A stretch of DNA of 64,000 nucleotides from Exiguobacterium profundum (GTDB lineage: Bacteria; Bacillota; Bacilli; Exiguobacteriales; Exiguobacteriaceae): assembly GCF_001909285.1 (NCBI RefSeq), contig NZ_MRSV01000001.1:1737051-1801050 (forward strand), written 5' to 3'. How positions within the stretch are numbered: position 1 is the stretch's first letter; the number at the start of each line of letters is the position of its first letter. The translations under genes and the position numbers were made by a program. Of this stretch, positions 1 through 64,000 are shown one piece after another. Below the pieces are notes generated by a model. That model was given only the letters and a program-made list of their open reading frames with translations, was not told the DNA's origin and did no database searches.

Positions 1-273
1 TTTTTTCACGATTCCGCTATCGGAGAGGAGTCTTTCCACATCCTCATCCGTGAAGCTGGCAACTTGCTGCACCTCAAAGTTCGCATAGGCCAATCGATAA
101 TTTTCACGTTTTCTTAAGATGGTGATCCAACTGAGTCCTGCTTGCGCACTTTCGAGTGTCAGACATTCAAAGTGCTTCTGATCATCGTGAACGGGCTTTC
201 CCCATTCCTCGTCATGGTAACGGACGTACAATGGATCCGTCCCGCACCAAGGACACCGTACTGTTTCTTCCAT
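1..273 (-). CDS. tag: DNA-3-methyladenine glycosylase I, N-terminal part (cut by window edge)
   Basis: This is the first 91 codons of a gene that runs off the left edge. Tag excises 3-methyladenine from alkylated DNA in base-excision repair. The start is the ATG at 273-271, preceded by AAAGGAG. The translation shows the family N-terminus: a CPWCGTDPLYVRYHDEEWG block (Cys and His ligands of the Tag zinc site), then ESAQAGLSWITILRKRENYR with the helix carrying the catalytic Glu. The match to E. coli Tag over this stretch is clear by eye. It is divergent from the DedA gene. Confidence 0.9.
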   Translation of the reverse strand, partial: MEETVRCPWCGTDPLYVRYHDEEWGKPVHDDQKHFECLTLESAQAGLSWITILRKRENYRLAYANFEVQQVASFTDEDVERLLSDSGIVKK

Positions 274-363
274 TTCAATCAGCTCCTTTCTTTGAGTGTA
301 GCATGTCTTTGCGATTATATATCAAAATGGACGGGTATAGAGGGGAAGAATGGAGGAAGCGAC

Positions 364-981
364 ATGAGTGACTGGATGATTTCTGTGATTGAACAGTACG
401 GCTACATAGGGATTGCATTCATGATTTTTATTGAGAATGTGTTTCCACCGATCCCTTCTGAAGTCGTCTTACTCTTTGGTGGTTTTTTTGCTGTGATTAC
501 GAATTTGTCCATCACGCTCGTCATCGTGGCATCGACGGTCGGTGCCATATTAGGAGCCGTATTATTATACGGTCTTGGACTCTTGTTTGATGTCGAGCAG
601 ATTAAAAAATGGACGAAGAAATATGGAAAGTGGTTACGACTTGATCTGAATGATGTAAAAAAGGCGGATGCCTGGTTCGATCGCTACGGGGGATGGATGG
701 TCTTCTTTGGACGTTTGATGCCGGTCGTCCGAAGCTTGATCTCGATTCCAGCAGGGATGTCGAACATGCCATTCATGAAATTTCTACTGCTCAGTACGGC
801 TGGAACAGCCTTATGGAATACCATTCTCATCCTTATCGGGATGAAAGTCGGTGAGAATTGGCAAGATATCCTCTCATACCTCGATGCCTATTCTTATGCA
901 ATCTATGGGCTACTGTTCATCGGCGTCATCATTTATATCGTATGGCGTAAAAAGCGGCGCAACAAACTAGCAAAAGACTAA
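364..981 (+). CDS. DedA family membrane protein
   Basis: A 205-residue integral membrane protein of the DedA/SNARE-associated family, whose members act in the cytoplasmic membrane as lipid flippases/scramblases or affect membrane potential. The family signature is visible: ENVFPPIPSE near residue 20, GRLMPVVRSLISIPAGMSNM near residues 115-135, and a C-terminal hydrophobic helix followed by the basic tail KKRRNK. The start at 364 has GGAGG 7 bases upstream. A longer reading from 142 in the same frame would run across the divergent promoter region and into tag, and has no ribosome site. The gene ends at a terminator shared with the convergent antiporter gene. Confidence 0.9.
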   Translation: MSDWMISVIEQYGYIGIAFMIFIENVFPPIPSEVVLLFGGFFAVITNLSITLVIVASTVGAILGAVLLYGLGLLFDVEQIKKWTKKYGKWLRLDLNDVKKADAWFDRYGGWMVFFGRLMPVVRSLISIPAGMSNMPFMKFLLLSTAGTALWNTILILIGMKVGENWQDILSYLDAYSYAIYGLLFIGVIIYIVWRKKRRNKLAKD

Positions 982-992
982 TGCACAAAGTA

Positions 993-1017
993 GGCGGACC
1001 CAGCATATGGGTCCGCC
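993..1017. terminator. Bidirectional hairpin between convergent genes
   Basis: A perfect 9-bp inverted repeat (GGCGGACCC / GGGTCCGCC, 993-1001 and 1009-1017) lies in the 39-base gap between the convergent DedA and antiporter genes. It probably terminates both transcripts, although the U-tracts are poor. Confidence 0.65.
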
Positions 1018-1020
1018 AAT

Positions 1021-2190
1021 TTATTCTTCTTTTTTCTCGTCTGGTAAGACTTTCGTGAGGGTTTTCTCCGTTTTTTCTGCCAAGTACTCTGAGAAACGGA
1101 ACAGAATGATTCCGACAATGGCTGACACAAAAATATAGAGACCGACAAACAAGTTGATGGCACCGTTCGAAAGGGCGGTAAATAAAATAGAGAACTCCCC
1201 ACGTGGCGCGAGTGAGAACCCGGCTTCATTGGCTTGAACACGCGTCAAGCCATAGATTCTGCCCCCGACACGTCCGACAATCCATTTTGATAATACCCCC
1301 CACACAATCAAGACGAAGAAGAGCGTATTCACGATGACACCTTTCTCGAGGTTGATCGAGATACCGAACGAGATGAAAAAGATCGGCAAGAATAAATCTC
1401 GGACGGGTACGGTCAAACGTTTCAGCGGTCTCACGTCGTGGATATCTGCGAGCATGATCCCGGCGATGAATGCTCCTAAAATCTCAGATAATCCAAACAC
1501 CATCCCAATCCCTGCGAAAAAGAGAATGAGTCCGATCAGACCGATACTCGCATCATCTTGTCGCAACAAGTGCTTCGAAAACTTTTGTTGTTTGGATACG
1601 AAGCTCGAACCAATGAACAAGAGTACGCCAAATATCAGAAATCCTGCGAACACTTTGCCGATATCGGACATCGCAACCGGTTCTTCTTGAATGATGAAAG
1701 GGGCAACCGTCAATAGGAGAGGGGCAAAAATATCCTCAAAGATGAGTAATGCGAGCACAAACTCTTTAATATCTTCATGTTTTTCGGAATGCCGCTCAAG
1801 CAGTTTCGCAGAGATGGAGGAGCTCGTCGCATATAAGACGGCCCCGATTAAAAAGGCGCGAGGGAAATCGAGACCAAATGCTAAAGCAATCCCAAACGAT
1901 ACCCCGAATGACAGAATGATATCGAGTATTCCCGCCTTCCATACTTTCCGCATGCGCTTCCAAAGTTCACGTAGTGGAAACTTCAGACCGAGTAGGAAAA
2001 ATAACAGAATGATTCCGATCTCTCCCGCGACTTTAAAGACTTCATTCCCATCCCAGAAAAACCCGACCCCGACCCCAATTGCGATAAACGCTAAAATACT
2101 TGGGAAGAATAATCGTTCAATCAGGAGACTGAGGACAGAGATGAGGGTGAGCGCCAATCCGAGCAACACGATGATGTTTAACCCATCCAT
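1021..2190 (-). CDS. CPA2-family cation:proton antiporter (KefB/KhtU type)
   Basis: A 389-residue protein with about 12 transmembrane segments, a monovalent cation/H+ antiporter of the CPA2 family. Characteristic segments are the FLLGLKF stretch near residue 85, FEDIFAPLLL near 150, and the C-terminal APRGEFSILF motif near 330. It ends in a charged tail (EKTEKTLTKVLPDEKKEE) and lacks the TrkA-N domain of Kef proteins, so it resembles Bacillus KhtU. The KhtT-type TrkA-C regulator that normally precedes khtU is not adjacent; the upstream neighbour, 25 bases away on the same strand, is a GNAT gene. The transported ion (K+ or Na+) cannot be told from sequence. Confidence 0.87.
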   Translation of the reverse strand: MDGLNIIVLLGLALTLISVLSLLIERLFFPSILAFIAIGVGVGFFWDGNEVFKVAGEIGIILLFFLLGLKFPLRELWKRMRKVWKAGILDIILSFGVSFGIALAFGLDFPRAFLIGAVLYATSSSISAKLLERHSEKHEDIKEFVLALLIFEDIFAPLLLTVAPFIIQEEPVAMSDIGKVFAGFLIFGVLLFIGSSFVSKQQKFSKHLLRQDDASIGLIGLILFFAGIGMVFGLSEILGAFIAGIMLADIHDVRPLKRLTVPVRDLFLPIFFISFGISINLEKGVIVNTLFFVLIVWGVLSKWIVGRVGGRIYGLTRVQANEAGFSLAPRGEFSILFTALSNGAINLFVGLYIFVSAIVGIILFRFSEYLAEKTEKTLTKVLPDEKKEE

Positions 2191-2215
2191 ACGTCATCTC
2201 CTCTCACGACCCCAA

Positions 2216-2641
2216 TTAGCTTTCTATTTGATTCCATTGATACTCCATTCCGACGGATTCAGGTCGTGAGTAATCAAAACCGAACTGTCGATACAATCCA
2301 TCGGCTGGAATATCTGCGATTAAGCTGATGATGGCCGTCTCATCGGCTTCTTGTAAGATCCATTCCATCAAATGCTCCATGATTAATTTTCCGAGTCCTA
2401 GTCCCTGGCATTCTGGATCTACGACGATATCTACTAAATGGAATACCATCCCGCCGTCACCGACGACGCGTCCCATTCCGACAATCTCATCATCTAAGTA
2501 TAAACAAATACCATACAGTGTATTTTGAAGCCCCTTCACCGTACCTCGATCAGAACGTCGTGGCATCCCTGCCTTCACGCGTAACGCTTGATGTTGTTCT
2601 GGAGTCGGTGTTTCGACTTTTACAGTTACTTCATTGACCAT
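2216..2641 (-). CDS. GNAT family N-acetyltransferase
   Basis: A 141-residue acetyl-CoA-dependent N-acetyltransferase. The acetyl-CoA binding motif A is seen as VVDPECQGLGLGKLIMEHL near residues 78-96, after a beta strand VFHLVDIVV. The C-terminal YRQFGFDY is typical for motif B. The start is the ATG at 2641-2639, 8 bases after GGGGGA; an upstream extension to 2764 would overlap the divergent glpP start. It probably shares a transcript with the antiporter gene. The substrate is unknown. Confidence 0.88.
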   Translation of the reverse strand: MVNEVTVKVETPTPEQHQALRVKAGMPRRSDRGTVKGLQNTLYGICLYLDDEIVGMGRVVGDGGMVFHLVDIVVDPECQGLGLGKLIMEHLMEWILQEADETAIISLIADIPADGLYRQFGFDYSRPESVGMEYQWNQIES

Positions 2642-2756
2642 ACTCAAATCCCCCTCTACACAAGTTGATTTTATTTTCCCGATATATTGAATGAGTAAAC
2701 CTTGATTTATAAAATCGGCTATCTGCATAATGAGAAAGAGACAGGGGGAATAGTTG

Positions 2757-3302
2757 ATGATCAATGGTCAATCCATCTTACCGGCGATACGGGACATGCG
2801 GGATTTGGAGCGGTTTTTATCGAGTGATTTCGAATTAGGGGTGTTATTAGAGATTCATATGAGTCGATTGGACTCCATCTTCAGATTATTGGGGAAACAA
2901 AAAAAAAAAGTGTTCATTCATATGGATTTGATTCAAGGTATGAAGGCGGACGAGTATGCGACAGAGTATGTCTGCCAGACGTTCAAACCGTTCGGTATCA
3001 TCTCGACGAAAGGAAACGTCATCGTCAAAGCAAAGCAAAATGATGTGGTCACTGTACAGCGTCTATTTTTAATTGATTCCACCTCATTAGAGAAAAGTAT
3101 CAAACACATTGAACGTTCAAAACCGGACTATATCGAAGTCTTACCAGGTATTGTACCCAAGTATATTCAACGTGTGAAGGAGAAGACGGGAATACCCGTT
3201 TTCGCAGGTGGGCTGATTGAAACAAAGGAGGAAGTCCAAGCGGCACTTGATGCGGGAGCGAGTGTGATCACGACTTCGAATCGAAAACTATGGTCCGACT
3301 AA
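2757..3302 (+). CDS. glpP: Glycerol uptake operon antiterminator GlpP
   Basis: A 181-residue RNA-binding antiterminator. In Bacillus, GlpP with glycerol 3-phosphate lets transcription pass the leader terminators of glpFK and glpD. Recognisable parts are ILPAIRDM at the N-terminus, FIHMDLIQGMKADEYATEY, FKPFGIISTKGNVIVKAK, IEVLPGIVPKYI and the closing ITTSNRKLW. The ATG at 2757 is preferred over the TTG at 2754, being 7 bases behind GGGGGA. The glp genes it should control are not nearby. An A11 run inside codons for KQKKK is a possible slippage or sequencing hotspot, but the frame is intact. Confidence 0.9.
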   Translation: MINGQSILPAIRDMRDLERFLSSDFELGVLLEIHMSRLDSIFRLLGKQKKKVFIHMDLIQGMKADEYATEYVCQTFKPFGIISTKGNVIVKAKQNDVVTVQRLFLIDSTSLEKSIKHIERSKPDYIEVLPGIVPKYIQRVKEKTGIPVFAGGLIETKEEVQAALDAGASVITTSNRKLWSD

Positions 3303-3341
3303 TCGGGATTTGGGTATACAGTCTTTTAGGAGGGATGAATG

Positions 3342-4046
3342 ATGAAAGACGTAATGATTGTAACAGGAGCTAGTCAAGGAATTGGTTATGCGATTGCTCA
3401 AGCTTTCGTAAATCAGTATGAAGTAATCGGGTTAGATATTGGAGATGACCCGGACATTAAAGGGTTACGCTTTTATCAAGTAGACCTTGGAGACACGTCT
3501 GAACTTAAGCGTGTCTTTGACGATATTCACAACGAATTTGGTCGAGCCCATGTTTTGATCAACAATGGAGGAATCGCTTCGCTGGTCAAGCCGATTGATG
3601 AGCTTGAGATTGACACGTTCAAACGAGTCATCGATGTCAATTTAGTCGGGACATTTAGTTGTGCGAAATACTTTTTAGAACTGAATCAAGATGAGTCATA
3701 TGGAAGAATCGTTAACATGGCCTCGACACGTGCTTTCCAGAACGAACCGCATTGGGATGCATATGGTGCATCTAAAGGAGGCATCGTCGGCTTGACCCAT
3801 TCACTTGCCGTCTCATTAGGCGACCGCCCTGTGACGGTGAATGCGATCAGTCCAGGATGGATTCATACGTCTGATGAGTCGTTAAGTGAGATTGATCATG
3901 AACAACATCCTTCGGGACGTGTCGGTGAACCAGAAGATATCGTCCGCGCTGTGAGATACTTGATCGATCGTCAAAACAGTTTTGTGAACGGGCATAATCT
4001 TGTCGTCGATGGAGGAATAACAAAAAAAATGATTTATGAAGAATAA
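3342..4046 (+). CDS. SDR family oxidoreductase
   Basis: A 234-residue classical short-chain dehydrogenase/reductase, cytosolic and NAD(P)-dependent. It has the cofactor motif TGASQGIG near residues 9-16, LINNGG (NNAG-like), NMAST with the catalytic Ser, and YGASKGG with the catalytic Tyr and Lys, then VNAISPGWI and a C-terminal FVNGHNLVVDGG. The acidic residue at the end of beta-2 (GLDIGDD) suggests preference for NAD(H). It starts 39 bases after glpP with AGGAGGG, so the two probably form one transcript. The substrate is unknown. Confidence 0.88.
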   Translation: MKDVMIVTGASQGIGYAIAQAFVNQYEVIGLDIGDDPDIKGLRFYQVDLGDTSELKRVFDDIHNEFGRAHVLINNGGIASLVKPIDELEIDTFKRVIDVNLVGTFSCAKYFLELNQDESYGRIVNMASTRAFQNEPHWDAYGASKGGIVGLTHSLAVSLGDRPVTVNAISPGWIHTSDESLSEIDHEQHPSGRVGEPEDIVRAVRYLIDRQNSFVNGHNLVVDGGITKKMIYEE

Positions 4047-4053
4047 TGTGACC

Positions 4054-4087
4054 ATATACCTAAATTCGGGATGTTTTTAGGTTATAT
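4054..4087. repeat. Imperfect inverted repeat with an adjacent partial direct copy
   Basis: ATATACCTAAA (4054-4064) and TTTAGGTTATAT (4076-4087) form an imperfect inverted repeat. A second copy of the left arm with its flank (TACCTAATTCCGGG, 4089-4102) follows directly. The site lies between the SDR gene and the HD gene. It could be a weak terminator or an operator; nothing decides between these. Confidence 0.4.
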
Positions 4088-4146
4088 GTACCTAATTCCG
4101 GGTAATGAATAGGAGAGTTTTTATCCGGAAGAAGGAGGATGGCGAC

Positions 4147-4995
4147 ATGAACCCGCTCGTAGAAGAGGCGTTACGTTTTTCGTCTATTCGTCACGGAGGA
4201 CAGTTCCGAAAAGGTTCATCCATACCATATTTGTCACACCCATTCTCGGTCGCCATGCTTCTTGAGTCCGATCATCAAGCACCGGTGGTCGTGGCGGCAG
4301 GGTTACTCCATGATTTGATTGAGGACACGAAGACGGACCCACAAGAAATCTTATCAAAATTCGGATCTGACGTGCACAGGCTCGTTCTCGCGGTCTCGGA
4401 AAAAAATCGTGACGAGTCGTGGGAACAACGAAAACGACTGACACTTCAGCAGGTGAAATCACTTCAATTTGATGAAGTCGCACTTCTCGTGGCGGATAAG
4501 CTACATAATCTCCGTTCCATCCGTTATGATCTTGAGATGGAAGGGATGAAGGTGTGGCAACGTTTTAAACGACCGCTGCGAGACCAATCATGGTATTATC
4601 ATGAATTACTATCAACATTTGAACCGTTTCGGAGTTCGACAGACCTAATCGGTTTGTATGAACAAGAACTCCATCTATTGTTTTACGGCGAGAAAAATTC
4701 AAAAGATCGAAAAGTGGCAAGGCTCCTTGAATCGATGCTGACCCATTTCGTCGAAGACGAATGGTTGCAAGAATCGGCACCACTATGTCAAACGGCATAT
4801 GAGTTAAGGGAGATTGTTGCGCGAGAGACGAGTGATGAGGCGGAGATTTCATGCTTCCGACAACGACTTCACGAAGCAGGTTTGACCACGCCATTGCCAC
4901 CTGAGAAACTCGCAGGGATGCAAGAACTCGCGTATCGGACGGCTCTCGAACCACAGCAGCTTCTCGCACTCATGCGCCGCTCGATTGTCAATTAG
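4147..4995 (+). CDS. HD-domain phosphohydrolase of RelA/SpoT-hydrolase type
   Basis: A 282-residue protein whose first ~170 residues match the metal-dependent hydrolase half of RelA/SpoT proteins and small alarmone hydrolases: RHGGQFRKGSSIPYLSHP (His31), LLHDLIEDT (His55-Asp56, Glu59-Asp60), FGSDVHRLVLAVSE, and DKLHNLRSIR (Asp117). These are the Mn-binding and catalytic positions for removing pyrophosphate from (p)ppGpp. No synthetase domain follows; the last ~110 residues are unassigned. The start at 4147 follows AAGGAGG; an upstream in-frame ATG at 4105 has no ribosome site. The activity is inferred from the family; the true substrate could be another nucleotide. Confidence 0.8.
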   Translation: MNPLVEEALRFSSIRHGGQFRKGSSIPYLSHPFSVAMLLESDHQAPVVVAAGLLHDLIEDTKTDPQEILSKFGSDVHRLVLAVSEKNRDESWEQRKRLTLQQVKSLQFDEVALLVADKLHNLRSIRYDLEMEGMKVWQRFKRPLRDQSWYYHELLSTFEPFRSSTDLIGLYEQELHLLFYGEKNSKDRKVARLLESMLTHFVEDEWLQESAPLCQTAYELREIVARETSDEAEISCFRQRLHEAGLTTPLPPEKLAGMQELAYRTALEPQQLLALMRRSIVN

Positions 4996-5013
4996 TTCTC
5001 TTCATGATATAGT
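4985..5013 (+). promoter_or_regulatory. Sigma-A promoter for the manganese riboswitch transcript
   Basis: TTGTCA (4985-4990), a 17-base spacer and TATAGT (5008-5013) make a good housekeeping promoter. It overlaps the stop codon of the HD gene, and transcription would begin near 5020, just ahead of the riboswitch. Confidence 0.75.
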
Positions 5014-5023
5014 CAAAAGGAAG

Positions 5024-5160
5024 ATAAAAAGGGGAGTAGCGACCACAATCGTGGTCGATGGGTCGTCATTACAGTGCGTGCGCACTCGGTCCATCGAGCT
5101 TTTACAAGTCCGCAAGACCTTTTTATGGGCGTTTTTGTCGTCCATAAAAAGGTCTTTTTT
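5024..5160 (+). promoter_or_regulatory. yybP-ykoY manganese riboswitch with expression platform
   Basis: The leader has the conserved yybP-ykoY parts: AAAAGGGGAGTAGCG at 5026-5041 on the P1/L1 side, GTCATTACAG at 5054-5063 in the second leg, and the 3' P1 strand with GCTTTTACAAG. A strong intrinsic terminator follows (AAGACCTTTTTATGG at 5114-5128 with its complement at 5141-5155, then a T run to 5160). In this class Mn2+ binding disfavours the terminator and turns expression on. The layout matches the Bacillus yybP leader. Confidence 0.88.
5114..5160 (+). terminator. Riboswitch-controlled terminator
   Basis: A 15-bp stem (5114-5128 with 5141-5155) followed by a U-tract (5153-5160). It is the expression platform of the manganese riboswitch and sits 22 bases before the exporter start codon. 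Confidence 0.85.
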
Positions 5161-5182
5161 GTTTACCCAAGGAGGAGAAAAA

Positions 5183-6190
5183 ATGGTATTTGTTTATTTC
5201 TTACTGGCCGCGGCCATCACGGTCTATGCCGCCATCAAATTGTCGACGTACGCCGACGTCATGAGTACGAAGTCGAAAATGGGGGGATTGATCGTTGGTA
5301 CGGTGTTACTAGCCGGAGCTACGTCATTACCAGAAGTGACCACAAGTGTTTCAGCTGTCTTAATCAATAATCCAGATATCGCCATTGGGAATATGCTTGG
5401 TTCAAACTTGTTCAATATTTTTATATTAGCAATGTTTGATTTATATTTCCGCCAAAAACGTCTTTTTAATGGCGCTGACAGAGAGCACCTCTATACTGCG
5501 ATGCTTGGACTGGCATTGACCTTAGTTACTATGCTTGCCCTGATTTTACGAATTGACTTTACTATTCTTGGTATCGGGATTGATGCCTTGCTTATCGCAG
5601 TGTTATATGCGATTGGGATTTACTGGATTGGAAAGATGCCGAAAGAAGTATCTAGTGCAGCAACGCTTGAAGTTTCGGACACTTCGAATGATCATGCTCT
5701 AGCAGAATTGCAGAACCCGATTACACTCCGACATGCAATTGTAGGGTTCGGAATTGCTGCGATTGTGATTATGGCAGCTGGTACTGCGTTGTCTATTACG
5801 GGCGACCAGATTGCAGTCGTCACAGGTCTCGGATCGAGTTTTGTTGGAAGTTTCTTGATTGCCGCAACAACTTCCTTACCTGAGGCAGTAGCCGTTTTTA
5901 TGGCACTCAAGTTAAAGAATGTAAACTTAGCATTTGGTTCAATTCTAGGAAGCAATATCTTCAACATGTTGATTATAGCGATGTCTGATGTGTTTTACCG
6001 GAATGGTTCAATTTTAGCTGATGTTTCATCATCTCACCTTGTCACTTCGGTTGGTATCACGATTTTATCGATTATCGTTATGTACAGTATTCTACGTAAG
6101 CAAGTGACTAAATCATTCAAATATGTTCTTCCATCACTTATGATTGTGATTGTCTACTTTGTTTCGTCTTACTTGATCTTTATCGGGTGA
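5183..6190 (+). CDS. CaCA-family cation antiporter, probable Mn2+ exporter
   Basis: A 335-residue membrane protein with two homologous halves, each about five transmembrane helices, of the Ca2+:cation antiporter family. The paired alpha repeats are visible: ATSLPEVTTSVSAV with GNMLGSNLFNIF in the first half, and ATTSLPEAVAVFMALK with GSILGSNIFNMLI in the second. The loop between the halves is short (about residues 155-180). The ATG at 5183 follows GGAGGAG. A reading that starts at 4985 would translate through the riboswitch and is rejected. Control by a Mn2+-sensing riboswitch argues that this member exports Mn2+ rather than, or as well as, Ca2+; this is an inference. Confidence 0.88.
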   Translation: MVFVYFLLAAAITVYAAIKLSTYADVMSTKSKMGGLIVGTVLLAGATSLPEVTTSVSAVLINNPDIAIGNMLGSNLFNIFILAMFDLYFRQKRLFNGADREHLYTAMLGLALTLVTMLALILRIDFTILGIGIDALLIAVLYAIGIYWIGKMPKEVSSAATLEVSDTSNDHALAELQNPITLRHAIVGFGIAAIVIMAAGTALSITGDQIAVVTGLGSSFVGSFLIAATTSLPEAVAVFMALKLKNVNLAFGSILGSNIFNMLIIAMSDVFYRNGSILADVSSSHLVTSVGITILSIIVMYSILRKQVTKSFKYVLPSLMIVIVYFVSSYLIFIG

Positions 6191-6197
6191 ACTCACG

Positions 6198-6224
6198 CAT
6201 CAGCCTTAGGGCTGATGTTTTTTT
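6198..6224 (+). terminator. Terminator after the exporter gene
   Basis: CATCAGCC / GGCTGATG stem with a 3-4 base loop, followed by eight T residues. Confidence 0.9.
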
Positions 6225-6280
6225 AATTGGGATTGCGAATTCATTGCTTCGGGTATAGAGGAATTGAAGGAGGGGTGGCG

Positions 6281-7342
6281 ATGCAGATGCATGAAGTGGA
6301 AACACGCCAAGCGTATTCGATTTTGATTCCGGCCTATAACCCTGATGAGGCACTCGTCACACTCGTGGAGAAGTTGAGGGCGAGTGGGTTTTCGAACATC
6401 ATTGTGGTCAATGACGGTAGTGACGAATCGTCGGTAGGCACATTTGATAAGATTGCATCATTTGTCGACCAAGTGTTAACGCACGAACAGAATCAAGGGA
6501 AGGGAGCAGCAATCAAGACGGGGTTACGGTATGTGGTGGACACATATCCGGATAAAACGGGGGTCATCACGGTCGATGCCGACGGGCAGCACTTGCCGCA
6601 AGATGTCGTCAACGTCTATGAGGAAGGGTTGAATAAACCACATCATCTCATCATGGGATGTCGAGATTTTAGCGGAGATGCGATTCCGTTCCGGAGCCGA
6701 TTCGGCAATCAGGCGACACGGCTCGTGATGTTGATAGGGAGCGGGCTGAAGTTAAAAGACACGCAGACGGGACTTCGAGCCATCCCGATGCGATATGCGC
6801 GACAACTGATTGACATTCCGGGAAATAGATATGAGTTCGAGATGAATATGCTCACGTTCACGAAACGATTGCAGGTCCCGATTCAACAAACGACCATCCA
6901 GACCGTATATGAGAATGAAAATGATTCATCCCATTTTAGACCGATTCTCGACTCGATTTTAATTTATCGGATGTTTTTGATGTATTCGTTATCCTCTGTC
7001 GCCTCGTTCCTTGTCGACGTAGGGATGTATGCGCTCTTTATTTATTTATTATCCCCATACTTCGATACGGCTCACGTCGTCATCGCGACGGTCATCGCTC
7101 GAATCATTTCCTCTCTCTTCAATTATCTCGTTAATCGAAAAGTAGTCTTCGATTCGAAGGCGCGGCGGTCTCTTCCGAAATATTTTAGTCTCGTCGTGCT
7201 TCAAATGGTCGTTTCAGCACTCCTTGTTTATCTCTTGTTTCTCTTGCTCAGACAAGGCGAGGTCATCCTAAAAGTAATCGTCGATAGTTTTCTCTTTTTC
7301 GTCTTTTTTTATGTGCAGAAGAGATGGATTTTCAAAAAATAA
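6281..7342 (+). CDS. GT2 glycosyltransferase fused to a GtrA-like membrane domain
   Basis: A 353-residue fusion protein. Residues ~10-235 are a family 2 glycosyltransferase with IPAYNPDE, VVNDGSDES, the metal-binding VDADGQH (DXD), MGCRDF and DTQTGLRAI, as in dolichyl/polyprenyl-phosphate mannosyltransferases. Residues ~240-353 are a four-helix GtrA domain with NYLVNRKVVF and a C-terminal KRWIF. The architecture suggests transfer of a sugar to a lipid carrier and movement of that carrier across the membrane for cell-wall glycosylation. The start at 6281 follows AAGGAGGGG. No acceptor-modification genes adjoin it. Confidence 0.88.
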   Translation: MQMHEVETRQAYSILIPAYNPDEALVTLVEKLRASGFSNIIVVNDGSDESSVGTFDKIASFVDQVLTHEQNQGKGAAIKTGLRYVVDTYPDKTGVITVDADGQHLPQDVVNVYEEGLNKPHHLIMGCRDFSGDAIPFRSRFGNQATRLVMLIGSGLKLKDTQTGLRAIPMRYARQLIDIPGNRYEFEMNMLTFTKRLQVPIQQTTIQTVYENENDSSHFRPILDSILIYRMFLMYSLSSVASFLVDVGMYALFIYLLSPYFDTAHVVIATVIARIISSLFNYLVNRKVVFDSKARRSLPKYFSLVVLQMVVSALLVYLLFLLLRQGEVILKVIVDSFLFFVFFYVQKRWIFKK

Positions 7343-7365
7343 CCGGTCATGATTTCATGACCGGT
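7342..7365. terminator. Bidirectional terminator
   Basis: Near-perfect inverted repeat ACCGGTCATGA / TCATGACCGGT located exactly between the convergent GT2 and exonuclease stop codons, with A residues before it and T residues after it. Confidence 0.8.
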
Positions 7366-7932
7366 TTAATATGCGAGCGTTCCTGTTTTCACGGACGTAT
7401 AGCGATGTAATTCTTTTGGGCTTGTGATGCCGGTTTTTTGCATCATTTTTCGCATAAGTAGCGCGCATACGCGAGCATCTTCCGCAGCATCATGATGAAT
7501 AAACGGCACGTTCAAGTGTTCTGCCATCGTGTTCAACTTATGGTTCGGGAGTCCTGGATACAGTTTACGTGACAGTTTGACGGTGCAACCGTATTCGATT
7601 GTAGGGAAATCGAATAGATCATATTTCACAATCGCCTTTCTCAAGGCACCCATGTCAAATGAAGCGTTATGTGCGATGACGAGGTCCACTTCCCGTAAAA
7701 TCGGGTAAAGAGAGGAAAGTACTTCCGGTAATGCCGGTGCATCCCACACGTCACTCGGACGAATGCCATGGACGCGGATGTTACCCATATCAAAGTCTTC
7801 CTCCGGATTGACGAGTCGCTGGTCGGTTTCGACCACATCACCATTTTGAAGGATGCTCCATCCGACAGAACAGATGCTGCGACTATCACGGTTAGCGGTC
7901 TCCACGTCAAGTGCGAGAATGGTATGGTTCAT
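7366..7932 (-). CDS. DEDDh 3'-5' exonuclease (PolC/DnaQ epsilon-like)
   Basis: A 188-residue exonuclease domain protein. All motifs are present: ExoI LDVETAN (Asp9, Glu11), ExoII HNASFDMG (Asp), and ExoIII HHDAAEDARVC (His and Asp). It consists of the exonuclease domain alone, plus a short C-terminal tail, and lacks helicase or UvrC extensions. It could proofread or trim single-stranded DNA or RNA ends; its physiological role is not evident. The gene is monocistronic between two terminators. Confidence 0.88.
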   Translation of the reverse strand: MNHTILALDVETANRDSRSICSVGWSILQNGDVVETDQRLVNPEEDFDMGNIRVHGIRPSDVWDAPALPEVLSSLYPILREVDLVIAHNASFDMGALRKAIVKYDLFDFPTIEYGCTVKLSRKLYPGLPNHKLNTMAEHLNVPFIHHDAAEDARVCALLMRKMMQKTGITSPKELHRYTSVKTGTLAY

Positions 7933-7954
7933 AGTTTACCTTCTTTCGTAAGCA

Positions 7955-7982
7955 ATAAAAAAAGTCTAACAGAAAGTTAGAC
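7955..7982 (-). terminator. Terminator of the Cys-rich protein gene
   Basis: On the minus strand, GTCTAAC / GTTAGAC forms a 7-bp stem followed by seven T residues. Confidence 0.85.
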
Positions 7983-7993
7983 GAATGTCGTGC

Positions 7994-8326
7994 TTAAGCG
8001 GCAACAAGTGTTCGGCAAGCTTCCGCACAACGCTCACATGCTTTGGCACAGGCTTGACAATGGTCGTGCTGATGTCGTCCGCATTCAACCGCACACGTAT
8101 CACAGACTTGGGCGCATAAAGCAACGATTGGTTTTGAAAAGGCTGAATCTGTTTCTAAGGCATTTAAAGCTAAAGTACAAATGTCTGAGCATTCTCGAGT
8201 CAGGCGGATGCATTCGGTGAACATGTGTAAATCCTCTTCTTGCAAACTTTTTGAGAAGCAGTGTTTGCATGCGCGCATGCATTCGATCACGCTCGACAAT
8301 GTTTCTTCTACAGATGTACGTTCCAT
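7994..8326 (-). CDS. Cys-rich four-helix-bundle copper-binding protein
   Basis: A 110-residue cytosolic protein of the four-helix bundle copper-binding type (Csp3-like, often tagged DUF326). It has CMRACKHCF, MFTECIRLTRECSDIC, CAQVCDTCAVEC and CQACAKACERCAEAC: a repeating Cys-X2/3-Cys pattern along all four helices, with a short His-containing stretch (GRHQHDHC). Csp3 proteins store many Cu(I) ions in the core of the bundle; that role is assumed here. The ATG at 8326 is chosen, 7 bases behind GGGGGA, rather than the TTG just before it. Confidence 0.87.
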   Translation of the reverse strand: MERTSVEETLSSVIECMRACKHCFSKSLQEEDLHMFTECIRLTRECSDICTLALNALETDSAFSKPIVALCAQVCDTCAVECGRHQHDHCQACAKACERCAEACRTLVAA

Positions 8327-8401
8327 CAAAATTCCCCCTTATATGAAAAAGTCTAACTATCATTACCCGTTCAGAAAGAGGTTGAATCGCACCATACCAA
8401 T

Positions 8402-8432
8402 AAAAAAGCCACACCTCATTCGAGATGTGACC
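8402..8432 (-). terminator. Terminator of the tRNA transcript
   Basis: On the minus strand, CACATCTC / GAGGTGTG (one G-T pair) forms a hairpin followed by TTTTTT, just downstream of the tRNA gene. Confidence 0.8.
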
Positions 8433-8438
8433 AATTAA

Positions 8439-8511
8439 TGGAGCATAGGGGGCTCGAACCCCTGACCTCTACGCTGCCAGCGTAGCGCTCTCCCAGCTGA
8501 GCTAATGCCCC
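8439..8511 (-). tRNA. tRNA-Ala (anticodon GGC)
   Basis: On the minus strand the 73-base sequence folds as a cloverleaf. The acceptor stem is GGGGCAT with ATGCTCC and discriminator A. The D arm is GCTC-AGCTGGGA-GAGC. The anticodon stem CTACG/CGTAG carries the loop CTGGCAG, giving anticodon GGC, and the T arm is AGGGG-TTCGAGC-CCCCT. The 3' CCA is not encoded. Confidence 0.95.
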
Positions 8512-8634
8512 GTTCGAAATCATTATATCATCGTAGTATTCGACATGGCAATTCCCTTTTTGATTTTTGTTTTATAAAATTGGAGACGTGGGAATTTCAT
8601 GTTAGACGTTATATTAAGAAAGCAGGTGTGCTTC

Positions 8635-9498
8635 ATGGAAATGATTCTTTTGGCACTCTTACCGGCACTCATGTGGGGAAGCATTCCACTCATCGTGTCG
8701 AAAGTAGGAGGAAAACCGATTCAGCAGTTAATCGGAACGACCATCGGGGCGATGATCATGGCAACAGTGATTGCCCTCGTCTTCCGACCGGAGTTCACGA
8801 CACTCGCCATCGTGACCGGGTTTATCTCAGGGGCGTTCTGGGCGCTCGGTCAATATTTGCAGTTCCAATCGTTCCAAATCTTAAGCGTCTCCAAAGCGAT
8901 GCCAATCAGCACGGGGATGCAACTCGTTGGGACGTCTCTCTTTGGGGTCATCGTACTCGGGGACTGGCAGACATCGACGGAGCTATGGTTAGGGTTTTCA
9001 GCGCTCGTCTTGATTATCATCGGAGCGACTATGACTTCTTACCAACAGAAGAAAGATCAGGACAGTGCCGGTGCGTTGAAAAAGGGTTTACTCGTCCTAT
9101 TCGTTTCGAGTATTGGTTACGTCACGTATGCCGTCTTGACGAACTACTTTGAAGTAGAAGGGATCACCGCGATTCTTCCACAATCCGTGGGGATGTTCAT
9201 CGCGGCACTTCTGTTCAGTCTTCGTGAAAAGGACGTCAAGAAATTCGATCCACGCACATTCAAAAACATCTTGGCGGGGATCGCCTGGGGAATCGGGAAC
9301 TTCGGACTTTTCGTTTCAAGCGGAGAAGTGGGGATTGCGACTTCGTTCGCCTTATCCCAATTGAACGTCGTCGTGGCGACACTTGGTGGGATCTATCTCT
9401 TGAAAGAAGAGAAGACGACAAAAGAACGCGTCTTTGTTTTCATGGGAATCGGGTTGATTGTCGTCGCTGGATTTATGCTTGGGATTGCCAAGAGTTAA
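8635..9498 (+). CDS. glcU: GRP-family sugar transporter (glucose uptake protein GlcU type)
   Basis: A 287-residue protein of ten predicted transmembrane helices in the glucose/ribose permease family of drug/metabolite transporters. The length equals that of Bacillus GlcU. Family features are ALLPALMWGSIPLIV at the N-terminus, WALGQYLQFQSF near residue 80, PISTGMQLVGTSL, and GIAWGIGNFGLF in the second half. It is thought to take up glucose by proton symport. The ATG at 8635 has AGGTG 6-7 bases upstream; an earlier ATG at 8599 is possible but has a poorer site. Confidence 0.85.
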   Translation: MEMILLALLPALMWGSIPLIVSKVGGKPIQQLIGTTIGAMIMATVIALVFRPEFTTLAIVTGFISGAFWALGQYLQFQSFQILSVSKAMPISTGMQLVGTSLFGVIVLGDWQTSTELWLGFSALVLIIIGATMTSYQQKKDQDSAGALKKGLLVLFVSSIGYVTYAVLTNYFEVEGITAILPQSVGMFIAALLFSLREKDVKKFDPRTFKNILAGIAWGIGNFGLFVSSGEVGIATSFALSQLNVVVATLGGIYLLKEEKTTKERVFVFMGIGLIVVAGFMLGIAKS

Positions 9499-9520
9499 GT
9501 TTCAATTATGAAATGAAAAG

Positions 9521-9563
9521 AACCTTGAATGAACTCGATTTTGAGTGCCATTCAAGGTTTTTG
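9521..9563 (+). terminator. Terminator after glcU
   Basis: AACCTTGAATG (9521-9531) pairs with CATTCAAGGTT (9549-9559), followed by a T-rich run. Confidence 0.85.
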
Positions 9564-9705
9564 TTTTGAGTATCTTTCAATCGTTGAAATGAGAGCAGGA
9601 GAAGATGTGATCGATAGGGAAGTAATCTCATATTGCGTTCGTCATATAGGACGGGCAGCACATTCGTGATTGATCAAAAATTGTAGAATAAAGGGGAAAC
9701 GAATC

Positions 9706-10128
9706 ATGGAATCAAATGTCGTGACGATATCAACGCTCGTCGATGCACCAATCGAGAGAGTCTGGAAATTCTGGACAGAACCTGAACATATCAAACAATG
9801 GAATCATGCGTCTGACGATTGGCATACGATTGAGGCGGAGAACGACTTACGGGTCGGCGGGAAGTTTCGTAGTCGGATGGAAGCAAAAGATCAGAGCATG
9901 GGCTTTGATTTTGAAGGGGTATATGAGGAAGTTGAAGAAAATGAGCTTATTCAGTATCGTCTGGAGGATGAACGGAGAGTCAGAATTTCATTTGCTTCAG
10001 AAGGGGATCAGACGAAAGTGGTCGAGGTGTTTGATGCGGAGTCGATGAATCCGGTTGAAATGCAACGACAAGGCTGGCAGGCGATCCTCGACAATTTCAC
10101 TCGATATGCGAATGGGAAGAGTGTATAA
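9706..10128 (+). CDS. SRPBCC (AHSA1-type) domain protein
   Basis: A 140-residue single-domain START/Bet v1-like protein. Family signs are VDAPIERVWKFWTEPEHIKQWN at the start (split as VDAPIERVWKFW and TEPEHIKQWN), then DLRVGGKFRSRMEAKD, FEGVYEEVEENELIQYRLED and a closing GWQAILDNFTRYA. It has a hydrophobic ligand cavity; a ligand or role cannot be deduced. The ATG at 9706 follows AAGGGGAAAC. It appears to be monocistronic. Confidence 0.85.
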   Translation: MESNVVTISTLVDAPIERVWKFWTEPEHIKQWNHASDDWHTIEAENDLRVGGKFRSRMEAKDQSMGFDFEGVYEEVEENELIQYRLEDERRVRISFASEGDQTKVVEVFDAESMNPVEMQRQGWQAILDNFTRYANGKSV

Positions 10129-10262
10129 AAGATAAACGGAAGGTTTGAACAGCAGGTCCCTTTTCAATGAAAGTGGACGCTGCTGTTTGTCATGTTAGGC
10201 TAAATGATTGTCTAGGTTTTTTTAGCTTGAAGAGACGAATATAAATAAAAGGTGCTGGCAAT

Positions 10263-11123
10263 ATGTATGACTACACGTTACTAGAGAGACTCCTATTCCG
10301 ATTTCCTTCCTTCGATCATCAGAAAATGAAATCAGCGTTAGAACGGAAAACGGTATTGATTACTGGAGCGAGCTCAGGAATCGGGCAGGCGTTCGCTTAT
10401 TTACTAACGGATACAACCGCGCATCTGATTCTCGTTGCCCGTAGAGAAGCAGACATGAACGTCATGAAGTCTGAAATCGAGAAGGGATCAGCCACAGTGA
10501 CCGTGTTCCCGGCAGATCTTCGAATTGAAGAGGAACGGAATGGTTTGCTGGCGTATCTCCATCAACTACCGGACGGATTGGATGTTCTCGTCAGCAATGC
10601 TGGAATCTCCATCAATCGTCCCATCACTGAGTCACTCGATCGATACCATGACTTCACTCGGACGATGGCAATCAATTATTTTGCCCCGGTACAATTGATG
10701 CTATCGCTTATTCCGGTGCTCGAAAAGAAGAACGGGCAGATCGTCAATGTGTCGACCATCAATGTGTTACTTCATCCTTTTCCTCACTGGGCGGCCTATC
10801 AGGCATCAAAAGCCGCGTTCGATACGTGGTTTCGCTCTGCGGGTCCGGAACTCACAATCAAAAATATTTCCACGACGGCTCTATATCTACCGCTAGTAAA
10901 AACACCGATGATTAAACAAACTCTAGCTTATCAGCATTCTCCTGCCATGTCACCGGTACATGTGGCGGAACTGATTGGACATGCCCTGTATACGAAACGA
11001 CCAGTATATAAGCCGTGGTGGTTGTTCCTCGGTCAAGTAGCGTCTCTTGTTTTCAGAAGACCGATAGACTGGATGGTCCCTACATTACTTAAGAGAAAGG
11101 AGCGTGACAATAAGAATGGTTAA
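10263..11123 (+). CDS. SDR family NAD(P)-dependent oxidoreductase
   Basis: A 286-residue short-chain dehydrogenase of the DltE/fatty acyl-type group. It has a ~25-residue N-terminal extension and then VLITGASSGIGQAF (cofactor), LVARREADM (Arg after beta-2, favouring NADPH), VLVSNAGIS, VNVSTIN with the catalytic Ser, and YQASKAAF with the catalytic Tyr-Lys. The C-terminus carries hydrophobic and basic stretches (PWWLFLGQVASLVFRRP) and may bind membrane or lipid. Its stop overlaps the start of the acyl ligase gene, so the two products are translationally coupled and probably act on the same acyl substrate. Confidence 0.85.
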   Translation: MYDYTLLERLLFRFPSFDHQKMKSALERKTVLITGASSGIGQAFAYLLTDTTAHLILVARREADMNVMKSEIEKGSATVTVFPADLRIEEERNGLLAYLHQLPDGLDVLVSNAGISINRPITESLDRYHDFTRTMAINYFAPVQLMLSLIPVLEKKNGQIVNVSTINVLLHPFPHWAAYQASKAAFDTWFRSAGPELTIKNISTTALYLPLVKTPMIKQTLAYQHSPAMSPVHVAELIGHALYTKRPVYKPWWLFLGQVASLVFRRPIDWMVPTLLKRKERDNKNG

Positions 11124-12672
11124 GTTATTGAAAGTCTTGTCGCAGCTCCATTTTCTATCACCATCAAACCTAGTCCGTCTATTCGTCGCAATCCGTCAAA
11201 ACGGAATCAACTTGATGCTTCTTTTTACATTGACGGAAAAAGCAGGGAGTCAAAATACGGCTTTAGTGGACAGTCGAGAAACAGTGACGTATCAAGAGCT
11301 AAAGACACGATGTGAACACCTTGCTCATCATTTGGCTGATCAATATGGGGTTAAAAAGAAAAAAAAAGTGGCGTTTCTTTGTAAGAACCACGCGTCTTTC
11401 GTACAAGGGATGTTTGCGGCCTCACGACTTGGTGCTGACATCTACATGCTTCATTGTTCGATGAGTCAACTGCAGTTCAACCGGCTTGTAGAAGAACAAC
11501 CATTCGATCTCTTGATTTACGATGAGATGTTCGAAGAATTGATAGAGAACTCATCTTACGAACGTTCGACACTTGTCAGCTATTATCGCGATAAAGATTC
11601 AATCAACCGTTTATCGAGGTCGAAGCGACCTCATAAAGAAAAACTACCGGCCGCCTCGAGCGGGAAAATCGTGCTGTTGACCGTCGGTACTACGGGTAGT
11701 CCGAAACAAGTGACTCATAAACCATCCCTCTTTCACTTTCTAGCTCCATTCACGGCTTTATTGAACCAGTTGCAGTTGCCGTCATTCAACACTGCCTATA
11801 TTGCCACCCCGATTTACCATGGCTACGGCATCGCCATCCTTTTATCTTTTCTAGCGCTAGGGAAACAGGTCGTCATTCAAGAGAGCTTTGATGTGCAGAG
11901 AGCCTGTGACCTCATTCGGCGACACAAGGTAGAAGTGGTCACGGTCGTCCCGCTCATGATCCATAAAATGTTACGACACGATCCAACATCACTTTATTCT
12001 CTCGCTTGTATTGCTTCCGGTGGTGCGAAGCTTCATCCCGTTTTAGTCCGTGAAGTACATAACGAGTTGGGGAACGTCTTATACAATCTATATGGAACAT
12101 CGGAAGCGGGCTTGAATCTGATCGCCACACCAGAAGATTTACAGTATGATGCGAACACACTCGGGAGAAGGATTCCGGGAGGGGACTTAAAGGTAGTGAA
12201 AGATGGAATGGAAGTCGAGGCAGGCGCCATCGGGGAATTTTGCATACGAAATAAGTGGTCCATGCAAAACCAGAAAAACCGCTGGATTCAAACGGGTGAT
12301 GTCGGATACCGGGATGAGAACGGCTATTATTTTTTGTGTTTTTTTACAGACGACTTGATCATCTCGGCAGGAAACAATATTTATCCTGGGGAAGTCGAGA
12401 CGGTTTTGCGCGACCATCCGAATGTCGAGGACGCCGCCGTCATCGGGATAGAGGATATGTACGCGGGTCACATTTTGAAGGCATATGTACAGTTATATGA
12501 TGAAAAAATGACAGAAGAAGGGTTGGTGAGCTGGTTGCGCGAACAAGTGACAACATACCAGGTTCCTAGAGAAATCGTGTTTGTGAAGGAGTTGCCTTAT
12601 ACAGAGGTTGGAAAGCTAGACAGGAAACGACTTGAGGTGATCAAGTATGTTGAAGTGTGGAACTATAAGTAG
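11116..12672 (+). CDS. AMP-dependent acyl-CoA synthetase/ligase family protein
   Basis: A ~518-residue ANL-superfamily adenylating enzyme. The core motifs are LLTVGTTGSPKQ (P-loop, A3), LYNLYGTSEAG (A5), QTGDVGY (A7) and the C-terminal PYTEVGKLDRKRL with the catalytic Lys (A10). It activates a carboxylic acid as acyl-AMP and probably forms acyl-CoA. The A8 hinge region reads FTDDLIISAGNNIYP. The start is uncertain: GTG at 11104 is too close to AAAGGAG, while ATG at 11116 lies 13 bases behind it. It overlaps the SDR gene. Together they suggest activation and reduction of a fatty acyl group; the product is unknown. Confidence 0.85.
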   Translation: MVKLLKVLSQLHFLSPSNLVRLFVAIRQNGINLMLLFTLTEKAGSQNTALVDSRETVTYQELKTRCEHLAHHLADQYGVKKKKKVAFLCKNHASFVQGMFAASRLGADIYMLHCSMSQLQFNRLVEEQPFDLLIYDEMFEELIENSSYERSTLVSYYRDKDSINRLSRSKRPHKEKLPAASSGKIVLLTVGTTGSPKQVTHKPSLFHFLAPFTALLNQLQLPSFNTAYIATPIYHGYGIAILLSFLALGKQVVIQESFDVQRACDLIRRHKVEVVTVVPLMIHKMLRHDPTSLYSLACIASGGAKLHPVLVREVHNELGNVLYNLYGTSEAGLNLIATPEDLQYDANTLGRRIPGGDLKVVKDGMEVEAGAIGEFCIRNKWSMQNQKNRWIQTGDVGYRDENGYYFLCFFTDDLIISAGNNIYPGEVETVLRDHPNVEDAAVIGIEDMYAGHILKAYVQLYDEKMTEEGLVSWLREQVTTYQVPREIVFVKELPYTEVGKLDRKRLEVIKYVEVWNYK

Positions 12673-12801
12673 CATATAAAGGAATGAAGAGACATACATA
12701 GTTTATTAGGGAGCACATTTTTCTAAAGCCTTCTTATGAATACGAAGGGTTGTTTGTTGTAGTCTAATGAAATTAGCTTCTTTAAGTAATGAAGGACTGA
12801 A

Positions 12802-12957
12802 TTATGTTTTCGAAAAGACTAAAGTGTCTCTTCGTTCTGATTTATTGTCATAATGCAAAATATAATGTAAGTCACCAAAAACTGGAGTATACTCAATAAA
12901 GTCATTAACGGAAAAGCCCAATTGCTTTGCTTCCTCACTAACTAAGAACTGTATTAT
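12802..12957 (-). pseudogene. AT-rich decayed coding fragment
   Basis: The minus strand is open for 52 codons and gives a protein-like segment with LVSEEAKQLGFSVNDFIEY followed by TPVFGDLHYILHYDN. It has no start codon and no ribosome site, and a stop lies directly upstream. A further short protein-like stretch in another frame (about 12980-13050, minus) points to a frameshifted remnant. The family is not recognised. The rest of the 12673-13089 gap is AT-rich and shows nothing else. Confidence 0.3.
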
Positions 12958-13051
12958 TCATTTTGAATAGAACTTAAACAACCTAAAGAAGTGATTTGGT
13001 CATATTTATTGAAAATTGACAGATGAGTAAACCATTCTTCTTAGACTCAAA

Positions 13052-13083
13052 TAAAAAACCATCTACTATGTTAAAGTAGATGG
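13052..13083 (-). terminator. Terminator of the DUF624/araR transcript
   Basis: On the minus strand CCATCTACT / AGTAGATGG (9 bp) is followed by TTTTTT. It lies 7 bases after the stop codon of the DUF624 gene. Confidence 0.9.
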
Positions 13084-13089
13084 AAAAAT

Positions 13090-13716
13090 TCAATATTGCG
13101 TGGAGTCGATATCGATATGATTGTTCGTTATAGTACGATTTAATTGGTGGAGATATAGTTTCGTTTTTAAAAAAACGATGAACGAAAATCCGAACAACAA
13201 GTAGAGTGGTGACCGGTACGCGAGCATACCGAGTGCTGTGAACAACAAGAGCGCGAGCGCGACAATATAGCCGTATCGTATGATGCTGAATAAAGCTAAT
13301 TTCAAGGCATCCATCGTCTTCATCTCGTAGTGCGTCAAAATGGGAAACAGGAATAACGACAGGGAGATGAAGACAAATCCAATCACGAACAGACCTGCGA
13401 AGAGAATCGTCTGCCCTGTATGGATTTGCCGAATAAGTAAAAAGTCGATCAATAAGACGAATACAAACAATGTCCAGGCTATACCGAGCTTATAATGACG
13501 GCGCACTCCTTCATTAAAGAAGCGGAAGTAGGCGCGGAACACGCTGTAATCTTGGTTGATTGACCATTGTCTTGTGACGGCATGTAAAGCGTACAAGGCC
13601 GGGAACAACGTGATGACAGGCAGAATGCTCAGTAAGAAGACCACGTTCAGTTGCACCAGGCTGGTGACAAATTCGAGCGCTTGGAATAGCTTGTTGTGTT
13701 CATGTTTTAAATTCAT
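13090..13716 (-). CDS. DUF624 (YesL-like) membrane protein
   Basis: A 208-residue protein with five or six transmembrane helices of the DUF624 family, commonly found beside polysaccharide-utilisation ABC importers in Bacillales. Family signs are LVQLNVVFLLSILPVITLFPA near the N-terminus (LNVVFLLSILPVITLFPA in one helix), the RQWSINQDYSVFRAYFRFF segment, and FPILTHYEMKTMDALKLA. The ATG at 13716 has GGAGG 5 bases upstream. It follows araR by 27 bases and is probably cotranscribed with it. The function is unknown; the neighbourhood suggests a part in arabinan uptake or its control. Confidence 0.82.
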   Translation of the reverse strand: MNLKHEHNKLFQALEFVTSLVQLNVVFLLSILPVITLFPALYALHAVTRQWSINQDYSVFRAYFRFFNEGVRRHYKLGIAWTLFVFVLLIDFLLIRQIHTGQTILFAGLFVIGFVFISLSLFLFPILTHYEMKTMDALKLALFSIIRYGYIVALALLLFTALGMLAYRSPLYLLFGFSFIVFLKTKLYLHQLNRTITNNHIDIDSTQY

Positions 13717-13743
13717 GAGGACCTCCAAGAAGTTAGCAGAGAA

Positions 13744-14868
13744 TCAGCCTAATTTAGATTCGAGACGGTTATAGGGTGCAGTCGAGTTGCGGACGATCAA
13801 TTCGGGTTCATACGTATGTGACGGTGGCATCTCTTTTTTCTCGACGGCCGCGATAATCCACTCGGCTGCGGCACGACCCAATTCTTGCTTCGGGTGGATG
13901 ATCGAAGTCAGTTTAACCTCTGTCGCGACGGCAAGCACCGAGTCGTCATATCCGACGAGTGAGACGTCTTGCGGGACAGAGAGGCGTAGATTTCTCAACT
14001 GGTCCAACACATTAAGGGCGAGTTGGTCGTTATAACAGACGATTGCACTCGGCCGTTCGTCCGCGTTCTCAAACACTTGATGAATCACGTCATAAAAAGA
14101 GGGCACAAGTTCTTCTGTCGTATACGTTATAATTAATTCTGGCTCTAGGGGGAGATTGTATTCCCGGAACGCGCGTATAAAGCCGCGCATCCGATGGACC
14201 CCTTGAAGGTCATCTGTTTTGAAAAGTCCCATGATGCGCTCATGGCCAAGTTTGATGAGATGTTCGGCAGCCAAGAACCCACCCTTCTCGTCATCCATGA
14301 TCAAATAAGGGGGCGTCAACTGCGAATAGTATTGGTTAATCATCAAATAAGGCGTATGCTGTTGTTCGAGTTCTAAATAATATTTGATGTTCGGATTGTA
14401 GCTACTGCTCTTCGTCGGCTCGACTATCAACCCATCAATTTGACGATCTAACATCATCTCGAGGCACTGCCGTTCTTTCTCGACGTTGTTATCCGTACAA
14501 GATAAGGTCAACGTGTATCCTTTTGAAGCCAAGTGGGATTCAATCCCCCGGATGATGGACGGGAAGATATAATCAGACATGTAGGTCGTGATGACTCCGA
14601 TGTTTTTACCATTGCCTAAACGTTCGATCGTCTGGGGAGTCGAGGTCGGAAGGACCGGGGAACAATACGTGCCCGAGCCTTGTTCACGGTAAAGATAACC
14701 TTCGTTCACTAGTTCTCCTACAGCTTGTCGAATCGTATGACGGCTCACTCCAAATGATTGGACCAATTCATTTTCAGAAGGAATTTTTTCACCGGGTCTT
14801 ACCGTTCCATCTTTTATCCATTCAAGAATATGATCTTTGACCATATTGTACTTTGTGCGTTGTGCCAT
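13744..14868 (-). CDS. araR: Arabinose-responsive repressor AraR
   Basis: A 374-residue chimeric regulator. Residues 1-70 are a GntR-type winged helix (KIPSENELVQSFGVSRHTIRQ), and residues ~85-374 are a LacI/GalR-type sugar-binding domain (GLIVEPTK, LIMDDEKGGFLAAEHLIKLGH, AIVCYNDQLALN, SLVGYDDS). This arrangement and the ARA neighbourhood identify AraR, which leaves its operators when L-arabinose binds. The start at 14868 is chosen by alignment to AraR; a TTG at 14904 in the same frame is less likely. AraR-like operators lie just upstream, so autoregulation is likely. Confidence 0.92.
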   Translation of the reverse strand: MAQRTKYNMVKDHILEWIKDGTVRPGEKIPSENELVQSFGVSRHTIRQAVGELVNEGYLYREQGSGTYCSPVLPTSTPQTIERLGNGKNIGVITTYMSDYIFPSIIRGIESHLASKGYTLTLSCTDNNVEKERQCLEMMLDRQIDGLIVEPTKSSSYNPNIKYYLELEQQHTPYLMINQYYSQLTPPYLIMDDEKGGFLAAEHLIKLGHERIMGLFKTDDLQGVHRMRGFIRAFREYNLPLEPELIITYTTEELVPSFYDVIHQVFENADERPSAIVCYNDQLALNVLDQLRNLRLSVPQDVSLVGYDDSVLAVATEVKLTSIIHPKQELGRAAAEWIIAAVEKKEMPPSHTYEPELIVRNSTAPYNRLESKLG

Positions 14869-14904
14869 CTGGCGTCCCTGCTTTCTCTCATGTACGTCGA
14901 ACAA

Positions 14905-14918
14905 CTCATACGTACAAG
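14905..14918 (-). promoter_or_regulatory. AraR-like operator upstream of araR
   Basis: The minus strand reads CTTGTACGTATGAG, matching the core TTGTACGTA of AraR sites. A weaker site with TGTACGTCGA lies at 14889-14902. Both are within 60 bases of the araR start codon. Confidence 0.65.
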
Positions 14919-15000
14919 ATATGATCTTACTTCCATATTAACAAACAAATGTACCATTTACTATGAATAAGCAAAAAAATCATCTGAATCTTCTATGAAT

Positions 15001-15014
15001 ATGTACGGATGAAA
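15001..15014 (+). promoter_or_regulatory. AraR-like operator upstream of the araN promoter
   Basis: ATGTACGGATGAAA shares GTACGGATGAAA with the site before araB (21464-21475). It lies 24 bases upstream of the -35 box of the araN promoter and could serve in DNA looping with the site at 15174. Confidence 0.65.
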
Positions 15015-15037
15015 TATAAAAATACATAAAAATCGAA

Positions 15038-15066
15038 TTGACATGTCCGAACGTGTGTAATAGACT
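15038..15066 (+). promoter_or_regulatory. Promoter of the araNPQ operon
   Basis: TTGACA (15038-15043), a 17-base spacer and TAGACT (15061-15066). The -35 box is perfect and the -10 box matches at four of six bases. Confidence 0.6.
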
Positions 15067-15076
15067 CGAATTGTAC

Positions 15077-15090
15077 AGAAAACGCTTTCA
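15077..15090 (+). promoter_or_regulatory. cre site (CcpA) just downstream of the araN promoter
   Basis: AGAAAACGCTTTCA fits the cre consensus around the central CG with few mismatches. Placed at about +5 to +20, it would block transcription when CcpA binds during growth on preferred sugars. Confidence 0.7.
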
Positions 15091-15102
15091 TTACCAATTA
15101 TA

Positions 15103-15130
15103 TTGGTTTATTGGCTAGTAAATGTATAGT
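15103..15130 (+). promoter_or_regulatory. Possible second promoter before araN
   Basis: TTGGTT (15103-15108), a 16-base spacer and TATAGT (15125-15130). It lies downstream of the cre site and upstream of the palindromic operator at 15174. Confidence 0.4.
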
Positions 15131-15173
15131 GTCGTGTGGGCTTCATTATACAGTTTGCTTTTTTATTTAACTC

Positions 15174-15190
15174 AACATGTACGTACATCT
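15174..15190 (+). promoter_or_regulatory. Palindromic AraR operator in the araN leader
   Basis: ATGTACGTACAT (15177-15188) is a perfect 12-bp palindrome with the AraR core GTACGTAC. It sits 48 bases before the araN start codon and would act as a roadblock. Confidence 0.75.
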
Positions 15191-15235
15191 TTATCATGCT
15201 TTGCACATGAATATAAATTGATGGAGGAATTCACA

Positions 15236-16585
15236 ATGAATCGTAAAACGAAAAAAATGTTTGCGTTGACGATGTCAGCACTGATGACAACTTCTTTAGC
15301 GCTCGCCGGCTGTTCGGGAGACGAGGCAGGCGCGGATGGAAAAGTTGAACTGACATTTATGTTCCGTGGAAATCCAGAAGAGTTAAAAGCCTACCAAGCA
15401 ACGGTAAAACGTTTTGAAGAAGCCAACAAAGATGTAAAAGTGACGATGGTCCAGACGGCGCCGGATCAGTACGACACGAAACTCAAATCGGCCATCGCAG
15501 GTCGCAAAATCCCAGACGTCTTCTTCTATAATCCTGCCCAAGTGAAGGCCTATGTAAACTCGGGCGTGCTACTCGATATCACTGAAGCGGTTGAAACTTC
15601 AGAAGACGTCAAGTTGGACGACATTTGGGAGAAGGGTGTCGACAAATATCGTTTCGATGGGAAGACGCTCGGAGAAGGCGCGATTTACGGGCTACCGAAA
15701 GACTTAGGTCCGTTCGCACTCGGCTACAACAAGACGATGTTCGAAGATGCGGGCATCCCGCTTCCGGATAAAGACAAACCATATACATGGGACGAGTTCG
15801 TGGACGTGGCCAAACAGTTGACGAAAGACACGAACGGTGACGGGAAGATGGATCAGTACGGCACTGGCTTCAACGTGAACTGGGCCCTTCAACCGTTCGT
15901 TTGGAGTAATGGAGCGGACTGGATCAATGAAGATGGTACGAAAGTGACAATCGATGATCCGAAGTTCATCGAAGCGTTGCAATTCTTCGTCGATCAACAG
16001 TTGAAACACGGAATCACACCGTCAATCGGCGAAACACAGACGCTCGACACGTACCAACGTTGGCTGAAAGGACAGCTCGCCTTCTTCCCGGTCGGACCGT
16101 GGGATATGGCGGCATTTAAAGAACAGTTGAAATTCGAGTACGACTTACTCCCATGGCCAGCTGGTTCTACCGGTAAAGCGTCGGGATGGGTCGGATCGCT
16201 CGGGATTGGCGTCGGGTCGACGACGAAACATAAAGAGGAAGCGGCAGAGTTGGCCATGTACTTGTCTGCAGACCAAGAAGGGCAACAAGCGCTCGTAGAC
16301 GCGCAAGTCCAATTGCCGAACAGTATGGAAATCGCAGACAACTGGGCGGCTGATACGTCGATCAAACCAGAAAACAAACAAGAGTTCCTTGATTTGATCA
16401 ACGATTATGGCCGCGGCTTCCCGGCTGAGAAAACATACACGGCAGAATGGTACGACGAGTTCTTCAAAAACATCCAGCCTGTCCTCGATGGTAAAACATC
16501 GGTCGAAGACTATGTGAAGACGGCGCAGCCGAAGATGCAGAAGTTGCTCGATGCGGCGATCGAACAAGAGAAACAGGCGAACTGA
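15236..16585 (+). CDS. araN: Arabino-oligosaccharide ABC transporter, substrate-binding lipoprotein
   Basis: A 449-residue extracellular solute-binding protein of family 1 (MalE type). The signal peptide ends in the lipobox LALAGC, with the lipid-modified Cys at residue 26. The mature part has [42 protein letters not shown] and FPVGPWDM, which are typical for sugar-binding proteins. GGAGG precedes the ATG at 15236. It is the first gene of the araN-araP-araQ importer; the family and context point to arabinan-derived oligosaccharides. An MsmX-type ATPase must be supplied from elsewhere, as none is encoded here. Confidence 0.88.
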
Positions 16586-16633
16586 TCAGAGAGTCGAAAC
16601 GGGGGTGGCGAAGTTCGCCACCCGCGTCTCTGA
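16586..16633 (+). other. Intercistronic stem-loop between araN and araP
   Basis: Two nested inverted repeats: inner GGGTGGCGAA / TTCGCCACCC (16603-16612 and 16614-16623) and outer TCAGAGA / TCTCTGA (16586-16592 and 16627-16633). There is no T run, so an mRNA-stabilising or processing hairpin is more likely than a full terminator. It would favour a higher level of binding protein than of permease. Confidence 0.7.
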
Positions 16634-16654
16634 CGTTGAAAGGATGGAAGAACA

Positions 16655-17551
16655 ATGAAAACAAAATCGATTTCCAAGTTATATCGAACTGAACAGCGGT
16701 ACGCCTACTTGTTCGTTGCGGCACCGGTCATTGGGTTCTTCCTCTTCGCGTTCGTACCGTTGATGTATTCCGTTTACGGCGCCTTCACGAATTGGAACGG
16801 GCTTGGTCAAATGAAATTTATTGGGTTTGAGAACTTCGTCAATTTGTTCCAAGATGAATATTTTTATAAATCGATGTACAACACGCTCTTCATGATGATT
16901 GGGATTCCGATCGGCATCGTCCTCGCGCTGCTGCTCGCCCTCGCGTTGAATCGAAAGATTTTTGGGACGGATACGTTCCGCGTGATTTACTACATTCCCG
17001 TCATCTCGTCGATTGCCGCCGTCTCGATTTTGTGGCAATGGGCGTACAACGGGGACTATGGATTGGTCAACCAATTCTTGGCGTTGATCGGCATCGACGG
17101 GCCGAACTGGCTCCAAAACACCGATACCGTCAAACCCGCGCTCATTCTCATGGCGATTTGGAAAGGGCTTGGCTACACGATGCTCCTTTATTTGGCGGCG
17201 CTCCAAAGTGTCCCGAAATCATTTTATGAAGCAGCGAAACTCGATGGAGCCAACGCGTGGCAAAGCTTTTGGCACATCACGCTCCCGATGGTCAAACCGG
17301 TCACGTTCTTCATCATCGTGACGAACATCATCGGTGGGGCGCAAATCTTCACAGAAATCAACGTCATGACACCAACCGGGGGTCCGGAGTACTCGTCTGC
17401 CTCTGCGGTCTTCTACATTTGACAAAAATCGTTCGGGAACTTCCAACTCGGTTACGCTTCGGCGATGGCGCTCGTCCTCGGGCTCTTCATTTTCATCGTC
17501 ACGTTGCTCCAATTCCGGATGAATAAAAAATCATCGTTCGATCTTGATTGA
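16655..17551 (+). pseudogene. araP: ABC transporter permease AraP, interrupted by an in-frame TGA
   Basis: A MalF-type sugar permease with six transmembrane helices. The frame is open from ATG 16655, with AAAGGA upstream. The EAA loop is visible as SFYEAAKLDGANAWQSFW near residue 190. Codon 256 (17420-17422) is TGA; the same frame then continues for 42 codons through KSFGNFQLGYASAMALVLG and a final helix to the natural stop at 17549-17551, 31 bases before araQ. In relatives this position is Tyr or Trp (YIYQ/YIWQ), so TGG to TGA is the simplest explanation. Without readthrough or suppression the product lacks its last helix and would probably be inactive. A base-calling error is possible. Confidence 0.85.
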
Positions 17552-17581
17552 GCGATTCGCGTATAGGAAAGGAGAATGACC

Positions 17582-18466
17582 ATGCAATTAGCTCTCTCAC
17601 GGAAAAAAGAGAACGTGGAAACGATGTCGGTGAAGAAGAAGGACCGGATCACGGATTTCTTCATCTTTATCTTCCTGTCCATCGGAGCGGTCGTCATGAT
17701 CGCGCCGCTGCTCTGGATGGTATCGACGTCGTTAAAATCAAAAGAGGATGTGTTTGCACTCCCGCCGGTATGGATCCCGACCGATATTTCGTTTAGCAAG
17801 TACACGGAAATTTGGAGCATGGGCCCGCTGTTGTCGGGGATATCGAACAGTTTGATCGTCGCATTATCCGTCACGATTGTCGGGACGTTCACGTCGAGTT
17901 TGGCGGCGTTCGCCTTCGCGAAGTTGAACTTCAGAGGCAAGAATAAAATCTTTCTCCTTTTGTTCGCTTCTGTCATGATCCCGTACCCGGTGCTCATGAT
18001 TCCCCAGTTCATGATGTTCTCGAGCATCGGCTGGGTGGATACGCTGTTACCGTTGATCGTGCCGGGACTGTTCGGGAATATTTTCATGATTTTCTTCTTG
18101 CGCCAATTTTTGAACAGCTTTCCGAACTCGATTATCGAAGCGGCCAAGATTGATGGCTGCTCGTACTTCCAAATCTTCTATAAGATTATCTTTCCATTGA
18201 TCAAGCCGGCCGTGGCCGCGCAATTGATTCTTTGGTTCATGGCAATCTGGAACGACTATCTCGGACCGATTCTGTATTTGAACTCGCCGGAGAAACAGAC
18301 GCTTCAACTTGTCATCGCGAACTTTAACGCATCGTATGCAATTCAAAGTGATTATCCGTTAATCATGGCCGCGTCCGTCGTGGCGTTACTCCCGATGTTA
18401 ATCGTCTTCATGATCTTCCAAAAACAGATCATCGAGTCGATTGCGATTTCTGGTGTGAAGGGCTGA
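17582..18466 (+). CDS. araQ: ABC transporter permease AraQ
   Basis: A 294-residue MalG-type permease with six transmembrane helices. The EAA loop is seen as SIIEAAKIDGCSYFQIFYK near residue 190, and MIPYPVLMIPQF is typical of MalG proteins. It pairs with AraP to form the channel of the oligosaccharide importer. The ATG at 17582 is 7 bases behind AAAGGAG; another ATG at 17576 is too close to it. It is intact, in contrast to araP. Confidence 0.9.
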   Translation: MQLALSRKKENVETMSVKKKDRITDFFIFIFLSIGAVVMIAPLLWMVSTSLKSKEDVFALPPVWIPTDISFSKYTEIWSMGPLLSGISNSLIVALSVTIVGTFTSSLAAFAFAKLNFRGKNKIFLLLFASVMIPYPVLMIPQFMMFSSIGWVDTLLPLIVPGLFGNIFMIFFLRQFLNSFPNSIIEAAKIDGCSYFQIFYKIIFPLIKPAVAAQLILWFMAIWNDYLGPILYLNSPEKQTLQLVIANFNASYAIQSDYPLIMAASVVALLPMLIVFMIFQKQIIESIAISGVKG

Positions 18467-18480
18467 GGTGTGACAGGACA

Positions 18481-18514
18481 AAGGCACCCGTCTTTTTAAG
18501 GCGGGTGCCTTTTT
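18481..18514 (+). terminator. Terminator after araQ
   Basis: AAGGCACCCG / CGGGTGCCTT stem followed by TTTTT. Because no promoter is obvious between it and the next gene, it probably attenuates rather than stops expression of the arabinanase genes. Confidence 0.85.
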
Positions 18515-18543
18515 GATGGAGAAAGGAGATTGACATAAAAAAA

Positions 18544-19935
18544 ATGATGGTCTGGATGGCGTTGCTCATCGTCGCGGTCGGAGGTGTTTTCTTCTGGCAG
18601 ACGACGAGTGCATCAATCGATGAGTTGGCACTCCCGAAAGCGCCGTTTGAACAAAAGGTGGAAGACGTGACGCCAGACGTGCTCAACAAAGAGAGCGAGT
18701 GGACGACGAACTTCACGCATGACGGGGCAATCTTTAAAGATGGTGACACGTACTACGTTTTCTCGACGGATTACATGGTGGGTAGTCCTCCGACGCCCGG
18801 CATTCAAATTCGTAAATCGACCGATCTCATTCACTGGGAGTTCGTCGGCCGTGTGTTCGATCAAGTGTCTGAAGAGGCGTTCGCTTGGGCCGGTGGGAAT
18901 ACGTTCTGGGCCCCGGCGATCACAAAAATCGGAGATCGGTTCCACTTGTACTATTCCGTATCAGGGGTCGGGAGCCGCACGTCGTACATCGGGCTAGCGA
19001 CCGCGTCAACGATCGAAGGGCCTTGGGAAGACGAGGGCGCCGTCGTGACGTCGAAAGACGGGGACGGGGGTGTCGCCAACGCGATTGACCCTCATGTGAC
19101 GCAAGATGCGTCAGGTAAATGGTGGATGACGTATGGGTCGTACTTTGGGGGAATCTTTTTGACGGAGATTGATCCAGGCACCGGGAAGCGAGTGGACGAA
19201 TCGTCAGAAGGAACGCTGCTCGCCAAACGGAAAGACATGTCGATGGGCATCGAAGGACCGGAAATCTTATATAACGATGAGACAGGTTATTACTACTTGA
19301 TGGTGTCGTATGGTTGGTTAGAAGATACGTACAACGTCCGAATCGGTCGCTCGAAGTCAATCGCGGGACCGTACGTCGACTCGCGTGGTCGCGACTTACG
19401 GGACGAATCGGATGAGTCATTTGATACGGGCGTGAAAATCGTGGGTCCGTATCGTTTCGAAGGAGATGACGGATACGTCGGGACCGGACACTCGGCATTC
19501 TTACAAGACGGGACTGATACGTTCGTGTTGCATCAGGCGCGACCGAGTGAAGACATCTACTGGTCACAGTTGCACGTCCGAAAAGTGTATTGGACGAAAG
19601 ACGGTTGGCCGGTCGTCTCGCCCGAGCGCTATGCAGGCGAAGGAGACGTCGAGGTCGACGACGCCCATCTGGTCGGGGACTGGGACGTCATCACGTTCCC
19701 GCGATTCGACGATGGGCAGCAAGCCTGGAGCACGTTGACGTTGAAACGAGGCGGGAAGCTCGAAAACGGGGACGGGTCTTGGCGATTGAACGGCTCGGTC
19801 CTCGAGGTCGAAGTCGGGCAAGAGACGTATGAGACGCAAGTCGGAGCGGCTTGGGACTGGGAGAATTGGCAACCGACGATCATCTTCACAGGTCTGAGCG
19901 AGGACGGCACCGCCGTATGGGACAAAAAACGATAA
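18544..19935 (+). CDS. GH43 endo-alpha-1,5-L-arabinanase, exported
   Basis: About 463 residues: an N-terminal hydrophobic signal segment, a GH43 five-bladed propeller, and a C-terminal ~90-residue beta-rich domain starting near LVGDWDVI. Catalytic candidates are Asp in FTHDGAIF (base), Asp in ANAIDPHV and Glu in GIEGPEI (acid). It matches Abn2-type arabinanases that cut the arabinan backbone outside the cell. The start is odd. ATG 18544 lies 15 bases behind GGAG and gives a signal peptide without basic residues. An in-frame ATA at 18535 is ideally spaced and would add the expected Lys-Lys n-region, so an original ATG may have become ATA. Confidence 0.87.
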   Translation: MMVWMALLIVAVGGVFFWQTTSASIDELALPKAPFEQKVEDVTPDVLNKESEWTTNFTHDGAIFKDGDTYYVFSTDYMVGSPPTPGIQIRKSTDLIHWEFVGRVFDQVSEEAFAWAGGNTFWAPAITKIGDRFHLYYSVSGVGSRTSYIGLATASTIEGPWEDEGAVVTSKDGDGGVANAIDPHVTQDASGKWWMTYGSYFGGIFLTEIDPGTGKRVDESSEGTLLAKRKDMSMGIEGPEILYNDETGYYYLMVSYGWLEDTYNVRIGRSKSIAGPYVDSRGRDLRDESDESFDTGVKIVGPYRFEGDDGYVGTGHSAFLQDGTDTFVLHQARPSEDIYWSQLHVRKVYWTKDGWPVVSPERYAGEGDVEVDDAHLVGDWDVITFPRFDDGQQAWSTLTLKRGGKLENGDGSWRLNGSVLEVEVGQETYETQVGAAWDWENWQPTIIFTGLSEDGTAVWDKKR

Positions 19936-19951
19936 AAGGAGAAACGAGTAC

Positions 19952-21265
19952 ATGCAAAAGCTGAACGGTCTGAAACGAGAAGAACGTTATGTGTTAGAAC
20001 GATTGACAGACGAAACGATGTGGGGCACACACAACGCCCACGATCCGGCGTCAATCAAAGTCGGGGATTGGTATTACGTGTTCTCGACGGACGCCGCCCA
20101 CGGACATCACATCAACGGCGGGATTCAAGTGCGTCGCTCACTTGACTTGATCCATTGGGAATACGTTGGCTTGGCGCTTGGAGAACTTCCGCACGAGGCT
20201 GTGGAATGGACGGGGGCGCCAGGGCTTTGGGCGCCGGAAGTCGTGTTCATGAGTGGTCGCTATGTCATGTACTATGCGGCTTCACAATTTGGACAGACGC
20301 AGTCGTATATCGGTGTCGCCAGTGCGGAAACGATAGACGGACCGTGGCAGGATCACGGGCTCGTCGTGAAGAGCGAGGCGGGGACATCGGGGCCGAATGC
20401 GATCGATCCGAATATCACGTTCGATGCGCAAGGAGAACCGTGGCTCGTCTACGGCAGCTTCTTCGGGGGGGTGTATGTGTTCCCGGTCGATCCGGAAACG
20501 GGAAAGAAACGCCCGGGGAGTGAGGAGACGTTGATTGCGAAACGTCACCAAAGCGTTGAAGGGGCAATCGAGGGACCGTATATCGTCTATCGGGAGGCGG
20601 ATCGCCATTATTACTTGTTCGTCTCGTACGACTCCTTGTTCAAGGACTATCACATCCGTGTGGCCCGCTCGACTTCGATCACCGGACCATACGTCGATTT
20701 TGATGGGAACGTCATGACCGACCTCGAGATCGACCCGCAACAAGTTGGCATGAAGATTCTAGGGGGCTATCGGTTCGGGGCTGGGGAAGGTTGGGTTGGT
20801 CCTGGTCATAACTCCGTCTTGCAGGACGGCGACAAGGATTATCTCGTCCATCACGTCAGAGGTGAGCAAGACCCGCACTGGCACGAACTGCATATTCGGA
20901 AAATCATCTGGACGGAATCGGGCTGGCCGCTCGTGTCTCCGCAACGATATGCCGGGGAAGAAGAGCGGTCCATCGAGATGGAAGAGCTCGTCGGGGAGTG
21001 GGAGTGGATCTACATGGACCGGACGAAACATGGCGTCCTGCCTTCGAGTAAGATTGAACTTCTAGGTGACGGGGGGACGTTCGTGACAGAGGACGGCGAA
21101 CGAGGGCGTTATGAGAAGCTGACGGATACGACCATCAAACTCTACGGTCCTGAAGGGATCACTTGGCATGTGTTACCGGGCTGGGACTGGGAGAATTGGC
21201 GAGAGACGCTCGTGTTCGCGGGATTGTCTGACCAAGGGCGAGTCTTTATCGGCAAACAACTGTAA
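19952..21265 (+). CDS. GH43 alpha-L-arabinanase/arabinosidase, cytoplasmic
   Basis: A 437-residue GH43 enzyme related to the preceding gene (same propeller motifs and the same C-terminal domain ending in WDWENWRETLVFAGLS) but without a signal peptide. Catalytic candidates are Asp31 in NAHDPAS, Asp in NAIDPNI, and Glu in AIEGPYI. It probably degrades imported arabino-oligosaccharides in the cytosol. AAAGGAG precedes the ATG, and the gap to the upstream gene is 16 bases. The two genes look like an old duplication with divided locations. Confidence 0.88.
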   Translation: MQKLNGLKREERYVLERLTDETMWGTHNAHDPASIKVGDWYYVFSTDAAHGHHINGGIQVRRSLDLIHWEYVGLALGELPHEAVEWTGAPGLWAPEVVFMSGRYVMYYAASQFGQTQSYIGVASAETIDGPWQDHGLVVKSEAGTSGPNAIDPNITFDAQGEPWLVYGSFFGGVYVFPVDPETGKKRPGSEETLIAKRHQSVEGAIEGPYIVYREADRHYYLFVSYDSLFKDYHIRVARSTSITGPYVDFDGNVMTDLEIDPQQVGMKILGGYRFGAGEGWVGPGHNSVLQDGDKDYLVHHVRGEQDPHWHELHIRKIIWTESGWPLVSPQRYAGEEERSIEMEELVGEWEWIYMDRTKHGVLPSSKIELLGDGGTFVTEDGERGRYEKLTDTTIKLYGPEGITWHVLPGWDWENWRETLVFAGLSDQGRVFIGKQL

Positions 21266-21280
21266 ATATCCGTACAACTT
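21265..21280 (-). promoter_or_regulatory. AraR-like operator at the end of the arabinanase gene
   Basis: The minus strand reads AAGTTGTACGGATAT. It begins at the stop codon of the upstream gene and lies about 125 bases before the site at 21396, a spacing that would allow looping. Confidence 0.65.
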
Positions 21281-21359
21281 ATCGCATTCTCTTTAAAGAT
21301 GCGTGTCACAGTTTTTTCAGAACTAATGCAAAAATGTTCGAATAAAATACTGAAAACAG

Positions 21360-21387
21360 TTGATTAATTTAAAATAGTTGATACAAT
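21360..21387 (+). promoter_or_regulatory. Promoter of the araBDA operon
   Basis: TTGATT (21360-21365), a 16-base spacer and TACAAT (21382-21387). Transcription would start near 21394. The -10 box is part of the left arm of the terminator at 21380-21437. Confidence 0.7.
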
Positions 21388-21437
21388 CAAGGTGTAAGTT
21401 ATACGTACAACTTGATTGTATCTTTTTGTTTTTTTTT
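21380..21437 (+). terminator. Intrinsic terminator that contains the araB promoter -10 box and an AraR operator
   Basis: GATACAATCAAG (21380-21391) and CTTGATTGTATC (21411-21422) are a perfect 12-bp inverted repeat, followed by a T-rich run (21423-21437). The 19-base loop is an AraR operator. A transcript from upstream contains both arms and can terminate. A transcript starting near 21394 lacks the left arm and cannot form the hairpin. Confidence 0.8.
21396..21413 (+). promoter_or_regulatory. AraR operator at the araB transcription start
   Basis: AAGTTATACGTACAACTT is an 18-bp near-perfect palindrome (one mismatched pair) with the TACGTA core. It covers about +3 to +20 relative to the predicted start. 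Confidence 0.8.
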
Positions 21438-21460
21438 CGAATCAGGCACGGTATTTGAAT

Positions 21461-21477
21461 AGTTGTACGGATGAAAA
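21461..21477 (+). promoter_or_regulatory. Downstream AraR-like operator before araB
   Basis: AGTTGTACGGATGAAAA lies about 65 bases downstream of the centre of the palindromic operator, close to six helical turns. Two cooperative sites before araA are known in B. subtilis. Confidence 0.7.
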
Positions 21478-21515
21478 GATAGGAGTGCCCACACACTTTA
21501 TTTTTTTCATCCTTT

Positions 21516-21530
21516 TTGTAAGCGCATTCT
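21516..21530 (+). promoter_or_regulatory. cre site in the araB leader
   Basis: TTGTAAGCGCATTCT fits the cre consensus WTGWAARCGYWWWCW at every position. It lies about 120 bases inside the transcript and 22 bases before the araB ATG, suggesting CcpA roadblock repression. Confidence 0.85.
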
Positions 21531-21551
21531 TTTAAAGGTAGGGTGATGAAT

Positions 21552-23243
21552 ATGGCCAACTATACAATCGGCGTCGACTACGGGACGCAATCAGGACGTG
21601 CGGTCCTCGTCGACGTAGCGACAGGCCGAGAAGTGGCGACCGCGGTCAAACCGTACACACATGGCGTCATGGATGAATATTTACCGGACGGGGTGACCCG
21701 TCTCGAGCATGATTGGGCGCTCCAACATCCACAAGACTATTTAGAAGTGTTAGAACTCACCATCCCGGCCGTCGTCAAAGAGGCGGGGATCACGGCTGAC
21801 CAAGTCGTAGGACTCGGTATCGATTTCACAGCCTGCACGATCTTACCGATTGACGAACACTTGAACCCGCTTTGTTTCCGCGAGGAACATCAGCAAAACC
21901 CGCACAGCTACGTGAAGCTTTGGAAGCATCACGCCGCGCAAGACGAGGCGGACGAGTTGAACCGCATCGCGGCCGAACGGGGCGAAGCGTTCTTGAAACG
22001 ATACGGCGGGAAAATCTCATCGGAGTGGATGATCCCGAAAGTGTGGCAAATCCTGAACGAAGCGCCGGCCATTTATGAAGCGGCGGACCAGATTCTAGAA
22101 GCGACGGATTGGGTCGTCTCCCAGATGACAGGTCGCGTCGTTCGGAACAGTTGCACAGCTGGATATAAAGCCATTTGGCATAAACAAGGCGGTTACCCGT
22201 CGAACGAATTCTTTAAAGCGCTCGACCCACGGCTAGAGAACGTTGTCGAAGAGAAACTAACGCGCGACATCGCGCCAATCGGGTCCAAGGCGGGTGAACT
22301 GACAGAGGCGTTCGCCGCGCGGATCGGACTCCTTCCAGGCACGGCCGTCGCGGTCGCGAACGTCGACGCCCACGTGGCGGTACCGGCTGTCGGAATCGCC
22401 GAACCTGGCAAGATGCTGATGGTCATGGGCACATCGACGTGCCATATCTTGCTCGGTGAAGACGAACAAGTCGTCCCAGGCATGTGCGGTGTCGTCGAAG
22501 ACGGCGTCATCCCAGGATTGATGGGCTATGAAGCTGGCCAATCGTGTGTCGGGGACCATTTTGAATGGTTCACCGAGACGTGTGTCCCAGGACATTATGT
22601 CGAAGAGGCCGCCTTGAAAGGTATCGGCATCCATCAGTTGTTGACGGAGAAAGCAGCCCGGCAACGTGTTGGGGAGAGCGGTCTCGTCGCCCTCGACTGG
22701 TGGAACGGGAACCGATCGACGCTCGTCGATACGAATTTGACGGGTGTCCTACTCGGAGCGACATTGCTCACGAAACCAGAAGACATTTACCGGGCATTGA
22801 TTGAAGCGACAGCGTATGGGACGCGGACGATTGTGGAAGCGTTCCGGAACAGCGGTGTCCCTGTGCATGAAGTATATGCGGCCGGCGGAATCGCCGAGAA
22901 GAACGCCCTCATGATGCAAATCTATGCGGACGTGTTGAACATGGAAATCAAAATCTCCGCCTCCTCGCAAACGCCTGCCCTCGGGTCGGCCATGTTCGGA
23001 GCGGTGGCGGCTGGTGCGGAGCGAGGCGGTTACGCCACGATCACGGAAGCGGCAGCGAAGATGGGCCGTGTCAAAGAAGAGACGTACAAGCCGATCCCGG
23101 AAAACGTCGCGACATATGATGCTCTGTTCGCCGAATACACGAAACTATACGACTACTTCGGTCGCGGTGAAAACGATGTGATGAAACGCTTGAAAAAAAT
23201 CAAAGCCGACGCGTCACGCGTTAAGGAGGAGCCGGTATGGTAA
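21552..23243 (+). CDS. araB: Ribulokinase
   Basis: A 563-residue FGGY-family kinase that phosphorylates L-ribulose to L-ribulose 5-phosphate. Seen are the N-terminal phosphate-1 loop [47 protein letters not shown] and the C-terminal [20 protein letters not shown]. The ATG at 21552 aligns with known AraB starts; ATG 21546 is an alternative. It is the first gene of araB-araD-araA and overlaps araD by 7 bases. Confidence 0.95.
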
Positions 23244-23935
23244 GCCGTCATTTGAAGGAAGCCGTGCTCGAAGCGAACTTGGCCCTCCCGCAACACGGCT
23301 TGGTCACGTTCACATGGGGCAACGTCAGTGGCATCGACCGTAACGCCGGATTGGTCGTCATCAAGCCGAGCGGTGTCCCTTACGAACGATTGACCGTGGA
23401 AGACATGGTCGTCGTCGATTTGGAAGGTAACGTCGTCGAAGGCGAGCTTCGTCCCTCATCAGACACACCGACCCATCTCGCGCTCTACCGGTCTCTCCCA
23501 GAGATTGGCGGGGTCGTGCATACCCATTCGCCATGGGCGACGAGCTGGGCACAGGCGAAGCGGGCGATTCCGGCGTTCGGAACGACACACGCCGATTACT
23601 TTTATGGAGAGATTCCGTGCACTCGAGAATTGACAGACGAAGAGATCGCGACGGCGTATGAGCTCGAGACCGGACACATCATTTTAGAGACACTCGACGA
23701 GTTAATGCTCGAAGCGGTCGCCGTTCCCGGCGTGCTCGTGGCCAACCACGCACCGTTCTGCTGGGGCAAAGACGCGAATGAGGCGGTCCACAATGCGGTC
23801 GTCCTCGAGGAAGTCGCCAAGATGGGACTTCATGCCTTGAACTTGAACCCTGGCCTGACACCGATTAAACAGAGCATCTTAGATAAACACTATTTGCGAA
23901 AACATGGGGCGAACGCATACTACGGCAAAAAATGA
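23237..23935 (+). CDS. araD: L-ribulose-5-phosphate 4-epimerase
   Basis: A 232-residue class II aldolase-fold epimerase that converts L-ribulose 5-phosphate to D-xylulose 5-phosphate. The zinc ligands are seen in [10 protein letters not shown] (two His) and in [12 protein letters not shown] (third His). The N-terminal [11 protein letters not shown] and [13 protein letters not shown] segments bind the phosphate. The start codon lies inside the end of araB, so the two are translationally coupled. Genes are in the order B-D-A rather than the A-B-D order of B. subtilis. Confidence 0.95.
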
Positions 23936-23969
23936 CCGGAACTTCGCCCTCACATTAGGGGGACTTTGG

Positions 23970-25457
23970 ATGTTGACAGCAAAAACATATGAATTTTGGT
24001 TCGTGACAGGAAGCCAAATGCTTTACGGCGAAGACGTGCTTCGACAAGTGGAGGATCATTCAAAAGAGATGGTGGCCGGACTCGATGCGGCCGACGTCTT
24101 TAGCGACCGGATCGTCTTCAAAGGTGTCGTCAAAAATACAGAAGAGATCCGTCAGATGATGCTTCAGGCGAATGCGGACGACTCATGTGCAGGCGTGATC
24201 ACCTGGATGCACACGTTCTCGCCATCGAAGATGTGGATCAGTGGCATGCGCGTCCTACAAAAACCGTTGCTCCATTTCGGTACACAGTTCAACCGTGACA
24301 TCCCTTGGGATGCAATCGATATGGACTTCATGAACTTGAACCAATCGGCGCACGGCGACCGGGAACACGGCTTCATCACGAGCCGGATGAACGTCAAACG
24401 CAAAGTGCTCGTCGGGCACTGGGAAGACGAGACGACGCGCGGCAAGATGGCGAGCTGGATGAAAGTCGCTCATGCGTTGGCCGAAAGCAAAGTGCTAAAA
24501 GTGGCTCGCTTCGGTGACAACATGCGCAACGTCGCCGTGACGGAAGGCGATAAAGTAGAAGCGCAGATCCGCCTTGGTTGGACGGTGGACGGATATGGTG
24601 TCGGTGATCTCGTCGTATATATGGACGCCGTGACCGACACAGATCTCGATGCGCTGATGGACGAATACGCGTCTCGTTACGAGCTGATGAACAAAGGGAT
24701 GGCAGAAGAGGAGTTCTTCGACTCGGTCCGTTACCAGGGTCGCATCGAACTCGGTATGAAAGCCTTCCTCGAGGCAGGCGGCTATACCGCCTTCACGACG
24801 ACGTTCGAAGATTTGCACGGCATGAAGCAGTTGCCGGGTCTCGCCGTCCAACGCTTGATGGAGCAAGGCTATGGCTTTGCCGGAGAAGGTGACTGGAAGA
24901 CCGCGGCGTTGGTCCGTCTCATGAAAATCATGGCGAACAACGAGCGGACCTCTTTCATGGAAGACTACACGTACCACTTCGAGCCGGGCAACGAGATGGT
25001 GCTTGGCGCCCACATGTTGGAGATTTGTCCGACGATTGCGGTCGATCAACCAAGAATCGAAGTCCATCCGCTCGGTATCGGCGACAGGGAAGCACCGGCC
25101 CGAATTGTCTTTGAAGGACAGAGCGGCAAGGCGTTGAACGCGAGTATCATTGATCTCGGCCATCGCTTCCGTCTTCTCGTCAACACGGTCGAAGGCATTC
25201 AGCCGGAAGAGGCGATGCCGAACTTGCCGGTCGCACGCGTTCTTTGGAAAACAGAACCTTCGATGGCGCAAGCGGTCGAAAACTGGATTCAAGCCGGTGG
25301 GGCGCACCACACCTGTTATTCGTATGAAGTGACGACCGACCAACTGCGGGACTTTGCGGAACTGCTCGACGTTGAAATCGCGGTCATCGACGCCAAGACG
25401 GAGACGGTCCAATTCAACAACGAACTACGGTGGAACGAACTTTACTATCGACCATAA
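23970..25457 (+). CDS. araA: L-arabinose isomerase
   Basis: A 495-residue enzyme interconverting L-arabinose and L-ribulose with Mn2+. Recognised segments are FWFVTGSQMLYGEDVLRQV, CAGVITWMHTFSPSKMWI, LLHFGTQFNRDIPW, ARFGDNMRNVAVTEGDK, GFAGEGDWKTAALVRLMK and FMEDYTYHFEPGNEMVLGAHM (metal-binding Glu and His, read as FMEDYTYHF and GNEMVLGAHM). The ATG at 23970 has AGGGGGA upstream and lies 34 bases after araD. The length agrees with the family. Confidence 0.95.
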   Translation: MLTAKTYEFWFVTGSQMLYGEDVLRQVEDHSKEMVAGLDAADVFSDRIVFKGVVKNTEEIRQMMLQANADDSCAGVITWMHTFSPSKMWISGMRVLQKPLLHFGTQFNRDIPWDAIDMDFMNLNQSAHGDREHGFITSRMNVKRKVLVGHWEDETTRGKMASWMKVAHALAESKVLKVARFGDNMRNVAVTEGDKVEAQIRLGWTVDGYGVGDLVVYMDAVTDTDLDALMDEYASRYELMNKGMAEEEFFDSVRYQGRIELGMKAFLEAGGYTAFTTTFEDLHGMKQLPGLAVQRLMEQGYGFAGEGDWKTAALVRLMKIMANNERTSFMEDYTYHFEPGNEMVLGAHMLEICPTIAVDQPRIEVHPLGIGDREAPARIVFEGQSGKALNASIIDLGHRFRLLVNTVEGIQPEEAMPNLPVARVLWKTEPSMAQAVENWIQAGGAHHTCYSYEVTTDQLRDFAELLDVEIAVIDAKTETVQFNNELRWNELYYRP

Positions 25458-25461
25458 TCTA

Positions 25462-25482
25462 AAGGGCCACTTTGTTGGCCCT
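25462..25482 (+). other. Short hairpin between araA and abfA
   Basis: AAGGGCCA / TGGCCCTT with a 5-base loop, followed by only a weak T-stretch (CTTC). Transcription probably continues into abfA with some attenuation. Confidence 0.55.
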
Positions 25483-25501
25483 TCTTCATGGAGGAGATAC
25501 A

Positions 25502-27025
25502 ATGAACAACCAACTCATCAAACCGACGCACGTGACGACAGGGACGACACAGCTCATCGTCAATGCCGACTTAACCAAGGGGACGATCAGCAAGCACATT
25601 TATGGTCACTTCGCCGAGCATTTGGGTCGCTGTATTTATGAAGGGCTCTGGGTCGGTCCTGAGTCGCCGATTCCAAACACGGATGGTATTCGCAACGACG
25701 TGCTCGCCGCCTTGAAAAAATTGAACATTCCGGTCCTTCGTTGGCCGGGCGGCTGTTTTGCCGACGAATACCACTGGAAGGACGGGGTCGGTCCGAACGA
25801 GAACCGAAAACGGATGGTCAACACGCATTGGGGCGGGGTCGTCGAAAACAACCACTTCGGCACCCATGAATTCATGCGCCTCTGTGAATTGCTCGAGTGT
25901 GAACCGTACATCTGTGGGAACGTTGGAAGCGGGACGGTGCAAGAGATGTCGGAATGGGTAGAGTACATGACGTTCGGTGGCGAGTCACCGATGTCGAACT
26001 GGAGACAAGAGAACGGCCGGACCGAGCCGTGGGAACTCACGTACTTCGGCGTCGGGAATGAGAACTGGGGCTGCGGCGGCAACATGCGCCCGGAATATTA
26101 TGCGGACCTGTATCGCCGCTACCAGACGTACGTCCGCAACTATGACGGCAATAAACTCTATAAAATCGCCGGTGGGGCGAACATCGACGACTATAAATGG
26201 ACAGAGGTCCTGATGCGGGAAGCAGGGACGATGATGGACGGGCTCAGCCTCCATTACTACACGATCCCAGGTGACTTCTGGTTGGGCAAAGGCTCGGCTC
26301 TCGATTTCACGGAGGACGAATGGTTCATCACGTTGAAACGCGCCCTCCATATGGACGAGTTGATCACGAAACACGGCCAGATCATGGACCAGTATGACCC
26401 AGAAAAACGTGTCGGCTTGATCGTCGACGAGTGGGGCACTTGGTTCGATGTGGAGCCGGGGACGAACCCAGGTTTCTTGTATCAACAAAACTCGATTCGG
26501 GATGCACTCGTAGCTGCGGTCCACTTCAACATCTTCCATAACCATAACGACCGCGTTCATATGGCGAACATCGCTCAAATGGTCAACGTGTTGCAGGCGA
26601 TGATTTTGACAGAAGGAGACCGATTCATCCTCACGCCGACCTACCATGTGTTCGAGATGTACAGCGTCCACCAAGACGCCGAACGCGTCGAACTCGCCGC
26701 GCACACACGCAACTATATGGCCAAAGATGAAGCCATTCCGGCCGTGAACGCCACTGCTTCGCGAAATGCGGAAGGTGTGCTCCACATCAGCCTCTGCCAA
26801 CTCGACCACGAGCAAGGCGATACGGTCGAAATCGATTTGCGGGGAATCGGCACCGTCTCTGGCGTGTCGGCCCGGATTTTGACGGCAGACCATTTGAACG
26901 CCCATAACACGTTCGAACAGCCTGACCTCGTCTCACCACAGGACCATGATGTGACAGTCACGGAAGACAGCAAGCTCGTCCTCGATGTGCCGGCGATGAG
27001 CGTCATCACCATCGCGGTCCGCTGA
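25502..27025 (+). CDS. abfA: GH51 alpha-L-arabinofuranosidase
   Basis: A 507-residue cytoplasmic GH51 retaining enzyme that releases L-arabinose from arabino-oligosaccharides. The N-terminal [20 protein letters not shown] and [18 protein letters not shown] are family hallmarks. The acid/base is Glu187 in [10 protein letters not shown] and the nucleophile is Glu310 in [13 protein letters not shown] barrel is followed by a C-terminal beta domain. There is no signal peptide. GGAGGAG precedes the ATG. Confidence 0.94.
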
Positions 27026-27026
27026 G

Positions 27027-27266
27027 ATGACAGTGGCGGAGACGCGGCGATGTCGGACCTGTACACCGCAAGCGACAGACCAAGACTGGCTGTTGACCAT
27101 CGATGCGGAAGTCATGGAGCAGGTGTCGGATACGGAATACGAGGCACGCCTCACCCATTGCGCGGCTTGCCCGTTCCAGCAACAAGATACTTGCTTGAAA
27201 TGTGGGTGTTACGTCTCGTATCGGGCACGACTCGCGACGAAGCACTGCCCAGTGAACGTTTGGTAA
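27027..27266 (+). CDS. Small Cys-rich protein (DUF6171-like)
   Basis: A 79-residue protein with CRTC at residues 9-12, then CAACP, TCLKCGCYVSYRARLATKHCP and a C-terminal Trp (the middle stretch read as TCLKCGCYV and RARLATKHCP). The eight or so Cys suggest one or two zinc or iron-sulfur sites. The pattern resembles DUF6171. The start codon lies one base after the abfA stop with no clear ribosome site, so translation is probably coupled to abfA. Its place inside an arabinose operon is unusual and its role unknown. Confidence 0.75.
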   Translation: MTVAETRRCRTCTPQATDQDWLLTIDAEVMEQVSDTEYEARLTHCAACPFQQQDTCLKCGCYVSYRARLATKHCPVNVW

Positions 27267-27281
27267 AAAGGAGTGGATGTC

Positions 27282-28286
27282 ATGAAGCGGCAACTAGAAA
27301 CAGCGATTGACGAGTCGACGATCACGCTCGAGAACGATGTGTATCGATTGAACATATTGACTTACGGAGCGACGTTGCAAGAATTTTCGATTCAGGACGA
27401 CGGCTGGAAAAATATCGTCTTGTCGTACGACACAGTCGAGGCGTACATGCAGGACACGTATTATTTGGGTGCGACGATCGGACGGGTCGCCGGACGGATC
27501 GACCAGAGTACGTTCGACCTGGATGGTGTGACGTATCACGTGCCCGCAAATGAAGGTGTCCATCACCTTCACGGCGGAGAAGGATTGCACCGTCACGTCT
27601 GGACGGTCGAACAGAGAACATCCGACCGTGTGACACTTCATTACGTCAGCCCGGACGGAGAGAACGGATATCCCGGGACACTCGACGTCCGCGCCACGTT
27701 CGAACTGGTCGACCACGGCGTCACCATCACATACGAGGCGACCTCTGATCAAGATACGGTGTGTGATTTGACGAACCATACGTATTTCAACTTGAGCGGA
27801 GGTGAGCGGGACATCTTGAACCATGAGCTCACGTTGTCCGCCGACACGTTCGCTGAGCTGCGGGATGATTTGATTCCGACGGGTCGCTTGCTTGAAGTCG
27901 ATCAGACAGCGTTTGATTTCCGGTCTGGTCGTGTCTTGGCGGACGGCCTCGAGTCAACCCATCCACAAAACGAATTGGTCAACGGTTATGACCATCCGTT
28001 CGTCTTCGCGGAGCGACGGGAAGCGAGACTCTATGAGCGAGCGTCACAGCGAGAGTTGACGATCTCGACGACGGCCCCCGCCATCGTCCTCTATTCGGGC
28101 AATCAGATGAACGAGACGACTTCATTGCGTGAAGGGACGTCGAGACGTCACTACGGCGTCTGTTTGGAACCGCAACACCTCCCAGATGCGGTTCACCACG
28201 AGACGTTCCCGTCGATTCGCTTGAAGGCAGGAAACACGTACCGTTGGCAAACGACGTACCGCGTCGAGACAGGAGTCAGCCGATGA
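27282..28286 (+). CDS. galM: Aldose 1-epimerase (mutarotase)
   Basis: A 334-residue GalM-family enzyme that interconverts alpha and beta anomers of free sugars, here probably L-arabinose released by the arabinosidases. Seen are GATIGRVAGRID, HHLHGGEGLHRHVW with the conserved His, LTNHTYFNLSGG with the catalytic His, and YSGNQMN and GVCLEPQHLPDAVH with the catalytic Glu. AAAGGAG precedes the ATG at 27282. The stop overlaps the araM start (ATGA). Confidence 0.93.
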   Translation: MKRQLETAIDESTITLENDVYRLNILTYGATLQEFSIQDDGWKNIVLSYDTVEAYMQDTYYLGATIGRVAGRIDQSTFDLDGVTYHVPANEGVHHLHGGEGLHRHVWTVEQRTSDRVTLHYVSPDGENGYPGTLDVRATFELVDHGVTITYEATSDQDTVCDLTNHTYFNLSGGERDILNHELTLSADTFAELRDDLIPTGRLLEVDQTAFDFRSGRVLADGLESTHPQNELVNGYDHPFVFAERREARLYERASQRELTISTTAPAIVLYSGNQMNETTSLREGTSRRHYGVCLEPQHLPDAVHHETFPSIRLKAGNTYRWQTTYRVETGVSR

Positions 28287-29452
28287 ACCTCGAACAGATT
28301 AACGAACACGTTCAAGCTTGTGATTGCGGGAACCCCCATCACGCAATCACGATTGAACGGATGGTCGCGTCTGAACATGTTTGGGTCGAATTGGCTGCGT
28401 TCGTCCACGAAAAAGAGTGGAGCCGTCTCCTTGTCGTCGCCGACACGAATACCGAACGCGTCGGGTTTCTCCCGCTACGAGAAGCCTTGATGGACATCGG
28501 AGTTGATGTGTCGCTCGTCTCGCTCCAAGCGGATGAGCAAGGCGACGTGTTGGCGGAGGAGCGCTCGGTCGTACAAGTATTGCTTCAACAAGATGAAACC
28601 GTCGACGCGCTCATTGCGCTAGGGGCCGGCACGATTCATGACGTCACCCGGTTCTGTGCGGCCAAAACGAAAGTACCGTTCATCTCGGTGCCGACCGCTC
28701 CGTCAGTGGACGGCTTCACGTCGAAAGGGGCCCCTCTCATTGTGAGAGGCAAGAAAATCACGTACCAGCTCGTGTACCCGATTGCCGTGTTCGTCCCGAG
28801 TCAGGTGATTCGAAAGGCGCCGGACGTGTTGATTGCGGCCGGGGTCGGCGATATGCTCGGGAAATACACGTCCTTGTTGGACTGGCGGTTCGGAGCATTT
28901 GACGGCGGTGAGCCGTTTTGTCCGGTCGCCGCATCGTTGACGGAACAGGCGTTACAATCGTGTGTGGACGCCTTGCCTGCCATCTATAAACGAGACGCGG
29001 ACGGGTTGGATCAACTGATGGAGTCGCTGTTGTTGTCCGGAGTCGCCATGTTGATTTTCGGTCATTCGCATCCAGCTTCCGGTGGTGAGCATCACTTGTC
29101 CCACTATTGGGAGATGGACTTTATCGCCAACCATCGTCCGGCGGTCCTCCATGGAACGAAAGTCGCCATCGCCACGATGGAACTCATCGATTCCTATAAA
29201 ACAATGATGCTCGAACGGCCCGACACGCCAGACGCGCTACGGGCATGGGCCGAGCAGATGCCGACAAGCCAAGAGCTCGAACACATCTTCCACGCGTTAC
29301 AGTCACCGCTGCGGCCGGACGAGATCGGGGTCTCCTCGCTCTTATTAGCGAGTAGCAAGCGAGAGGCGTACCGTTTGAGAGAACGACACACACTGTTAAA
29401 ACATATGAGTTTGAACCGAACACAATCTGAGGTAGGGGAGCGTTCTTTATGA
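28283..29452 (+). CDS. araM: AraM-type glycerol-1-phosphate dehydrogenase
   Basis: A 389-residue member of the iron-containing/glycerol-1-phosphate dehydrogenase family. In B. subtilis AraM makes sn-glycerol 1-phosphate from dihydroxyacetone phosphate with NADH and Ni2+, though the gene sits in the ara operon. Seen are LIALGAGTIHDVTRFCA (cofactor), SVPTAPSVDGFTSKGAPL, and the metal site residues in GVGDMLGKYTSLLDW, GHSHPASGGEHHLSHYWEM and VLHGTKVA. The start overlaps galM by 4 bases, with AGGAG before it. The link between arabinose use and glycerol 1-phosphate remains unexplained. Confidence 0.92.
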   Translation: MNLEQINEHVQACDCGNPHHAITIERMVASEHVWVELAAFVHEKEWSRLLVVADTNTERVGFLPLREALMDIGVDVSLVSLQADEQGDVLAEERSVVQVLLQQDETVDALIALGAGTIHDVTRFCAAKTKVPFISVPTAPSVDGFTSKGAPLIVRGKKITYQLVYPIAVFVPSQVIRKAPDVLIAAGVGDMLGKYTSLLDWRFGAFDGGEPFCPVAASLTEQALQSCVDALPAIYKRDADGLDQLMESLLLSGVAMLIFGHSHPASGGEHHLSHYWEMDFIANHRPAVLHGTKVAIATMELIDSYKTMMLERPDTPDALRAWAEQMPTSQELEHIFHALQSPLRPDEIGVSSLLLASSKREAYRLRERHTLLKHMSLNRTQSEVGERSL

Positions 29453-30396
29453 GAGAGACGATCACAAATCCGCTAGTGGAACAACGAGCGGACCCATGGA
29501 TCATGCGCCATACAGATGGCTATTATTACTTCACGGCCTCGTTGCCAGACTTCACGGGCATCCCGCTCCGTCGGGCGAAGACGCTCGCGGCTTTGACCGA
29601 GGCCGACGAACGAGTCGTCTGGACTAAACGTGAGACGGGTATCATGAGTGCGAACATTTGGGCCCCGGAATTACATCACATCCAAGGGAAATGGTACCTC
29701 TATTTTGCGGCCGCGCGAGAAGATCACGTCTTCGATCATCGGATGTATGTGCTCGAGAACAGCTCGGCGAATCCGCTAGAAGGGGAATGGATTGAAAAAG
29801 GACAGATCCGGACTTGGTGCGAATCGTTCGCGCTTGATGCGACGACGTTCGAGCACGAGGGACGCCTCTATTATGTGTGGGCCCAAAAAGACCCGTCCAT
29901 CGATGGCAACTCGAACCTCTACATCTCGGAGATGGCGAACCCGTGGACGCTCACGGGGCCACAGACGATGATTGCGACGCCGGAGTATGACTGGGAGAAG
30001 GTCGGTTTCCTCGTGAACGAAGGCCCGGCCGTATTGAAGCGAAATGGTCACATCTATATCACGTTCTCTGCGAGTGCGACGGACCATCACTACTGCATGG
30101 GCCTCCTGCGCGCTGAGGGGACGAGCAATCTATTGGACGCGGCGAGTTGGACGAAACATCCGGAACCGGTCTTCGGAACCGATGAAGCGGCCAGTCAATT
30201 CGGACCGGGTCACAACAGTTTTACGATGCTAGATGACGGGACGGACATGCTCGTCTATCATGCCCGTAACTATAAAGAAATTGTCGGGGACCCGCTCTGG
30301 GACCCGAACCGACATACGCGTGTCCAACCGTTCATGTGGGATGAAGTCGGCCCAGTGTTCGGCCGACCGATTCGTGACGAGGAGGCTGTACGATGA
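29449..30396 (+). CDS. GH43 family glycosidase, cytoplasmic (copy 1)
   Basis: A 315-residue single-domain GH43 propeller without signal peptide, like exo-alpha-L-arabinofuranosidases of the GH43_26 type. Catalytic candidates are Asp in QRADPWIM (base), Asp in SFALDATTFEH, and Glu in FLVNEGPAVL (acid). The 3' end has FGPGHNSFT and DPLWDPNRHTRVQ. It overlaps araM by 4 bases. It is ~60% identical by eye to the next gene, so the pair arose by tandem duplication. Confidence 0.88.
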   Translation: MRETITNPLVEQRADPWIMRHTDGYYYFTASLPDFTGIPLRRAKTLAALTEADERVVWTKRETGIMSANIWAPELHHIQGKWYLYFAAAREDHVFDHRMYVLENSSANPLEGEWIEKGQIRTWCESFALDATTFEHEGRLYYVWAQKDPSIDGNSNLYISEMANPWTLTGPQTMIATPEYDWEKVGFLVNEGPAVLKRNGHIYITFSASATDHHYCMGLLRAEGTSNLLDAASWTKHPEPVFGTDEAASQFGPGHNSFTMLDDGTDMLVYHARNYKEIVGDPLWDPNRHTRVQPFMWDEVGPVFGRPIRDEEAVR

Positions 30397-31337
30397 AGCA
30401 AGTAGAAGATCGACATTTGATAGTAGAACAGCGGGCCGACCCGTGGGTATATTTGCATACGGATGGCTACTACTACTTCACGGCCTCGGTGCCTGAGTAT
30501 GACTTGATTGAGCTACGCCGCGCCAAGTCGCTTCAAGCGCTTCGGACGGCCGATCCGGTGACCGCATGGGTGAAACACGAGACGGGTCCGATGAGCGACT
30601 TGATTTGGGCGCCTGAACTGCACCACATTCATGGCAAGTGGTATCTCTATTTTGCGGCCGCGAAATCGCGGGACATCGTCAACGGTCTGTTCGATCATCG
30701 CATGTTCGTGTTAGAGAACGAATCAACGAATCCGCTCGAAGGAGAGTGGATCAAAAAAGGGCAGGTCCAGACCGAATGGGATTCGTTTGCCCTTGACGCG
30801 ACCGTGTTTGAGCATAAAGGGACTCACTATTTGGTGTGGGCCCAAAAAGACCCGTCTATCGACGGAAACTCAAATGTATACATCGCCGAGCTCGAAAACC
30901 CATGGACGATTAAATTGCCACAAGTCATGTTGACGAAGCCTGAGTATGACTGGGAGACTCGTGGTTTCCTCGTCAATGAGGGGGCCGCCGTGTTGAAGCG
31001 GAACGGCCACATCTTCATCACGTATTCGGCGAGTGCGACCGATGAGAACTACTGCATGGGCATGTTGTGCGCCTCGGATGACGCTGACTTGTTGAACCCG
31101 GCATCGTGGTCGAAATCGTTCCGGCCTGTGTTCCAGACGAATGCCGACGTGAATCAATTCGGGCCGGGTCACAATAGCTTTACCGTGAATGAGAAGGGAG
31201 AAGATGTCCTGATCTATCATGCTCGGACGTATACAGAAATTGAAGGGGATCCCCTCTACGACCCGAACCGTCATGCGCGCGCACAAGTGTTCACGTGGAA
31301 TGAAGAAGGGCGCCCGGAGTTTGGGTCTCCTCAATGA
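30393..31337 (+). CDS. GH43 family glycosidase, cytoplasmic (copy 2)
   Basis: A 314-residue paralogue of the previous gene with the same catalytic pattern: QRADPWVY, SFALDATVFEH and FLVNEGAAVL. Differences cluster in the loop after the third strand (SRDIVNGLFDHRM is longer here), which may change linkage or length preference. It overlaps the upstream gene by 4 bases (ATGA) and is the last gene of the arabinose operon. No clear intrinsic terminator follows. Confidence 0.88.
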   Translation: MKQVEDRHLIVEQRADPWVYLHTDGYYYFTASVPEYDLIELRRAKSLQALRTADPVTAWVKHETGPMSDLIWAPELHHIHGKWYLYFAAAKSRDIVNGLFDHRMFVLENESTNPLEGEWIKKGQVQTEWDSFALDATVFEHKGTHYLVWAQKDPSIDGNSNVYIAELENPWTIKLPQVMLTKPEYDWETRGFLVNEGAAVLKRNGHIFITYSASATDENYCMGMLCASDDADLLNPASWSKSFRPVFQTNADVNQFGPGHNSFTVNEKGEDVLIYHARTYTEIEGDPLYDPNRHARAQVFTWNEEGRPEFGSPQ

Positions 31338-31439
31338 GAAATAAAACCATTTAAGTGATTGATGCCATATCTTATCATTCAGAGAATATATGCACAAAGC
31401 AGGTTGATAAACATAATTTTTAACCAATATAAATGATGT

Positions 31440-31628
31440 TTAAGTAAGTGTGATTGCCGGCCAATAGATACATTTGTCGACAATTTTACTTACTTGTTTG
31501 AGGAGAAATTGGAGATGTTCCCAGATTTTTTCCGGACTCTCAAGGTAGCTGTCGAGCTCTTGTCCTATTTAGTCCGATAGTGTTTCGAGATTGGCTCTCC
31601 GTTCTTCGTTCGTCTTCATCTTGGCCAT
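31440..31628 (-). pseudogene. Fragment resembling the ArdC-type (DUF1738) N-terminus
   Basis: On the minus strand the segment from ATG 31628 reads MAKMKTNEERRANLETLSD, a TAA stop, then IGQELDSYLESPEKIWEHL and QFL. This resembles the N-terminal domain of ArdC-like antirestriction/primase proteins of plasmids and integrative elements, but the rest is missing and the frame is broken. It implies an old insertion or plasmid-derived segment. The assignment rests on pattern alone. Confidence 0.35.
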
Positions 31629-31682
31629 CGCATCAGATTCCTTCATTTAGCAAGTCAGTGACAGACTTGTAGTATCCGTAAA

Positions 31683-31898
31683 TTAGTTCAGTTCACATTC
31701 GAGTTGTGGCGATGATTCTGGGATGTCGAGTAACAGCCATGTCCGTTCGAAATTGATGGGAAGCAAGACTATCTCGCAATACGAAATATCATTTAATAGA
31801 TGATGGTCAGATACGGATATCCGGATGTTGTACAGTTTTCCATAGATAAGAACCGTGACGGTTTTCGGCTGAAGCGTCAGCAGTTGTCCCATCGTCAA
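31683..31898 (-). pseudogene. Small unrecognised reading frame, probably decayed
   Basis: A 71-codon frame with a beta-strand-rich product (VTVLIYGKLYNIRISVSD, YCEIVLLPINFERTWLLLDI). The likely start (31898, MTMGQLL) has no good ribosome site. It lies between the ArdC-like fragment and another small frame on the same strand, in DNA that looks degraded. It is not recognised. Confidence 0.3.
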
Positions 31899-31941
31899 CG
31901 GACGGACGAGTGGTCACATAAGATTCATCTGCTCTCATAAG

Positions 31942-32112
31942 TTAGTGTGTCCTTCTATTGCTTTTGGTACTCAATGGGTTCCCGCACGACACTTGCTTAT
32001 TGATTAAGTCATCGACATGATGGGAAATTTGTGTACTGATTGAGCGTCGGACCGAATTTTTGATGGATTCACTCTTCTCATTCATCTGTTGCTCTTTCGC
32101 CAGTTTACGCAT
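31942..32112 (-). pseudogene. Small unrecognised reading frame, probably decayed
   Basis: A 56-codon frame beginning MRKLAKEQQMNEKSESIKN, basic and predicted helical. There is no clear ribosome site. It belongs to the degraded 31.4-32.3 kb segment; the rest of that segment (about 31340-31440 and 32113-32270) shows no gene or repeat. Confidence 0.25.
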
Positions 32113-32275
32113 CTAAAAGAGTATAACGTTGCCGAACGAGTTGACGTCCAGCGGAGGATATTCTGATTCTCTTGCGCAAACTTGAAGGTGTCGCGGACGG
32201 CGAAACGCTTTGCATATACGCAATTGAAGATTGATGATTGCTTTATATTATTTCAGCCGATTTCAAATGAAAAGA

Positions 32276-32300
32276 GGGTGGCCGATTCATTCAGCCACCC
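32276..32300 (-). terminator. Terminator of the DM13 gene
   Basis: On the minus strand GGGTGGC / GCCACCC with an 11-base loop, followed by TCTTTTC. Confidence 0.8.
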
Positions 32301-32310
32301 TTCAGTCTGT

Positions 32311-32835
32311 TCATTCACTTGATCCAGTCAGTTCTCCCGTCCCGAACGTCGCGCTGAACGCACGGCACCAGATGACGACGGTGTTGTACTCTTCTAGATT
32401 CACATCCTTAGGGATCAAATAGTTTTGATTCCCGATGTTTCCTTTTAAGGCCCCTAGACTGACGCCTTCGGTCGTCTCCTGTCCTGGTTTCGTCAAATAG
32501 ACGAATAAATCAGGACCGTTTGTCGTCTCAAATTCTTCAAATCGGAGGTACGTCCCGTCTTCTGCCTCGACCGAGCGGATTGTGCCGGTCGTCTTATAAT
32601 TTTTCTCCCCGTCCATGAACACACCCGCTACTTCGGTTGGACTCGGTTGTGCTTCCGGTGTGTCGGACGTCTCTTGATCTGATTCCTCTTCCTCTGGAGC
32701 TGGTGATTCGACTGCTGTCGGCGGCAATCCTTCATCGACCGTCTCGGTTAAGAATAGTGGGGAGATGAGCCACCAGGCAACAGCGATTACGGCTACGCCA
32801 ATCACACCGATGATGAGTTTCGTGCTTGTTTTCAT
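32311..32835 (-). CDS. Membrane-anchored DM13 domain protein
   Basis: A 174-residue protein: an N-terminal membrane anchor (residues 5-30), an acidic Pro/Glu-rich linker (about 35-70), and an outward-facing DM13 domain. DM13 signs are YKTTGTIRSVE, LRFEEFETTNGPDLFVYL, LGALKGNIGNQNYLIP and VVIWCRAFSATFG, with the single conserved Cys near residue 158. DM13 domains are proposed to carry redox or haem-related functions. The start has AAAGGAGGA upstream. No redox partner gene adjoins it. Confidence 0.88.
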   Translation of the reverse strand: MKTSTKLIIGVIGVAVIAVAWWLISPLFLTETVDEGLPPTAVESPAPEEEESDQETSDTPEAQPSPTEVAGVFMDGEKNYKTTGTIRSVEAEDGTYLRFEEFETTNGPDLFVYLTKPGQETTEGVSLGALKGNIGNQNYLIPKDVNLEEYNTVVIWCRAFSATFGTGELTGSSE

Positions 32836-32903
32836 ATATGAGTCCTCCTTTTCGGATGTATGAACCGTTATTTCCCATTTCCCGATTAATGTGCTAATTA
32901 AAA

Positions 32904-32927
32904 GACGCGAATGCTAGCATTCGCGTC
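32904..32927 (-). terminator. Terminator of msrA
   Basis: A perfect 24-base palindrome (GACGCGAATGCT / AGCATTCGCGTC), followed on the minus strand by TTTTAATTAG. Confidence 0.9.
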
Positions 32928-32936
32928 TGATGACCG

Positions 32937-33461
32937 TTATACAGTTTCCGTCCAGTTTTCCTCGATGAACTCGTCGCGTCCCGAGATGGCCCGGTCTTCC
33001 TTATAATGCTTCGGATTCTTTTTATGATAATCCTGATGGTAGTCTTCTGCAGCGAAGAACGTCGTCGCCGGAATGATTTTCGTGACAATCGGAGCCGTGA
33101 AACGACCACTTGCCGCCAACACATCGCGACTCGCCTCAGCCGCGATTCGTTGTTCTTCCGTGTGATAGAAGATGGCTGGGGCATACTGAGGTCCCCGGTC
33201 TTGGAATTGACCACCATCGTCCGTCGGGTCTGTCTGAATCCAATACAGCTCAAGAAGACGTTCATACGAGAATAATGCTGGATCATATGTGATTTGAACG
33301 ACCTCGAAGTGCCCCGTCGTCCCGGTTTTCACTTGTTCATACGTCGGATTGTCGACCTGTCCGCCCATATAGCCGGATACGATGCCTTCGATCCCTGGTA
33401 ATTCTTCAAATGGTGTCACCATGCACCAAAAACAGCCGCCTGCGAATGTTGCTTTTTCCAT
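32937..33461 (-). CDS. msrA: Peptide-methionine (S)-S-oxide reductase MsrA
   Basis: A 174-residue enzyme that reduces the S-epimer of methionine sulfoxide in proteins. The active site is seen at the N-terminus as FAGGCFWCMV (nucleophilic Cys10 and neighbouring Cys13), followed by GIEGIVSGYMGG, TGHFEVVQITYDP and the C-terminal YHQDYHKKNP. There is no fused MsrB. A SAM riboswitch in its leader ties expression to methionine/SAM status. The gene is monocistronic between its riboswitch and a strong terminator. Confidence 0.94.
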   Translation of the reverse strand: MEKATFAGGCFWCMVTPFEELPGIEGIVSGYMGGQVDNPTYEQVKTGTTGHFEVVQITYDPALFSYERLLELYWIQTDPTDDGGQFQDRGPQYAPAIFYHTEEQRIAAEASRDVLAASGRFTAPIVTKIIPATTFFAAEDYHQDYHKKNPKHYKEDRAISGRDEFIEENWTETV

Positions 33462-33491
33462 ACTGTCGTTCCCTCCAAATCGTCATTCAAC

Positions 33492-33526
33492 AAAAAAGCG
33501 CTCACGTCGGATGACATGAGCGCTTT
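33492..33526 (-). terminator. SAM riboswitch terminator
   Basis: On the minus strand AAGCGCTCA / TGAGCGCTT with a 12-base loop followed by TTTTTT, between the S-box and msrA. Confidence 0.88.
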
Positions 33527-33632
33527 CGTCATATCGTCCAAGGTTTCCCTTGCTGGTCGTAGCACCTTGCCTAAGGCAGGTTGCTGTGAAGTCGCGGAGC
33601 CAGATCTCTCGTTCACTCTTGATATCGATATG
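33527..33632 (-). promoter_or_regulatory. SAM-I riboswitch (S-box) before msrA
   Basis: The minus strand has the S-box landmarks in order: TATCAAGAG at the 5' side of P1, CTGGCTC, CACAGCAACCTGCC with GGCAAGGTGCTACGACCAGC in the P3/P4 region, and CCTTGG...GATAT closing P1. The terminator at 33492-33526 follows. SAM binding would stop transcription of msrA. Confidence 0.88.
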
Positions 33633-33646
33633 TAGTTGGTGAGAGC

Positions 33647-33676
33647 ATCATACCACCCTCAAAATACATTCGTCAA
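33647..33676 (-). promoter_or_regulatory. Promoter of the S-box/msrA transcript
   Basis: On the minus strand TTGACG (33676-33671), an 18-base spacer and TATGAT (33652-33647). The -35 box overlaps the stop codon of the small membrane protein gene upstream. Confidence 0.7.
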
Positions 33677-33834
33677 TGATTCGGTTTTCGTTTCAACTGA
33701 AAAACCGTCAAGACGATGATGAACCCGATCAACCCGATGGAAATGAGTGGACCATACGGCACATTCTCCCCGTATATCTGTAGGAAAAATAGACCGAATA
33801 CGGCAAGCAACACAAAGACATAGGAGCGAGTCAT
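33673..33834 (-). CDS. Small two-helix membrane protein
   Basis: A 53-residue protein with two transmembrane helices (about residues 5-20 and 29-46) joined by the turn GENVPYGPL and ending in the basic tail QLKRKPNH. The ATG at 33834 follows GGAGG by 6 bases. It is not a recognised family. Its own promoter and ribosome site suggest it is expressed. Confidence 0.6.
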   Translation of the reverse strand: MTRSYVFVLLAVFGLFFLQIYGENVPYGPLISIGLIGFIIVLTVFQLKRKPNH

Positions 33835-33947
33835 TGGGACCTCCAGTTTTTTCTTTTTTTTTTCAAGAACACATCGACTTGGCGATACGAAAAGGAAATC
33901 AGACGTAGAGCACGAATAAAGGGAGAGAGGTAAAGGAGGAATGCATG

Positions 33948-35354
33948 ATGGAACAAATCCAATTACATGAACTGACGATTGAGCGTGCGCATCGTGGGTA
34001 TAAAGAAGGAGAATTCACGGCGAGAGACGTGACCGCCTACTATTTAGGACGGATTGCGACGTATAATGAACGGCTTCACGCCGTCATTCAAGTCAATCCG
34101 GACGCCCTGTTCGAGGCAGAGGCAGCAGACAGGGCCTACCGAAAAGGAGTACGCAAACCGCTACTCGGCATTCCCGTCTTAATCAAAGACAATATCGAGA
34201 CGAACGGTCTGATGCGAACGACAGCGGGCGCTGCCGCGATGCGACATCATTTCGCCGCTCGAGATGCCGAGCTCGTCAAACGCTTGCGGGTTGACGGGGC
34301 CATCATCTTGGGGAAAGCGAACCTGTCCGAGTGGGCGAACTTTTTAACGGAAGATATGCCGAACGGCTGGAGTGCCGTCGGTGGACAGACGATGAACCCA
34401 TACGGCGACAAGTTAGATGTAGGGGGATCAAGCTCAGGGTCGGCTTCAGCGGTCGCGGCAAACCTCACGCTTCTCGCAGTCGGGTCTGAGACGAGCGGTT
34501 CAATCGTCCATCCGAGTGTCCATAACAGCATCGTCGGGATCAAGCCGACCGTCGGATTGATCAGTCGCTCCGGTATCATCCCGATCTCACGTTCTCAAGA
34601 TACGGCGGGACCGATGGCGCGTACGCTTCGTGATGCGGTTATCGCCTTACAATCGATGTGCGGGGAAGATGAATCGGATCCGGCAACTCTCGAGACACCG
34701 GTCGGTCCCCCATACGTGACATGTCTCGATGTGAGGCAAGCGGTCGGGATGCGTGTCGGGTTCGTCAAACCAGACATTTCAGAAGAAGAAGTCGGATTGT
34801 ATGAAGGGGCGCTCCGATTGCTACGGCAAGCCGAGGTCGAACTCGTCGAGGTCACGCTGCCGAAGCATGAGGCGCTAGAGCAGGCGGACATCCTGTTCGA
34901 CGAATTCAAGCTCGGGGTCGAGGCGTATCTTGCCAATACGACCGTGCCGTTTAAGACACTTTCCGACTTGATCGAGTGGAACGCGGAACATCCTGAATCG
35001 ATTCCGCACGGCCAGACCATCTTTGAAGAAGCGAACGCTAAATCTGGAAAACTGACTGAATCGAACTATCTCAACCGTCGCATCGAGGATGTCCGACTCG
35101 CGAAAACGGAAGGGATTGATGCATTGCTTGCGTCGCATAAACTGGACGCACTCGTCTTGCCACATGACATGAACTATGACATGGCTGCAAAAGCGGGTCA
35201 TCCGACGATTACAATACCCTATAAACGAAAAGAGAGCGGTGCCCCATTCGGTCTCTCGTTCACGGGGACGAGCTATGCGGAGCGTGATTTGATCCGAGTC
35301 GCATATGCGTTCGAACAGTTCGTCACACGACCGACGCCTCCAGATTATTCGTAA
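33948..35354 (+). CDS. Amidase family protein
   Basis: A 468-residue amidase-signature enzyme. The catalytic Ser-cisSer-Lys triad is visible: Lys in PVLIKDNIET, the Gly/Ser-rich VGGSSSGSASAVAAN with the cis-Ser, and the nucleophilic Ser in VGSETSGSIVHPS. It resembles Bacillus amidases rather than GatA, and no gatC or gatB gene is adjacent. The ATG at 33948 is 8 bases behind AAAGGAGG; 33945 is an alternative. The substrate is unknown. Confidence 0.88.
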   Translation: MEQIQLHELTIERAHRGYKEGEFTARDVTAYYLGRIATYNERLHAVIQVNPDALFEAEAADRAYRKGVRKPLLGIPVLIKDNIETNGLMRTTAGAAAMRHHFAARDAELVKRLRVDGAIILGKANLSEWANFLTEDMPNGWSAVGGQTMNPYGDKLDVGGSSSGSASAVAANLTLLAVGSETSGSIVHPSVHNSIVGIKPTVGLISRSGIIPISRSQDTAGPMARTLRDAVIALQSMCGEDESDPATLETPVGPPYVTCLDVRQAVGMRVGFVKPDISEEEVGLYEGALRLLRQAEVELVEVTLPKHEALEQADILFDEFKLGVEAYLANTTVPFKTLSDLIEWNAEHPESIPHGQTIFEEANAKSGKLTESNYLNRRIEDVRLAKTEGIDALLASHKLDALVLPHDMNYDMAAKAGHPTITIPYKRKESGAPFGLSFTGTSYAERDLIRVAYAFEQFVTRPTPPDYS

Positions 35355-35419
35355 GTTGCACCCGTCTCTCACGTCCGCTACAATGGTACGTATGCGGATT
35401 AGAGAAAGGACAGATTACA

Positions 35420-36505
35420 ATGAAATCATCTATATACGGGTTGACGTTCGATCAACTCACAAACGAGTGTACGGAAGCGGGATACGGTGCTTTCCACGCA
35501 CGTCAAGTTTGGGACTCGCTCTACATCGACCGGGTCAAATCGATGGACGACCTCAATGTACGTGATGAGGTGCGTGATTACTTAACAGAGAAATATGTCA
35601 TCTCAACACAAGAACTGTTCGTCAAACAAGAAGCGGGCGACGGGACGGTCAAATTCTTACTTAAATTACATGACGGGCACTACATCGAGACGGTGCTCAT
35701 GCGTCACAAATACGGACGTTCGGTCTGTGTGACGACTCAGGTCGGTTGTAACATCGGCTGTAGCTTCTGTGCGAGCGGCTTGTTGAAAAAGACACGTGAC
35801 TTGACGGCGGGTGAGGTCGTCGAGCAGATCATGACCGTCCAACACTTCCTCGATGAAGAGGGTGAAGGGGACCGCGTCAGCCATATCGTCGTTATGGGAA
35901 TCGGTGAACCGTTCGATAACTTCGACAACTTGGTCGACTTCTTGCTTGTCGTCAAAGATGAGCGTGGACTTGCGATTGCTCCGCGTAAAATCAACGTGTC
36001 GACGAGTGGTCTCGCGGATAAGATCTACAAGTTCGCAGACCTCGACTTACGCATCAACTTGGCGCTCTCTCTACATGCGCCAAACGATGAATTACGTACT
36101 CGCATCATGAAAATCAACCGGGCGTTCCCGCTTGATAAACTCATGCCGTCGATTCGCTATTACGTCGAGAAGACGAATAAACGAATCACATTCGAGTATA
36201 TCCTGCTCTCGAAAGTGAACGATTTGCCGGAACATGCGGAAGAACTCGCCGACTTGATCGAAGACATCAAAGACAAGTCGTACGTCAACTTGATTCCATA
36301 TAACCCGGTCAACGAGCACATCCAATATGAGCGAAGCACGCCTGAGGACATCATGGCGTTCTACGATATCTTGAAAAAACGTGGCGTCAACACTGGTGTC
36401 CGTCTCGAGCACGGGACAGACATCGATGCGGCATGTGGACAACTCCGCAGTAAGCATATGAACGTCGAAGGCGCGAAGAAAAAAATGGCCTCTCCGGGAA
36501 ATTGA
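35420..36505 (+). CDS. rlmN: Radical SAM rRNA methyltransferase, RlmN type
   Basis: A 361-residue dual-specificity methyltransferase that methylates C2 of A2503 in 23S rRNA (and A37 of some tRNAs). The [4Fe-4S] cluster motif is CNIGCSFC (Cys110, 114, 117). Also seen are VVMGIGEPFDNFDNL, INVSTSGLADKIYKFAD, NLALSLHAPNDELRT and the C-terminal catalytic Cys in IDAACGQLRSKH. The IGEPFDN and SGL motifs favour RlmN over Cfr. It ends at a strong terminator. Since many Bacillales have rlmN in the rpe/stp region, this may be a second, divergent copy. Confidence 0.85.
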   Translation: MKSSIYGLTFDQLTNECTEAGYGAFHARQVWDSLYIDRVKSMDDLNVRDEVRDYLTEKYVISTQELFVKQEAGDGTVKFLLKLHDGHYIETVLMRHKYGRSVCVTTQVGCNIGCSFCASGLLKKTRDLTAGEVVEQIMTVQHFLDEEGEGDRVSHIVVMGIGEPFDNFDNLVDFLLVVKDERGLAIAPRKINVSTSGLADKIYKFADLDLRINLALSLHAPNDELRTRIMKINRAFPLDKLMPSIRYYVEKTNKRITFEYILLSKVNDLPEHAEELADLIEDIKDKSYVNLIPYNPVNEHIQYERSTPEDIMAFYDILKKRGVNTGVRLEHGTDIDAACGQLRSKHMNVEGAKKKMASPGN

Positions 36506-36509
36506 ACTG

Positions 36510-36558
36510 AACCCTGAATGATAGACACTTGATAAAAAGTGCTCATTCAGGGTTTTTG
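36510..36558 (+). terminator. Terminator after rlmN
   Basis: AACCCTGAATGA (36510-36521) pairs perfectly with TCATTCAGGGTT (36543-36554), followed by TTTTT. Confidence 0.9.
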
Positions 36559-36800
36559 ACGTTTCCCTTTTTGGTGGAGCACGGTCGTGGCAAGTCGATT
36601 CGTTTCGAATTGATCTAACGATAGATGGTGGAGAAGACAATTTGTTCCGGCGACTAGCTCGCTCGCAGCTTCCCGATGTTCGCCCGGCGCGTCTTGTCGT
36701 CGAGCTTCGTCGTTGCGTCACAATTGGCCTTCGACTTCTCGTAGCGGCCCCGTCTTGAGATGGACCGGATGGACATTCCGAGCTCCAGATAGGTCTCTAC
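36556..36800 (-). pseudogene. Probable decayed gene on the minus strand
   Basis: Protein-like stretches appear in two minus-strand frames: ETYLELGMSIRSI with KANCDATTKLDDKTRRANIG, ending at a stop near 36659, and then, after a shift, ASELVAGTNCLLHHLSLDQF with ETNRLATTVLHQKG. Together they look like one frameshifted ~80-residue product. It is not recognised. No start codon or ribosome site fits. The rest of the 36506-36957 gap is AT-rich and holds nothing clear. Confidence 0.3.
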
Positions 36801-36957
36801 TTCACACGTTTTATTGTGGTAAGGTGGTGTGGCTCATGAGATTTCCTACGTCTGAATATTTGTGTGATAACTTCATTCGACAAAAGGAAAGCGTCAAGGT
36901 TTTTTGTGTTTTTTTTTGAGTGTTGCACTTAATTTTATAATTCATCATAAGTAAAAC

Positions 36958-37272
36958 CTAACCCCACCACATGGCAACGACAAAGAATGACCAACTAACA
37001 GCAAACGGTGCCGAAATAAATCCAATCATGATAAATCCCTGATACTGTATATAGTTAGAGTCTTTTATCTTAAAAACTATACGAAACATCAAGAACATGA
37101 TGAAACTTAACAAATATAATATCCATCCTAAGATGGTCAACCCTGTAAGATAGTAAATCGGATAGGTATCAACAACGTGATCACTTAAAAAGTAGGCGAT
37201 CCCTTGACCAAAAACACACAATATTGTTGCTGTTAGAAGGCTGATAACCAATAACAAGTAAGGCTTCTTCAT
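36958..37272 (-). CDS. Small membrane protein, unknown
   Basis: A 104-residue protein with three predicted transmembrane helices (about residues 4-29, 40-66 and 76-103). AAAGGAGG lies just upstream, and the ATG follows directly on the TGA of the preceding gene. Base composition is clearly more AT-rich than in neighbouring genes, which suggests horizontal origin. No family is recognised. Confidence 0.6.
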   Translation of the reverse strand: MKKPYLLLVISLLTATILCVFGQGIAYFLSDHVVDTYPIYYLTGLTILGWILYLLSFIMFLMFRIVFKIKDSNYIQYQGFIMIGFISAPFAVSWSFFVVAMWWG

Positions 37273-37572
37273 TCACTTTCCTCCTTTATGTTTCTTCCTA
37301 TTTTTTACCCGATACAGTATGAAATCTAGAGTTAGACCGTAAAACAAGCCGATTGTCACTCGAAGAAGATAGCCTCCCCACAAAATTTCGTCAGCTGATT
37401 CATCAAATATAAAACTTCGAAATGTTTCACTGTAAACCATATGATATAGGATTGGATCTAATCCGAAGAAAAAGAATAATAGGCCTTTATCATCCTGGTC
37501 GGTAAAATTCAAATAACAAACAAATATAGAGACTAACAAAAAAAAAAAACTAAATGTTTTAATCATTTTCAT
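37273..37572 (-). CDS. Small membrane protein, unknown
   Basis: A 99-residue protein with an N-terminal helix rich in Phe (FSFFFLLVSIFVCYLNF), a middle hydrophobic stretch, a C-terminal helix (LRVTIGLFYGLTLDFILY) and a basic tail. The ATG at 37572 has AAGGGG upstream. It is directly joined to the next small membrane gene and shares its AT-rich composition, so both form a two-gene unit. No family is recognised. Confidence 0.6.
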   Translation of the reverse strand: MKMIKTFSFFFLLVSIFVCYLNFTDQDDKGLLFFFFGLDPILYHMVYSETFRSFIFDESADEILWGGYLLRVTIGLFYGLTLDFILYRVKNRKKHKGGK

Positions 37573-37610
37573 GGAAATACCCCTTCTCATTTCAGTATGT
37601 ACTGCTTTAG

Positions 37611-37643
37611 TGTAATTTTACACCATAGTTGTAATTTTACCAA
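37611..37643 (-). promoter_or_regulatory. Promoter with two TGTAAAATTACA-like repeats
   Basis: On the minus strand TTGGTA (37643-37638), a 17-base spacer and TAAAAT (37620-37615). Two copies of the near-palindrome TGTAAAATTACA (37611-37622 and 37630-37641, centres 19 bases apart) cover the -10 and -35 boxes. A dyad repressor bound here would block the promoter. The 37644-38019 stretch upstream is AT-rich with no gene visible. Confidence 0.45.
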
Positions 37644-38019
37644 TGCCAAATATTATGAAAAACCTTTTGTATAATCACTAACAATTTTCCATAATGATGA
37701 TCTAATTCATCTCAATGGCACTTTCATTAGACAATCAGTAATTTATGAAGAATAAGTGTTTATCTCTGTATTTTGGTTAAGAAAGATAACATTCATTCCT
37801 ATTCAATTTATAAAATGAGAAACTAGATATTTTCTTGTAAGTAGATAATTTTCAATTGGTATTGTGAGCGGTTCAGAGCGCCGAAGATTCACCATTGTCG
37901 TAAAACATCAATCTATATGACTGCGAAGGATACGTGATAAATGACTAGCCTTCTTTGCTTTGTGACACTCCTATACAGAATTGTTTTCAGCAACGAACAC
38001 AAACAGCGGAATATAAAAG

Positions 38020-38050
38020 AGATGACCCCGGAGCAATACCGGAGCCATCT
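38020..38050 (-). terminator. Terminator of the methyltransferase gene
   Basis: On the minus strand a 12-bp stem (AGATGGCTCCGG with TCCGGGGTCATCT, including two G-T pairs), followed by CTTTTATATT. It lies 70 bases after the stop codon. Confidence 0.75.
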
Positions 38051-38119
38051 GATTGCCGAATAGAATTCGAGTTACTCAGTCCATAAAACTGGGCTCGTTT
38101 AAACGAAAAGGCCGTTCGT

Positions 38120-38719
38120 TTACCGTTTTTGCCCGACATATTGAATCACAGCAGATTCGCCGTGATGAAGCGTGCCTTCTTCTCGCCAGACGACCGTCTC
38201 ATGTAAGACGAGCGGTACGAAATCGTCCTCTAGTTGGTGGAACATCTCTTCGGTGTAAAGAAGTGAGGCGTCGTTTGGTCCACCTGTCCCGTAAGCGAGT
38301 TGATGTGTAGAGTAGACTTCACTCAGGAACAAACCTTCAGGTTGAAGCGTTTGTTGGATACCCGTGAACACCTTTTCTCTGACATGTGGAGGAAAGTGGC
38401 CAAAGATACAGATGACCATGTCATACGCCTCGTTTGGCCAATCGGCTTCATTCAAGTCGATCTGTTTCGTCTGAATGGATACGTTTCGTGACGTCGCCAA
38501 GCGTTTCGCTTTGTCGATCCCTGCTATAGAAACGTCCCATATCTCGACTTCAAAGCCGAGCGTGGCGAGCCACACCGCGTTTCGACCTTCGCCCTCCGCG
38601 ATGGCCAATACACGTTTTCTTTCAGGTTGATGAGACGTGACCCATTTCCGTAAGAACTCGTTTGGCTCTGTCCCATACACATAATCTTCCGAACTAAATC
38701 GTTCATCCCATTTAGACAA
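38120..38719 (-). CDS. Class I SAM-dependent methyltransferase (TehB-like)
   Basis: A ~199-residue methyltransferase with a start region SKWDERFSSEDYVYGTEPNE and motif I VLAIAEGEGRNAVWLA, as in TehB/thiopurine-methyltransferase-like proteins. The motif II region is VEIWDVSIAGIDKAK, and motif IV is YDMVICIFGHFPP. The start is uncertain: TTG at 38719 is 10 bases behind GAGAGGA, and GTG at 38728 is too close. The substrate is unknown; small hydrophobic or tellurite-like substrates are known in the family. Confidence 0.83.
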   Translation of the reverse strand: MSKWDERFSSEDYVYGTEPNEFLRKWVTSHQPERKRVLAIAEGEGRNAVWLATLGFEVEIWDVSIAGIDKAKRLATSRNVSIQTKQIDLNEADWPNEAYDMVICIFGHFPPHVREKVFTGIQQTLQPEGLFLSEVYSTHQLAYGTGGPNDASLLYTEEMFHQLEDDFVPLVLHETVVWREEGTLHHGESAVIQYVGQKR

Positions 38720-38862
38720 GCCTTTCACATCCTCTCTGCTTTGACTATAGCAAACTGAACGGACGACAATCAAAATCCGTCACGATTTTCTGGATTCATG
38801 CATAGTCCCGATGCGAGAGGGGAATAGATTTCTGAACTAATGGATAGAGTGGAGGCTAAGTG

Positions 38863-39744
38863 ATGGAGAAAGTAGATGCGTCGTTGTGGATTCGTGTACG
38901 GAATACGCTTGGTGAAGGTCCGTGTTGGGATGCCGAGCTGAAGCGATTCTATTGGGTGGATATCGAAGGTCATACGTTATGGTGGTATGACGAACGTGAA
39001 GATGAAATCTCGTCCTTTGAAGTCGGAAAACAGGTCGGTTTCGTTATTCCAAAAGTGACGGATGGGGTTGTCCTCGGCTTGAAGGACGGCATTTATGAAT
39101 GGGATGAGATCAATCGGGACTTGAAGAAGATTGTCGAGTTGGATGATCCGGACGGTCAATTGCGGTTTAATGACGGAAAAGCCGATCCATACGGTCGAAT
39201 CTTCGCCGGAACGCTTCATCTCGAAGACAAAGAGAATCAAGCGACATTGTATCGTATCGATCGGGATGGTACGACGACGACACTCATGAATGAGCTCACA
39301 CTTTCGAACGGGTTGACGTGGTCTCCTGACCATTCCGTTTTTTATCATATCGATACACCGACTGAAACGATTCGCCAATATGATTTTGATTTGAAGGCGG
39401 GTACGTTATCAAATGGAAAGGTCGTCATCGATTTCGCAGACGAGGATGGCTTCCCAGATGGTATGACATCAGATACGGAAGGGTGTTTATGGATCGCGCA
39501 TTACGCTGGAGGTAAAGTATCTCGCTGGAATCCATCAACCGGTGAAAAACTGTTAGAAGTTCACGTTCCGGCACCGAATGTTACATCATGCGCCTTTATC
39601 GGGGATGGACTCAATCGATTGGCCATCACGACGGCTCGTGAGGGGATGGATGAGGAAGCGTTAGCCGAATATCCGGATGCTGGATCGGTATTTATCATCG
39701 ATACAGAGGTGAAAGGGATGCCGCTTTATCGCTTTGGGCGTTGA
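38863..39744 (+). CDS. SMP-30/gluconolactonase family protein
   Basis: A 293-residue six-bladed propeller of the SMP-30/regucalcin family, whose members hydrolyse sugar lactones with a divalent metal. Seen are the N-terminal LGEGPCWDAELKRFYWVDIE with the metal-binding Glu, RFNDGKADPYGRIFAGTL with the Asn, TLSNGLTWSPD with the second Asn, and DGFPDGMTSDTEGCLWIAH with the catalytic Asp. GGAGG lies upstream of the ATG at 38863. The following small gene starts 12 bases after it. Confidence 0.9.
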   Translation: MEKVDASLWIRVRNTLGEGPCWDAELKRFYWVDIEGHTLWWYDEREDEISSFEVGKQVGFVIPKVTDGVVLGLKDGIYEWDEINRDLKKIVELDDPDGQLRFNDGKADPYGRIFAGTLHLEDKENQATLYRIDRDGTTTTLMNELTLSNGLTWSPDHSVFYHIDTPTETIRQYDFDLKAGTLSNGKVVIDFADEDGFPDGMTSDTEGCLWIAHYAGGKVSRWNPSTGEKLLEVHVPAPNVTSCAFIGDGLNRLAITTAREGMDEEALAEYPDAGSVFIIDTEVKGMPLYRFGR

Positions 39745-39756
39745 GGAGGACATGCA

Positions 39757-40023
39757 ATGGTGAAACGACTGTTAGTTCGAGCGGGTATTGGGTTGGCAGT
39801 TGCGGCAGCGGTCAAGATGGGGATTCAAAAGTTGCAAGAAAATCGATCGCGGGAAGAAGATCATTCTTATCTCGACCCGAAATGGGACGAGGTGCCGAGT
39901 GTCGATTCTGACAAGGACGAGGATGAGGTCGGGTTGACGCAACTCGACTCCATCTATCGAGCGGAGTGGCAAGCGAACGCCTATCCTCGCTCGGAAGCAG
40001 AACGAAAAGCGTTGGAAGAATAA
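39757..40023 (+). CDS. Small anchored acidic protein, unknown
   Basis: An 88-residue protein with an N-terminal hydrophobic segment (RAGIGLAVAAAVKMGIQKL) and a long charged, mostly acidic tail (DSDKDEDEVG). GAGGAGG precedes the ATG. It probably shares a transcript with the SMP-30 gene. No family is recognised. Confidence 0.65.
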   Translation: MVKRLLVRAGIGLAVAAAVKMGIQKLQENRSREEDHSYLDPKWDEVPSVDSDKDEDEVGLTQLDSIYRAEWQANAYPRSEAERKALEE

Positions 40024-40036
40024 GAGTATGTTTTTC

Positions 40037-40065
40037 AAAACACGTCCATATGGCGTGTTTTTTTG
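40037..40065 (+). terminator. Terminator before the Zur-controlled gene
   Basis: AAAACACG / CGTGTTTT with a 9-base loop, continuing into a T run. Confidence 0.8.
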
Positions 40066-40096
40066 TTGTTAAAAAAGATAAGTCGTTTCAATATAT

Positions 40097-40117
40097 AAAA
40101 AGTAATCATTACGATTT
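40097..40117 (+). promoter_or_regulatory. Zur box upstream of yciC
   Basis: AAAAAGTAATCATTACGATTT matches the 21-base Bacillus Zur operator (AAATCGTAATNATTACGATTT) at 18 or 19 positions, and its core GTAATCATTAC is a perfect palindrome. It ends 14 bases before the start codon. Zur with Zn2+ would repress the gene. Confidence 0.87.
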
Positions 40118-40131
40118 AATGGAGGATTATC

Positions 40132-41331
40132 ATGAAACGAATTCCAATTACAGTACTCTCGGGTTATCTTGGTAGCGGTAAGACGACACTGCTCAACCAC
40201 ATCTTACATAACCGGGAAAATAAAAAATATGCGGTCATCGTGAACGATATGAGTGAGTTGAATATCGATGAGAAATTGATTGAACAGGGTGGTTTCTCCC
40301 GTACCGATGAAAAATTAGTCGAACTCTCGAACGGGTGCATCTGTTGTACCCTCCGCGAGGATTTGCTGACAGCGGTCTATGAGTTGACAAAGGATCGCGA
40401 CCTCGATGGCATCATCATCGAGTCTTCTGGTATCTCTGAACCGATTCCCGTTGCGCAGACATTCACGTATGCCGATGATACGCTCGGAATCGATTTGACG
40501 AGCCGTGTCTATATCGATGCGATGGTCACTGTCGTCGATGCGTATCGTTTCTTCAAAGATTTCAATTCTGGTGAATCGCTCATGGAACGTCAACAAGCCG
40601 TCGATACAGGAGATGTCCGTGAAGTCGTCGACCTACTCGTCGATCAAGTCGAATTTGCGGATATCATCGTGTTGAATAAGGCAGACCGGGTGTCTGAAGC
40701 GGAACTGCAGGAGATGAAAGGGCTACTTAAGACACTCAACCCGAGCGCCCGATTATTGACTTCAACGTACTCCGACGTTGCGTTAGACGATCTACTCGAT
40801 GTCCAGTTGTTCGATTTCGATCAGGCGATGCGTGCGGCGGGATGGATTCAAGAACTTGAGGCAGAAGAACATACGCCGGAAACGGAAGAGTATGGCATCA
40901 GCTCGTTCGTCTACCGTCGTCGTCGACCGTTCCACCCTGAGCGTTTGATGAATTGGATGGAGCATTACCCTGAAGAAATCGTCCGCGCCAAAGGCTTCTT
41001 GTGGATCGCGTCACGGAACGACCTTGCCTGTCTCTTCTCCCAGGCCGGATACGCATCGACGCTCGAACATGCCGGTCGTTGGTTAGCGACCCTTCCCGAG
41101 AGTGAACGAGAGGCCATGTTCTCCTCAGAACCGGAACTGCGCGAGGACTACATCGAGCCGTACGGAGACCGACAGAACGAATTGGTCCTTATCGGTCAAC
41201 GGATGGACCGGGATGCGGTCGAGCAATCACTTGACGCCTGTTTGTTGACGGATGAGGAGATGGTAGCGGAGTGGGATTCGTTCCATGACCCACTTCCTGG
41301 TACTGGCCAACTCGTCACCTATTCAGATTGA
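40132..41331 (+). CDS. yciC: Zinc-responsive COG0523 GTPase (YciC/ZagA)
   Basis: A 399-residue CobW/COG0523 GTPase, highly similar by eye to B. subtilis YciC (ZagA), a zinc metallochaperone produced under zinc starvation. Walker A is GYLGSGKTT (residues 11-19), the metal site is GCICCTLR (Cys69, 71, 72), and the guanine-specificity motif is LNKAD. The C-terminal CobW domain has [18 protein letters not shown] and [14 protein letters not shown]. There is no His-rich linker. The Zur box directly upstream supports the assignment. It may deliver Zn2+ to folate synthesis or other zinc enzymes. Confidence 0.92.
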
Positions 41332-41334
41332 CCG

Positions 41335-41363
41335 TTTACAAACTGACGAAACATCGCTATACT
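41335..41363 (+). promoter_or_regulatory. Promoter of the thiamine operon
   Basis: TTTACA (41335-41340), a 17-base spacer and TATACT (41358-41363), placed 30 bases before the TPP riboswitch. Confidence 0.7.
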
Positions 41364-41393
41364 GTGACTGCATAAGTAACCGCATATCAATGA

Positions 41394-41484
41394 CTGCACT
41401 AGGGGTGCTTCGGCTGAGATGTGAGCATGGCTCCGATCCCTTATAACTCGATCCAGGTAATACTGGCGTGAGGAAGTGCGGCAC
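41394..41484 (+). promoter_or_regulatory. TPP riboswitch (THI box)
   Basis: The THI-box landmarks appear in order: CACTAGGGGTGC, GGCTGAGATG, GATCCCTTATAACTCGATCC, and AGGTAATACTGGCGTGAGGAAGTG at the 3' side (read as AGGTAATACTGGCGTGAGG). A terminator follows at 41517-41543. TPP binding would stop transcription of ykoFEDC. Confidence 0.95.
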
Positions 41485-41516
41485 TTTCTCTATGCAAGTT
41501 TGTATAGATTTTGTTG

Positions 41517-41543
41517 CTGCATTCTCATGAATGCGGCTTTTTT
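41517..41543 (+). terminator. TPP riboswitch terminator
   Basis: GCTGCATTC / GAATGCGGC with a TCAT loop, followed by TTTTTTT. Confidence 0.9.
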
Positions 41544-41573
41544 TATGCAAATTCATATAGAGGGGGAGACAAG

Positions 41574-42164
41574 ATGAATGAATCATGTGGCACGAGTCCG
41601 ATTGTCGGATTTCGCTTCACGCTTAGCCCGATGACAGATGACTTTGTCGGGACGATCAAAGGGGCATTGAAAGGAACGAATATGACGGGTGTGTGGCGAC
41701 ATACGGATGACGTGTCGACCGTGATCCGAGGTCGCGCCGAGCACGTGTTCGACGTCGCACGGACCGTCTTAAGCCTGGCTTCGGAGGAAGGACGCCATGT
41801 CTCGATGAGCGGAACCTTCTCTGTCGGATGTCCGGGAGATTCGGCAGGGGATGAGGTGCTCGAGGCACCACCACAACCACTGAATGGAATTTCAAGAGAA
41901 CAGTATGTCTCGTCACAGTTCGCGCTTTATCCGATGGGGGCGGAGAACTATATGGATCTCATCTATGATGAAATCGAGCAAGCGAAACAGGCGGGTGTCT
42001 ATAATGACTCCATGCACTACGCGTCAGGCATTCATGGGAACTTGGATGATGTGTTTTCGTATTATGAGGCGGCGTTCAATCGGACACGCGAGAAGAATCG
42101 ACACGTCGTTATGACGGTGACGTTCAGTGTGAACAGTCCGTCACATGGAGGACGACATGCTTAA
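41574..42164 (+). CDS. ykoF: Thiamine/hydroxymethylpyrimidine-binding protein YkoF
   Basis: A 196-residue cytosolic protein with two ACT-like YkoF/MTH1187 repeats (residues ~10-90 and ~110-192), each binding thiamine or HMP. The repeats are visible as FRFTLSPMTDDFVGTIKGAL with VRTVLSLASEEGRHV-like text, and SQFALYPMGAENYMDLIYDE with VVMTVTFSVNSP. It is the first gene after the TPP riboswitch and overlaps ykoE by 8 bases. The ATG at 41574 has GGGGGAG upstream. It helps uptake of HMP or thiamine via YkoEDC. Confidence 0.9.
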   Translation: MNESCGTSPIVGFRFTLSPMTDDFVGTIKGALKGTNMTGVWRHTDDVSTVIRGRAEHVFDVARTVLSLASEEGRHVSMSGTFSVGCPGDSAGDEVLEAPPQPLNGISREQYVSSQFALYPMGAENYMDLIYDEIEQAKQAGVYNDSMHYASGIHGNLDDVFSYYEAAFNRTREKNRHVVMTVTFSVNSPSHGGRHA

Positions 42165-42732
42165 ATCGTGGAAATTGAAAGAGGTCGTTCTCGTCTCCGT
42201 ATTGTCTGTCGTCTTTGCCGTCGTCTACTTACTGTTCGTCCATATAGGGAACTTATGGGCGGGATTGATCGGGCCGATCGCCTATGAATGGATTTTCGGT
42301 ATCTGGTTCATCGTGTCGATCATCTCGGCGTACATCATCCGGAAGCCGGGTGTTGCCTTCATCTCGGAAGTGATGGCAGCGACGATTGAGATGTTGATTG
42401 GAAATGCGATCGGACCACGTATCATCTTGGTCGGCATCGTCCAAGGTCTTGGGGCTGAAGCTGTCTTTGCGATGACAGGCTATCGTCGATATGAGCTATG
42501 GGTTCTCATGCTAGCTGGATTTGGCTCGGCCGTTACGAGTTTCGTGTATACCTACTTCATGAGCGGATTTGCGATGCTTGAACCAGGATATGTGGCGACG
42601 ATGTTCGGGCTGCGCGCGGTCAGCGGCATGGTCATCGCAGGAATCGGTGGGAAGTTGCTCAGTGACCTGTTGCTCAAGACGGGGTCGCTTCGTGGCTATG
42701 CGATCGCTCGGAGTGGGAACGTCCATGGTTGA
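42157..42732 (+). CDS. ykoE: ECF transporter S component YkoE (thiamine/HMP)
   Basis: A 191-residue membrane protein with five or six helices, the substrate-capturing S component of an energy-coupling factor importer. The WKLKEVVLVSVLSVVFAVVY start and the AEWIF-like AYEWIFGIWF segment are typical of YkoE, as is PRIILVGIVQGLGAEAVFA. GGAGG lies 5-6 bases before the ATG at 42157. It overlaps its neighbours on both sides. Confidence 0.9.
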   Translation: MLKSWKLKEVVLVSVLSVVFAVVYLLFVHIGNLWAGLIGPIAYEWIFGIWFIVSIISAYIIRKPGVAFISEVMAATIEMLIGNAIGPRIILVGIVQGLGAEAVFAMTGYRRYELWVLMLAGFGSAVTSFVYTYFMSGFAMLEPGYVATMFGLRAVSGMVIAGIGGKLLSDLLLKTGSLRGYAIARSGNVHG

Positions 42733-44068
42733 GACAGAATCGCTTTCATTCCGATTCCCCGAAAGTCTGGACACCATCTTAAAAGATGTGTCACTATCCA
42801 TAAAACCTGGACGCACGATTTTGACAGGAGCGAGCGGAAGCGGGAAGTCGACCCTGCTCGCGCTGTTAAATCGTCTCTATCCAGAGAATTGTGATGGGAT
42901 CCTGGAAGGCAGACTCGAACTACTGGGACGCTCACACGACGACTACGCACCAGGCGAGATCAATCAGCGGGTCGGGACGGTATTCCAAGACCCGGACACG
43001 CAGTTCGTGATGGAACGGGTGGAAGAGGAACTCGTCTTCACACTCGAAAATTTGCAGACGCCGGTCGAGGTCATCGATCAGCGCGTGACGGAGATTCTCG
43101 AGTCACTCCAACTGACCGATTACCGAAATCGTCACATCGATTCCTTGTCAGGAGGGGAGAAACAGCGGATCGCCGTCGCTTGCGCCATGGTCGGACAACC
43201 GGAATGGTTGCTTCTCGATGAGCCGTTGACACACCTTGATCCAGTGACCGCGAATCGATTTGTCGACTGGCTCGATCACTTGGACAACGTGAACGTCATC
43301 GTTGTCGAACATCGCGCGCACTTGTGGGGAGACTTTTTTGTTTTTTTTTTCGAACTCGACCAAGGACGGATTGTACGGAACGAACCGTTTCAAGCAGTCG
43401 ATGATTTTACATTCAACCCGTCGCCTGCGCCACGACAAGCAGTCGAGCATTACGTGGTCGACGAGGTGGAGCGTGACTCATTTCGATTAAAAGGGGTGAC
43501 CCTAAAAGCTCGGATCGGGGAAGTGATTGCCATATTAGGACCAAATGGGAGTGGAAAGTCGATGTTTTTACGAAGTTTGACGGAGTCTGATCGCCGGGTC
43601 GGACTCGTCCCCCAATCTCCGGAACACTTATTTTTCATGAACTCGGTCGAGCAAGAGCTACAGTTTGGTCATGAGGAATCGATTGATGTCGTATTGTATG
43701 AGCTAACCCTCGAGGACAAACGAGTCCTCCATCCATTGTCACTCAGTCATGGACAGAAGCGACGACTCGCCGTCGGGATTCAGTTACTCTCAAACAAACA
43801 GTTGCTTGCCTTCGATGAACCGACGGCAGGTCAGGATGAGCCGTCACTCCATGCACTAGAGATTTTGATGAAGCGACATGCGGCAAAGGGACAGACGATC
43901 TTGTTCGTGACCCATGACTTATCGTTCGCCAATATCGCCCATACGTTCTATTTGATGAAGGATGGGGAACTCTCAGGACCATTCGGGGATGAGCTTTGGG
44001 GGGACACGGAGAGACTTCGTCATTATCGACTAGCGGGAGGACGGCAACGATGTCACTCCATGATATGA
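42725..44068 (+). CDS. ykoD: ECF transporter duplicated ATPase YkoD
   Basis: A 447-residue protein with two ABC ATPase domains in one chain. Domain 1 has Walker A GASGSGKST, signature LSGGEKQR and Walker B WLLLDEP. Domain 2 has Walker A GPNGSGKSM, a changed signature LSHGQKRR and Walker B LLAFDEP. It powers YkoE-YkoC. The ATG at 42725 lies in the end of ykoE. Codons for FFVFFF form T6-G-T10, a slippery stretch that is nevertheless in frame. The second domain is shorter than usual: only ~190 residues. Confidence 0.9.
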   Translation: MVETESLSFRFPESLDTILKDVSLSIKPGRTILTGASGSGKSTLLALLNRLYPENCDGILEGRLELLGRSHDDYAPGEINQRVGTVFQDPDTQFVMERVEEELVFTLENLQTPVEVIDQRVTEILESLQLTDYRNRHIDSLSGGEKQRIAVACAMVGQPEWLLLDEPLTHLDPVTANRFVDWLDHLDNVNVIVVEHRAHLWGDFFVFFFELDQGRIVRNEPFQAVDDFTFNPSPAPRQAVEHYVVDEVERDSFRLKGVTLKARIGEVIAILGPNGSGKSMFLRSLTESDRRVGLVPQSPEHLFFMNSVEQELQFGHEESIDVVLYELTLEDKRVLHPLSLSHGQKRRLAVGIQLLSNKQLLAFDEPTAGQDEPSLHALEILMKRHAAKGQTILFVTHDLSFANIAHTFYLMKDGELSGPFGDELWGDTERLRHYRLAGGRQRCHSMI

Positions 44069-44784
44069 ATCCGACGATCAAGTTTGGGACGATGACGATC
44101 ATCATGTTCGGGCTGGCCTTGTTTTATAACCCGTGGACCCCGCTCGTCATCATTGTCGGTACGTTGACGATTCAATTACTGGCGACGGACGTTTCATGGA
44201 AGAAGTGGAGCCTGTTTTTGATTCCTTTTCTCGTCACGGCACTCGGGACGTTTTGGACGACGCTCGTGTTTGGGAAGGAGCTGGGGGGAGAGACGTGGGT
44301 AACCCTTCTCGGTCAAGACATTTCAAAAGAAGAGGCACGTATCGCCATGTCTCTTAGTCTACGTGTGTTGGCATTCACCGTACTGTCGCTCCTCTTTATG
44401 TTGACGACCGATTCGAAACGTTTCGTCATGAGTTTGATGCAACAGGCGAGGCTTTCGCCGACGATTGCCTATAGCGCGCTCGTTGGATTCCGCTTCCTTC
44501 CGTTGATGCAACGGGAGATGTATCAGCTTCAATACGCGCATCGTCTTCGCGGCGTTCCGCTCGATACGAAATGGGAACGGATTCGACATGTACCGAAACT
44601 CCTTCTTCCACTGTTGGCAGGTTCAATCCGACGGGCGGAACGGGTCGCCTTCTCCATGGAGGCGAGAGGTTTCACAAGTGGAAAACGGACCGTCTATGAG
44701 CGGATTGACATCAAACCGTCGGATTACATGTGGTCCGGTATATTCTTCATACTGTTCGGTCTTTCCATTTGGATTGGCATATGA
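44050..44784 (+). CDS. ykoC: ECF transporter T component YkoC
   Basis: A 244-residue transmembrane coupling protein (EcfT family). The coupling helices carry RLRGVPLDTKWERIRH near residue 160 and ERVAFSMEARGFTSGKR near 205; the Ala-Arg-Gly motif is the ATPase-docking site. It overlaps ykoD by 19 bases and ends at a strong terminator. Confidence 0.9.
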   Translation: MSLHDMNPTIKFGTMTIIMFGLALFYNPWTPLVIIVGTLTIQLLATDVSWKKWSLFLIPFLVTALGTFWTTLVFGKELGGETWVTLLGQDISKEEARIAMSLSLRVLAFTVLSLLFMLTTDSKRFVMSLMQQARLSPTIAYSALVGFRFLPLMQREMYQLQYAHRLRGVPLDTKWERIRHVPKLLLPLLAGSIRRAERVAFSMEARGFTSGKRTVYERIDIKPSDYMWSGIFFILFGLSIWIGI

Positions 44785-44815
44785 AAAGACGACTCACGGA
44801 GAGTCGTCTTTTTTC
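44784..44815. terminator. Bidirectional terminator
   Basis: AAAAGACGACTC / GAGTCGTCTTTT with a 5-base loop between the convergent ykoC and DUF1643-like genes, with an A run on one side and a T run on the other. The last codons of the minus-strand gene lie in the right part of the hairpin. Confidence 0.88.
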
Positions 44816-45381
44816 GTTTCTTTCACGATGCGAAACTTCGGTTTGACCGATTCGTTGTTGAACGCCTCGAGAACGGTATTCTCGTTTGCCATTCGAATCT
44901 GTTGTGGCTCGCCTTTTGCTGTCGTACCGATGCAATACATGTTCGCTTCATAATCCGCAAAGAGCGATTTGTAAGATGTCGCGTGGTGCATCAAGCGACC
45001 TGGAGACCCCCAACCGACGATGATCATCCCGCCGCTTGCTTCTACCTCTTGTAACGTCTCTTCGACGTAATGGTAGTTCGTCTCATCGAGTTGAGACTCC
45101 ACGTATGGAAGGTTGTCATTGATGGCGAGTGTCGGGACGAGACTGATGACCCGCATTTCTCGAATCGGTTGTGACAAATGATTTTGCATCAACATATAAG
45201 CACGCTGTGTCGTCGTGCCGGACAAAAAGGCATCGCTCATCCGCGGCGAGTAAATGATGACGGCACAGATGACGCCATCCTCCACATCGGTGAACTCATA
45301 CGTTCGCATATAGCGTTTCGTTTTATCTTCATTGAAGATTGATTTGACGCGGATGGTTACTTCTTCTACATGCGTGTTCAT
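44794..45381 (-). CDS. DUF1643-like protein
   Basis: A 195-residue cytosolic protein similar in pattern to DUF1643: DGVICAVIIYSPRMSDAFLS, TQRAYMLMQNHLSQ, MRVISLVPTLA, GGMIIVGWGSPG and ANMYCIGTTAKGEPQ. The function is unknown. ATG at 45381 is chosen because GAGGA is 7 bases upstream; ATG 45387 is too close. The gene may share a transcript with the transglycosylase gene upstream. Confidence 0.65.
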   Translation of the reverse strand: MNTHVEEVTIRVKSIFNEDKTKRYMRTYEFTDVEDGVICAVIIYSPRMSDAFLSGTTTQRAYMLMQNHLSQPIREMRVISLVPTLAINDNLPYVESQLDETNYHYVEETLQEVEASGGMIIVGWGSPGRLMHHATSYKSLFADYEANMYCIGTTAKGEPQQIRMANENTVLEAFNNESVKPKFRIVKETKKDDSP

Positions 45382-45409
45382 TTCCATTCCTCACTTTTTC
45401 ATGTAAGCA

Positions 45410-46102
45410 TCAGCCGAGCGATTTAAACCACTCGACATATCGAATCGTGTAATAAGCAACTCGTTGACTAAGCGTATCACGCTCATCAGGCATGAACGTC
45501 ACGCTTGATTCATAGTTCTCGAAGTACGTCATGACATCATTGACATATTGCTCACTTCGATTGTATTCGAAGATAGCGTTTCGGACGGATGTGACTGAAT
45601 CTGTCTTTTTTCTATTTTTTTCACTTAAATAATACGCCGCCGTGTGCGCAGAATCAACTAGACTGTGTGGGTCAGCTTTTCCATCGCCGTTCCCGTCGCG
45701 ACCGAGTCCGCCATACTGTTCAATCAAGGCAAGGTCCGTCAAATCCACTTCGTCTTCTGGGACATCGCCTTTTTGGTCATCGGTATCATATTCCCAACCG
45801 AGCCAAGTACGGGGCATGAATTGAAAAGGTCCGATCGCGCCGACAGACGAACGCATCGACGAACTGTGTGAGAAGATGGTCTCTACACGGTGAACGGCAG
45901 CCAGTAGGCGCCAGTCCACGTCATATGTTTCAGCAGCGTCTTGATAGACGGCCAGATGCGTGTTCGGAACACCGTTCTCTCCATAATAGGTTCGATACAA
46001 TCCATTGTTCACTTTATCATGTTGACCGAGCCAGCCGACTGCCCCGAGCAAAAGCACGAGCACAATAATGAAACCGGTCAGTCGCAGCATCATACGTTTC
46101 AA
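45410..46102 (-). CDS. Lytic transglycosylase domain protein
   Basis: A 230-residue protein with one N-terminal signal/anchor helix (residues 5-25) and a lysozyme-like transglycosylase domain. The catalytic Glu is in LLAAVHRVETIFS, followed by SSVGAIGPFQFMPRTWLGW, which is typical of SLT/MltB-like enzymes, and GDGKADPHSLVDSAHTAAYYL. It cuts the glycan strands of peptidoglycan at the cell surface. The start is a TTG at 46102, 7 bases behind AGGAGG; the next ATG is too far away. Confidence 0.88.
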   Translation of the reverse strand: MKRMMLRLTGFIIVLVLLLGAVGWLGQHDKVNNGLYRTYYGENGVPNTHLAVYQDAAETYDVDWRLLAAVHRVETIFSHSSSMRSSVGAIGPFQFMPRTWLGWEYDTDDQKGDVPEDEVDLTDLALIEQYGGLGRDGNGDGKADPHSLVDSAHTAAYYLSEKNRKKTDSVTSVRNAIFEYNRSEQYVNDVMTYFENYESSVTFMPDERDTLSQRVAYYTIRYVEWFKSLG

Positions 46103-46179
46103 GATACCGCCTCCTAGCTTTTAGACAATACCCGAATAGTGTAGCATATAGCTAAGAGGAAGGACAGGAGTGGATATGG

Positions 46180-46875
46180 ATGCTTGAACGTTTGATTTTT
46201 ACAGCCATTATCGGCTACATGCTGATCGTTCAAATCTTCAATGCCAAATTGATTCGTCCCTTGATTGAAACGAGAGGACGGGCATGGGTATATGAACAAA
46301 CCGTGAAATCGGCATGGGGGCTGACCTTGTTGATTGTTGCCCTCATCTTTTTATTTCAAGTACCGCCATCAAAAGTCGGATTGACGTTCGGACCAGAAGC
46401 GGGGAACGAACAGGCATGGCAAGTCTTTTACTTGTCATGCATCCTGGTCACCGTGGCGCTCGTCTTTTATCTGTTGGTAAAAACTTCAGCACGTCTCCGA
46501 AATGTGTTACGCCCTTACTATGAGCTCGATTTAGAGAAGCTGCTCCTCCCTCGGACAAAACCTGAGGAACAAGCGTGGGGTGCCGTCTCGGTCACTGCAG
46601 GCGTGACCGAGGAATTCATTTTCAGAGGAGTCCTGCTATACACGATCTCCCTCTATATAGAGGTCCCGGATGTGACTCTCGCCTTAATCGGGGGCGCCCT
46701 TTTCGGTGTGGCCCATGCCTATCAAGGGATAAAGGGAGTCTTCACGACAGGGATCGTTGGATTCGGACTAGGTATCCTATATTTAGGGATGGGTGTCCTT
46801 TGGCCGGTCATGGTGTTACATGTGCTACTTGATTTGATTGCCGGTCCAATCCATGTCGATGCAAAAAGCGAGTGA
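46180..46875 (+). CDS. CPBP family intramembrane metalloprotease
   Basis: A 231-residue membrane protein with seven or eight helices of the CPBP/Abi (CAAX protease-like) family. The active-site motifs are VTEEFIFRGVLLY (Glu-Glu-x3-Arg), FGVAHAYQG (His) and MVLHVLLD (His-x3-Asp). The last 68 bases overlap the convergent hydrolase gene. The substrate is unknown. Confidence 0.88.
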   Translation: MLERLIFTAIIGYMLIVQIFNAKLIRPLIETRGRAWVYEQTVKSAWGLTLLIVALIFLFQVPPSKVGLTFGPEAGNEQAWQVFYLSCILVTVALVFYLLVKTSARLRNVLRPYYELDLEKLLLPRTKPEEQAWGAVSVTAGVTEEFIFRGVLLYTISLYIEVPDVTLALIGGALFGVAHAYQGIKGVFTTGIVGFGLGILYLGMGVLWPVMVLHVLLDLIAGPIHVDAKSE

Positions 46876-47731
46876 CCGCCTCCTCATACGCAGGAGCGTC
46901 CTTGATCATGCAATCGGTATGTTCTGCGCCATCAATCAATACCAAGTCGTTCTTCCGGTTCAATGCATTCATTTCGACCGACATCCACGTCGGGACGAAA
47001 TCATCTTTTGAACCATGTACGAATAGGATTGGGGTCGTCGTTTCCGTGACGGCCTTTTTCGGTTGGACTTGTCTCATCGTGAACCCGGCACGAGACCAAA
47101 GGAAATAGTCGATTCCCGGTAAAATGAGCTCGGCTGGGATATGGTGTAACTCTTTCAATTGATAACGCATCAATTGTTTCATATCGTCAAATGGACATTC
47201 TGCGATGACGAAGTCGACTTTCGTGAGCGGAGTCGTCTGCAAGACGGTGGCCGCTCCCATCGAGACGCCGTGAAGCCCGACTTGATCGACTGTTTCCTCT
47301 GTCTTCAACCAGTCCACCCAGTCGATCATATCGACTTTTTCATGGAAACCATATGAGGCATAAATTCCTTCGGACTCCCCATGTGAACGTAAATCGACGG
47401 CAAGCAGGTTAAAGCCAAGACGGTGGAACATGGCGAGGTGAGGGGCCATGAAACTATGTGATGCGGTATATCCATGTACGAACACAATCCATTTTGTTGA
47501 CCCCTCATTCCGATAGATACGCCCGTAGAGGCGGTACTCATCACGAGATTGAATCGAGACATGCTCGAACGGTACGTCATGATAAAAGTTGCGATCTTCG
47601 TCCGTATATGGAGCGAGTAACATCTCCGGAGTCTTTCGTTTGCCCCGCGTCATTCGTTTGAAGGCATAGTAGCTGACCGCGTAGTAGCCTGTGAAAAGTG
47701 ATGCCAATCCAATTTTCCATTTTCGTTGCAT
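46808..47731 (-). CDS. Alpha/beta hydrolase, membrane-anchored
   Basis: A 307-residue hydrolase with an N-terminal hydrophobic anchor (residues 6-25). The triad is visible: Ser in LHGVSMGAATVL, Asp in FVHGSKDDFVP and His in DGAEHTDCM. The oxyanion loop is VFVHGYTAS, and the helper motif is LLAVDLRSHGES. It resembles Bacillus YqkD-type hydrolases. Its 3' end overlaps the CPBP gene on the other strand by 68 bases. Confidence 0.87.
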   Translation of the reverse strand: MQRKWKIGLASLFTGYYAVSYYAFKRMTRGKRKTPEMLLAPYTDEDRNFYHDVPFEHVSIQSRDEYRLYGRIYRNEGSTKWIVFVHGYTASHSFMAPHLAMFHRLGFNLLAVDLRSHGESEGIYASYGFHEKVDMIDWVDWLKTEETVDQVGLHGVSMGAATVLQTTPLTKVDFVIAECPFDDMKQLMRYQLKELHHIPAELILPGIDYFLWSRAGFTMRQVQPKKAVTETTTPILFVHGSKDDFVPTWMSVEMNALNRKNDLVLIDGAEHTDCMIKDAPAYEEAVTRFLHRHGLDRQSNQVAHVTP

Positions 47732-47911
47732 TAATACCGACTCCTTTCAACGTTATTGTACCCGAAACGAATCGATACGGTCCTGTTTTCTTACATAAGG
47801 AGAGGGCATACAGAACATAATCATGTGAATATCAGGAATCAAGGCACATGGAAAGACATGATTTTGAACGATACGATGGAGTGACAACAGCAGGAGGGTG
47901 GGGATATCTAT

Positions 47912-48319
47912 ATGGAGAGGTCAGAGATCTATCGAATGATACAAATGGTGTTGAGCGACAGAAAGGGGATGCTTGAACGGGGAGTAACGTTCTCGTGGAC
48001 GATTGAAGGAGATGAACGAATCATCGGACTCGTATTTGATGTTATTCTCGACGGTTATTTTCTATATAACCAAACAAGCCTCCTCACCGAGGTACAAGAG
48101 ATTGCGCGTCTAGTCGAATGTCGACCAGAGGAAATCGTTCGCGCACTCTCCTGTCTTTCGGGGATTCGACTCGAATCGAATCATATCATCGAACGATTGA
48201 TGAGTATCGAAGAGGCGACCATTTCAGAGAACGGATCAATCCTTGTTGCCATTCGCCTTGGAGGATGGCTCACTCATCAATTGCATCAAATTGGTCGTGA
48301 TGCCCTTCTTCCTTGTTGA
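47912..48319 (+). CDS. Unknown protein
   Basis: A 135-residue cytosolic protein without recognised family. The middle part (LTEVQEIARLVECRPEEIVRALSCL split as LTEVQEIARLVE and RPEEIVRALSCL) could be a winged-helix or helical DNA-binding-like segment. AGGAGGG lies about 15 bases before the ATG. The last 50 bases overlap the convergent ABC ATPase gene. Confidence 0.5.
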   Translation: MERSEIYRMIQMVLSDRKGMLERGVTFSWTIEGDERIIGLVFDVILDGYFLYNQTSLLTEVQEIARLVECRPEEIVRALSCLSGIRLESNHIIERLMSIEEATISENGSILVAIRLGGWLTHQLHQIGRDALLPC

Positions 48320-48947
48320 GCTCGGTCAAGGTACCGTCAATCACACGAAGGACGCGATCACACACATCGAGCATGCGTTCATCATGTGTGATGACGACGA
48401 CACGTCTCCCTTCTTCATGTGCTTGTTTGGCCAATAACTCCATCACACGTCGTCCATTCTCATAATCAAGACTCGCCGTCGGTTCATCTGCCAAAATGAG
48501 TTGCGGGGAGTTGATCAAGGCACGTGCGACGGCGACACGTTGCTTTTCACCTCCCGACAATGTCGACGGGAGATGATGCAGGCGGTGTCCTAAGCCGAGG
48601 TCGGTCAATAGTTGTTTCGCATCCATCTGTCTCTTCTCCTGAATCAGCTCAAGTTGCTCGAGCACTGTCAAGTAGGGAATCAGGTGGGCCTGCTGAAACA
48701 CGAACCCGACTTCATGTAGACGTAACAGACGACGTTGTTCCTCATCTAATTCGAATACGTCCCGTTCGTTCATCAAAAATGCTCCTTGATCTGGTTTTCG
48801 CAATAGACCGAGGATGTATAACAATGTACTCTTCCCGCTACCACTCGGACCGACGATGGCAACGCATTCCCCTGGCGATACATGTAACTCGATGTCATTC
48901 AATACGAGCTGACCGTCAAACTGATGTGATACATGGCTTAACCTCAT
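48270..48947 (-). CDS. ABC transporter ATP-binding protein (LolD/MacB type)
   Basis: A 225-residue ATPase: Walker A GPSGSGKST, Q-loop FVFQQAHLIPYLT, signature LSGGEKQRVAVARAL, Walker B LILADEPTASLD and the H-loop ITHDERM. The subfamily works with FtsX/MacB-like permeases to export peptides, lipoproteins or antibiotics. It overlaps its permease gene by 4 bases (ATGA). Together with the two-component system upstream it forms a sensing/resistance-like unit. Confidence 0.9.
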   Translation of the reverse strand: MRLSHVSHQFDGQLVLNDIELHVSPGECVAIVGPSGSGKSTLLYILGLLRKPDQGAFLMNERDVFELDEEQRRLLRLHEVGFVFQQAHLIPYLTVLEQLELIQEKRQMDAKQLLTDLGLGHRLHHLPSTLSGGEKQRVAVARALINSPQLILADEPTASLDYENGRRVMELLAKQAHEEGRRVVVITHDERMLDVCDRVLRVIDGTLTELNKEEGHHDQFDAIDE

Positions 48948-49936
48948 GATGCTTTTCCTCCTATGATTTCAATTGCGTCGACTTGACGTAGTTTCCATAA
49001 CGGTAACAACGCGCCAAGAACAGATAAGAAAATGAACATGGACCCGAATAGCGCGACATGACCGAAGTCGACGAGAAACGGTAACGATGATGGAATCAAC
49101 GCATCGACGACGTACATGAACCCGATCGATGTGGCGACTGCGGCAGATACGATGACGATGACCTGAAAGAGCAGTGCCCGTCCGATGATTCGAGGAGAGA
49201 GACCGATTGCCTTCAGAATTCCGAGTTCAGGTAACTTTTGAAGCGTGAACAAATAAAAGAATGCGGTCAAAATAAATGTTCCGATCACGAGTAGAAAAGC
49301 ACGCATCATCGTGAATGTGCTTTGCTCGGCACTATATCCAGGAACCGACTCAATCAAATCTTGTTGACTCATGACGAGCGGATTGGACATCGTGGATTCC
49401 GTTCCAATCTCAGCCGATACATATGGACGTTGTTCGGAGTAATCCAAATAATCGAACCACGTCTCGTTCGTCGTGTAAATCACCGGTCCATGACTGTAGC
49501 GTCCAGGCGCCTCACCGGCGATCGTAAAACGATATTCGGACGCAAAGTCGGTCAACGTGTCACCTGTTCCAAGCTGTTCTGAAAGACTTGGGTCAAACAA
49601 GACTTCACCTGTTTCTAGATAAGTACCTGGGCCAATATTACTTCCACTTGGAAGGGCGAATAGCGTGACCTCTTCTTTTTTTCCATCAATTGTGACCGTG
49701 AGCTGTCGGACGCTCATCGTTTCGTTTGAAGTATCCGCTGTGACGTCTATAAACGATCGTGTCAATTGACCTTCTGAGTCCGGATCAAGTTGATACGTAG
49801 TAGCATTCAATTCGTGCAAGGCAGAACCGTTATCATATGCGAGACCGTCTGCTAGCCCTGTGATGAGTGTCGTCAACATGACAATCAATAATGTGATCAC
49901 GAACAACATGGAAAACTTTCTTTTCTGTCTCCACAT
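48944..49936 (-). CDS. ABC transporter permease (FtsX/MacB family)
   Basis: A 330-residue permease: one N-terminal helix, a ~190-residue external domain, then three C-terminal helices (TFTMMRAFLLVIGTFILTAF, with LGILKAIGLSPRIIG between them). The start is uncertain. ATG 49936 has only GGAAAGAG close by, while a good AAGGAGG lies 28 bases upstream inside a terminator hairpin. Relatives begin with an extra FLAWKE-like stretch; WKE is encoded just upstream of this ATG but the frame is cut off by a TAG. A small indel may have shortened the N-terminus. Confidence 0.85.
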   Translation of the reverse strand: MWRQKRKFSMLFVITLLIVMLTTLITGLADGLAYDNGSALHELNATTYQLDPDSEGQLTRSFIDVTADTSNETMSVRQLTVTIDGKKEEVTLFALPSGSNIGPGTYLETGEVLFDPSLSEQLGTGDTLTDFASEYRFTIAGEAPGRYSHGPVIYTTNETWFDYLDYSEQRPYVSAEIGTESTMSNPLVMSQQDLIESVPGYSAEQSTFTMMRAFLLVIGTFILTAFFYLFTLQKLPELGILKAIGLSPRIIGRALLFQVIVIVSAAVATSIGFMYVVDALIPSSLPFLVDFGHVALFGSMFIFLSVLGALLPLWKLRQVDAIEIIGGKAS

Positions 49937-49953
49937 CTCTTTCCAACCTAACT

Positions 49954-49990
49954 AAAAAAAAAAACCTCCTTCAAGTGCTGATGAAGGAAG
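49954..49990 (-). terminator. Terminator between the histidine kinase and ABC genes
   Basis: On the minus strand CTTCCTTCA / TGAAGGAGG (9 bp) followed by T11. It separates the two-component genes from the ABC genes; some readthrough would couple them. Confidence 0.8.
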
Positions 49991-50025
49991 TGTACGTAAT
50001 CAATATGAACAGAATATGAACGACA

Positions 50026-51372
50026 TCAAAAATGTAAATGAACCGTGGTGCCGGTTCCGAGGTTTGACTCGACTGTGATGTTTCCGCCATGTAGGTCGAT
50101 GATATCTGAGGTGATGGCAAGACCGAGACCTGTCCCTTGAGTCGTTCGAGCCGTGTCCCCGCGATAGAAGCGGTCGAACAGGTGCTCTTTTGTCTCGTCG
50201 TCCATCCCAACCCCTTCATCCGTAACCGAGATGACGATACCTGGGTCGACGGTACAGGTGATGTGGATTGTGCCTCCATCATGTGAAGCATGAACGGCGT
50301 TCATCAATACATTGTTCCAAACTTGTGCGAGTAGAACCGGGTCACTCTTCAAGACTACGTCTTGTGGGATGTCGGTAACGACGGCGATCCCTTTTTGATC
50401 AAGATTTAAAGCGTTCGTTTGAATGACTTCGGATACCGATTGAAGCACATTCACGTTTGTCTCGAGAATCGGGGGATTTTCATCCAATCGTGATAAAAGC
50501 AGCAGTTGCTTCGTCAATTGGGATAGACGCTTCGTCTCCTGTTCGATGACACGCGCATATTCTCTTGATTCACCTTCCGTACCGTCAGCTAATTTTTCTG
50601 CATAGCCACCTAGGGAGGTCAAAGGAGATTGAAATTCATGGGAGACATTCGAAACGAATCGTCGCTGTCTCGCTTCGGTACGATCGATCTCATTTGACAT
50701 GTTTTGAAATTGTCGTGCCAATGTTCCGATTTCATCTTGACGCTCGACGGGGAGATGTTCCGGAGCTTTACGCATGGCGACGGATGTGGTCGCATTCGTG
50801 AGCGTCTGTAACGGGCGGACCAGGGACCTTGTCGAGATGGCAATCAAGCCAAATGCCAAGAGGGTAACGAGTGCGAAAAATAGACCGACGAACAGATGTA
50901 ACTCGCGGATTTGGGCACTCAAATCCGGACGAATAAAGATGACGTCCCCGTTTTCAAGTGTAAATCCATATGTGTTCGTCAGTTCGTTATCGAACAATCC
51001 GAGCAAGAAGAGATGAAACGGAAAGTCACGCATTCCCTGATATGGAGCCCCGTTCCGAACGGATTGAATCACTGTGTCAGAGATAGTCTCATCCCGAAAG
51101 GCACCGCCAAAACGTCGACGTTCGTCAGTCGCATCCACGACGACCAGTTGATATCCGGTCGCAGCTAAGAAAGTATAGAAGGCATCATAGTCTAAATCGG
51201 TATGGTTCTCGACATACGACTCCGCTATTTTGGCGACCCGTTCCGTCTTCTCGCTATAGGAAGGTTGCCACCACTTGTAATAAGCTACATTGCTGATCAA
51301 CAGGGAGATGGCTCCGGATAGAAGTAAAATCAAGAACATCGTGACGATGATTCGCGTGTAGAGTGTCTTCAT
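50026..51372 (-). CDS. Sensor histidine kinase
   Basis: A 448-residue membrane kinase: helix 1 (residues 8-30), an external sensor domain (about 31-155), helix 2 (158-180), HAMP, a dimerisation/phosphoacceptor domain with His245 in FVSNVSHEFQSPLTSL, and an ATPase domain with QVWNNVLMNAVHAS (N box), VTDEGVGMD (G1) and GTGLGLAI (G2). It overlaps its response regulator gene by 4 bases. The neighbouring ABC exporter is a likely target; the signal is unknown. Confidence 0.92.
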   Translation of the reverse strand: MKTLYTRIIVTMFLILLLSGAISLLISNVAYYKWWQPSYSEKTERVAKIAESYVENHTDLDYDAFYTFLAATGYQLVVVDATDERRRFGGAFRDETISDTVIQSVRNGAPYQGMRDFPFHLFLLGLFDNELTNTYGFTLENGDVIFIRPDLSAQIRELHLFVGLFFALVTLLAFGLIAISTRSLVRPLQTLTNATTSVAMRKAPEHLPVERQDEIGTLARQFQNMSNEIDRTEARQRRFVSNVSHEFQSPLTSLGGYAEKLADGTEGESREYARVIEQETKRLSQLTKQLLLLSRLDENPPILETNVNVLQSVSEVIQTNALNLDQKGIAVVTDIPQDVVLKSDPVLLAQVWNNVLMNAVHASHDGGTIHITCTVDPGIVISVTDEGVGMDDETKEHLFDRFYRGDTARTTQGTGLGLAITSDIIDLHGGNITVESNLGTGTTVHLHF

Positions 51373-52034
51373 CCGTTCACCTCGAGCGAATATCCGACAC
51401 CTCGTACGGTTCGAATTGTCAGAGCAGGGTGATCGAACCGATTACGAAGTCGCTTGATATGAACATCAACTGTTCGCTCATCCCCCTCGAAATCAAATCC
51501 CCATACCAAATCAATTAACTCCTCACGACGATACACTCTTCCCGGAAAAGAGGCGAGTTGAAATAATAGTTCAAACTCTTTTTTAGGGAGATAGAACAGC
51601 TGACCCTCAAGCGTCACCTCGTATTCTCTTAAATCGAGTCGAAGAGGACCGGCTTGAATTTGTGAAGCGGCAGAACGTTGATAACGTCGCGAGACGGCTT
51701 GCAATCGAAAGAGTAACTCCTCAGGGATGAACGGTTTGGTCACATAGTCGTCTGCCCCATGAACGAATCCTTGACGCTTATCCTCCCATTCATCGAGAGC
51801 GGTTAGTAAAATGACGGGAATATCGAGAGTCGCCTTGATTCGTCGACACAATTCACGACCGTCAAGCCCTGGGAGCATGATGTCGACAATCGCGGCATCG
51901 ATTGGTTGCATCGTGAAACGTTCTTCGCCTGTGTTCCCGTCGGTCGCTGTCAACACCTCATGACCCGCATCCTCGAACGTTTCTTTCACAAGGCGTAAAA
52001 TGGAGGGGTCGTCTTCTACGATGAGTATACGCAT
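51369..52034 (-). CDS. OmpR-family response regulator
   Basis: A 221-residue two-domain regulator. The receiver domain has the acidic pocket EDD (7-9), Asp51 in AIVDIMLPG as phosphorylation site, and the conserved Lys in DDYVTKPF. The C-terminal winged helix has LPKKEFELLFQLASFPGRVY and ERTVDVHIKRLRNRFD. The ATG at 52034 is chosen by the usual MRILIVEDD start; an upstream extension to 52094 is unlikely. It pairs with the kinase gene that follows. Confidence 0.93.
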   Translation of the reverse strand: MRILIVEDDPSILRLVKETFEDAGHEVLTATDGNTGEERFTMQPIDAAIVDIMLPGLDGRELCRRIKATLDIPVILLTALDEWEDKRQGFVHGADDYVTKPFIPEELLFRLQAVSRRYQRSAASQIQAGPLRLDLREYEVTLEGQLFYLPKKEFELLFQLASFPGRVYRREELIDLVWGFDFEGDERTVDVHIKRLRNRFDHPALTIRTVRGVGYSLEVNG

Positions 52035-52071
52035 AGCGGTCGTTCCTTTCCTAAATAGGTTCGACACGAAA

Positions 52072-52098
52072 CGAGGTGACCCATGCGGAGTCACCTCG
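52072..52098 (-). terminator. Terminator of the gene at 52112
   Basis: On the minus strand CGAGGTGAC / GTCACCTCG with a 9-base loop, followed by TTTCGTG. It isolates the two-component operon from the upstream gene. Confidence 0.8.
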
Positions 52099-52111
52099 AA
52101 TCGTATCAGCT

Positions 52112-52999
52112 TTATTGCTTCGTCATCTCTTGATGAAGGGCACGGAGGGCGCGGATGAACGCATCCTTAAAGTATTTGTCTTCTTGTGTCTCTAATGTTT
52201 GGATGGCCTTTTGGTCACCGTTACTCGCTTTGACGAGAAGATTCACGACTGTTCCCCAGCGTTTCACATGTTCTGGACGAGGGTGGTTCAACGCGGTCGT
52301 CAGCGTGAACCAATACGGTTGATCGCGTCGCTGCAACGTGGCAATCATCCGTTTGGCAAGGAGCGATTCTTCTTCAGAAGGGATTGTTGCCGTGGCGAAC
52401 CAACCGAGCATCGAAGCGCTCATCGATTCAAGTTCTTGTTTCATTGCAGGTTCGATTGGCATCCGTCCGAAGTCTGTCACGTTGACAAATACCAATCGGT
52501 CTTTCGGGTCAATATGTGTGATCCATCCTGACACTGACTTCAGCTTTTCACGTTCTTTTGACTGGGCTTTACACGTATACCCTTGAAGTTTTCCGATGTA
52601 GATGCGGAATTGTCCACGGTCGACATGTTTGTCCACCTTGAACTCGATTTCTTGTCCTGCTTGAAACGGTTGATTCCGTTTATTCAACGTCTGACCCTTT
52701 TTCAATTCGTGTCGCTTGGAAATATGACGCAATGCTTCTTGTTCAGTCCGATCATCCAATGTCCAAAGGTTGTGAGGGGTCACGTTTTTAAAACGATGAC
52801 GCCGGACGTAGATGTATTGGTCGAGTGCGTCGATCGCGTCTGCGGAAGTGGCAGTTCCATTCAAATAGTCATCAGCGATATCACGTAAGGTGAGGGATTC
52901 GAGACGATCGATATGTCCTGAATAGGGAACGCTTCCGACAACAAATAACGCGGTCGCAATCAACTCACTTTCTCGAGGGGTCAGCGGTCGTTTGGCCAT
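52112..52999 (-). CDS. Unknown protein
   Basis: A 295-residue soluble, basic protein. No family is recognised. The middle part (residues ~95-190) looks beta-rich (EIEFKVDKHVDRGQFRIYIG, RLVFVNVTDFGRMPIEP), and the N- and C-terminal parts look helical. It begins with ATG 52999, preceded by GAGAGGAAG. Its own terminator lies downstream. Confidence 0.6.
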   Translation of the reverse strand: MAKRPLTPRESELIATALFVVGSVPYSGHIDRLESLTLRDIADDYLNGTATSADAIDALDQYIYVRRHRFKNVTPHNLWTLDDRTEQEALRHISKRHELKKGQTLNKRNQPFQAGQEIEFKVDKHVDRGQFRIYIGKLQGYTCKAQSKEREKLKSVSGWITHIDPKDRLVFVNVTDFGRMPIEPAMKQELESMSASMLGWFATATIPSEEESLLAKRMIATLQRRDQPYWFTLTTALNHPRPEHVKRWGTVVNLLVKASNGDQKAIQTLETQEDKYFKDAFIRALRALHQEMTKQ

Positions 53000-53169
53000 G
53001 GTGCACTTCCTCTCTTAATTCATATGATTAGTATAACAAAAACAGTTAGAATGTTGTGAACTCAACTGCGATTTGGAAAAAAATGAGGAATGGACAGGAT
53101 TCCCACCATTTATCTCGAATAATGACTTGTAGAGAATCGGATGTAGGAATGAAAAAGTGAGGTGAGGCA

Positions 53170-53577
53170 ATGAAGCTCTCCATCGAATCTGGGGATTATG
53201 TCGTATTGATTGAAATCAATAAAGAAGTACTCAAATGTGCATCCCTTGAGGAAGCCGATCAGGCAGATCGTCTGCGATATGAACTCGTTGGTCGGATGAG
53301 CGAACGCTTGCCAGCAGAAGTCATCGTTCCGTCGATCATCGATTACATTCGCTTCGGAAGCGGATATATCGGAGATCGCATCGTCTGGGACGCTGAAACG
53401 GAGTCTTTTTTTTGCCAGCAGTTTGAGACCATTGACGGGTCTCCACTTGGAGAGGACCTCGAAGGATTCCGTCCCGACCCAAGCCGGGTGGAACTGGCGC
53501 GCTACTATACGTACTTGACGATTGGACGAATTGTCGAGTTTGATATGCTGCACCCGGATGAGCCGAGCTATTGGTAA
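53170..53577 (+). CDS. Unknown protein
   Basis: A 135-residue acidic cytosolic protein without recognised family (for example LKCASLEEADQADRLRYELV and RVELARYYTYLTIGRIVEFD). GAGGTGAG precedes the ATG. A T8 run at codons for SFFCQQ is in frame. The gene stands alone. Confidence 0.55.
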   Translation: MKLSIESGDYVVLIEINKEVLKCASLEEADQADRLRYELVGRMSERLPAEVIVPSIIDYIRFGSGYIGDRIVWDAETESFFCQQFETIDGSPLGEDLEGFRPDPSRVELARYYTYLTIGRIVEFDMLHPDEPSYW

Positions 53578-53671
53578 ACTTAGCGACAACTTTTTATTCA
53601 AAAAAAGGGAAATCTAATCCAAAGTTTGAGATAATGGAGTCACTTTATCAGTTTGGAATGGAGCGGAAGGA

Positions 53672-55120
53672 ATGAAAAAGATTGCCCTTTTGACAGCGAT
53701 TGCCCTTTTACTGCCGGTCGGAGTAGATGCAGCACAGCCGGTCATCCTTAAGAAACATGGTTACGTCGTCTCAGAACCACAAGTCACGAGCCAATATTAT
53801 GTGAAGCAAATCGGTATGGATTTGGCCTGGAATAAGACGAGAGGCGCAACTGATATCGTTGTGGCGCTGATTGACTCGTCAGCTGACCGTAACCATACGG
53901 ATTTGAAGAACGTTCCTCGTGTCGTCAATTCCATGAAAGGTCCATACACTGCGGATATTCATGGCACACATACCGCTGGGATTATGGCCGGGAAACATAA
54001 CCGTTTTGGGATCGCCGGACTCGCGCCGAACGTCCGCTATCACTTTTATAATGTGTTCTACGGGGTGAATTCAGATAAAACAGACTCTTGGACGGTCGCC
54101 AATGCAGTGGATACGGCTGTAGCGAAAGGGGCGAACATCATCAACCTCTCGCTTGGAGGGGATGATTATGATAGTCGTTTGGCCACATCGATTAAACGGG
54201 CAAGGGCGAAAGGGGTCATTATCGTCGCATCATCTGGAAATGATCGAAAACAGACGATCAATTTTCCTGCAAACATGAAAGAGGTAATCGCGGTCGGTGC
54301 AATCGATTCTAGACATCGTCTCGCGAGCTTTAGCAATATGGACGATCGCGTCAAAATCGTGGCGCCAGGTGTGAACATCCTCTCTCTAGGAATCAACAAC
54401 CGCTTTGTCTTTATGGACGGGACCTCGATGGCGGCACCGATGGTCACGGCGAGCCTCGCGCTCGTCAAATCGATCAATCCTTATTTGACACCTGGTGAGA
54501 TCGACCAGTTGATTGCGAAGATGCCAAAAGCCTCCAGAAAGTCTTATACGGAATTGAATGCGATGAAACTGCTAGAGGCAACGGCTCGCCCTATTCACAT
54601 CTCTGCCCCTTCGGTGTGGAAGAGTCGATACGTGAATGATGTTAAGTTGAGTGTCATGAACCATTCGAACTTAAAGTCCTCGTTCACACTGTATCAAGGG
54701 AACAAGAAAGTCAAGACGCTCACACCAAATCGGTCGTTCACGATGTATTCGAGCGGGGATTGGTTACCGAGCGGACAATATCGCATCGTCGGTCAAGTCA
54801 CGGATGGAAAACATAAGCGATACACGAGCCGAACGATTGATTATGTCAACACGTTGAAGACGGCAGTGTCTGTAAAGGTATCGGAAGAAGGGACGTTCTC
54901 GATTCACACGACACGAAAAGGCACGGTCACGGTACTTGATTCAAATGGGAAGGTCTTGTACGAAGCCCTCCACATCGCCGGGACATTCCCGGTAAGAGGG
55001 AATACGACACAGAAGCTGACGGTCATCCTTAAACCGACGGACCTTCGCGAAAAAGTGGTGACGACATCTTTTGAGCCACCAATCATCGAAGACGAGCCTC
55101 CGGTCACAGAGACCTTGTAA
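53672..55120 (+). CDS. Secreted subtilisin-like serine protease (S8)
   Basis: A 482-residue protein. A signal peptide (residues 1-20, cut after VDA) is followed by an S8 catalytic domain with Asp68 in VALIDSSADRNHTDL, His97 in DIHGTHTAGIMAG, Asn190 in VASSGNDR and Ser252 in DGTSMAAPMV. A ~170-residue C-terminal beta-rich region follows (about 305-482), probably two Ig-like domains. There is no long inhibitory I9 propeptide between signal and catalytic domain: only ~40 residues, which is unusual for an active subtilisin. It ends at a terminator. Confidence 0.9.
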   Translation: MKKIALLTAIALLLPVGVDAAQPVILKKHGYVVSEPQVTSQYYVKQIGMDLAWNKTRGATDIVVALIDSSADRNHTDLKNVPRVVNSMKGPYTADIHGTHTAGIMAGKHNRFGIAGLAPNVRYHFYNVFYGVNSDKTDSWTVANAVDTAVAKGANIINLSLGGDDYDSRLATSIKRARAKGVIIVASSGNDRKQTINFPANMKEVIAVGAIDSRHRLASFSNMDDRVKIVAPGVNILSLGINNRFVFMDGTSMAAPMVTASLALVKSINPYLTPGEIDQLIAKMPKASRKSYTELNAMKLLEATARPIHISAPSVWKSRYVNDVKLSVMNHSNLKSSFTLYQGNKKVKTLTPNRSFTMYSSGDWLPSGQYRIVGQVTDGKHKRYTSRTIDYVNTLKTAVSVKVSEEGTFSIHTTRKGTVTVLDSNGKVLYEALHIAGTFPVRGNTTQKLTVILKPTDLREKVVTTSFEPPIIEDEPPVTETL

Positions 55121-55123
55121 GAT

Positions 55124-55160
55124 AAAAAGCCGCCTACTCCTAACGGAGAGACGGCTTTTT
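55124..55160. terminator. Bidirectional terminator
   Basis: AAAAAGCCG / CGGCTTTTT with an inner CTCC / GGAG stem, between the convergent protease gene and the gene at 55165. Confidence 0.8.
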
Positions 55161-55164
55161 CTAT

Positions 55165-55569
55165 TTAATCGATGGTGATGGCTTCTCCACACCAACGGAT
55201 ACTCGCTTCTAATACGTTCCCTTGGTCATCAATATGCTCGAAACTGAGTTTCCCATCTCGGATGATTTCGCAAAGACCGACTCGGACACGGTCGCTCCAA
55301 GCGCGACGCGTCTCATTCGTTTCATCGAACACTGGAATGGCGTCCGGGAAGCGCTCCTCGAGATGTGCTAAATTGTGATGGTCAAAATGATAAGGTCGTT
55401 TCGAGAGTTCGTTCGGTGCCTTGATGTCGAACGGTTCAAACCCTCGGACGAGACGATTATTTCGGTAGAAGGCGAACACGCCGTTGTTCGGGTGGAGCAC
55501 TTTAATGTCATCGATTTCTATTACATAAGTCAGACGTTGAATCCAACCGTTTTTTGTTTTCTTTTTCAT
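55165..55569 (-). CDS. Unknown protein (DUF6516-like pattern)
   Basis: A 134-residue cytosolic protein. The HFDHHNLAHLEERFPDAIPV segment and the closing LEASIRWCGEAITID are distinctive, but no family can be named with certainty. ATG at 55569 is 7 bases behind GGAGGGA; the TTG before it is less likely. Confidence 0.5.
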   Translation of the reverse strand: MKKKTKNGWIQRLTYVIEIDDIKVLHPNNGVFAFYRNNRLVRGFEPFDIKAPNELSKRPYHFDHHNLAHLEERFPDAIPVFDETNETRRAWSDRVRVGLCEIIRDGKLSFEHIDDQGNVLEASIRWCGEAITID

Positions 55570-55677
55570 CAAAATCCCTCCTTATTCAATGAACACGCCT
55601 TATTTTAGCGCTGACTGAACGTAAAATCAAGTTTCGAATTTAAGTTGTCAACCGTTCAAATTTCAGCTACAATGGTT

Positions 55678-56075
55678 GAAGTGACTATGAAGTCTGGACA
55701 ATCGCGGGACACAAGTCTTGAGGAAAGTCCATGCTCGCACAGCCTGTGATGGCTGTAGTGATCGTGCTACACGAAACGATAAGTGTAGGCAACGCAAGTT
55801 GACGGCAGAAGAAACACCTAAGTCCTCGGATATGGTGTCCGCTTCTTGAAAGTGCCACAGTGACGGAGTCTGATCGGAAACGTTCAGAGTGGAACGAGGT
55901 AAACCCCACGAGCGAGAAACCCAAACTATGGTAGGGGAACTTCCAGACCGGAATCGAACGGGACGGAGGGCGCCGATGTGCGCAGATAGATGATTGTCAC
56001 TCCATCGTGCCAGGGAGACCGCTATGAGCACCGGAGTACAGAACATGGCTTACAGGACAACATAGTCTCAACTGA
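55678..56075 (+). ncRNA. rnpB: RNase P RNA, Bacillus (B) type
   Basis: The catalytic RNA that trims the 5' end of tRNA precursors. Conserved regions are GAGGAAAGTCCATGCTCGCAC (CR-I, 55720-55740, beginning GAGGAAAGTCC), AGAAACCCAAACT (CR-IV region, 55915-55928), and AGAACATGGCTTACAGG (CR-V, 56039-56055). P1 is formed by GACTATG near 55683 and CATAGTC near 56061. The exact ends are approximate. A terminator follows, then a YpsC-type gene, which is the order also seen in Bacillus. Confidence 0.95.
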
Positions 56076-56082
56076 CAACGAC

Positions 56083-56118
56083 AAGGAGTTCAAGCACATA
56101 TACTTGAGCTCCTTTTTT
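56083..56118 (+). terminator. Terminator of rnpB
   Basis: AAGGAGTTCAAG / CTTGAGCTCCTT (one mismatch) followed by TTTTTT. Confidence 0.9.
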
Positions 56119-56181
56119 CTTGATTTTTTTACAACTTACAAAATGACTGAAAGATATTTATGTAGAAGGAAGGCGATTTAG

Positions 56182-57345
56182 ATGGCAAAACGCAAACTGA
56201 TTGCGACGGCAGCGATGGGAATCGAGGCACTTGTGGCAAAAGAAGTAAGGGATTTAGGATACACGTGCGAAGTCGAGAACGGACGGATTTATATCGATGC
56301 GGAAATGGAAGACATCCCACGTCTGAACATGTGGTTGCGGACAGCAGACCGGGTCAAACTCGTCGTTGCCGAGTTCAAGGCGACAACGTTTACAGAATTG
56401 TTTGACGGGGTCGTAGCGTTACCATGGACCGACCTCATGCCGTGGGACGCGGCGTTCACGGTCGACGGACGCTCGGTCAAATCAAAGCTGTTCTCGATTC
56501 GTGACTGTCAGAAAATCACGGAGAAGGCGATCGTTGAAGCGATGCAACGCGGCTATCGTAAAGAGGGAGAATGGTTGCCGAAGTCAGGCGCGAAATTCCC
56601 AATCGAAGTCGCTCTTTTGAAAGATGTGGCGACCATCACGATCGATACGTCCGGTCCACTTCACCGTCGAGGCTACCGTGAGCTTCATTCGCAAGCTCCA
56701 CTCAAAGAGACGATGGCAGCGGCGATGATTCAATTGACAAACTGGCGTCCGGACATGCCGTTTTATGACGTATTTACAGGTTCAGGGACGCTCGCCATCG
56801 AAGCGGCGATGATTGGACGAAATATCGCGCCGGGTATCAACCGTGAATACTTCGCACAGGATTGGACATGCATCCCGAAAAAAGCCTGGTATGCGGCAAT
56901 CAATGAAGCGAATGAGAAGGCGGAGTGGGATAAACCGTTAAAAATCTATGGAATCGACCTCGATCCGCGGATGGTGAAACTTGCAAAAGACAATGCGGAA
57001 CTCGCTGATGTTCGTGATGCAATCACGTTCGTCCATAGTGACGCAGCCGCACTGAAGCCGAAAGAAGAGTACGGGGTCATCATCGGAAACCCACCTTATG
57101 GGGAACGACTTCAGTCAGAAGAAGAAATTATCGACTTGTACGAGCGAATCGGAGAGCAATATGCGAAATACCCTGGTTACAGCGTCTACATGTTGACGAG
57201 TTATGAAGACTTCGAGAAGGCATACGGGCGCCCGGCGACGAAGCGTCGGAAGCTGTACAACGGAAATATCGAGACGCAATATTACCAATACTTCGGAAAG
57301 CGCCGTCCACGTCCGGACCGTGACGCGAAACCGAAATCAGAATAA
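56182..57345 (+). CDS. ypsC: THUMP domain class I SAM-dependent RNA methyltransferase (RlmL/YpsC type)
   Basis: A 387-residue enzyme: a THUMP RNA-binding domain (residues ~1-160, with FTVDGRSVKSKLFSIRDCQK) and a Rossmann methyltransferase domain. Motifs are FYDVFTGSGTLAIEAAMIG (I), IYGIDLDPRMVKLAKDNA (II) and the N6/N2-type catalytic NPPYGER (IV). It corresponds to Bacillus YpsC, a probable 23S rRNA guanine-N2 methyltransferase. Synteny with rnpB supports this. It ends at a hairpin terminator. Confidence 0.92.
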   Translation: MAKRKLIATAAMGIEALVAKEVRDLGYTCEVENGRIYIDAEMEDIPRLNMWLRTADRVKLVVAEFKATTFTELFDGVVALPWTDLMPWDAAFTVDGRSVKSKLFSIRDCQKITEKAIVEAMQRGYRKEGEWLPKSGAKFPIEVALLKDVATITIDTSGPLHRRGYRELHSQAPLKETMAAAMIQLTNWRPDMPFYDVFTGSGTLAIEAAMIGRNIAPGINREYFAQDWTCIPKKAWYAAINEANEKAEWDKPLKIYGIDLDPRMVKLAKDNAELADVRDAITFVHSDAAALKPKEEYGVIIGNPPYGERLQSEEEIIDLYERIGEQYAKYPGYSVYMLTSYEDFEKAYGRPATKRRKLYNGNIETQYYQYFGKRRPRPDRDAKPKSE

Positions 57346-57352
57346 TGAATCG

Positions 57353-57379
57353 ATGACCGTTCAACTGAGCGGTCATTTT
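57353..57379 (+). terminator. Terminator after ypsC
   Basis: ATGACCG / CGGTCAT stem, extended by further pairs toward the loop, followed by TTTTC. Confidence 0.75.
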
Positions 57380-57426
57380 CTGTTTTATTAGAGCAAACGC
57401 ACTTGTTTCATCATCCGTCTAACAGG

Positions 57427-57447
57427 TTATACATAACATATGTATAA
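57427..57447. promoter_or_regulatory. Palindrome over the promoter of the gene at 57465
   Basis: TTATACATA-ACA-TATGTATAA is a perfect 9-bp inverted repeat. Its right arm contains the start of a -10 box TATAAT (57443-57448). It fits an operator for a dimeric repressor; the repressor is unknown. Confidence 0.5.
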
Positions 57448-57464
57448 TTAGAGGGGGACAGATG

Positions 57465-57647
57465 ATGGAAAAGTATACCGTCGAATATCAGTTACATGTG
57501 AAAGAACAAAACACTCGGACGGTCGAGGTAGAAATGGACCGTGTGCCGGACTTAAATAATCAAGAAGAATTACATGCGGCTTACCAGATTGTATCTGACG
57601 CGATTCGTGAACCGATCACAAGTTTTGAGATTGTATCTATTACGTGA
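57465..57647 (+). CDS. Small unknown protein
   Basis: A 60-residue acidic protein (EKYTVEYQLHVKEQNTRTVE, ending in ITSFEIVSIT) with a beta-alpha-beta look. GGGGGA lies 8 bases before ATG 57465; ATG 57462 is an alternative. It has its own promoter with a palindrome and its own terminator. No family is recognised. Confidence 0.6.
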   Translation: MEKYTVEYQLHVKEQNTRTVEVEMDRVPDLNNQEELHAAYQIVSDAIREPITSFEIVSIT

Positions 57648-57674
57648 GCCCGAGGCAATCGCTTCGGGCTTTCT
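57647..57674 (+). terminator. Terminator after the small gene
   Basis: AGCCCGA / TCGGGCT with a loop of about 10 bases, followed by TTTCT. Confidence 0.8.
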
Positions 57675-57698
57675 ACATAATATTGGAGGAGTGAGCAA

Positions 57699-58601
57699 AT
57701 GAATATTTTAGTAGTGGGCATCGGGGATGTCGCCAAAAAAGCATATCTACCTGTATATGCCGGATTAAAGGACGTTGATGTGTATCTCGTCTCAAGGAAT
57801 GAACAGAAGTTACACGATATCATCTCGACCTTTCGTTTCAAAGGAGGGTACTCAGACCTACACGCCGTGCCGATGACAGAAATCGATGCGGTCATGATTC
57901 ATTCGACGACAGCTGTTCATTATGAGCAAGCCGAGTATTGTCTACGGCAAGGAAAGCATGTCTTCATCGACAAACCGATCACGTTCACTCTTGGAGAGAC
58001 GGAACGACTCGTCGCGCTTGCTAAAGAGAAAGGCGTCCATCTCGTCACAGGCTTCAATCGCCGATTTGCCACGGCTACAAAGGCACTTAAACAAGTAAAA
58101 GAAAAAAATATGGTCTTCATTCAAAAGAACAGAACGTATAAACCGGCATCGCTTCGTGAATTTGTGATCGAGGATTTCGTGCATGTCGTCGATACGCTCC
58201 GTTATTTGACCGACCTTCAGCCTGTCGAACGTTTACGTGTCACACCTCGATTTGAAGGGGATGTGCTGAAACAAGTGATGATTCATTTCAAGGCAGGGGG
58301 AATCGAGGCAATCGGTTGGATGAACCGAGACAACGGTTGCACCGAAGAAGTGATGGAAGTCATGTCACCGACCGTGAAGCGGGTCACGCGTGATGTGGAG
58401 CGGATTACAGACTATGGACGAGACGGTGTGAAGGAATGGTCACTCGACCCATGGGAGTCGAATTTGAAACGTCGAGGGTTTATCGACCTTGTGGAAGACT
58501 TCTTACGTTTACTTCGTGGGGAACCGAACGCCTCCGTTGTCGCGGAAGACAGTCTCGAGACACATCGTCTCTGTGAAGAGATTCTAAAGGAAGTGCGGTG
58601 A
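57699..58601 (+). CDS. Gfo/Idh/MocA family oxidoreductase
   Basis: A 300-residue NAD(P)-dependent oxidoreductase. The N-terminal Rossmann domain has VVGIGDVAKKAYLPVY, AVMIHSTTAVHYEQAE and the family motif KHVFIDKPIT (Glu-Lys-Pro variant with Asp). VTGFNRRFA follows, and the C-terminal domain has DFVHVVDTLRYLTDL with the catalytic-type His-x3-Asp. GGAGGAG precedes the ATG. The substrate is unknown. Confidence 0.88.
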   Translation: MNILVVGIGDVAKKAYLPVYAGLKDVDVYLVSRNEQKLHDIISTFRFKGGYSDLHAVPMTEIDAVMIHSTTAVHYEQAEYCLRQGKHVFIDKPITFTLGETERLVALAKEKGVHLVTGFNRRFATATKALKQVKEKNMVFIQKNRTYKPASLREFVIEDFVHVVDTLRYLTDLQPVERLRVTPRFEGDVLKQVMIHFKAGGIEAIGWMNRDNGCTEEVMEVMSPTVKRVTRDVERITDYGRDGVKEWSLDPWESNLKRRGFIDLVEDFLRLLRGEPNASVVAEDSLETHRLCEEILKEVR

Positions 58602-58660
58602 ACATACTGTTTCCGTCATATTCAGACCGGGTAAAAACCCGATAAAAGGAGGCGATTTCG

Positions 58661-60079
58661 TTGGATATTCGTGAACTGATTATGCAAATCAATGACTATT
58701 TATGGTCGTACCTTCTCATCTTCGTATTGATTGCAGGAGGTCTTTATTTTACGATTCGGATGGGGTTCGTTCAATTTCGAATGTTACCGGAAATGTTTAA
58801 ACTCTTATTCGTGAAAGGAATCAAGCATGAGAAAGGACAGGTCTCATCTTTCCAAGCGTTCGCCATCGGAACGGCTGCCCGTGTCGGTACGGGGAACATC
58901 GCCGGCGTATCGACGGCCATTGCCTTAGGAGGTCCCGGGGCAGTATTTTGGATGTGGCTCATCGCCTTGATCGGAGCAGCTTCGGCGTTTGTTGAAAGTA
59001 CGCTCGCCCAGGTGTATAAAGTGCATGACGGCAAGGCGTGGCGCGGTGGTCCGGCGTACTATATTGAGCGGGCTCTCGGTGCACGCTGGTTAGGCATCGT
59101 ATTTGCCATTTTGATTACGTTCGCGTTCGGTTTTGCGTTTAACTCCGTCCAGGCGAATACAATCGCACTCTCCGTGAATAACGTATTTGAGATCGATACG
59201 GTCTGGGTCGGCATCATCTTGTCCGTTGTCACCGCTATCGTCATCTTCGGTGGGATTCGTTCCATCTCGACCTTATCGGGAATCATTGTACCAATCATGG
59301 CGGGCGGTTATATCTTACTCGCCATTTGGGTCGTCCTTACGAATCTTGATGTCGTGCCACAGGTGTTCTCCGCCATCTTCTCTGAAGGTGTCCTCGGTTT
59401 CCAACAGTTGTTCGGTGGTGCGGTCGGTGCAGCCGTCCTCCAAGGAATTCGACGTGGTCTCTTCTCGAACGAGGCAGGTATGGGGTCTGCCCCGAACGCC
59501 GCAGCTACCGCTGAGGTGAGTCACCCGGTCAAGCAAGGATTGATTCAATCGCTTAGCGTATTCGTCGACACCTTGTTCATCTGTACCGCAACGGCGATGA
59601 TTGTCCTCATTTCAGGAGTGGAAGGCTCTGAAGCTTTCCAAGGGATTGAGCTTGCCCAAGAGGCGCTTCTCGTTGAAATCGGACCGATTGCGACGACTCT
59701 CATGACTGTCGCCATCTTACTTTTTGCTTTTTGTTCGATTTTGGCCAATTATTATTATGGAGAGACGAACATCGAGTTCATATCTGAGAAGAAGCGATAT
59801 TTGATAATCTATCGGATTGCTGTTGTCGGGATGGTCATGTTCGGGTCGGTGCGATCTGCGGGACTCGTCTGGTCGATTGCCGACATCTTTATGGGCTTGA
59901 TGGCACTCGTCAACATGTATGCGATTTTCCGATTGAGTAAAGTTGCCAAGACGCTCCTCGACGACTATATGGTCCAAAAGAAAGAAGGAAGAGACCCGGA
60001 ATTCTTTAAAGATGGTGTCGAACTTCCTGGTAAAGAACATATTGAAGCGTGGGAAACAAAGAAAGAAGAAATTAGTTGA
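58661..60079 (+). CDS. Sodium:alanine/glycine symporter (AGCS family)
   Basis: A 472-residue transporter with about 11 transmembrane helices. Family motifs are SSFQAFAIGTAARVGTGNIAGV (read as SSFQAFAIGTAARVG and TGNIAGV), RGGPAYYIERAL, RRGLFSNEAGMGSAPNAAATA and FCSILANYYYGETNIEF. It imports alanine or glycine with Na+ (or H+). The start is a TTG at 58661, 8 bases behind AAAGGAGG; no ATG is suitably placed. Confidence 0.92.
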   Translation: MDIRELIMQINDYLWSYLLIFVLIAGGLYFTIRMGFVQFRMLPEMFKLLFVKGIKHEKGQVSSFQAFAIGTAARVGTGNIAGVSTAIALGGPGAVFWMWLIALIGAASAFVESTLAQVYKVHDGKAWRGGPAYYIERALGARWLGIVFAILITFAFGFAFNSVQANTIALSVNNVFEIDTVWVGIILSVVTAIVIFGGIRSISTLSGIIVPIMAGGYILLAIWVVLTNLDVVPQVFSAIFSEGVLGFQQLFGGAVGAAVLQGIRRGLFSNEAGMGSAPNAAATAEVSHPVKQGLIQSLSVFVDTLFICTATAMIVLISGVEGSEAFQGIELAQEALLVEIGPIATTLMTVAILLFAFCSILANYYYGETNIEFISEKKRYLIIYRIAVVGMVMFGSVRSAGLVWSIADIFMGLMALVNMYAIFRLSKVAKTLLDDYMVQKKEGRDPEFFKDGVELPGKEHIEAWETKKEEIS

Positions 60080-60098
60080 AGGATCATCAATCAATGGG

Positions 60099-60123
60099 AC
60101 GTCCCTGGCAAACAGGGGCTTCC
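60099..60123 (+). terminator. Possible weak terminator
   Basis: GTCCCTG / CAGGGGC with a short loop, followed by TTCCTCTTC. The T run is poor. Confidence 0.45.
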
Positions 60124-60188
60124 TCTTCATTTTGAACTTATTATTTCAAATACCGCATTATATTATAAAAAGAAAGTAGAGAGTATCG

Positions 60189-61010
60189 ATGAAACAAGTA
60201 TTTTTGACAATCGTCAAGCGATTTTTTACAGAACGTTTTTTTGATCAAGCGTCCATGTTAGCCTATTATTTCATTTTATCTACGTTCCCGTTCTTATTAT
60301 TCGTATTAGGTATTGTTGGATTTTTACCGTTTACGAGTGGCGATGTGATTCAAGCGTTATCACTCATCATGCCTGAAGCCAGTTACAAGCTATTAGAAGG
60401 GAACATTGAAGCCGTATTCGACAACTCCAAATTGAAATTGGCATCATTCAGTATCTTACCAGCACTCTGGATCTCATCGATGGCCGTACAATCTCTCGTG
60501 CGGGCATTGAACGATGCCTACCGGGCTGTTCGTAATAAAGCCTTTTGGAGGGGCGTCTTACAGGATATCGCCATCACCTTGGCGCTCATGTTTGTGTTGC
60601 CATTTTCATTGCTCGTCCCTGTGATTGAGACGGCACTTCGAGAAATCTCTTCATACGTGTTGTTCATCGATGAGATTGTCACGACATATGCGCAGATTTG
60701 GTTTTACTTCAGATGGATCATCGGAACAGGTCTTCTATTCACTGTATTCGTATTTGTATATAAGTGGTTGCCAAGTGTGTCCGGAACATTTAAAAATAGT
60801 TGGGCCGGAGCCGCTTTTGCAACAGTAGGGATTCTGCTTGTCTCGAACGTGTTTAGTTACTATTCACAATTCGCAAACTACGAGCAGTTTTATGGTCAAC
60901 TCGGTGCGTTCATCGTCTTATTGATTTGGTTCTATCTCGCTGCCTCTGTCATCTTGCTTGGTGGGCTGTTGAATGCGACGTTAATCGAGAGGAAAGAAAA
61001 ACTTCGTTAG
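60189..61010 (+). CDS. YihY/UPF0761 (BrkB-like) membrane protein
   Basis: A 273-residue integral membrane protein with six helices of the YihY/virulence factor BrkB family. Seen are DQASMLAYYFILSTFPFLL near residues 18-36, SSMAVQSLVRALNDAYR near 100, and YGQLGAFIVLLIWFYLAASVILLGG near 235 (read as YGQLGAFIVLLIWFYL). Older annotation as RNase BN is wrong for this family. The function is unknown. The ribosome site is weak (AGAGAG). Confidence 0.88.
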   Translation: MKQVFLTIVKRFFTERFFDQASMLAYYFILSTFPFLLFVLGIVGFLPFTSGDVIQALSLIMPEASYKLLEGNIEAVFDNSKLKLASFSILPALWISSMAVQSLVRALNDAYRAVRNKAFWRGVLQDIAITLALMFVLPFSLLVPVIETALREISSYVLFIDEIVTTYAQIWFYFRWIIGTGLLFTVFVFVYKWLPSVSGTFKNSWAGAAFATVGILLVSNVFSYYSQFANYEQFYGQLGAFIVLLIWFYLAASVILLGGLLNATLIERKEKLR

Positions 61011-61089
61011 ACGTGTAATTGCTAGTTATCATTCGAAAGAATAGGGAATGGTATCGTAAGGTCACATCATCAAAGCGGAGGTGGGAAAC

Positions 61090-61644
61090 ATGGATATGCA
61101 ACGGCTCGTACACAATCGTCGTTTCATCGATCAATCATTGTTTTACCTCGCCTTACATCTATGGAAATGGATCCTCCTGTTACCTGTCTTGTTCTATTTA
61201 GACGTATCGTTCCGACATTCGCCATTCTCTGAGTACTTGATTGTCAGTATCATCTTGTATCTCATGTTTCGTGTGATTCAATATGTGATAGCTAGCCGAG
61301 CTTCTCTCATGGAATTAGTAGAGTTCGCGTATGGGGTGCTATCACTTGTTCTCGTCTTCTCGTTCATGATGGAAATCGGCGCGCCACCGATCGCTGTCGC
61401 AATAGTTGGAGCTGCATACTTGAGCCATCCGATGCTTTCTCTACATCACTATCAAAACTTTTCAGAGCGCAAATGGTTAAACAAACAGTTTCAATTATTT
61501 AGCCCGATGCTTCGCCAGGGTGAGGTACCGGTTCATGTCCTCGTGTTGACGGAAGATGAAATTGTGATTACTGTAGAAAGTGGAAAAGAGTTTACGTACC
61601 GTCATATTTACTGGGGCGGTTTTTATGTAGAAAATCCTTCCTAA
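61090..61644 (+). CDS. Membrane protein, unknown
   Basis: A 184-residue protein with about four transmembrane helices in the first 120 residues and a soluble C-terminal ~60 residues (HVLVLTEDEIVITVESGKEF, HIYWGGFYVE) that resembles a YcxB-like tail. GGAGG lies 8 bases before ATG 61090; the GTG at 61081 is too close. The next small gene follows within 20 bases. Confidence 0.65.
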   Translation: MDMQRLVHNRRFIDQSLFYLALHLWKWILLLPVLFYLDVSFRHSPFSEYLIVSIILYLMFRVIQYVIASRASLMELVEFAYGVLSLVLVFSFMMEIGAPPIAVAIVGAAYLSHPMLSLHHYQNFSERKWLNKQFQLFSPMLRQGEVPVHVLVLTEDEIVITVESGKEFTYRHIYWGGFYVENPS

Positions 61645-61659
61645 AAGGTGGTTACTCAG

Positions 61660-61965
61660 TTGTTTAGTGGATTTGATAATGTGATTGTCATCGTATTCTG
61701 GATTGCAACATTCATTGCTTTCTTTAAAGGCGCCTATGATATGTGGCGTGAATACCGAACGTCGAAAGAAAAATCAGTATTGTACTTTTTAATCGTATTG
61801 ATTATCACATGGTTTTGGTTCAATCCATACGAATTGGTTGCATTGCATCCCTTCGTACTAATGGCGTACTATTGGAACCGAAATCGGTGGATGCGAAACG
61901 CAATGTTCGTATTGGTTCTCGTACCGTTTGTGATTCGTGTCTGGTTAATCGCAGCATCGATGTAA
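61660..61965 (+). CDS. Small membrane protein, unknown
   Basis: A 101-residue protein with three or four predicted helices (VIVIVFWIATFIAFFKGAY, LYFLIVLIITWFWF, MFVLVLVPFVIRVWLIA). The TTG at 61660 is preferred: AAAGGTGG lies 8 bases upstream, whereas the GTG at 61648 is part of that site. It is probably cotranscribed with the preceding gene. Confidence 0.6.
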   Translation: MFSGFDNVIVIVFWIATFIAFFKGAYDMWREYRTSKEKSVLYFLIVLIITWFWFNPYELVALHPFVLMAYYWNRNRWMRNAMFVLVLVPFVIRVWLIAASM

Positions 61966-61966
61966 A

Positions 61967-62009
61967 ACACAAAAACTCGGTCCCTTTATAGGGAACCGAG
62001 TTTTTGTGT
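61967..62009. terminator. Bidirectional terminator
   Basis: ACACAAAAACTCGGTTCCC-type arms (61967-61984 and 61991-62009, one mismatch) with a short loop, between convergent genes. Confidence 0.92.
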
Positions 62010-62015
62010 GAATCG

Positions 62016-63497
62016 TTACTCTTTCTTCGCAGCTGCCAATTCAGCTTCCATTTCACCGAATTCACGGTTGATGCGTTTTTGTTCTTTCTTTCTAGTAAAG
62101 TTACTGACAAGCACGATTGCCAACATACTTAAGAAGAAGCCAGGTACCATTTCATAAAGGACTGTCGAAAGTCCAGTGACGATCCAGAGAATGACGGTAA
62201 TGGCACCGACGAGGATACCAGCGAGGGCACCTTGACGCGTCATCTTGCTCCAGTAAAGTGACAAGAGGATTGCTGGTCCAAATGCAGAACCGAATCCAGC
62301 CCATGCATATCCGACGAGTGTGAGGATTGTACTTGATGGGTTGAGTGACATGAGCGTCGCTACAACTCCTACTAGCAAGACACCAACACGTCCGGCAAGG
62401 ACCATCGTCTTCTCACTTGCATCTTTGTTGAAGAATTTACGATAGAAGTCTTCTGTCAATGCAGATGATGTGACGAGCAATTGCGACGATACCGTCGACA
62501 TGACCGCAGCAAGGATAGCTGCCAATAAGAAACCAGTGATGAACGGGTGGAACAAGACTTCAGAAAATTGAATGAAGACTGTTTCCGGGTCCCCGAGTGG
62601 ATTTCCTTGTCCTCGGAAATAAGCGATTCCGACGAACCCTGTCATGACGGCACCGATGATAGATACTGTCATCCAGCTCATCCCGATACGACGAGCCGTT
62701 TTCAATGATTTCACATCACGGATTGCCATAAAGCGAACAATGATGTGTGGCTGACCGAAGTAACCAAGTCCCCAAGCGAGGAGACCGATAATCCCGAGTG
62801 TCGTCGTCCCTTTAAAGAGGTCGAACAAATCGGCATTGATTGTCGTTGCAGAGTTGACAGCAGTGTCTACTCCACCGATATCTGTTAAAGCGACGAATGG
62901 TACGAGCACGAGCGCCAAGAACATGATGACACCTTGTGCGAAGTCCGTCCAACTAACTGCCGTGAATCCACCGAAGAGGGTGTATAAGATGACGACACTA
63001 ATTGTGACAATGACACCTGTCTGATAATTTAATCCGAATGAGCTTTCAAACAACTTCCCGCCGGATACAAGTCCAGCTGACGTGTAGAACGTGAAGAAGA
63101 TGATGATGACGGATGCAGAAAGGATCCGTAGCCAGTTCGAGTGATCTCGGAACCGATTCTCTAAGAAGTCTGGAATCGTAATCGAATCGTTCGCCATCTC
63201 TGTGAAGACGCGAAGTCGTGGAGCAACTAACAAGTAGTTCAAGTAAGCTCCGATGACCAATCCAACGGCTAACCAAATTGCTGATAGTCCAGTTGCATAC
63301 ATTGCACCCGGTAGTCCCATTAACATCCAACCACTCATATCCGAAGCTCCGGCTGACATGGCTGTAACGCCTGGCCCCATTTTACGGCCACCTAACATAT
63401 AATCTGATGAATCGGTCGTTCGTTTATACGCAACATATCCGATAAGAAGCATCATCACGAGATAAAGCGCGATTGATACCCATTCTTGCCATAGCAT
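62016..63497 (-). CDS. putP: Sodium/proline symporter (PutP/OpuE type)
   Basis: A 493-residue sodium:solute symporter with about 13 helices. PutP hallmarks are SSDYMLGGRKMGPGVTAMSAGASDMSGWMLMGLPGA (read as DYMLGGRKMGPGVTAMSAGA and SDMSGWMLMG), NSITIP-like NDSITIPDFLENRFRD, GGFTAVSWTDFAQG, GYFGQPHIIVRFMAI and AVMSTVSSQLLVTSSALTED. It imports proline with Na+, for nutrition or osmoprotection. AGGAGG precedes the ATG. A minus-strand -10 box TATAAT at 63675-63670 suggests a ~165-base leader; the remainder of the 63498-63842 gap shows nothing else. Confidence 0.93.
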   Translation of the reverse strand: MLWQEWVSIALYLVMMLLIGYVAYKRTTDSSDYMLGGRKMGPGVTAMSAGASDMSGWMLMGLPGAMYATGLSAIWLAVGLVIGAYLNYLLVAPRLRVFTEMANDSITIPDFLENRFRDHSNWLRILSASVIIIFFTFYTSAGLVSGGKLFESSFGLNYQTGVIVTISVVILYTLFGGFTAVSWTDFAQGVIMFLALVLVPFVALTDIGGVDTAVNSATTINADLFDLFKGTTTLGIIGLLAWGLGYFGQPHIIVRFMAIRDVKSLKTARRIGMSWMTVSIIGAVMTGFVGIAYFRGQGNPLGDPETVFIQFSEVLFHPFITGFLLAAILAAVMSTVSSQLLVTSSALTEDFYRKFFNKDASEKTMVLAGRVGVLLVGVVATLMSLNPSSTILTLVGYAWAGFGSAFGPAILLSLYWSKMTRQGALAGILVGAITVILWIVTGLSTVLYEMVPGFFLSMLAIVLVSNFTRKKEQKRINREFGEMEAELAAAKKE

Positions 63498-63809
63498 TGA
63501 ATTACCTCCTATTAAGTTAAAAGATCTATTTAATCAACTCGTTCGCGATTGTGTGAAGACATCACACAGTTAAAAACAAAAGTTGAAAATGCGAACTTGT
63601 GCTTTACCTTACAGAACCTTTGAAATGATTGCAAACTGACACTTTTTCATAAAAACTTCTCTAAAGCCCATTATACCAACGGATGGAGGCTAAAATTTTC
63701 AGATAAAAAGTTTAAATATTCTGAATATTTGAAATGCTGAGGACTTTCCTGTGTAACATGAATGTAATATTTATGGGAAAATTTTCAGAAAACATATTTT
63801 TAATCATAA

Positions 63810-63836
63810 GAAAAAGAGCATCTTTGAATGCTCTTT
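63810..63836. terminator. Terminator after the carboxypeptidase gene
   Basis: AAAAAGAGCA / TGCTCTTT arms; on the minus strand AGAGCATTC...TGCTCT is followed by TTTTTCTTA. Confidence 0.85.
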
Positions 63837-63842
63837 ACTTCT

Positions 63843-64000
63843 TTATTTGAATGCTATTTCTTCAACGAGTCGCATCGTCGGGAATGTTTGTCCAGACTTC
63901 GCCTGCATCGTAACCAAGATATAAGTTTCGGTATTATGTTTCATGATGAATACCATGGTATATCCGGATTCGTCCGTATAACCCGTCTTCGTGGCGGTCA
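63843..64000 (-). CDS. D-alanyl-D-alanine carboxypeptidase (S11), C-terminal part
   Basis: The last 52 codons of a gene that runs off the right edge. The visible part has TATKTGYTDESGYTMVF, which contains the KTG triad of penicillin-binding serine peptidases, followed by TYILVTMQAKSGQTFPTM and a short end without a C-terminal amphipathic anchor. This resembles small S11 carboxypeptidases such as DacF/PbpX-like enzymes that trim peptidoglycan stem peptides. Assignment rests on this short region. Confidence 0.75.
   Translation of the reverse strand, partial: TATKTGYTDESGYTMVFIMKHNTETYILVTMQAKSGQTFPTMRLVEEIAFK

Follow-up and report, generated by a model that had tools for sequence, protein, structure and literature searches.

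The window analysed here is a 64,000-nt stretch of Exiguobacterium profundum contig NZ_MRSV01000001.1 that carries a cluster of ara genes. The araR gene lies on the reverse strand (13744-14904, an open frame whose true start may be internal) and encodes a GntR/LacI-type repressor, identified by its matches to structures solved for B. subtilis AraR (3tb6, E 2.5e-94; 4egy, E 1e-19). The remaining genes are on the forward strand. araNPQ (15236-18466), assigned as a transporter by family resemblance only, is followed by two arabinanase-like genes (18544-19935 and 19952-21265), whose top NCBIfam models are arabinan endo-1,5-alpha-L-arabinosidases, with scores below the curated cut-offs. A gap of 286 bp separates them from araB (21552-23243), araD (23237-23935) and araA (ending at 25457), all placed with NCBIfam; AraB, AraD and AraA score above the curated cut-offs. 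The araB of the window shows 99% identity with that of E. chiriqhucha RW-2. Among plasmid records no close relative was found, the best araB identity being 74.8%. A family search covered 38 genomes and found araB in 11: six of the window's genus (g1), to which the window strain (G000) belongs, and five of the sister genus (g2). A wider survey took in the best 80 of 245 araB loci from named genomes.

The gap before araB contains a predicted promoter (21360-21387, forward strand) with the -35 box TTGATT at 21360-21365, a 16-nt spacer, and the -10 box TACAAT at 21382-21387, which is preceded by TG. The hexamers match the sigma-A consensus at 9 of 12 positions with a spacing of 16. Matches to the promoter consensus occur at chance level (15 found vs 14.7 expected in the 19 kb scanned), so the evidence for the araB promoter is its conservation: every one of the 11 araB-bearing genomes of the family carries TTGATACAATCA and the -10 box. 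In the wider survey an AraR operator is preceded by a -10 box at 46 of the best 80 of 245 loci, a count made without a chance control. This layout, in which an AraR operator covers the start of transcription, is old and found across Bacillaceae. The araB start site probably lies at about 21394-21396, ~7 nt past the -10 box.

The study of the B. subtilis ara regulon gives the AraR operator consensus as At(T/A)tGTaCGTAcaa(A/T)T, 16 bp, and describes paired boxes that must be in phase and act cooperatively via a small DNA loop (PMC4218819). A looser 18-mer pattern matched seven sites in the window at up to three mismatches vs 2.1 expected; one of 100 shuffles reached seven. Three of these candidate sites lie in the gap before araB. 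Operator O2 (AAGTTATACGTACAACTT, 21396-21413), predicted to lie over the start site, has one mismatch to the 18-mer and three to the strict 16-mer (scored on the identical sequence of locus L002), and it differs by one base between g1 and g2. O3 (21460-21477) is an AraR-like site in the araB leader with one good half-site, 64 bp or 6.1 turns from O2. O1 (21263-21280), also AraR-like, lies 133 bp upstream of O2 and overlaps the end of the arabinanase gene. O1 has three mismatches to the 18-mer and four to the 16-mer, and O3 has three to the 18-mer; at three mismatches neither is individually above chance. The two share an exact 12-bp inverted repeat, the half-site.

The spacing of O2 and O3 is 64 or 63 bp in g1 (6.1 and 6.0 turns) and 53 or 52 bp in g2 (5.05 and 4.95 turns). 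Their phase is therefore kept across a change of one turn between the genera. The O1-O2 spacing is less regular (133, 138 and 128 bp). With araR nearby, a match to the operator consensus, and two boxes in phase, the araB promoter has the features of an AraR-regulated promoter. The preliminary description of this DNA proposed that AraR bound at O2 would block both polymerases, those arriving and those starting. Obstruction of both by AraR at O2 is plausible, and the in-phase O2-O3 pair is the better-supported AraR feature.

Laid over the promoter and the operator is a terminator-like hairpin, H1 (21380-21422, forward strand). Its perfect 12-bp stem is formed by the arms GATACAATCAAG (21380-21391) and CTTGATTGTATC (21411-21422), separated by a loop of 19 nt, and is directly followed by the T tract TTTTTGTTTTTTTTT (21423-21437), as seen in the sequence and in the g1 alignment. 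As RNA, H1 folds at -18.1 kcal/mol vs a shuffle mean of -5.4 (z -5.7), and none of 200 shuffles was as good. The preliminary description had named such a repeat with a T run as an intrinsic terminator and had put the -10 box in its left arm. The sequence features behind both statements were borne out: a stable hairpin far above shuffles runs directly into a T tract, and TACAAT (21382-21387) lies inside the left arm. The loop had also been equated with an 18-bp AraR palindrome; 15 of the 18 bp do lie in the loop, but the final three are the first three bases of the right arm. The H1 and AraR palindromes are not concentric, their centres being about 3.5 bp apart. Promoter, operator and hairpin are found together within one 78-bp stretch. 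Read as 20-nt arms, the element is 90% complementary with 3 nt separating the arms. It counts against a terminator that only four of the 12 stem pairs are G-C and that the loop is long. In the remaining five g1 genomes the T-tract position holds TTTTTGTTTTCTGTA or a sequence near it.

Hairpins with a following T tract were scanned across the window and in 19 block shuffles. At the strict cut (dG of -18 or lower and T score of 4.0 or higher), two sites were found vs a mean of 0.47, and 2 of the 19 shuffles also reached two; at a cut of -12 there were 13 sites vs 3.2 in shuffles. Downstream of the arabinanase genes, H1 is the only strict-cut site before the second leader hairpin. A scan of 464 kb of the same genome (the window plus 20 stretches, with longest open frames as crude gene calls) gave 183 intergenic sites with a dG of -12 or lower and a T score of 3.5 or higher. 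Against these 183 sites passing the -12 cut, with their median of -16.7, the -18.1 of H1 is a usual strength for its own genome. Its position is rare. Co-directional sites, with a gene end within 300 nt upstream and a same-strand gene start within 400 nt downstream, number 77 of the 183. A left arm holding a -10 box with a matching -35 occurs at 2 of the 183 sites in the 464 kb and at one of the 77, namely H1.

The H1 stem is present in all six g1 genomes. Five have 12 of 12 pairs, one of them with one G.U; in G009 the hairpin is weaker (-14.3), with 11 of 12 pairs, including one G.U and one mismatch. There are three right-arm differences within g1, two of which preserve a G.U pair. At the H1 position all five g2 genomes form merely 4 to 7 of 12 pairs, with folds of -1.4 to -3.9. 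This distribution bears on the reading that the H1 palindrome acts as DNA, either as an extended AraR site or as a cruciform. Such a role could account for the overlap with the operator, but the palindromes do not share a centre, the arms are not kept in g2, where O2 stays but for one base, and the known AraR site is 16 bp (PMC4218819). A function as DNA is very improbable, and the palindrome as an enlarged AraR site was rejected, being off-centre and absent in the sister genus.

In the five g2 genomes, the 400 nt preceding araB yielded no other hairpin with a T tract at a dG of -8 or lower and a T score of 3 or higher, and the ara genes therefore work there without such a terminator. In the wider survey, where only the best stem per operator was recorded, the best stem lay over the -10 box with a T tract at 2 of the 46 loci with the promoter-operator layout (from the best 80 of 245). 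Both are g1, the sequences of G008 and G018, with T scores of 4.98 and 4.57. At the other 44 layout loci (two g2 Exiguobacterium and 42 from other bacteria), the T score was at most 2.11 and the best stem was never H1-like. It follows from this distribution that promoter and operator are old and that the terminator is limited to a single genus among those surveyed. The preliminary description had called for a check of the nested design in relatives; with the design found in g1 only, it is not a conserved ara feature. Gain of H1 in g1 and loss elsewhere would be indistinguishable from these sequences, gain probably being the simpler course.

Within g1, the right arm and T tract (to 21433) vary less than their surroundings, with 4 of 20 columns variable vs 61 of 97 in the flanking sequence (Fisher 0.0009). 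Extending the T tract to 21437 gives 6 of 24 vs 59 of 93 (p 0.001); the right arm by itself has 3 of 9, which is not significant (p 0.15). The segments for these tests were picked after the alignment had been viewed. The figures are relevant to a competing account in which promoter and operator are functional and the palindrome is a lineage accident that would cause little termination, read-through being set by a terminator after araQ and by AraR bound downstream. The promoter and operator without the hairpin in all five g2 genomes and at 42 loci of other bacteria (best 80 of 245) agree with an accident, as does the unremarkable variability of the right arm alone; the perfect 12-bp match beside a T tract, far above shuffles and kept in six of six g1 genomes, and the reduced variation of the arm and tract together speak against it.

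The araQ gene is directly followed by a strong hairpin resembling an intrinsic terminator (18482-18510, forward strand, -22.7 kcal/mol). With cuts of -18 for dG and 3.5 for the T score, it is found in five of the six g1 genomes and in no g2 genome of the five. Thus g1 has one or two stop signals and g2 shows none. The strong araQ hairpin in five g1 genomes favours the accident account; G007, which has H1 and no araQ hairpin, speaks against it. The accident account is doubtful, though a serious contender. Since araNPQ has its own terminator, H1 should mainly receive read-through from the arabinanase genes and transcripts that start downstream of the araQ hairpin. The idea that transcripts from araNPQ as well as from the arabinanases end at H1 is accordingly narrowed to the latter, since those from araNPQ should mostly stop at 18482-18510. 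The first arabinanase open frame begins about 33 nt past the araQ hairpin (18482-18544). That leaves scant space for a dedicated promoter, and expression of this gene may depend on read-through or on a promoter within araQ.

The reading that is favored, and considered probable, is that a sigma-A promoter with its AraR operator has been overlaid in one genus by an intrinsic terminator that stops upstream transcripts and spares the promoter's own. The right arm of H1, just past the operator, is complementary to the -10 region. When arabinose is absent, AraR on O2 and O3, in phase and probably joined by a small DNA loop, would shut the promoter, and the bound repressor would obstruct polymerases coming from the arabinanase genes. 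With arabinose, AraR would leave, polymerases from upstream would copy both arms, and H1 would form; most of their transcripts would end at about 21424-21432, within the U tract. Polymerases that initiate near 21394-21396 would never copy the left arm and so would pass. The escape of these transcripts, as it had been proposed, is supported at H1 itself, where an RNA begun at 21394, lacking the left arm, has a fold energy of just -2.4; in the window strain, however, such transcripts meet a second hairpin with a T5 run at 21469-21517.

This second hairpin, H2 (21469-21512, forward strand), has an outer stem GGATGAAAA/TTTTCATCC and an inner stem at 21482-21499. The segment 21469-21520 folds at -19.1 kcal/mol. 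In the window strain H2 is followed by TTTTT at 21513-21517 (T score 4.01), and with this run directly downstream it resembles a terminator. The T5 occurs in the window strain only among the 11 genomes; the other ten have TATATG, TTTATG or GAAATG. The T tracts after both H1 (21423-21437) and H2 (21513-21517) are longer in the window strain than in the five other g1 genomes. The core of H2, AGTGCCCACACACTTTATTTTTT, is found once in each of the 11 araB-bearing genomes and in none of the 27 others (up to two mismatches); within g1 only 1 of its 23 columns is variable (p 1.6e-7). The stem shows no double changes. Three weak Rfam matches at 21364-21514 (E up to 5) were far below the gathering scores. 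A small upstream ORF behind the invariant block of the araB leader was considered and rejected, because, by eye on the alignments, its frame relative to the upstream ATG differs from genome to genome and the window strain has an early stop.

It could be argued that H2, not H1, is the control point, acting in the window strain as an attenuator on read-through and araB transcripts alike and perhaps relieved by a partner of its loop. The fold energy, the T score, and a core unchanged in all 11 genomes speak for this reading. Termination at H2 cannot be a conserved function, because the adjacent T5 exists in the window strain alone, and control at H2 in place of H1 is unlikely.

A cre-like site, TGTAAGCGCATTCT (21517-21530, forward strand), is predicted in the araB leader, where none of 16 columns (21518-21533) is variable in g1. 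A second, AGAAAACGCTTTCAT (15077-15091), lies in the araN leader and is unchanged in the 11-genome alignment. Both are candidate CcpA sites by their resemblance to the cre consensus. Cre-like sites thus sit downstream of both ara promoters.

The araN promoter (TTGACA-17-TAGACT, 15038-15066, forward strand) matches at 10 of 12 hexamer positions, and both hexamers are unchanged across the 11 genomes. Its leader contains a further hairpin, H3 (15124-15151, forward strand), with a covarying 8-bp stem and the 12-nt loop TCGTGTGGGCTT. Downstream of H3, at 15174-15191, an AraR operator is predicted from the 18-mer pattern and the alignment. Across the 11 genomes (nine distinct rows), 72 of 72 H3 cells are paired, and three pairs are altered on both sides. 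No slid version and none of 500 shuffles reached the number of cells paired, the double-changed cells, or the covariation score; the double-changed pair count and the pair-type count were reached by 211 of 500. The changes largely split g2 from the rest, so they represent few events, and the two largest may be single. RNAalifold recovers the H3 stem with two double-changed pairs. G.U pairs in several genomes suggest that H3 is an RNA element and not a DNA palindrome.

Within what was searched, H3 was found in the same family only. Its loop pattern occurs once in each of the 11 araB-bearing genomes and in none of the 27 others. A covariance model of H3 found nothing at the 49 non-Exiguobacterium loci that it was run on, from a set of 76. 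Among 299 sampled genomes of the class, it matched nine, all Exiguobacteriaceae, under strict filters, and nothing outside the family. Rfam gave no match at 14900-15300 (E up to 5). An outer extension of the H3 stem is followed by TTTTTTATTT (from 15160) in the window strain and other g1 genomes, and with the extended stem running into this tract H3 looks like an attenuator in g1. The extended hairpin (15117-15169) with its tract stands between the araN promoter and araN; g2 keeps H3 without the T tract.

The loops of H2 and H3 are complementary. In all 11 genomes GUGUGGGC of the H3 loop is perfectly complementary to the invariant GCCCACAC of the H2 apical region. On the araB side the match spans the apical loop at 21487-21494 (forward strand), and on the araN side its reverse complement, GTGTGGGC, is at 15134-15141 (forward strand) in the H3 loop. 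The match is 9 nt long in nine genomes and 8 nt in the window strain and G017. Forming the 9-mer duplex would yield about -16 kcal/mol vs opening costs of 2.7-4.0 and 3.4-5.3 (10 of 11 genomes, with G030 left out). An 8-mer match between invariant columns arose by chance in 41 of 5000 trials when the araB columns were permuted and in 62 of 5000 when both were permuted; this test was post hoc, devised after the match was noticed. A chance origin is made less likely by where the match sits, in the apical part of each hairpin. Two conserved hairpins with complementary apical regions of 8-9 nt in 11 of 11 genomes are what pairing between two mRNAs would be expected to show.

Other comparisons are less telling. 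The AraR site yields a further 8-nt match between the leaders, trivially, and in the window GTGTGGGC also occurs at 29875 and 30834, inside open frames. The duplex energies of the whole leaders were equalled or bettered by 0 to 2 of 30 shuffles (10 of 11 genomes, G030 left out); they have no discriminating power, since partners rich in AT give long, weak duplexes. Both loops are invariant but for one Y position in the araN loop, which araB does not follow with a change; no covariation between the loops is seen. The main alternative to RNA pairing is a shared DNA-binding protein that would use GTGTGGGC in opposite orientations at the two leaders. The G.U-tolerant stem argues against such a protein at araN, and less so at araB, where the stem has no double changes.

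On the pairing reading, the araN (transport) and araB (catabolism) mRNAs would touch through their leader loops, in trans or, on read-through transcripts that hold both, in cis, and couple the stability or expression of uptake and breakdown. This is possible, though the odds lean against it. Loop contact would, as we read it, affect the stability or processing of the RNAs. In Listeria, mRNA-mRNA pairing of hly with prsA2, between a 3' UTR and a 5' UTR, has been shown experimentally (PMC8079631). As described there, that pair resembles the present one in that two functionally related mRNAs have complementary untranslated regions; it differs in that here two 5' leaders would pair through apical loops, as predicted from sequence only (PMC8079631). 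The hly-prsA2 pair is a precedent for mRNA-mRNA pairing and not for the araN/araB arrangement.

The nested element itself can be regarded as real. It combines known parts, was found in one genus, and is rare within the portion of the genome that was sampled. The account of its working in the preliminary description is partly supported. Like other intrinsic (Rho-independent) terminators, H1 is a stem directly followed by a T tract, with a distance and energy usual for its own genome. It is unlike the usual ones in that its left arm is the -10 region of the next operon, the single such case among the 77 co-directional sites in 464 kb. In the E. coli frd-ampC region, the promoter lies in the last gene of the upstream operon and is followed, ahead of the downstream gene, by the terminator, which both transcripts therefore meet. 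The end of one operon is likewise merged there with the promoter/attenuator of the next. The difference is that the left arm of H1 holds the promoter, so the promoter's own transcripts are without half the hairpin.

The ara regulon of B. subtilis, with AraR operators at araABDLMNPQ-abfA, araE and abf2, shares the repressor family, the operator consensus, and two in-phase boxes at one promoter (PMC4218819). Judged by the operon name given there, araABD and araNPQ form one operon in B. subtilis, unlike here, and a nested terminator goes unmentioned in that accessible text (PMC4218819). Among the literature titles listed, mostly from outside the subscription journals, nothing was found on a promoter nested in a terminator arm or on the ara leaders of Exiguobacterium, which is no proof of absence. 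In the gap before araB of G009 (locus L087), a perfect 15-bp inverted repeat, TTTCTAATAAAAATG...CATTTTTATTAGAAA, lies shortly past the arabinanase stop; by eye, the window strain is without it.

The nested element suggests how a promoter can tolerate a terminator superimposed on it: transcripts of the downstream operon would start past the left arm and so never include it. The two genera, alike in promoter and operator but for small differences, and with the hairpin in g1 only, form a clear pair in which the benefit of operon insulation can be addressed. The complementary leader hairpins are a by-product of this analysis and its larger and most interesting finding. If the loop contact is true, the nested terminator in g1 would help to decide whether the loops are on one RNA or on two. 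If the loops really pair, they would provide a conserved mRNA-to-mRNA link between the transport and the catabolism of one sugar.
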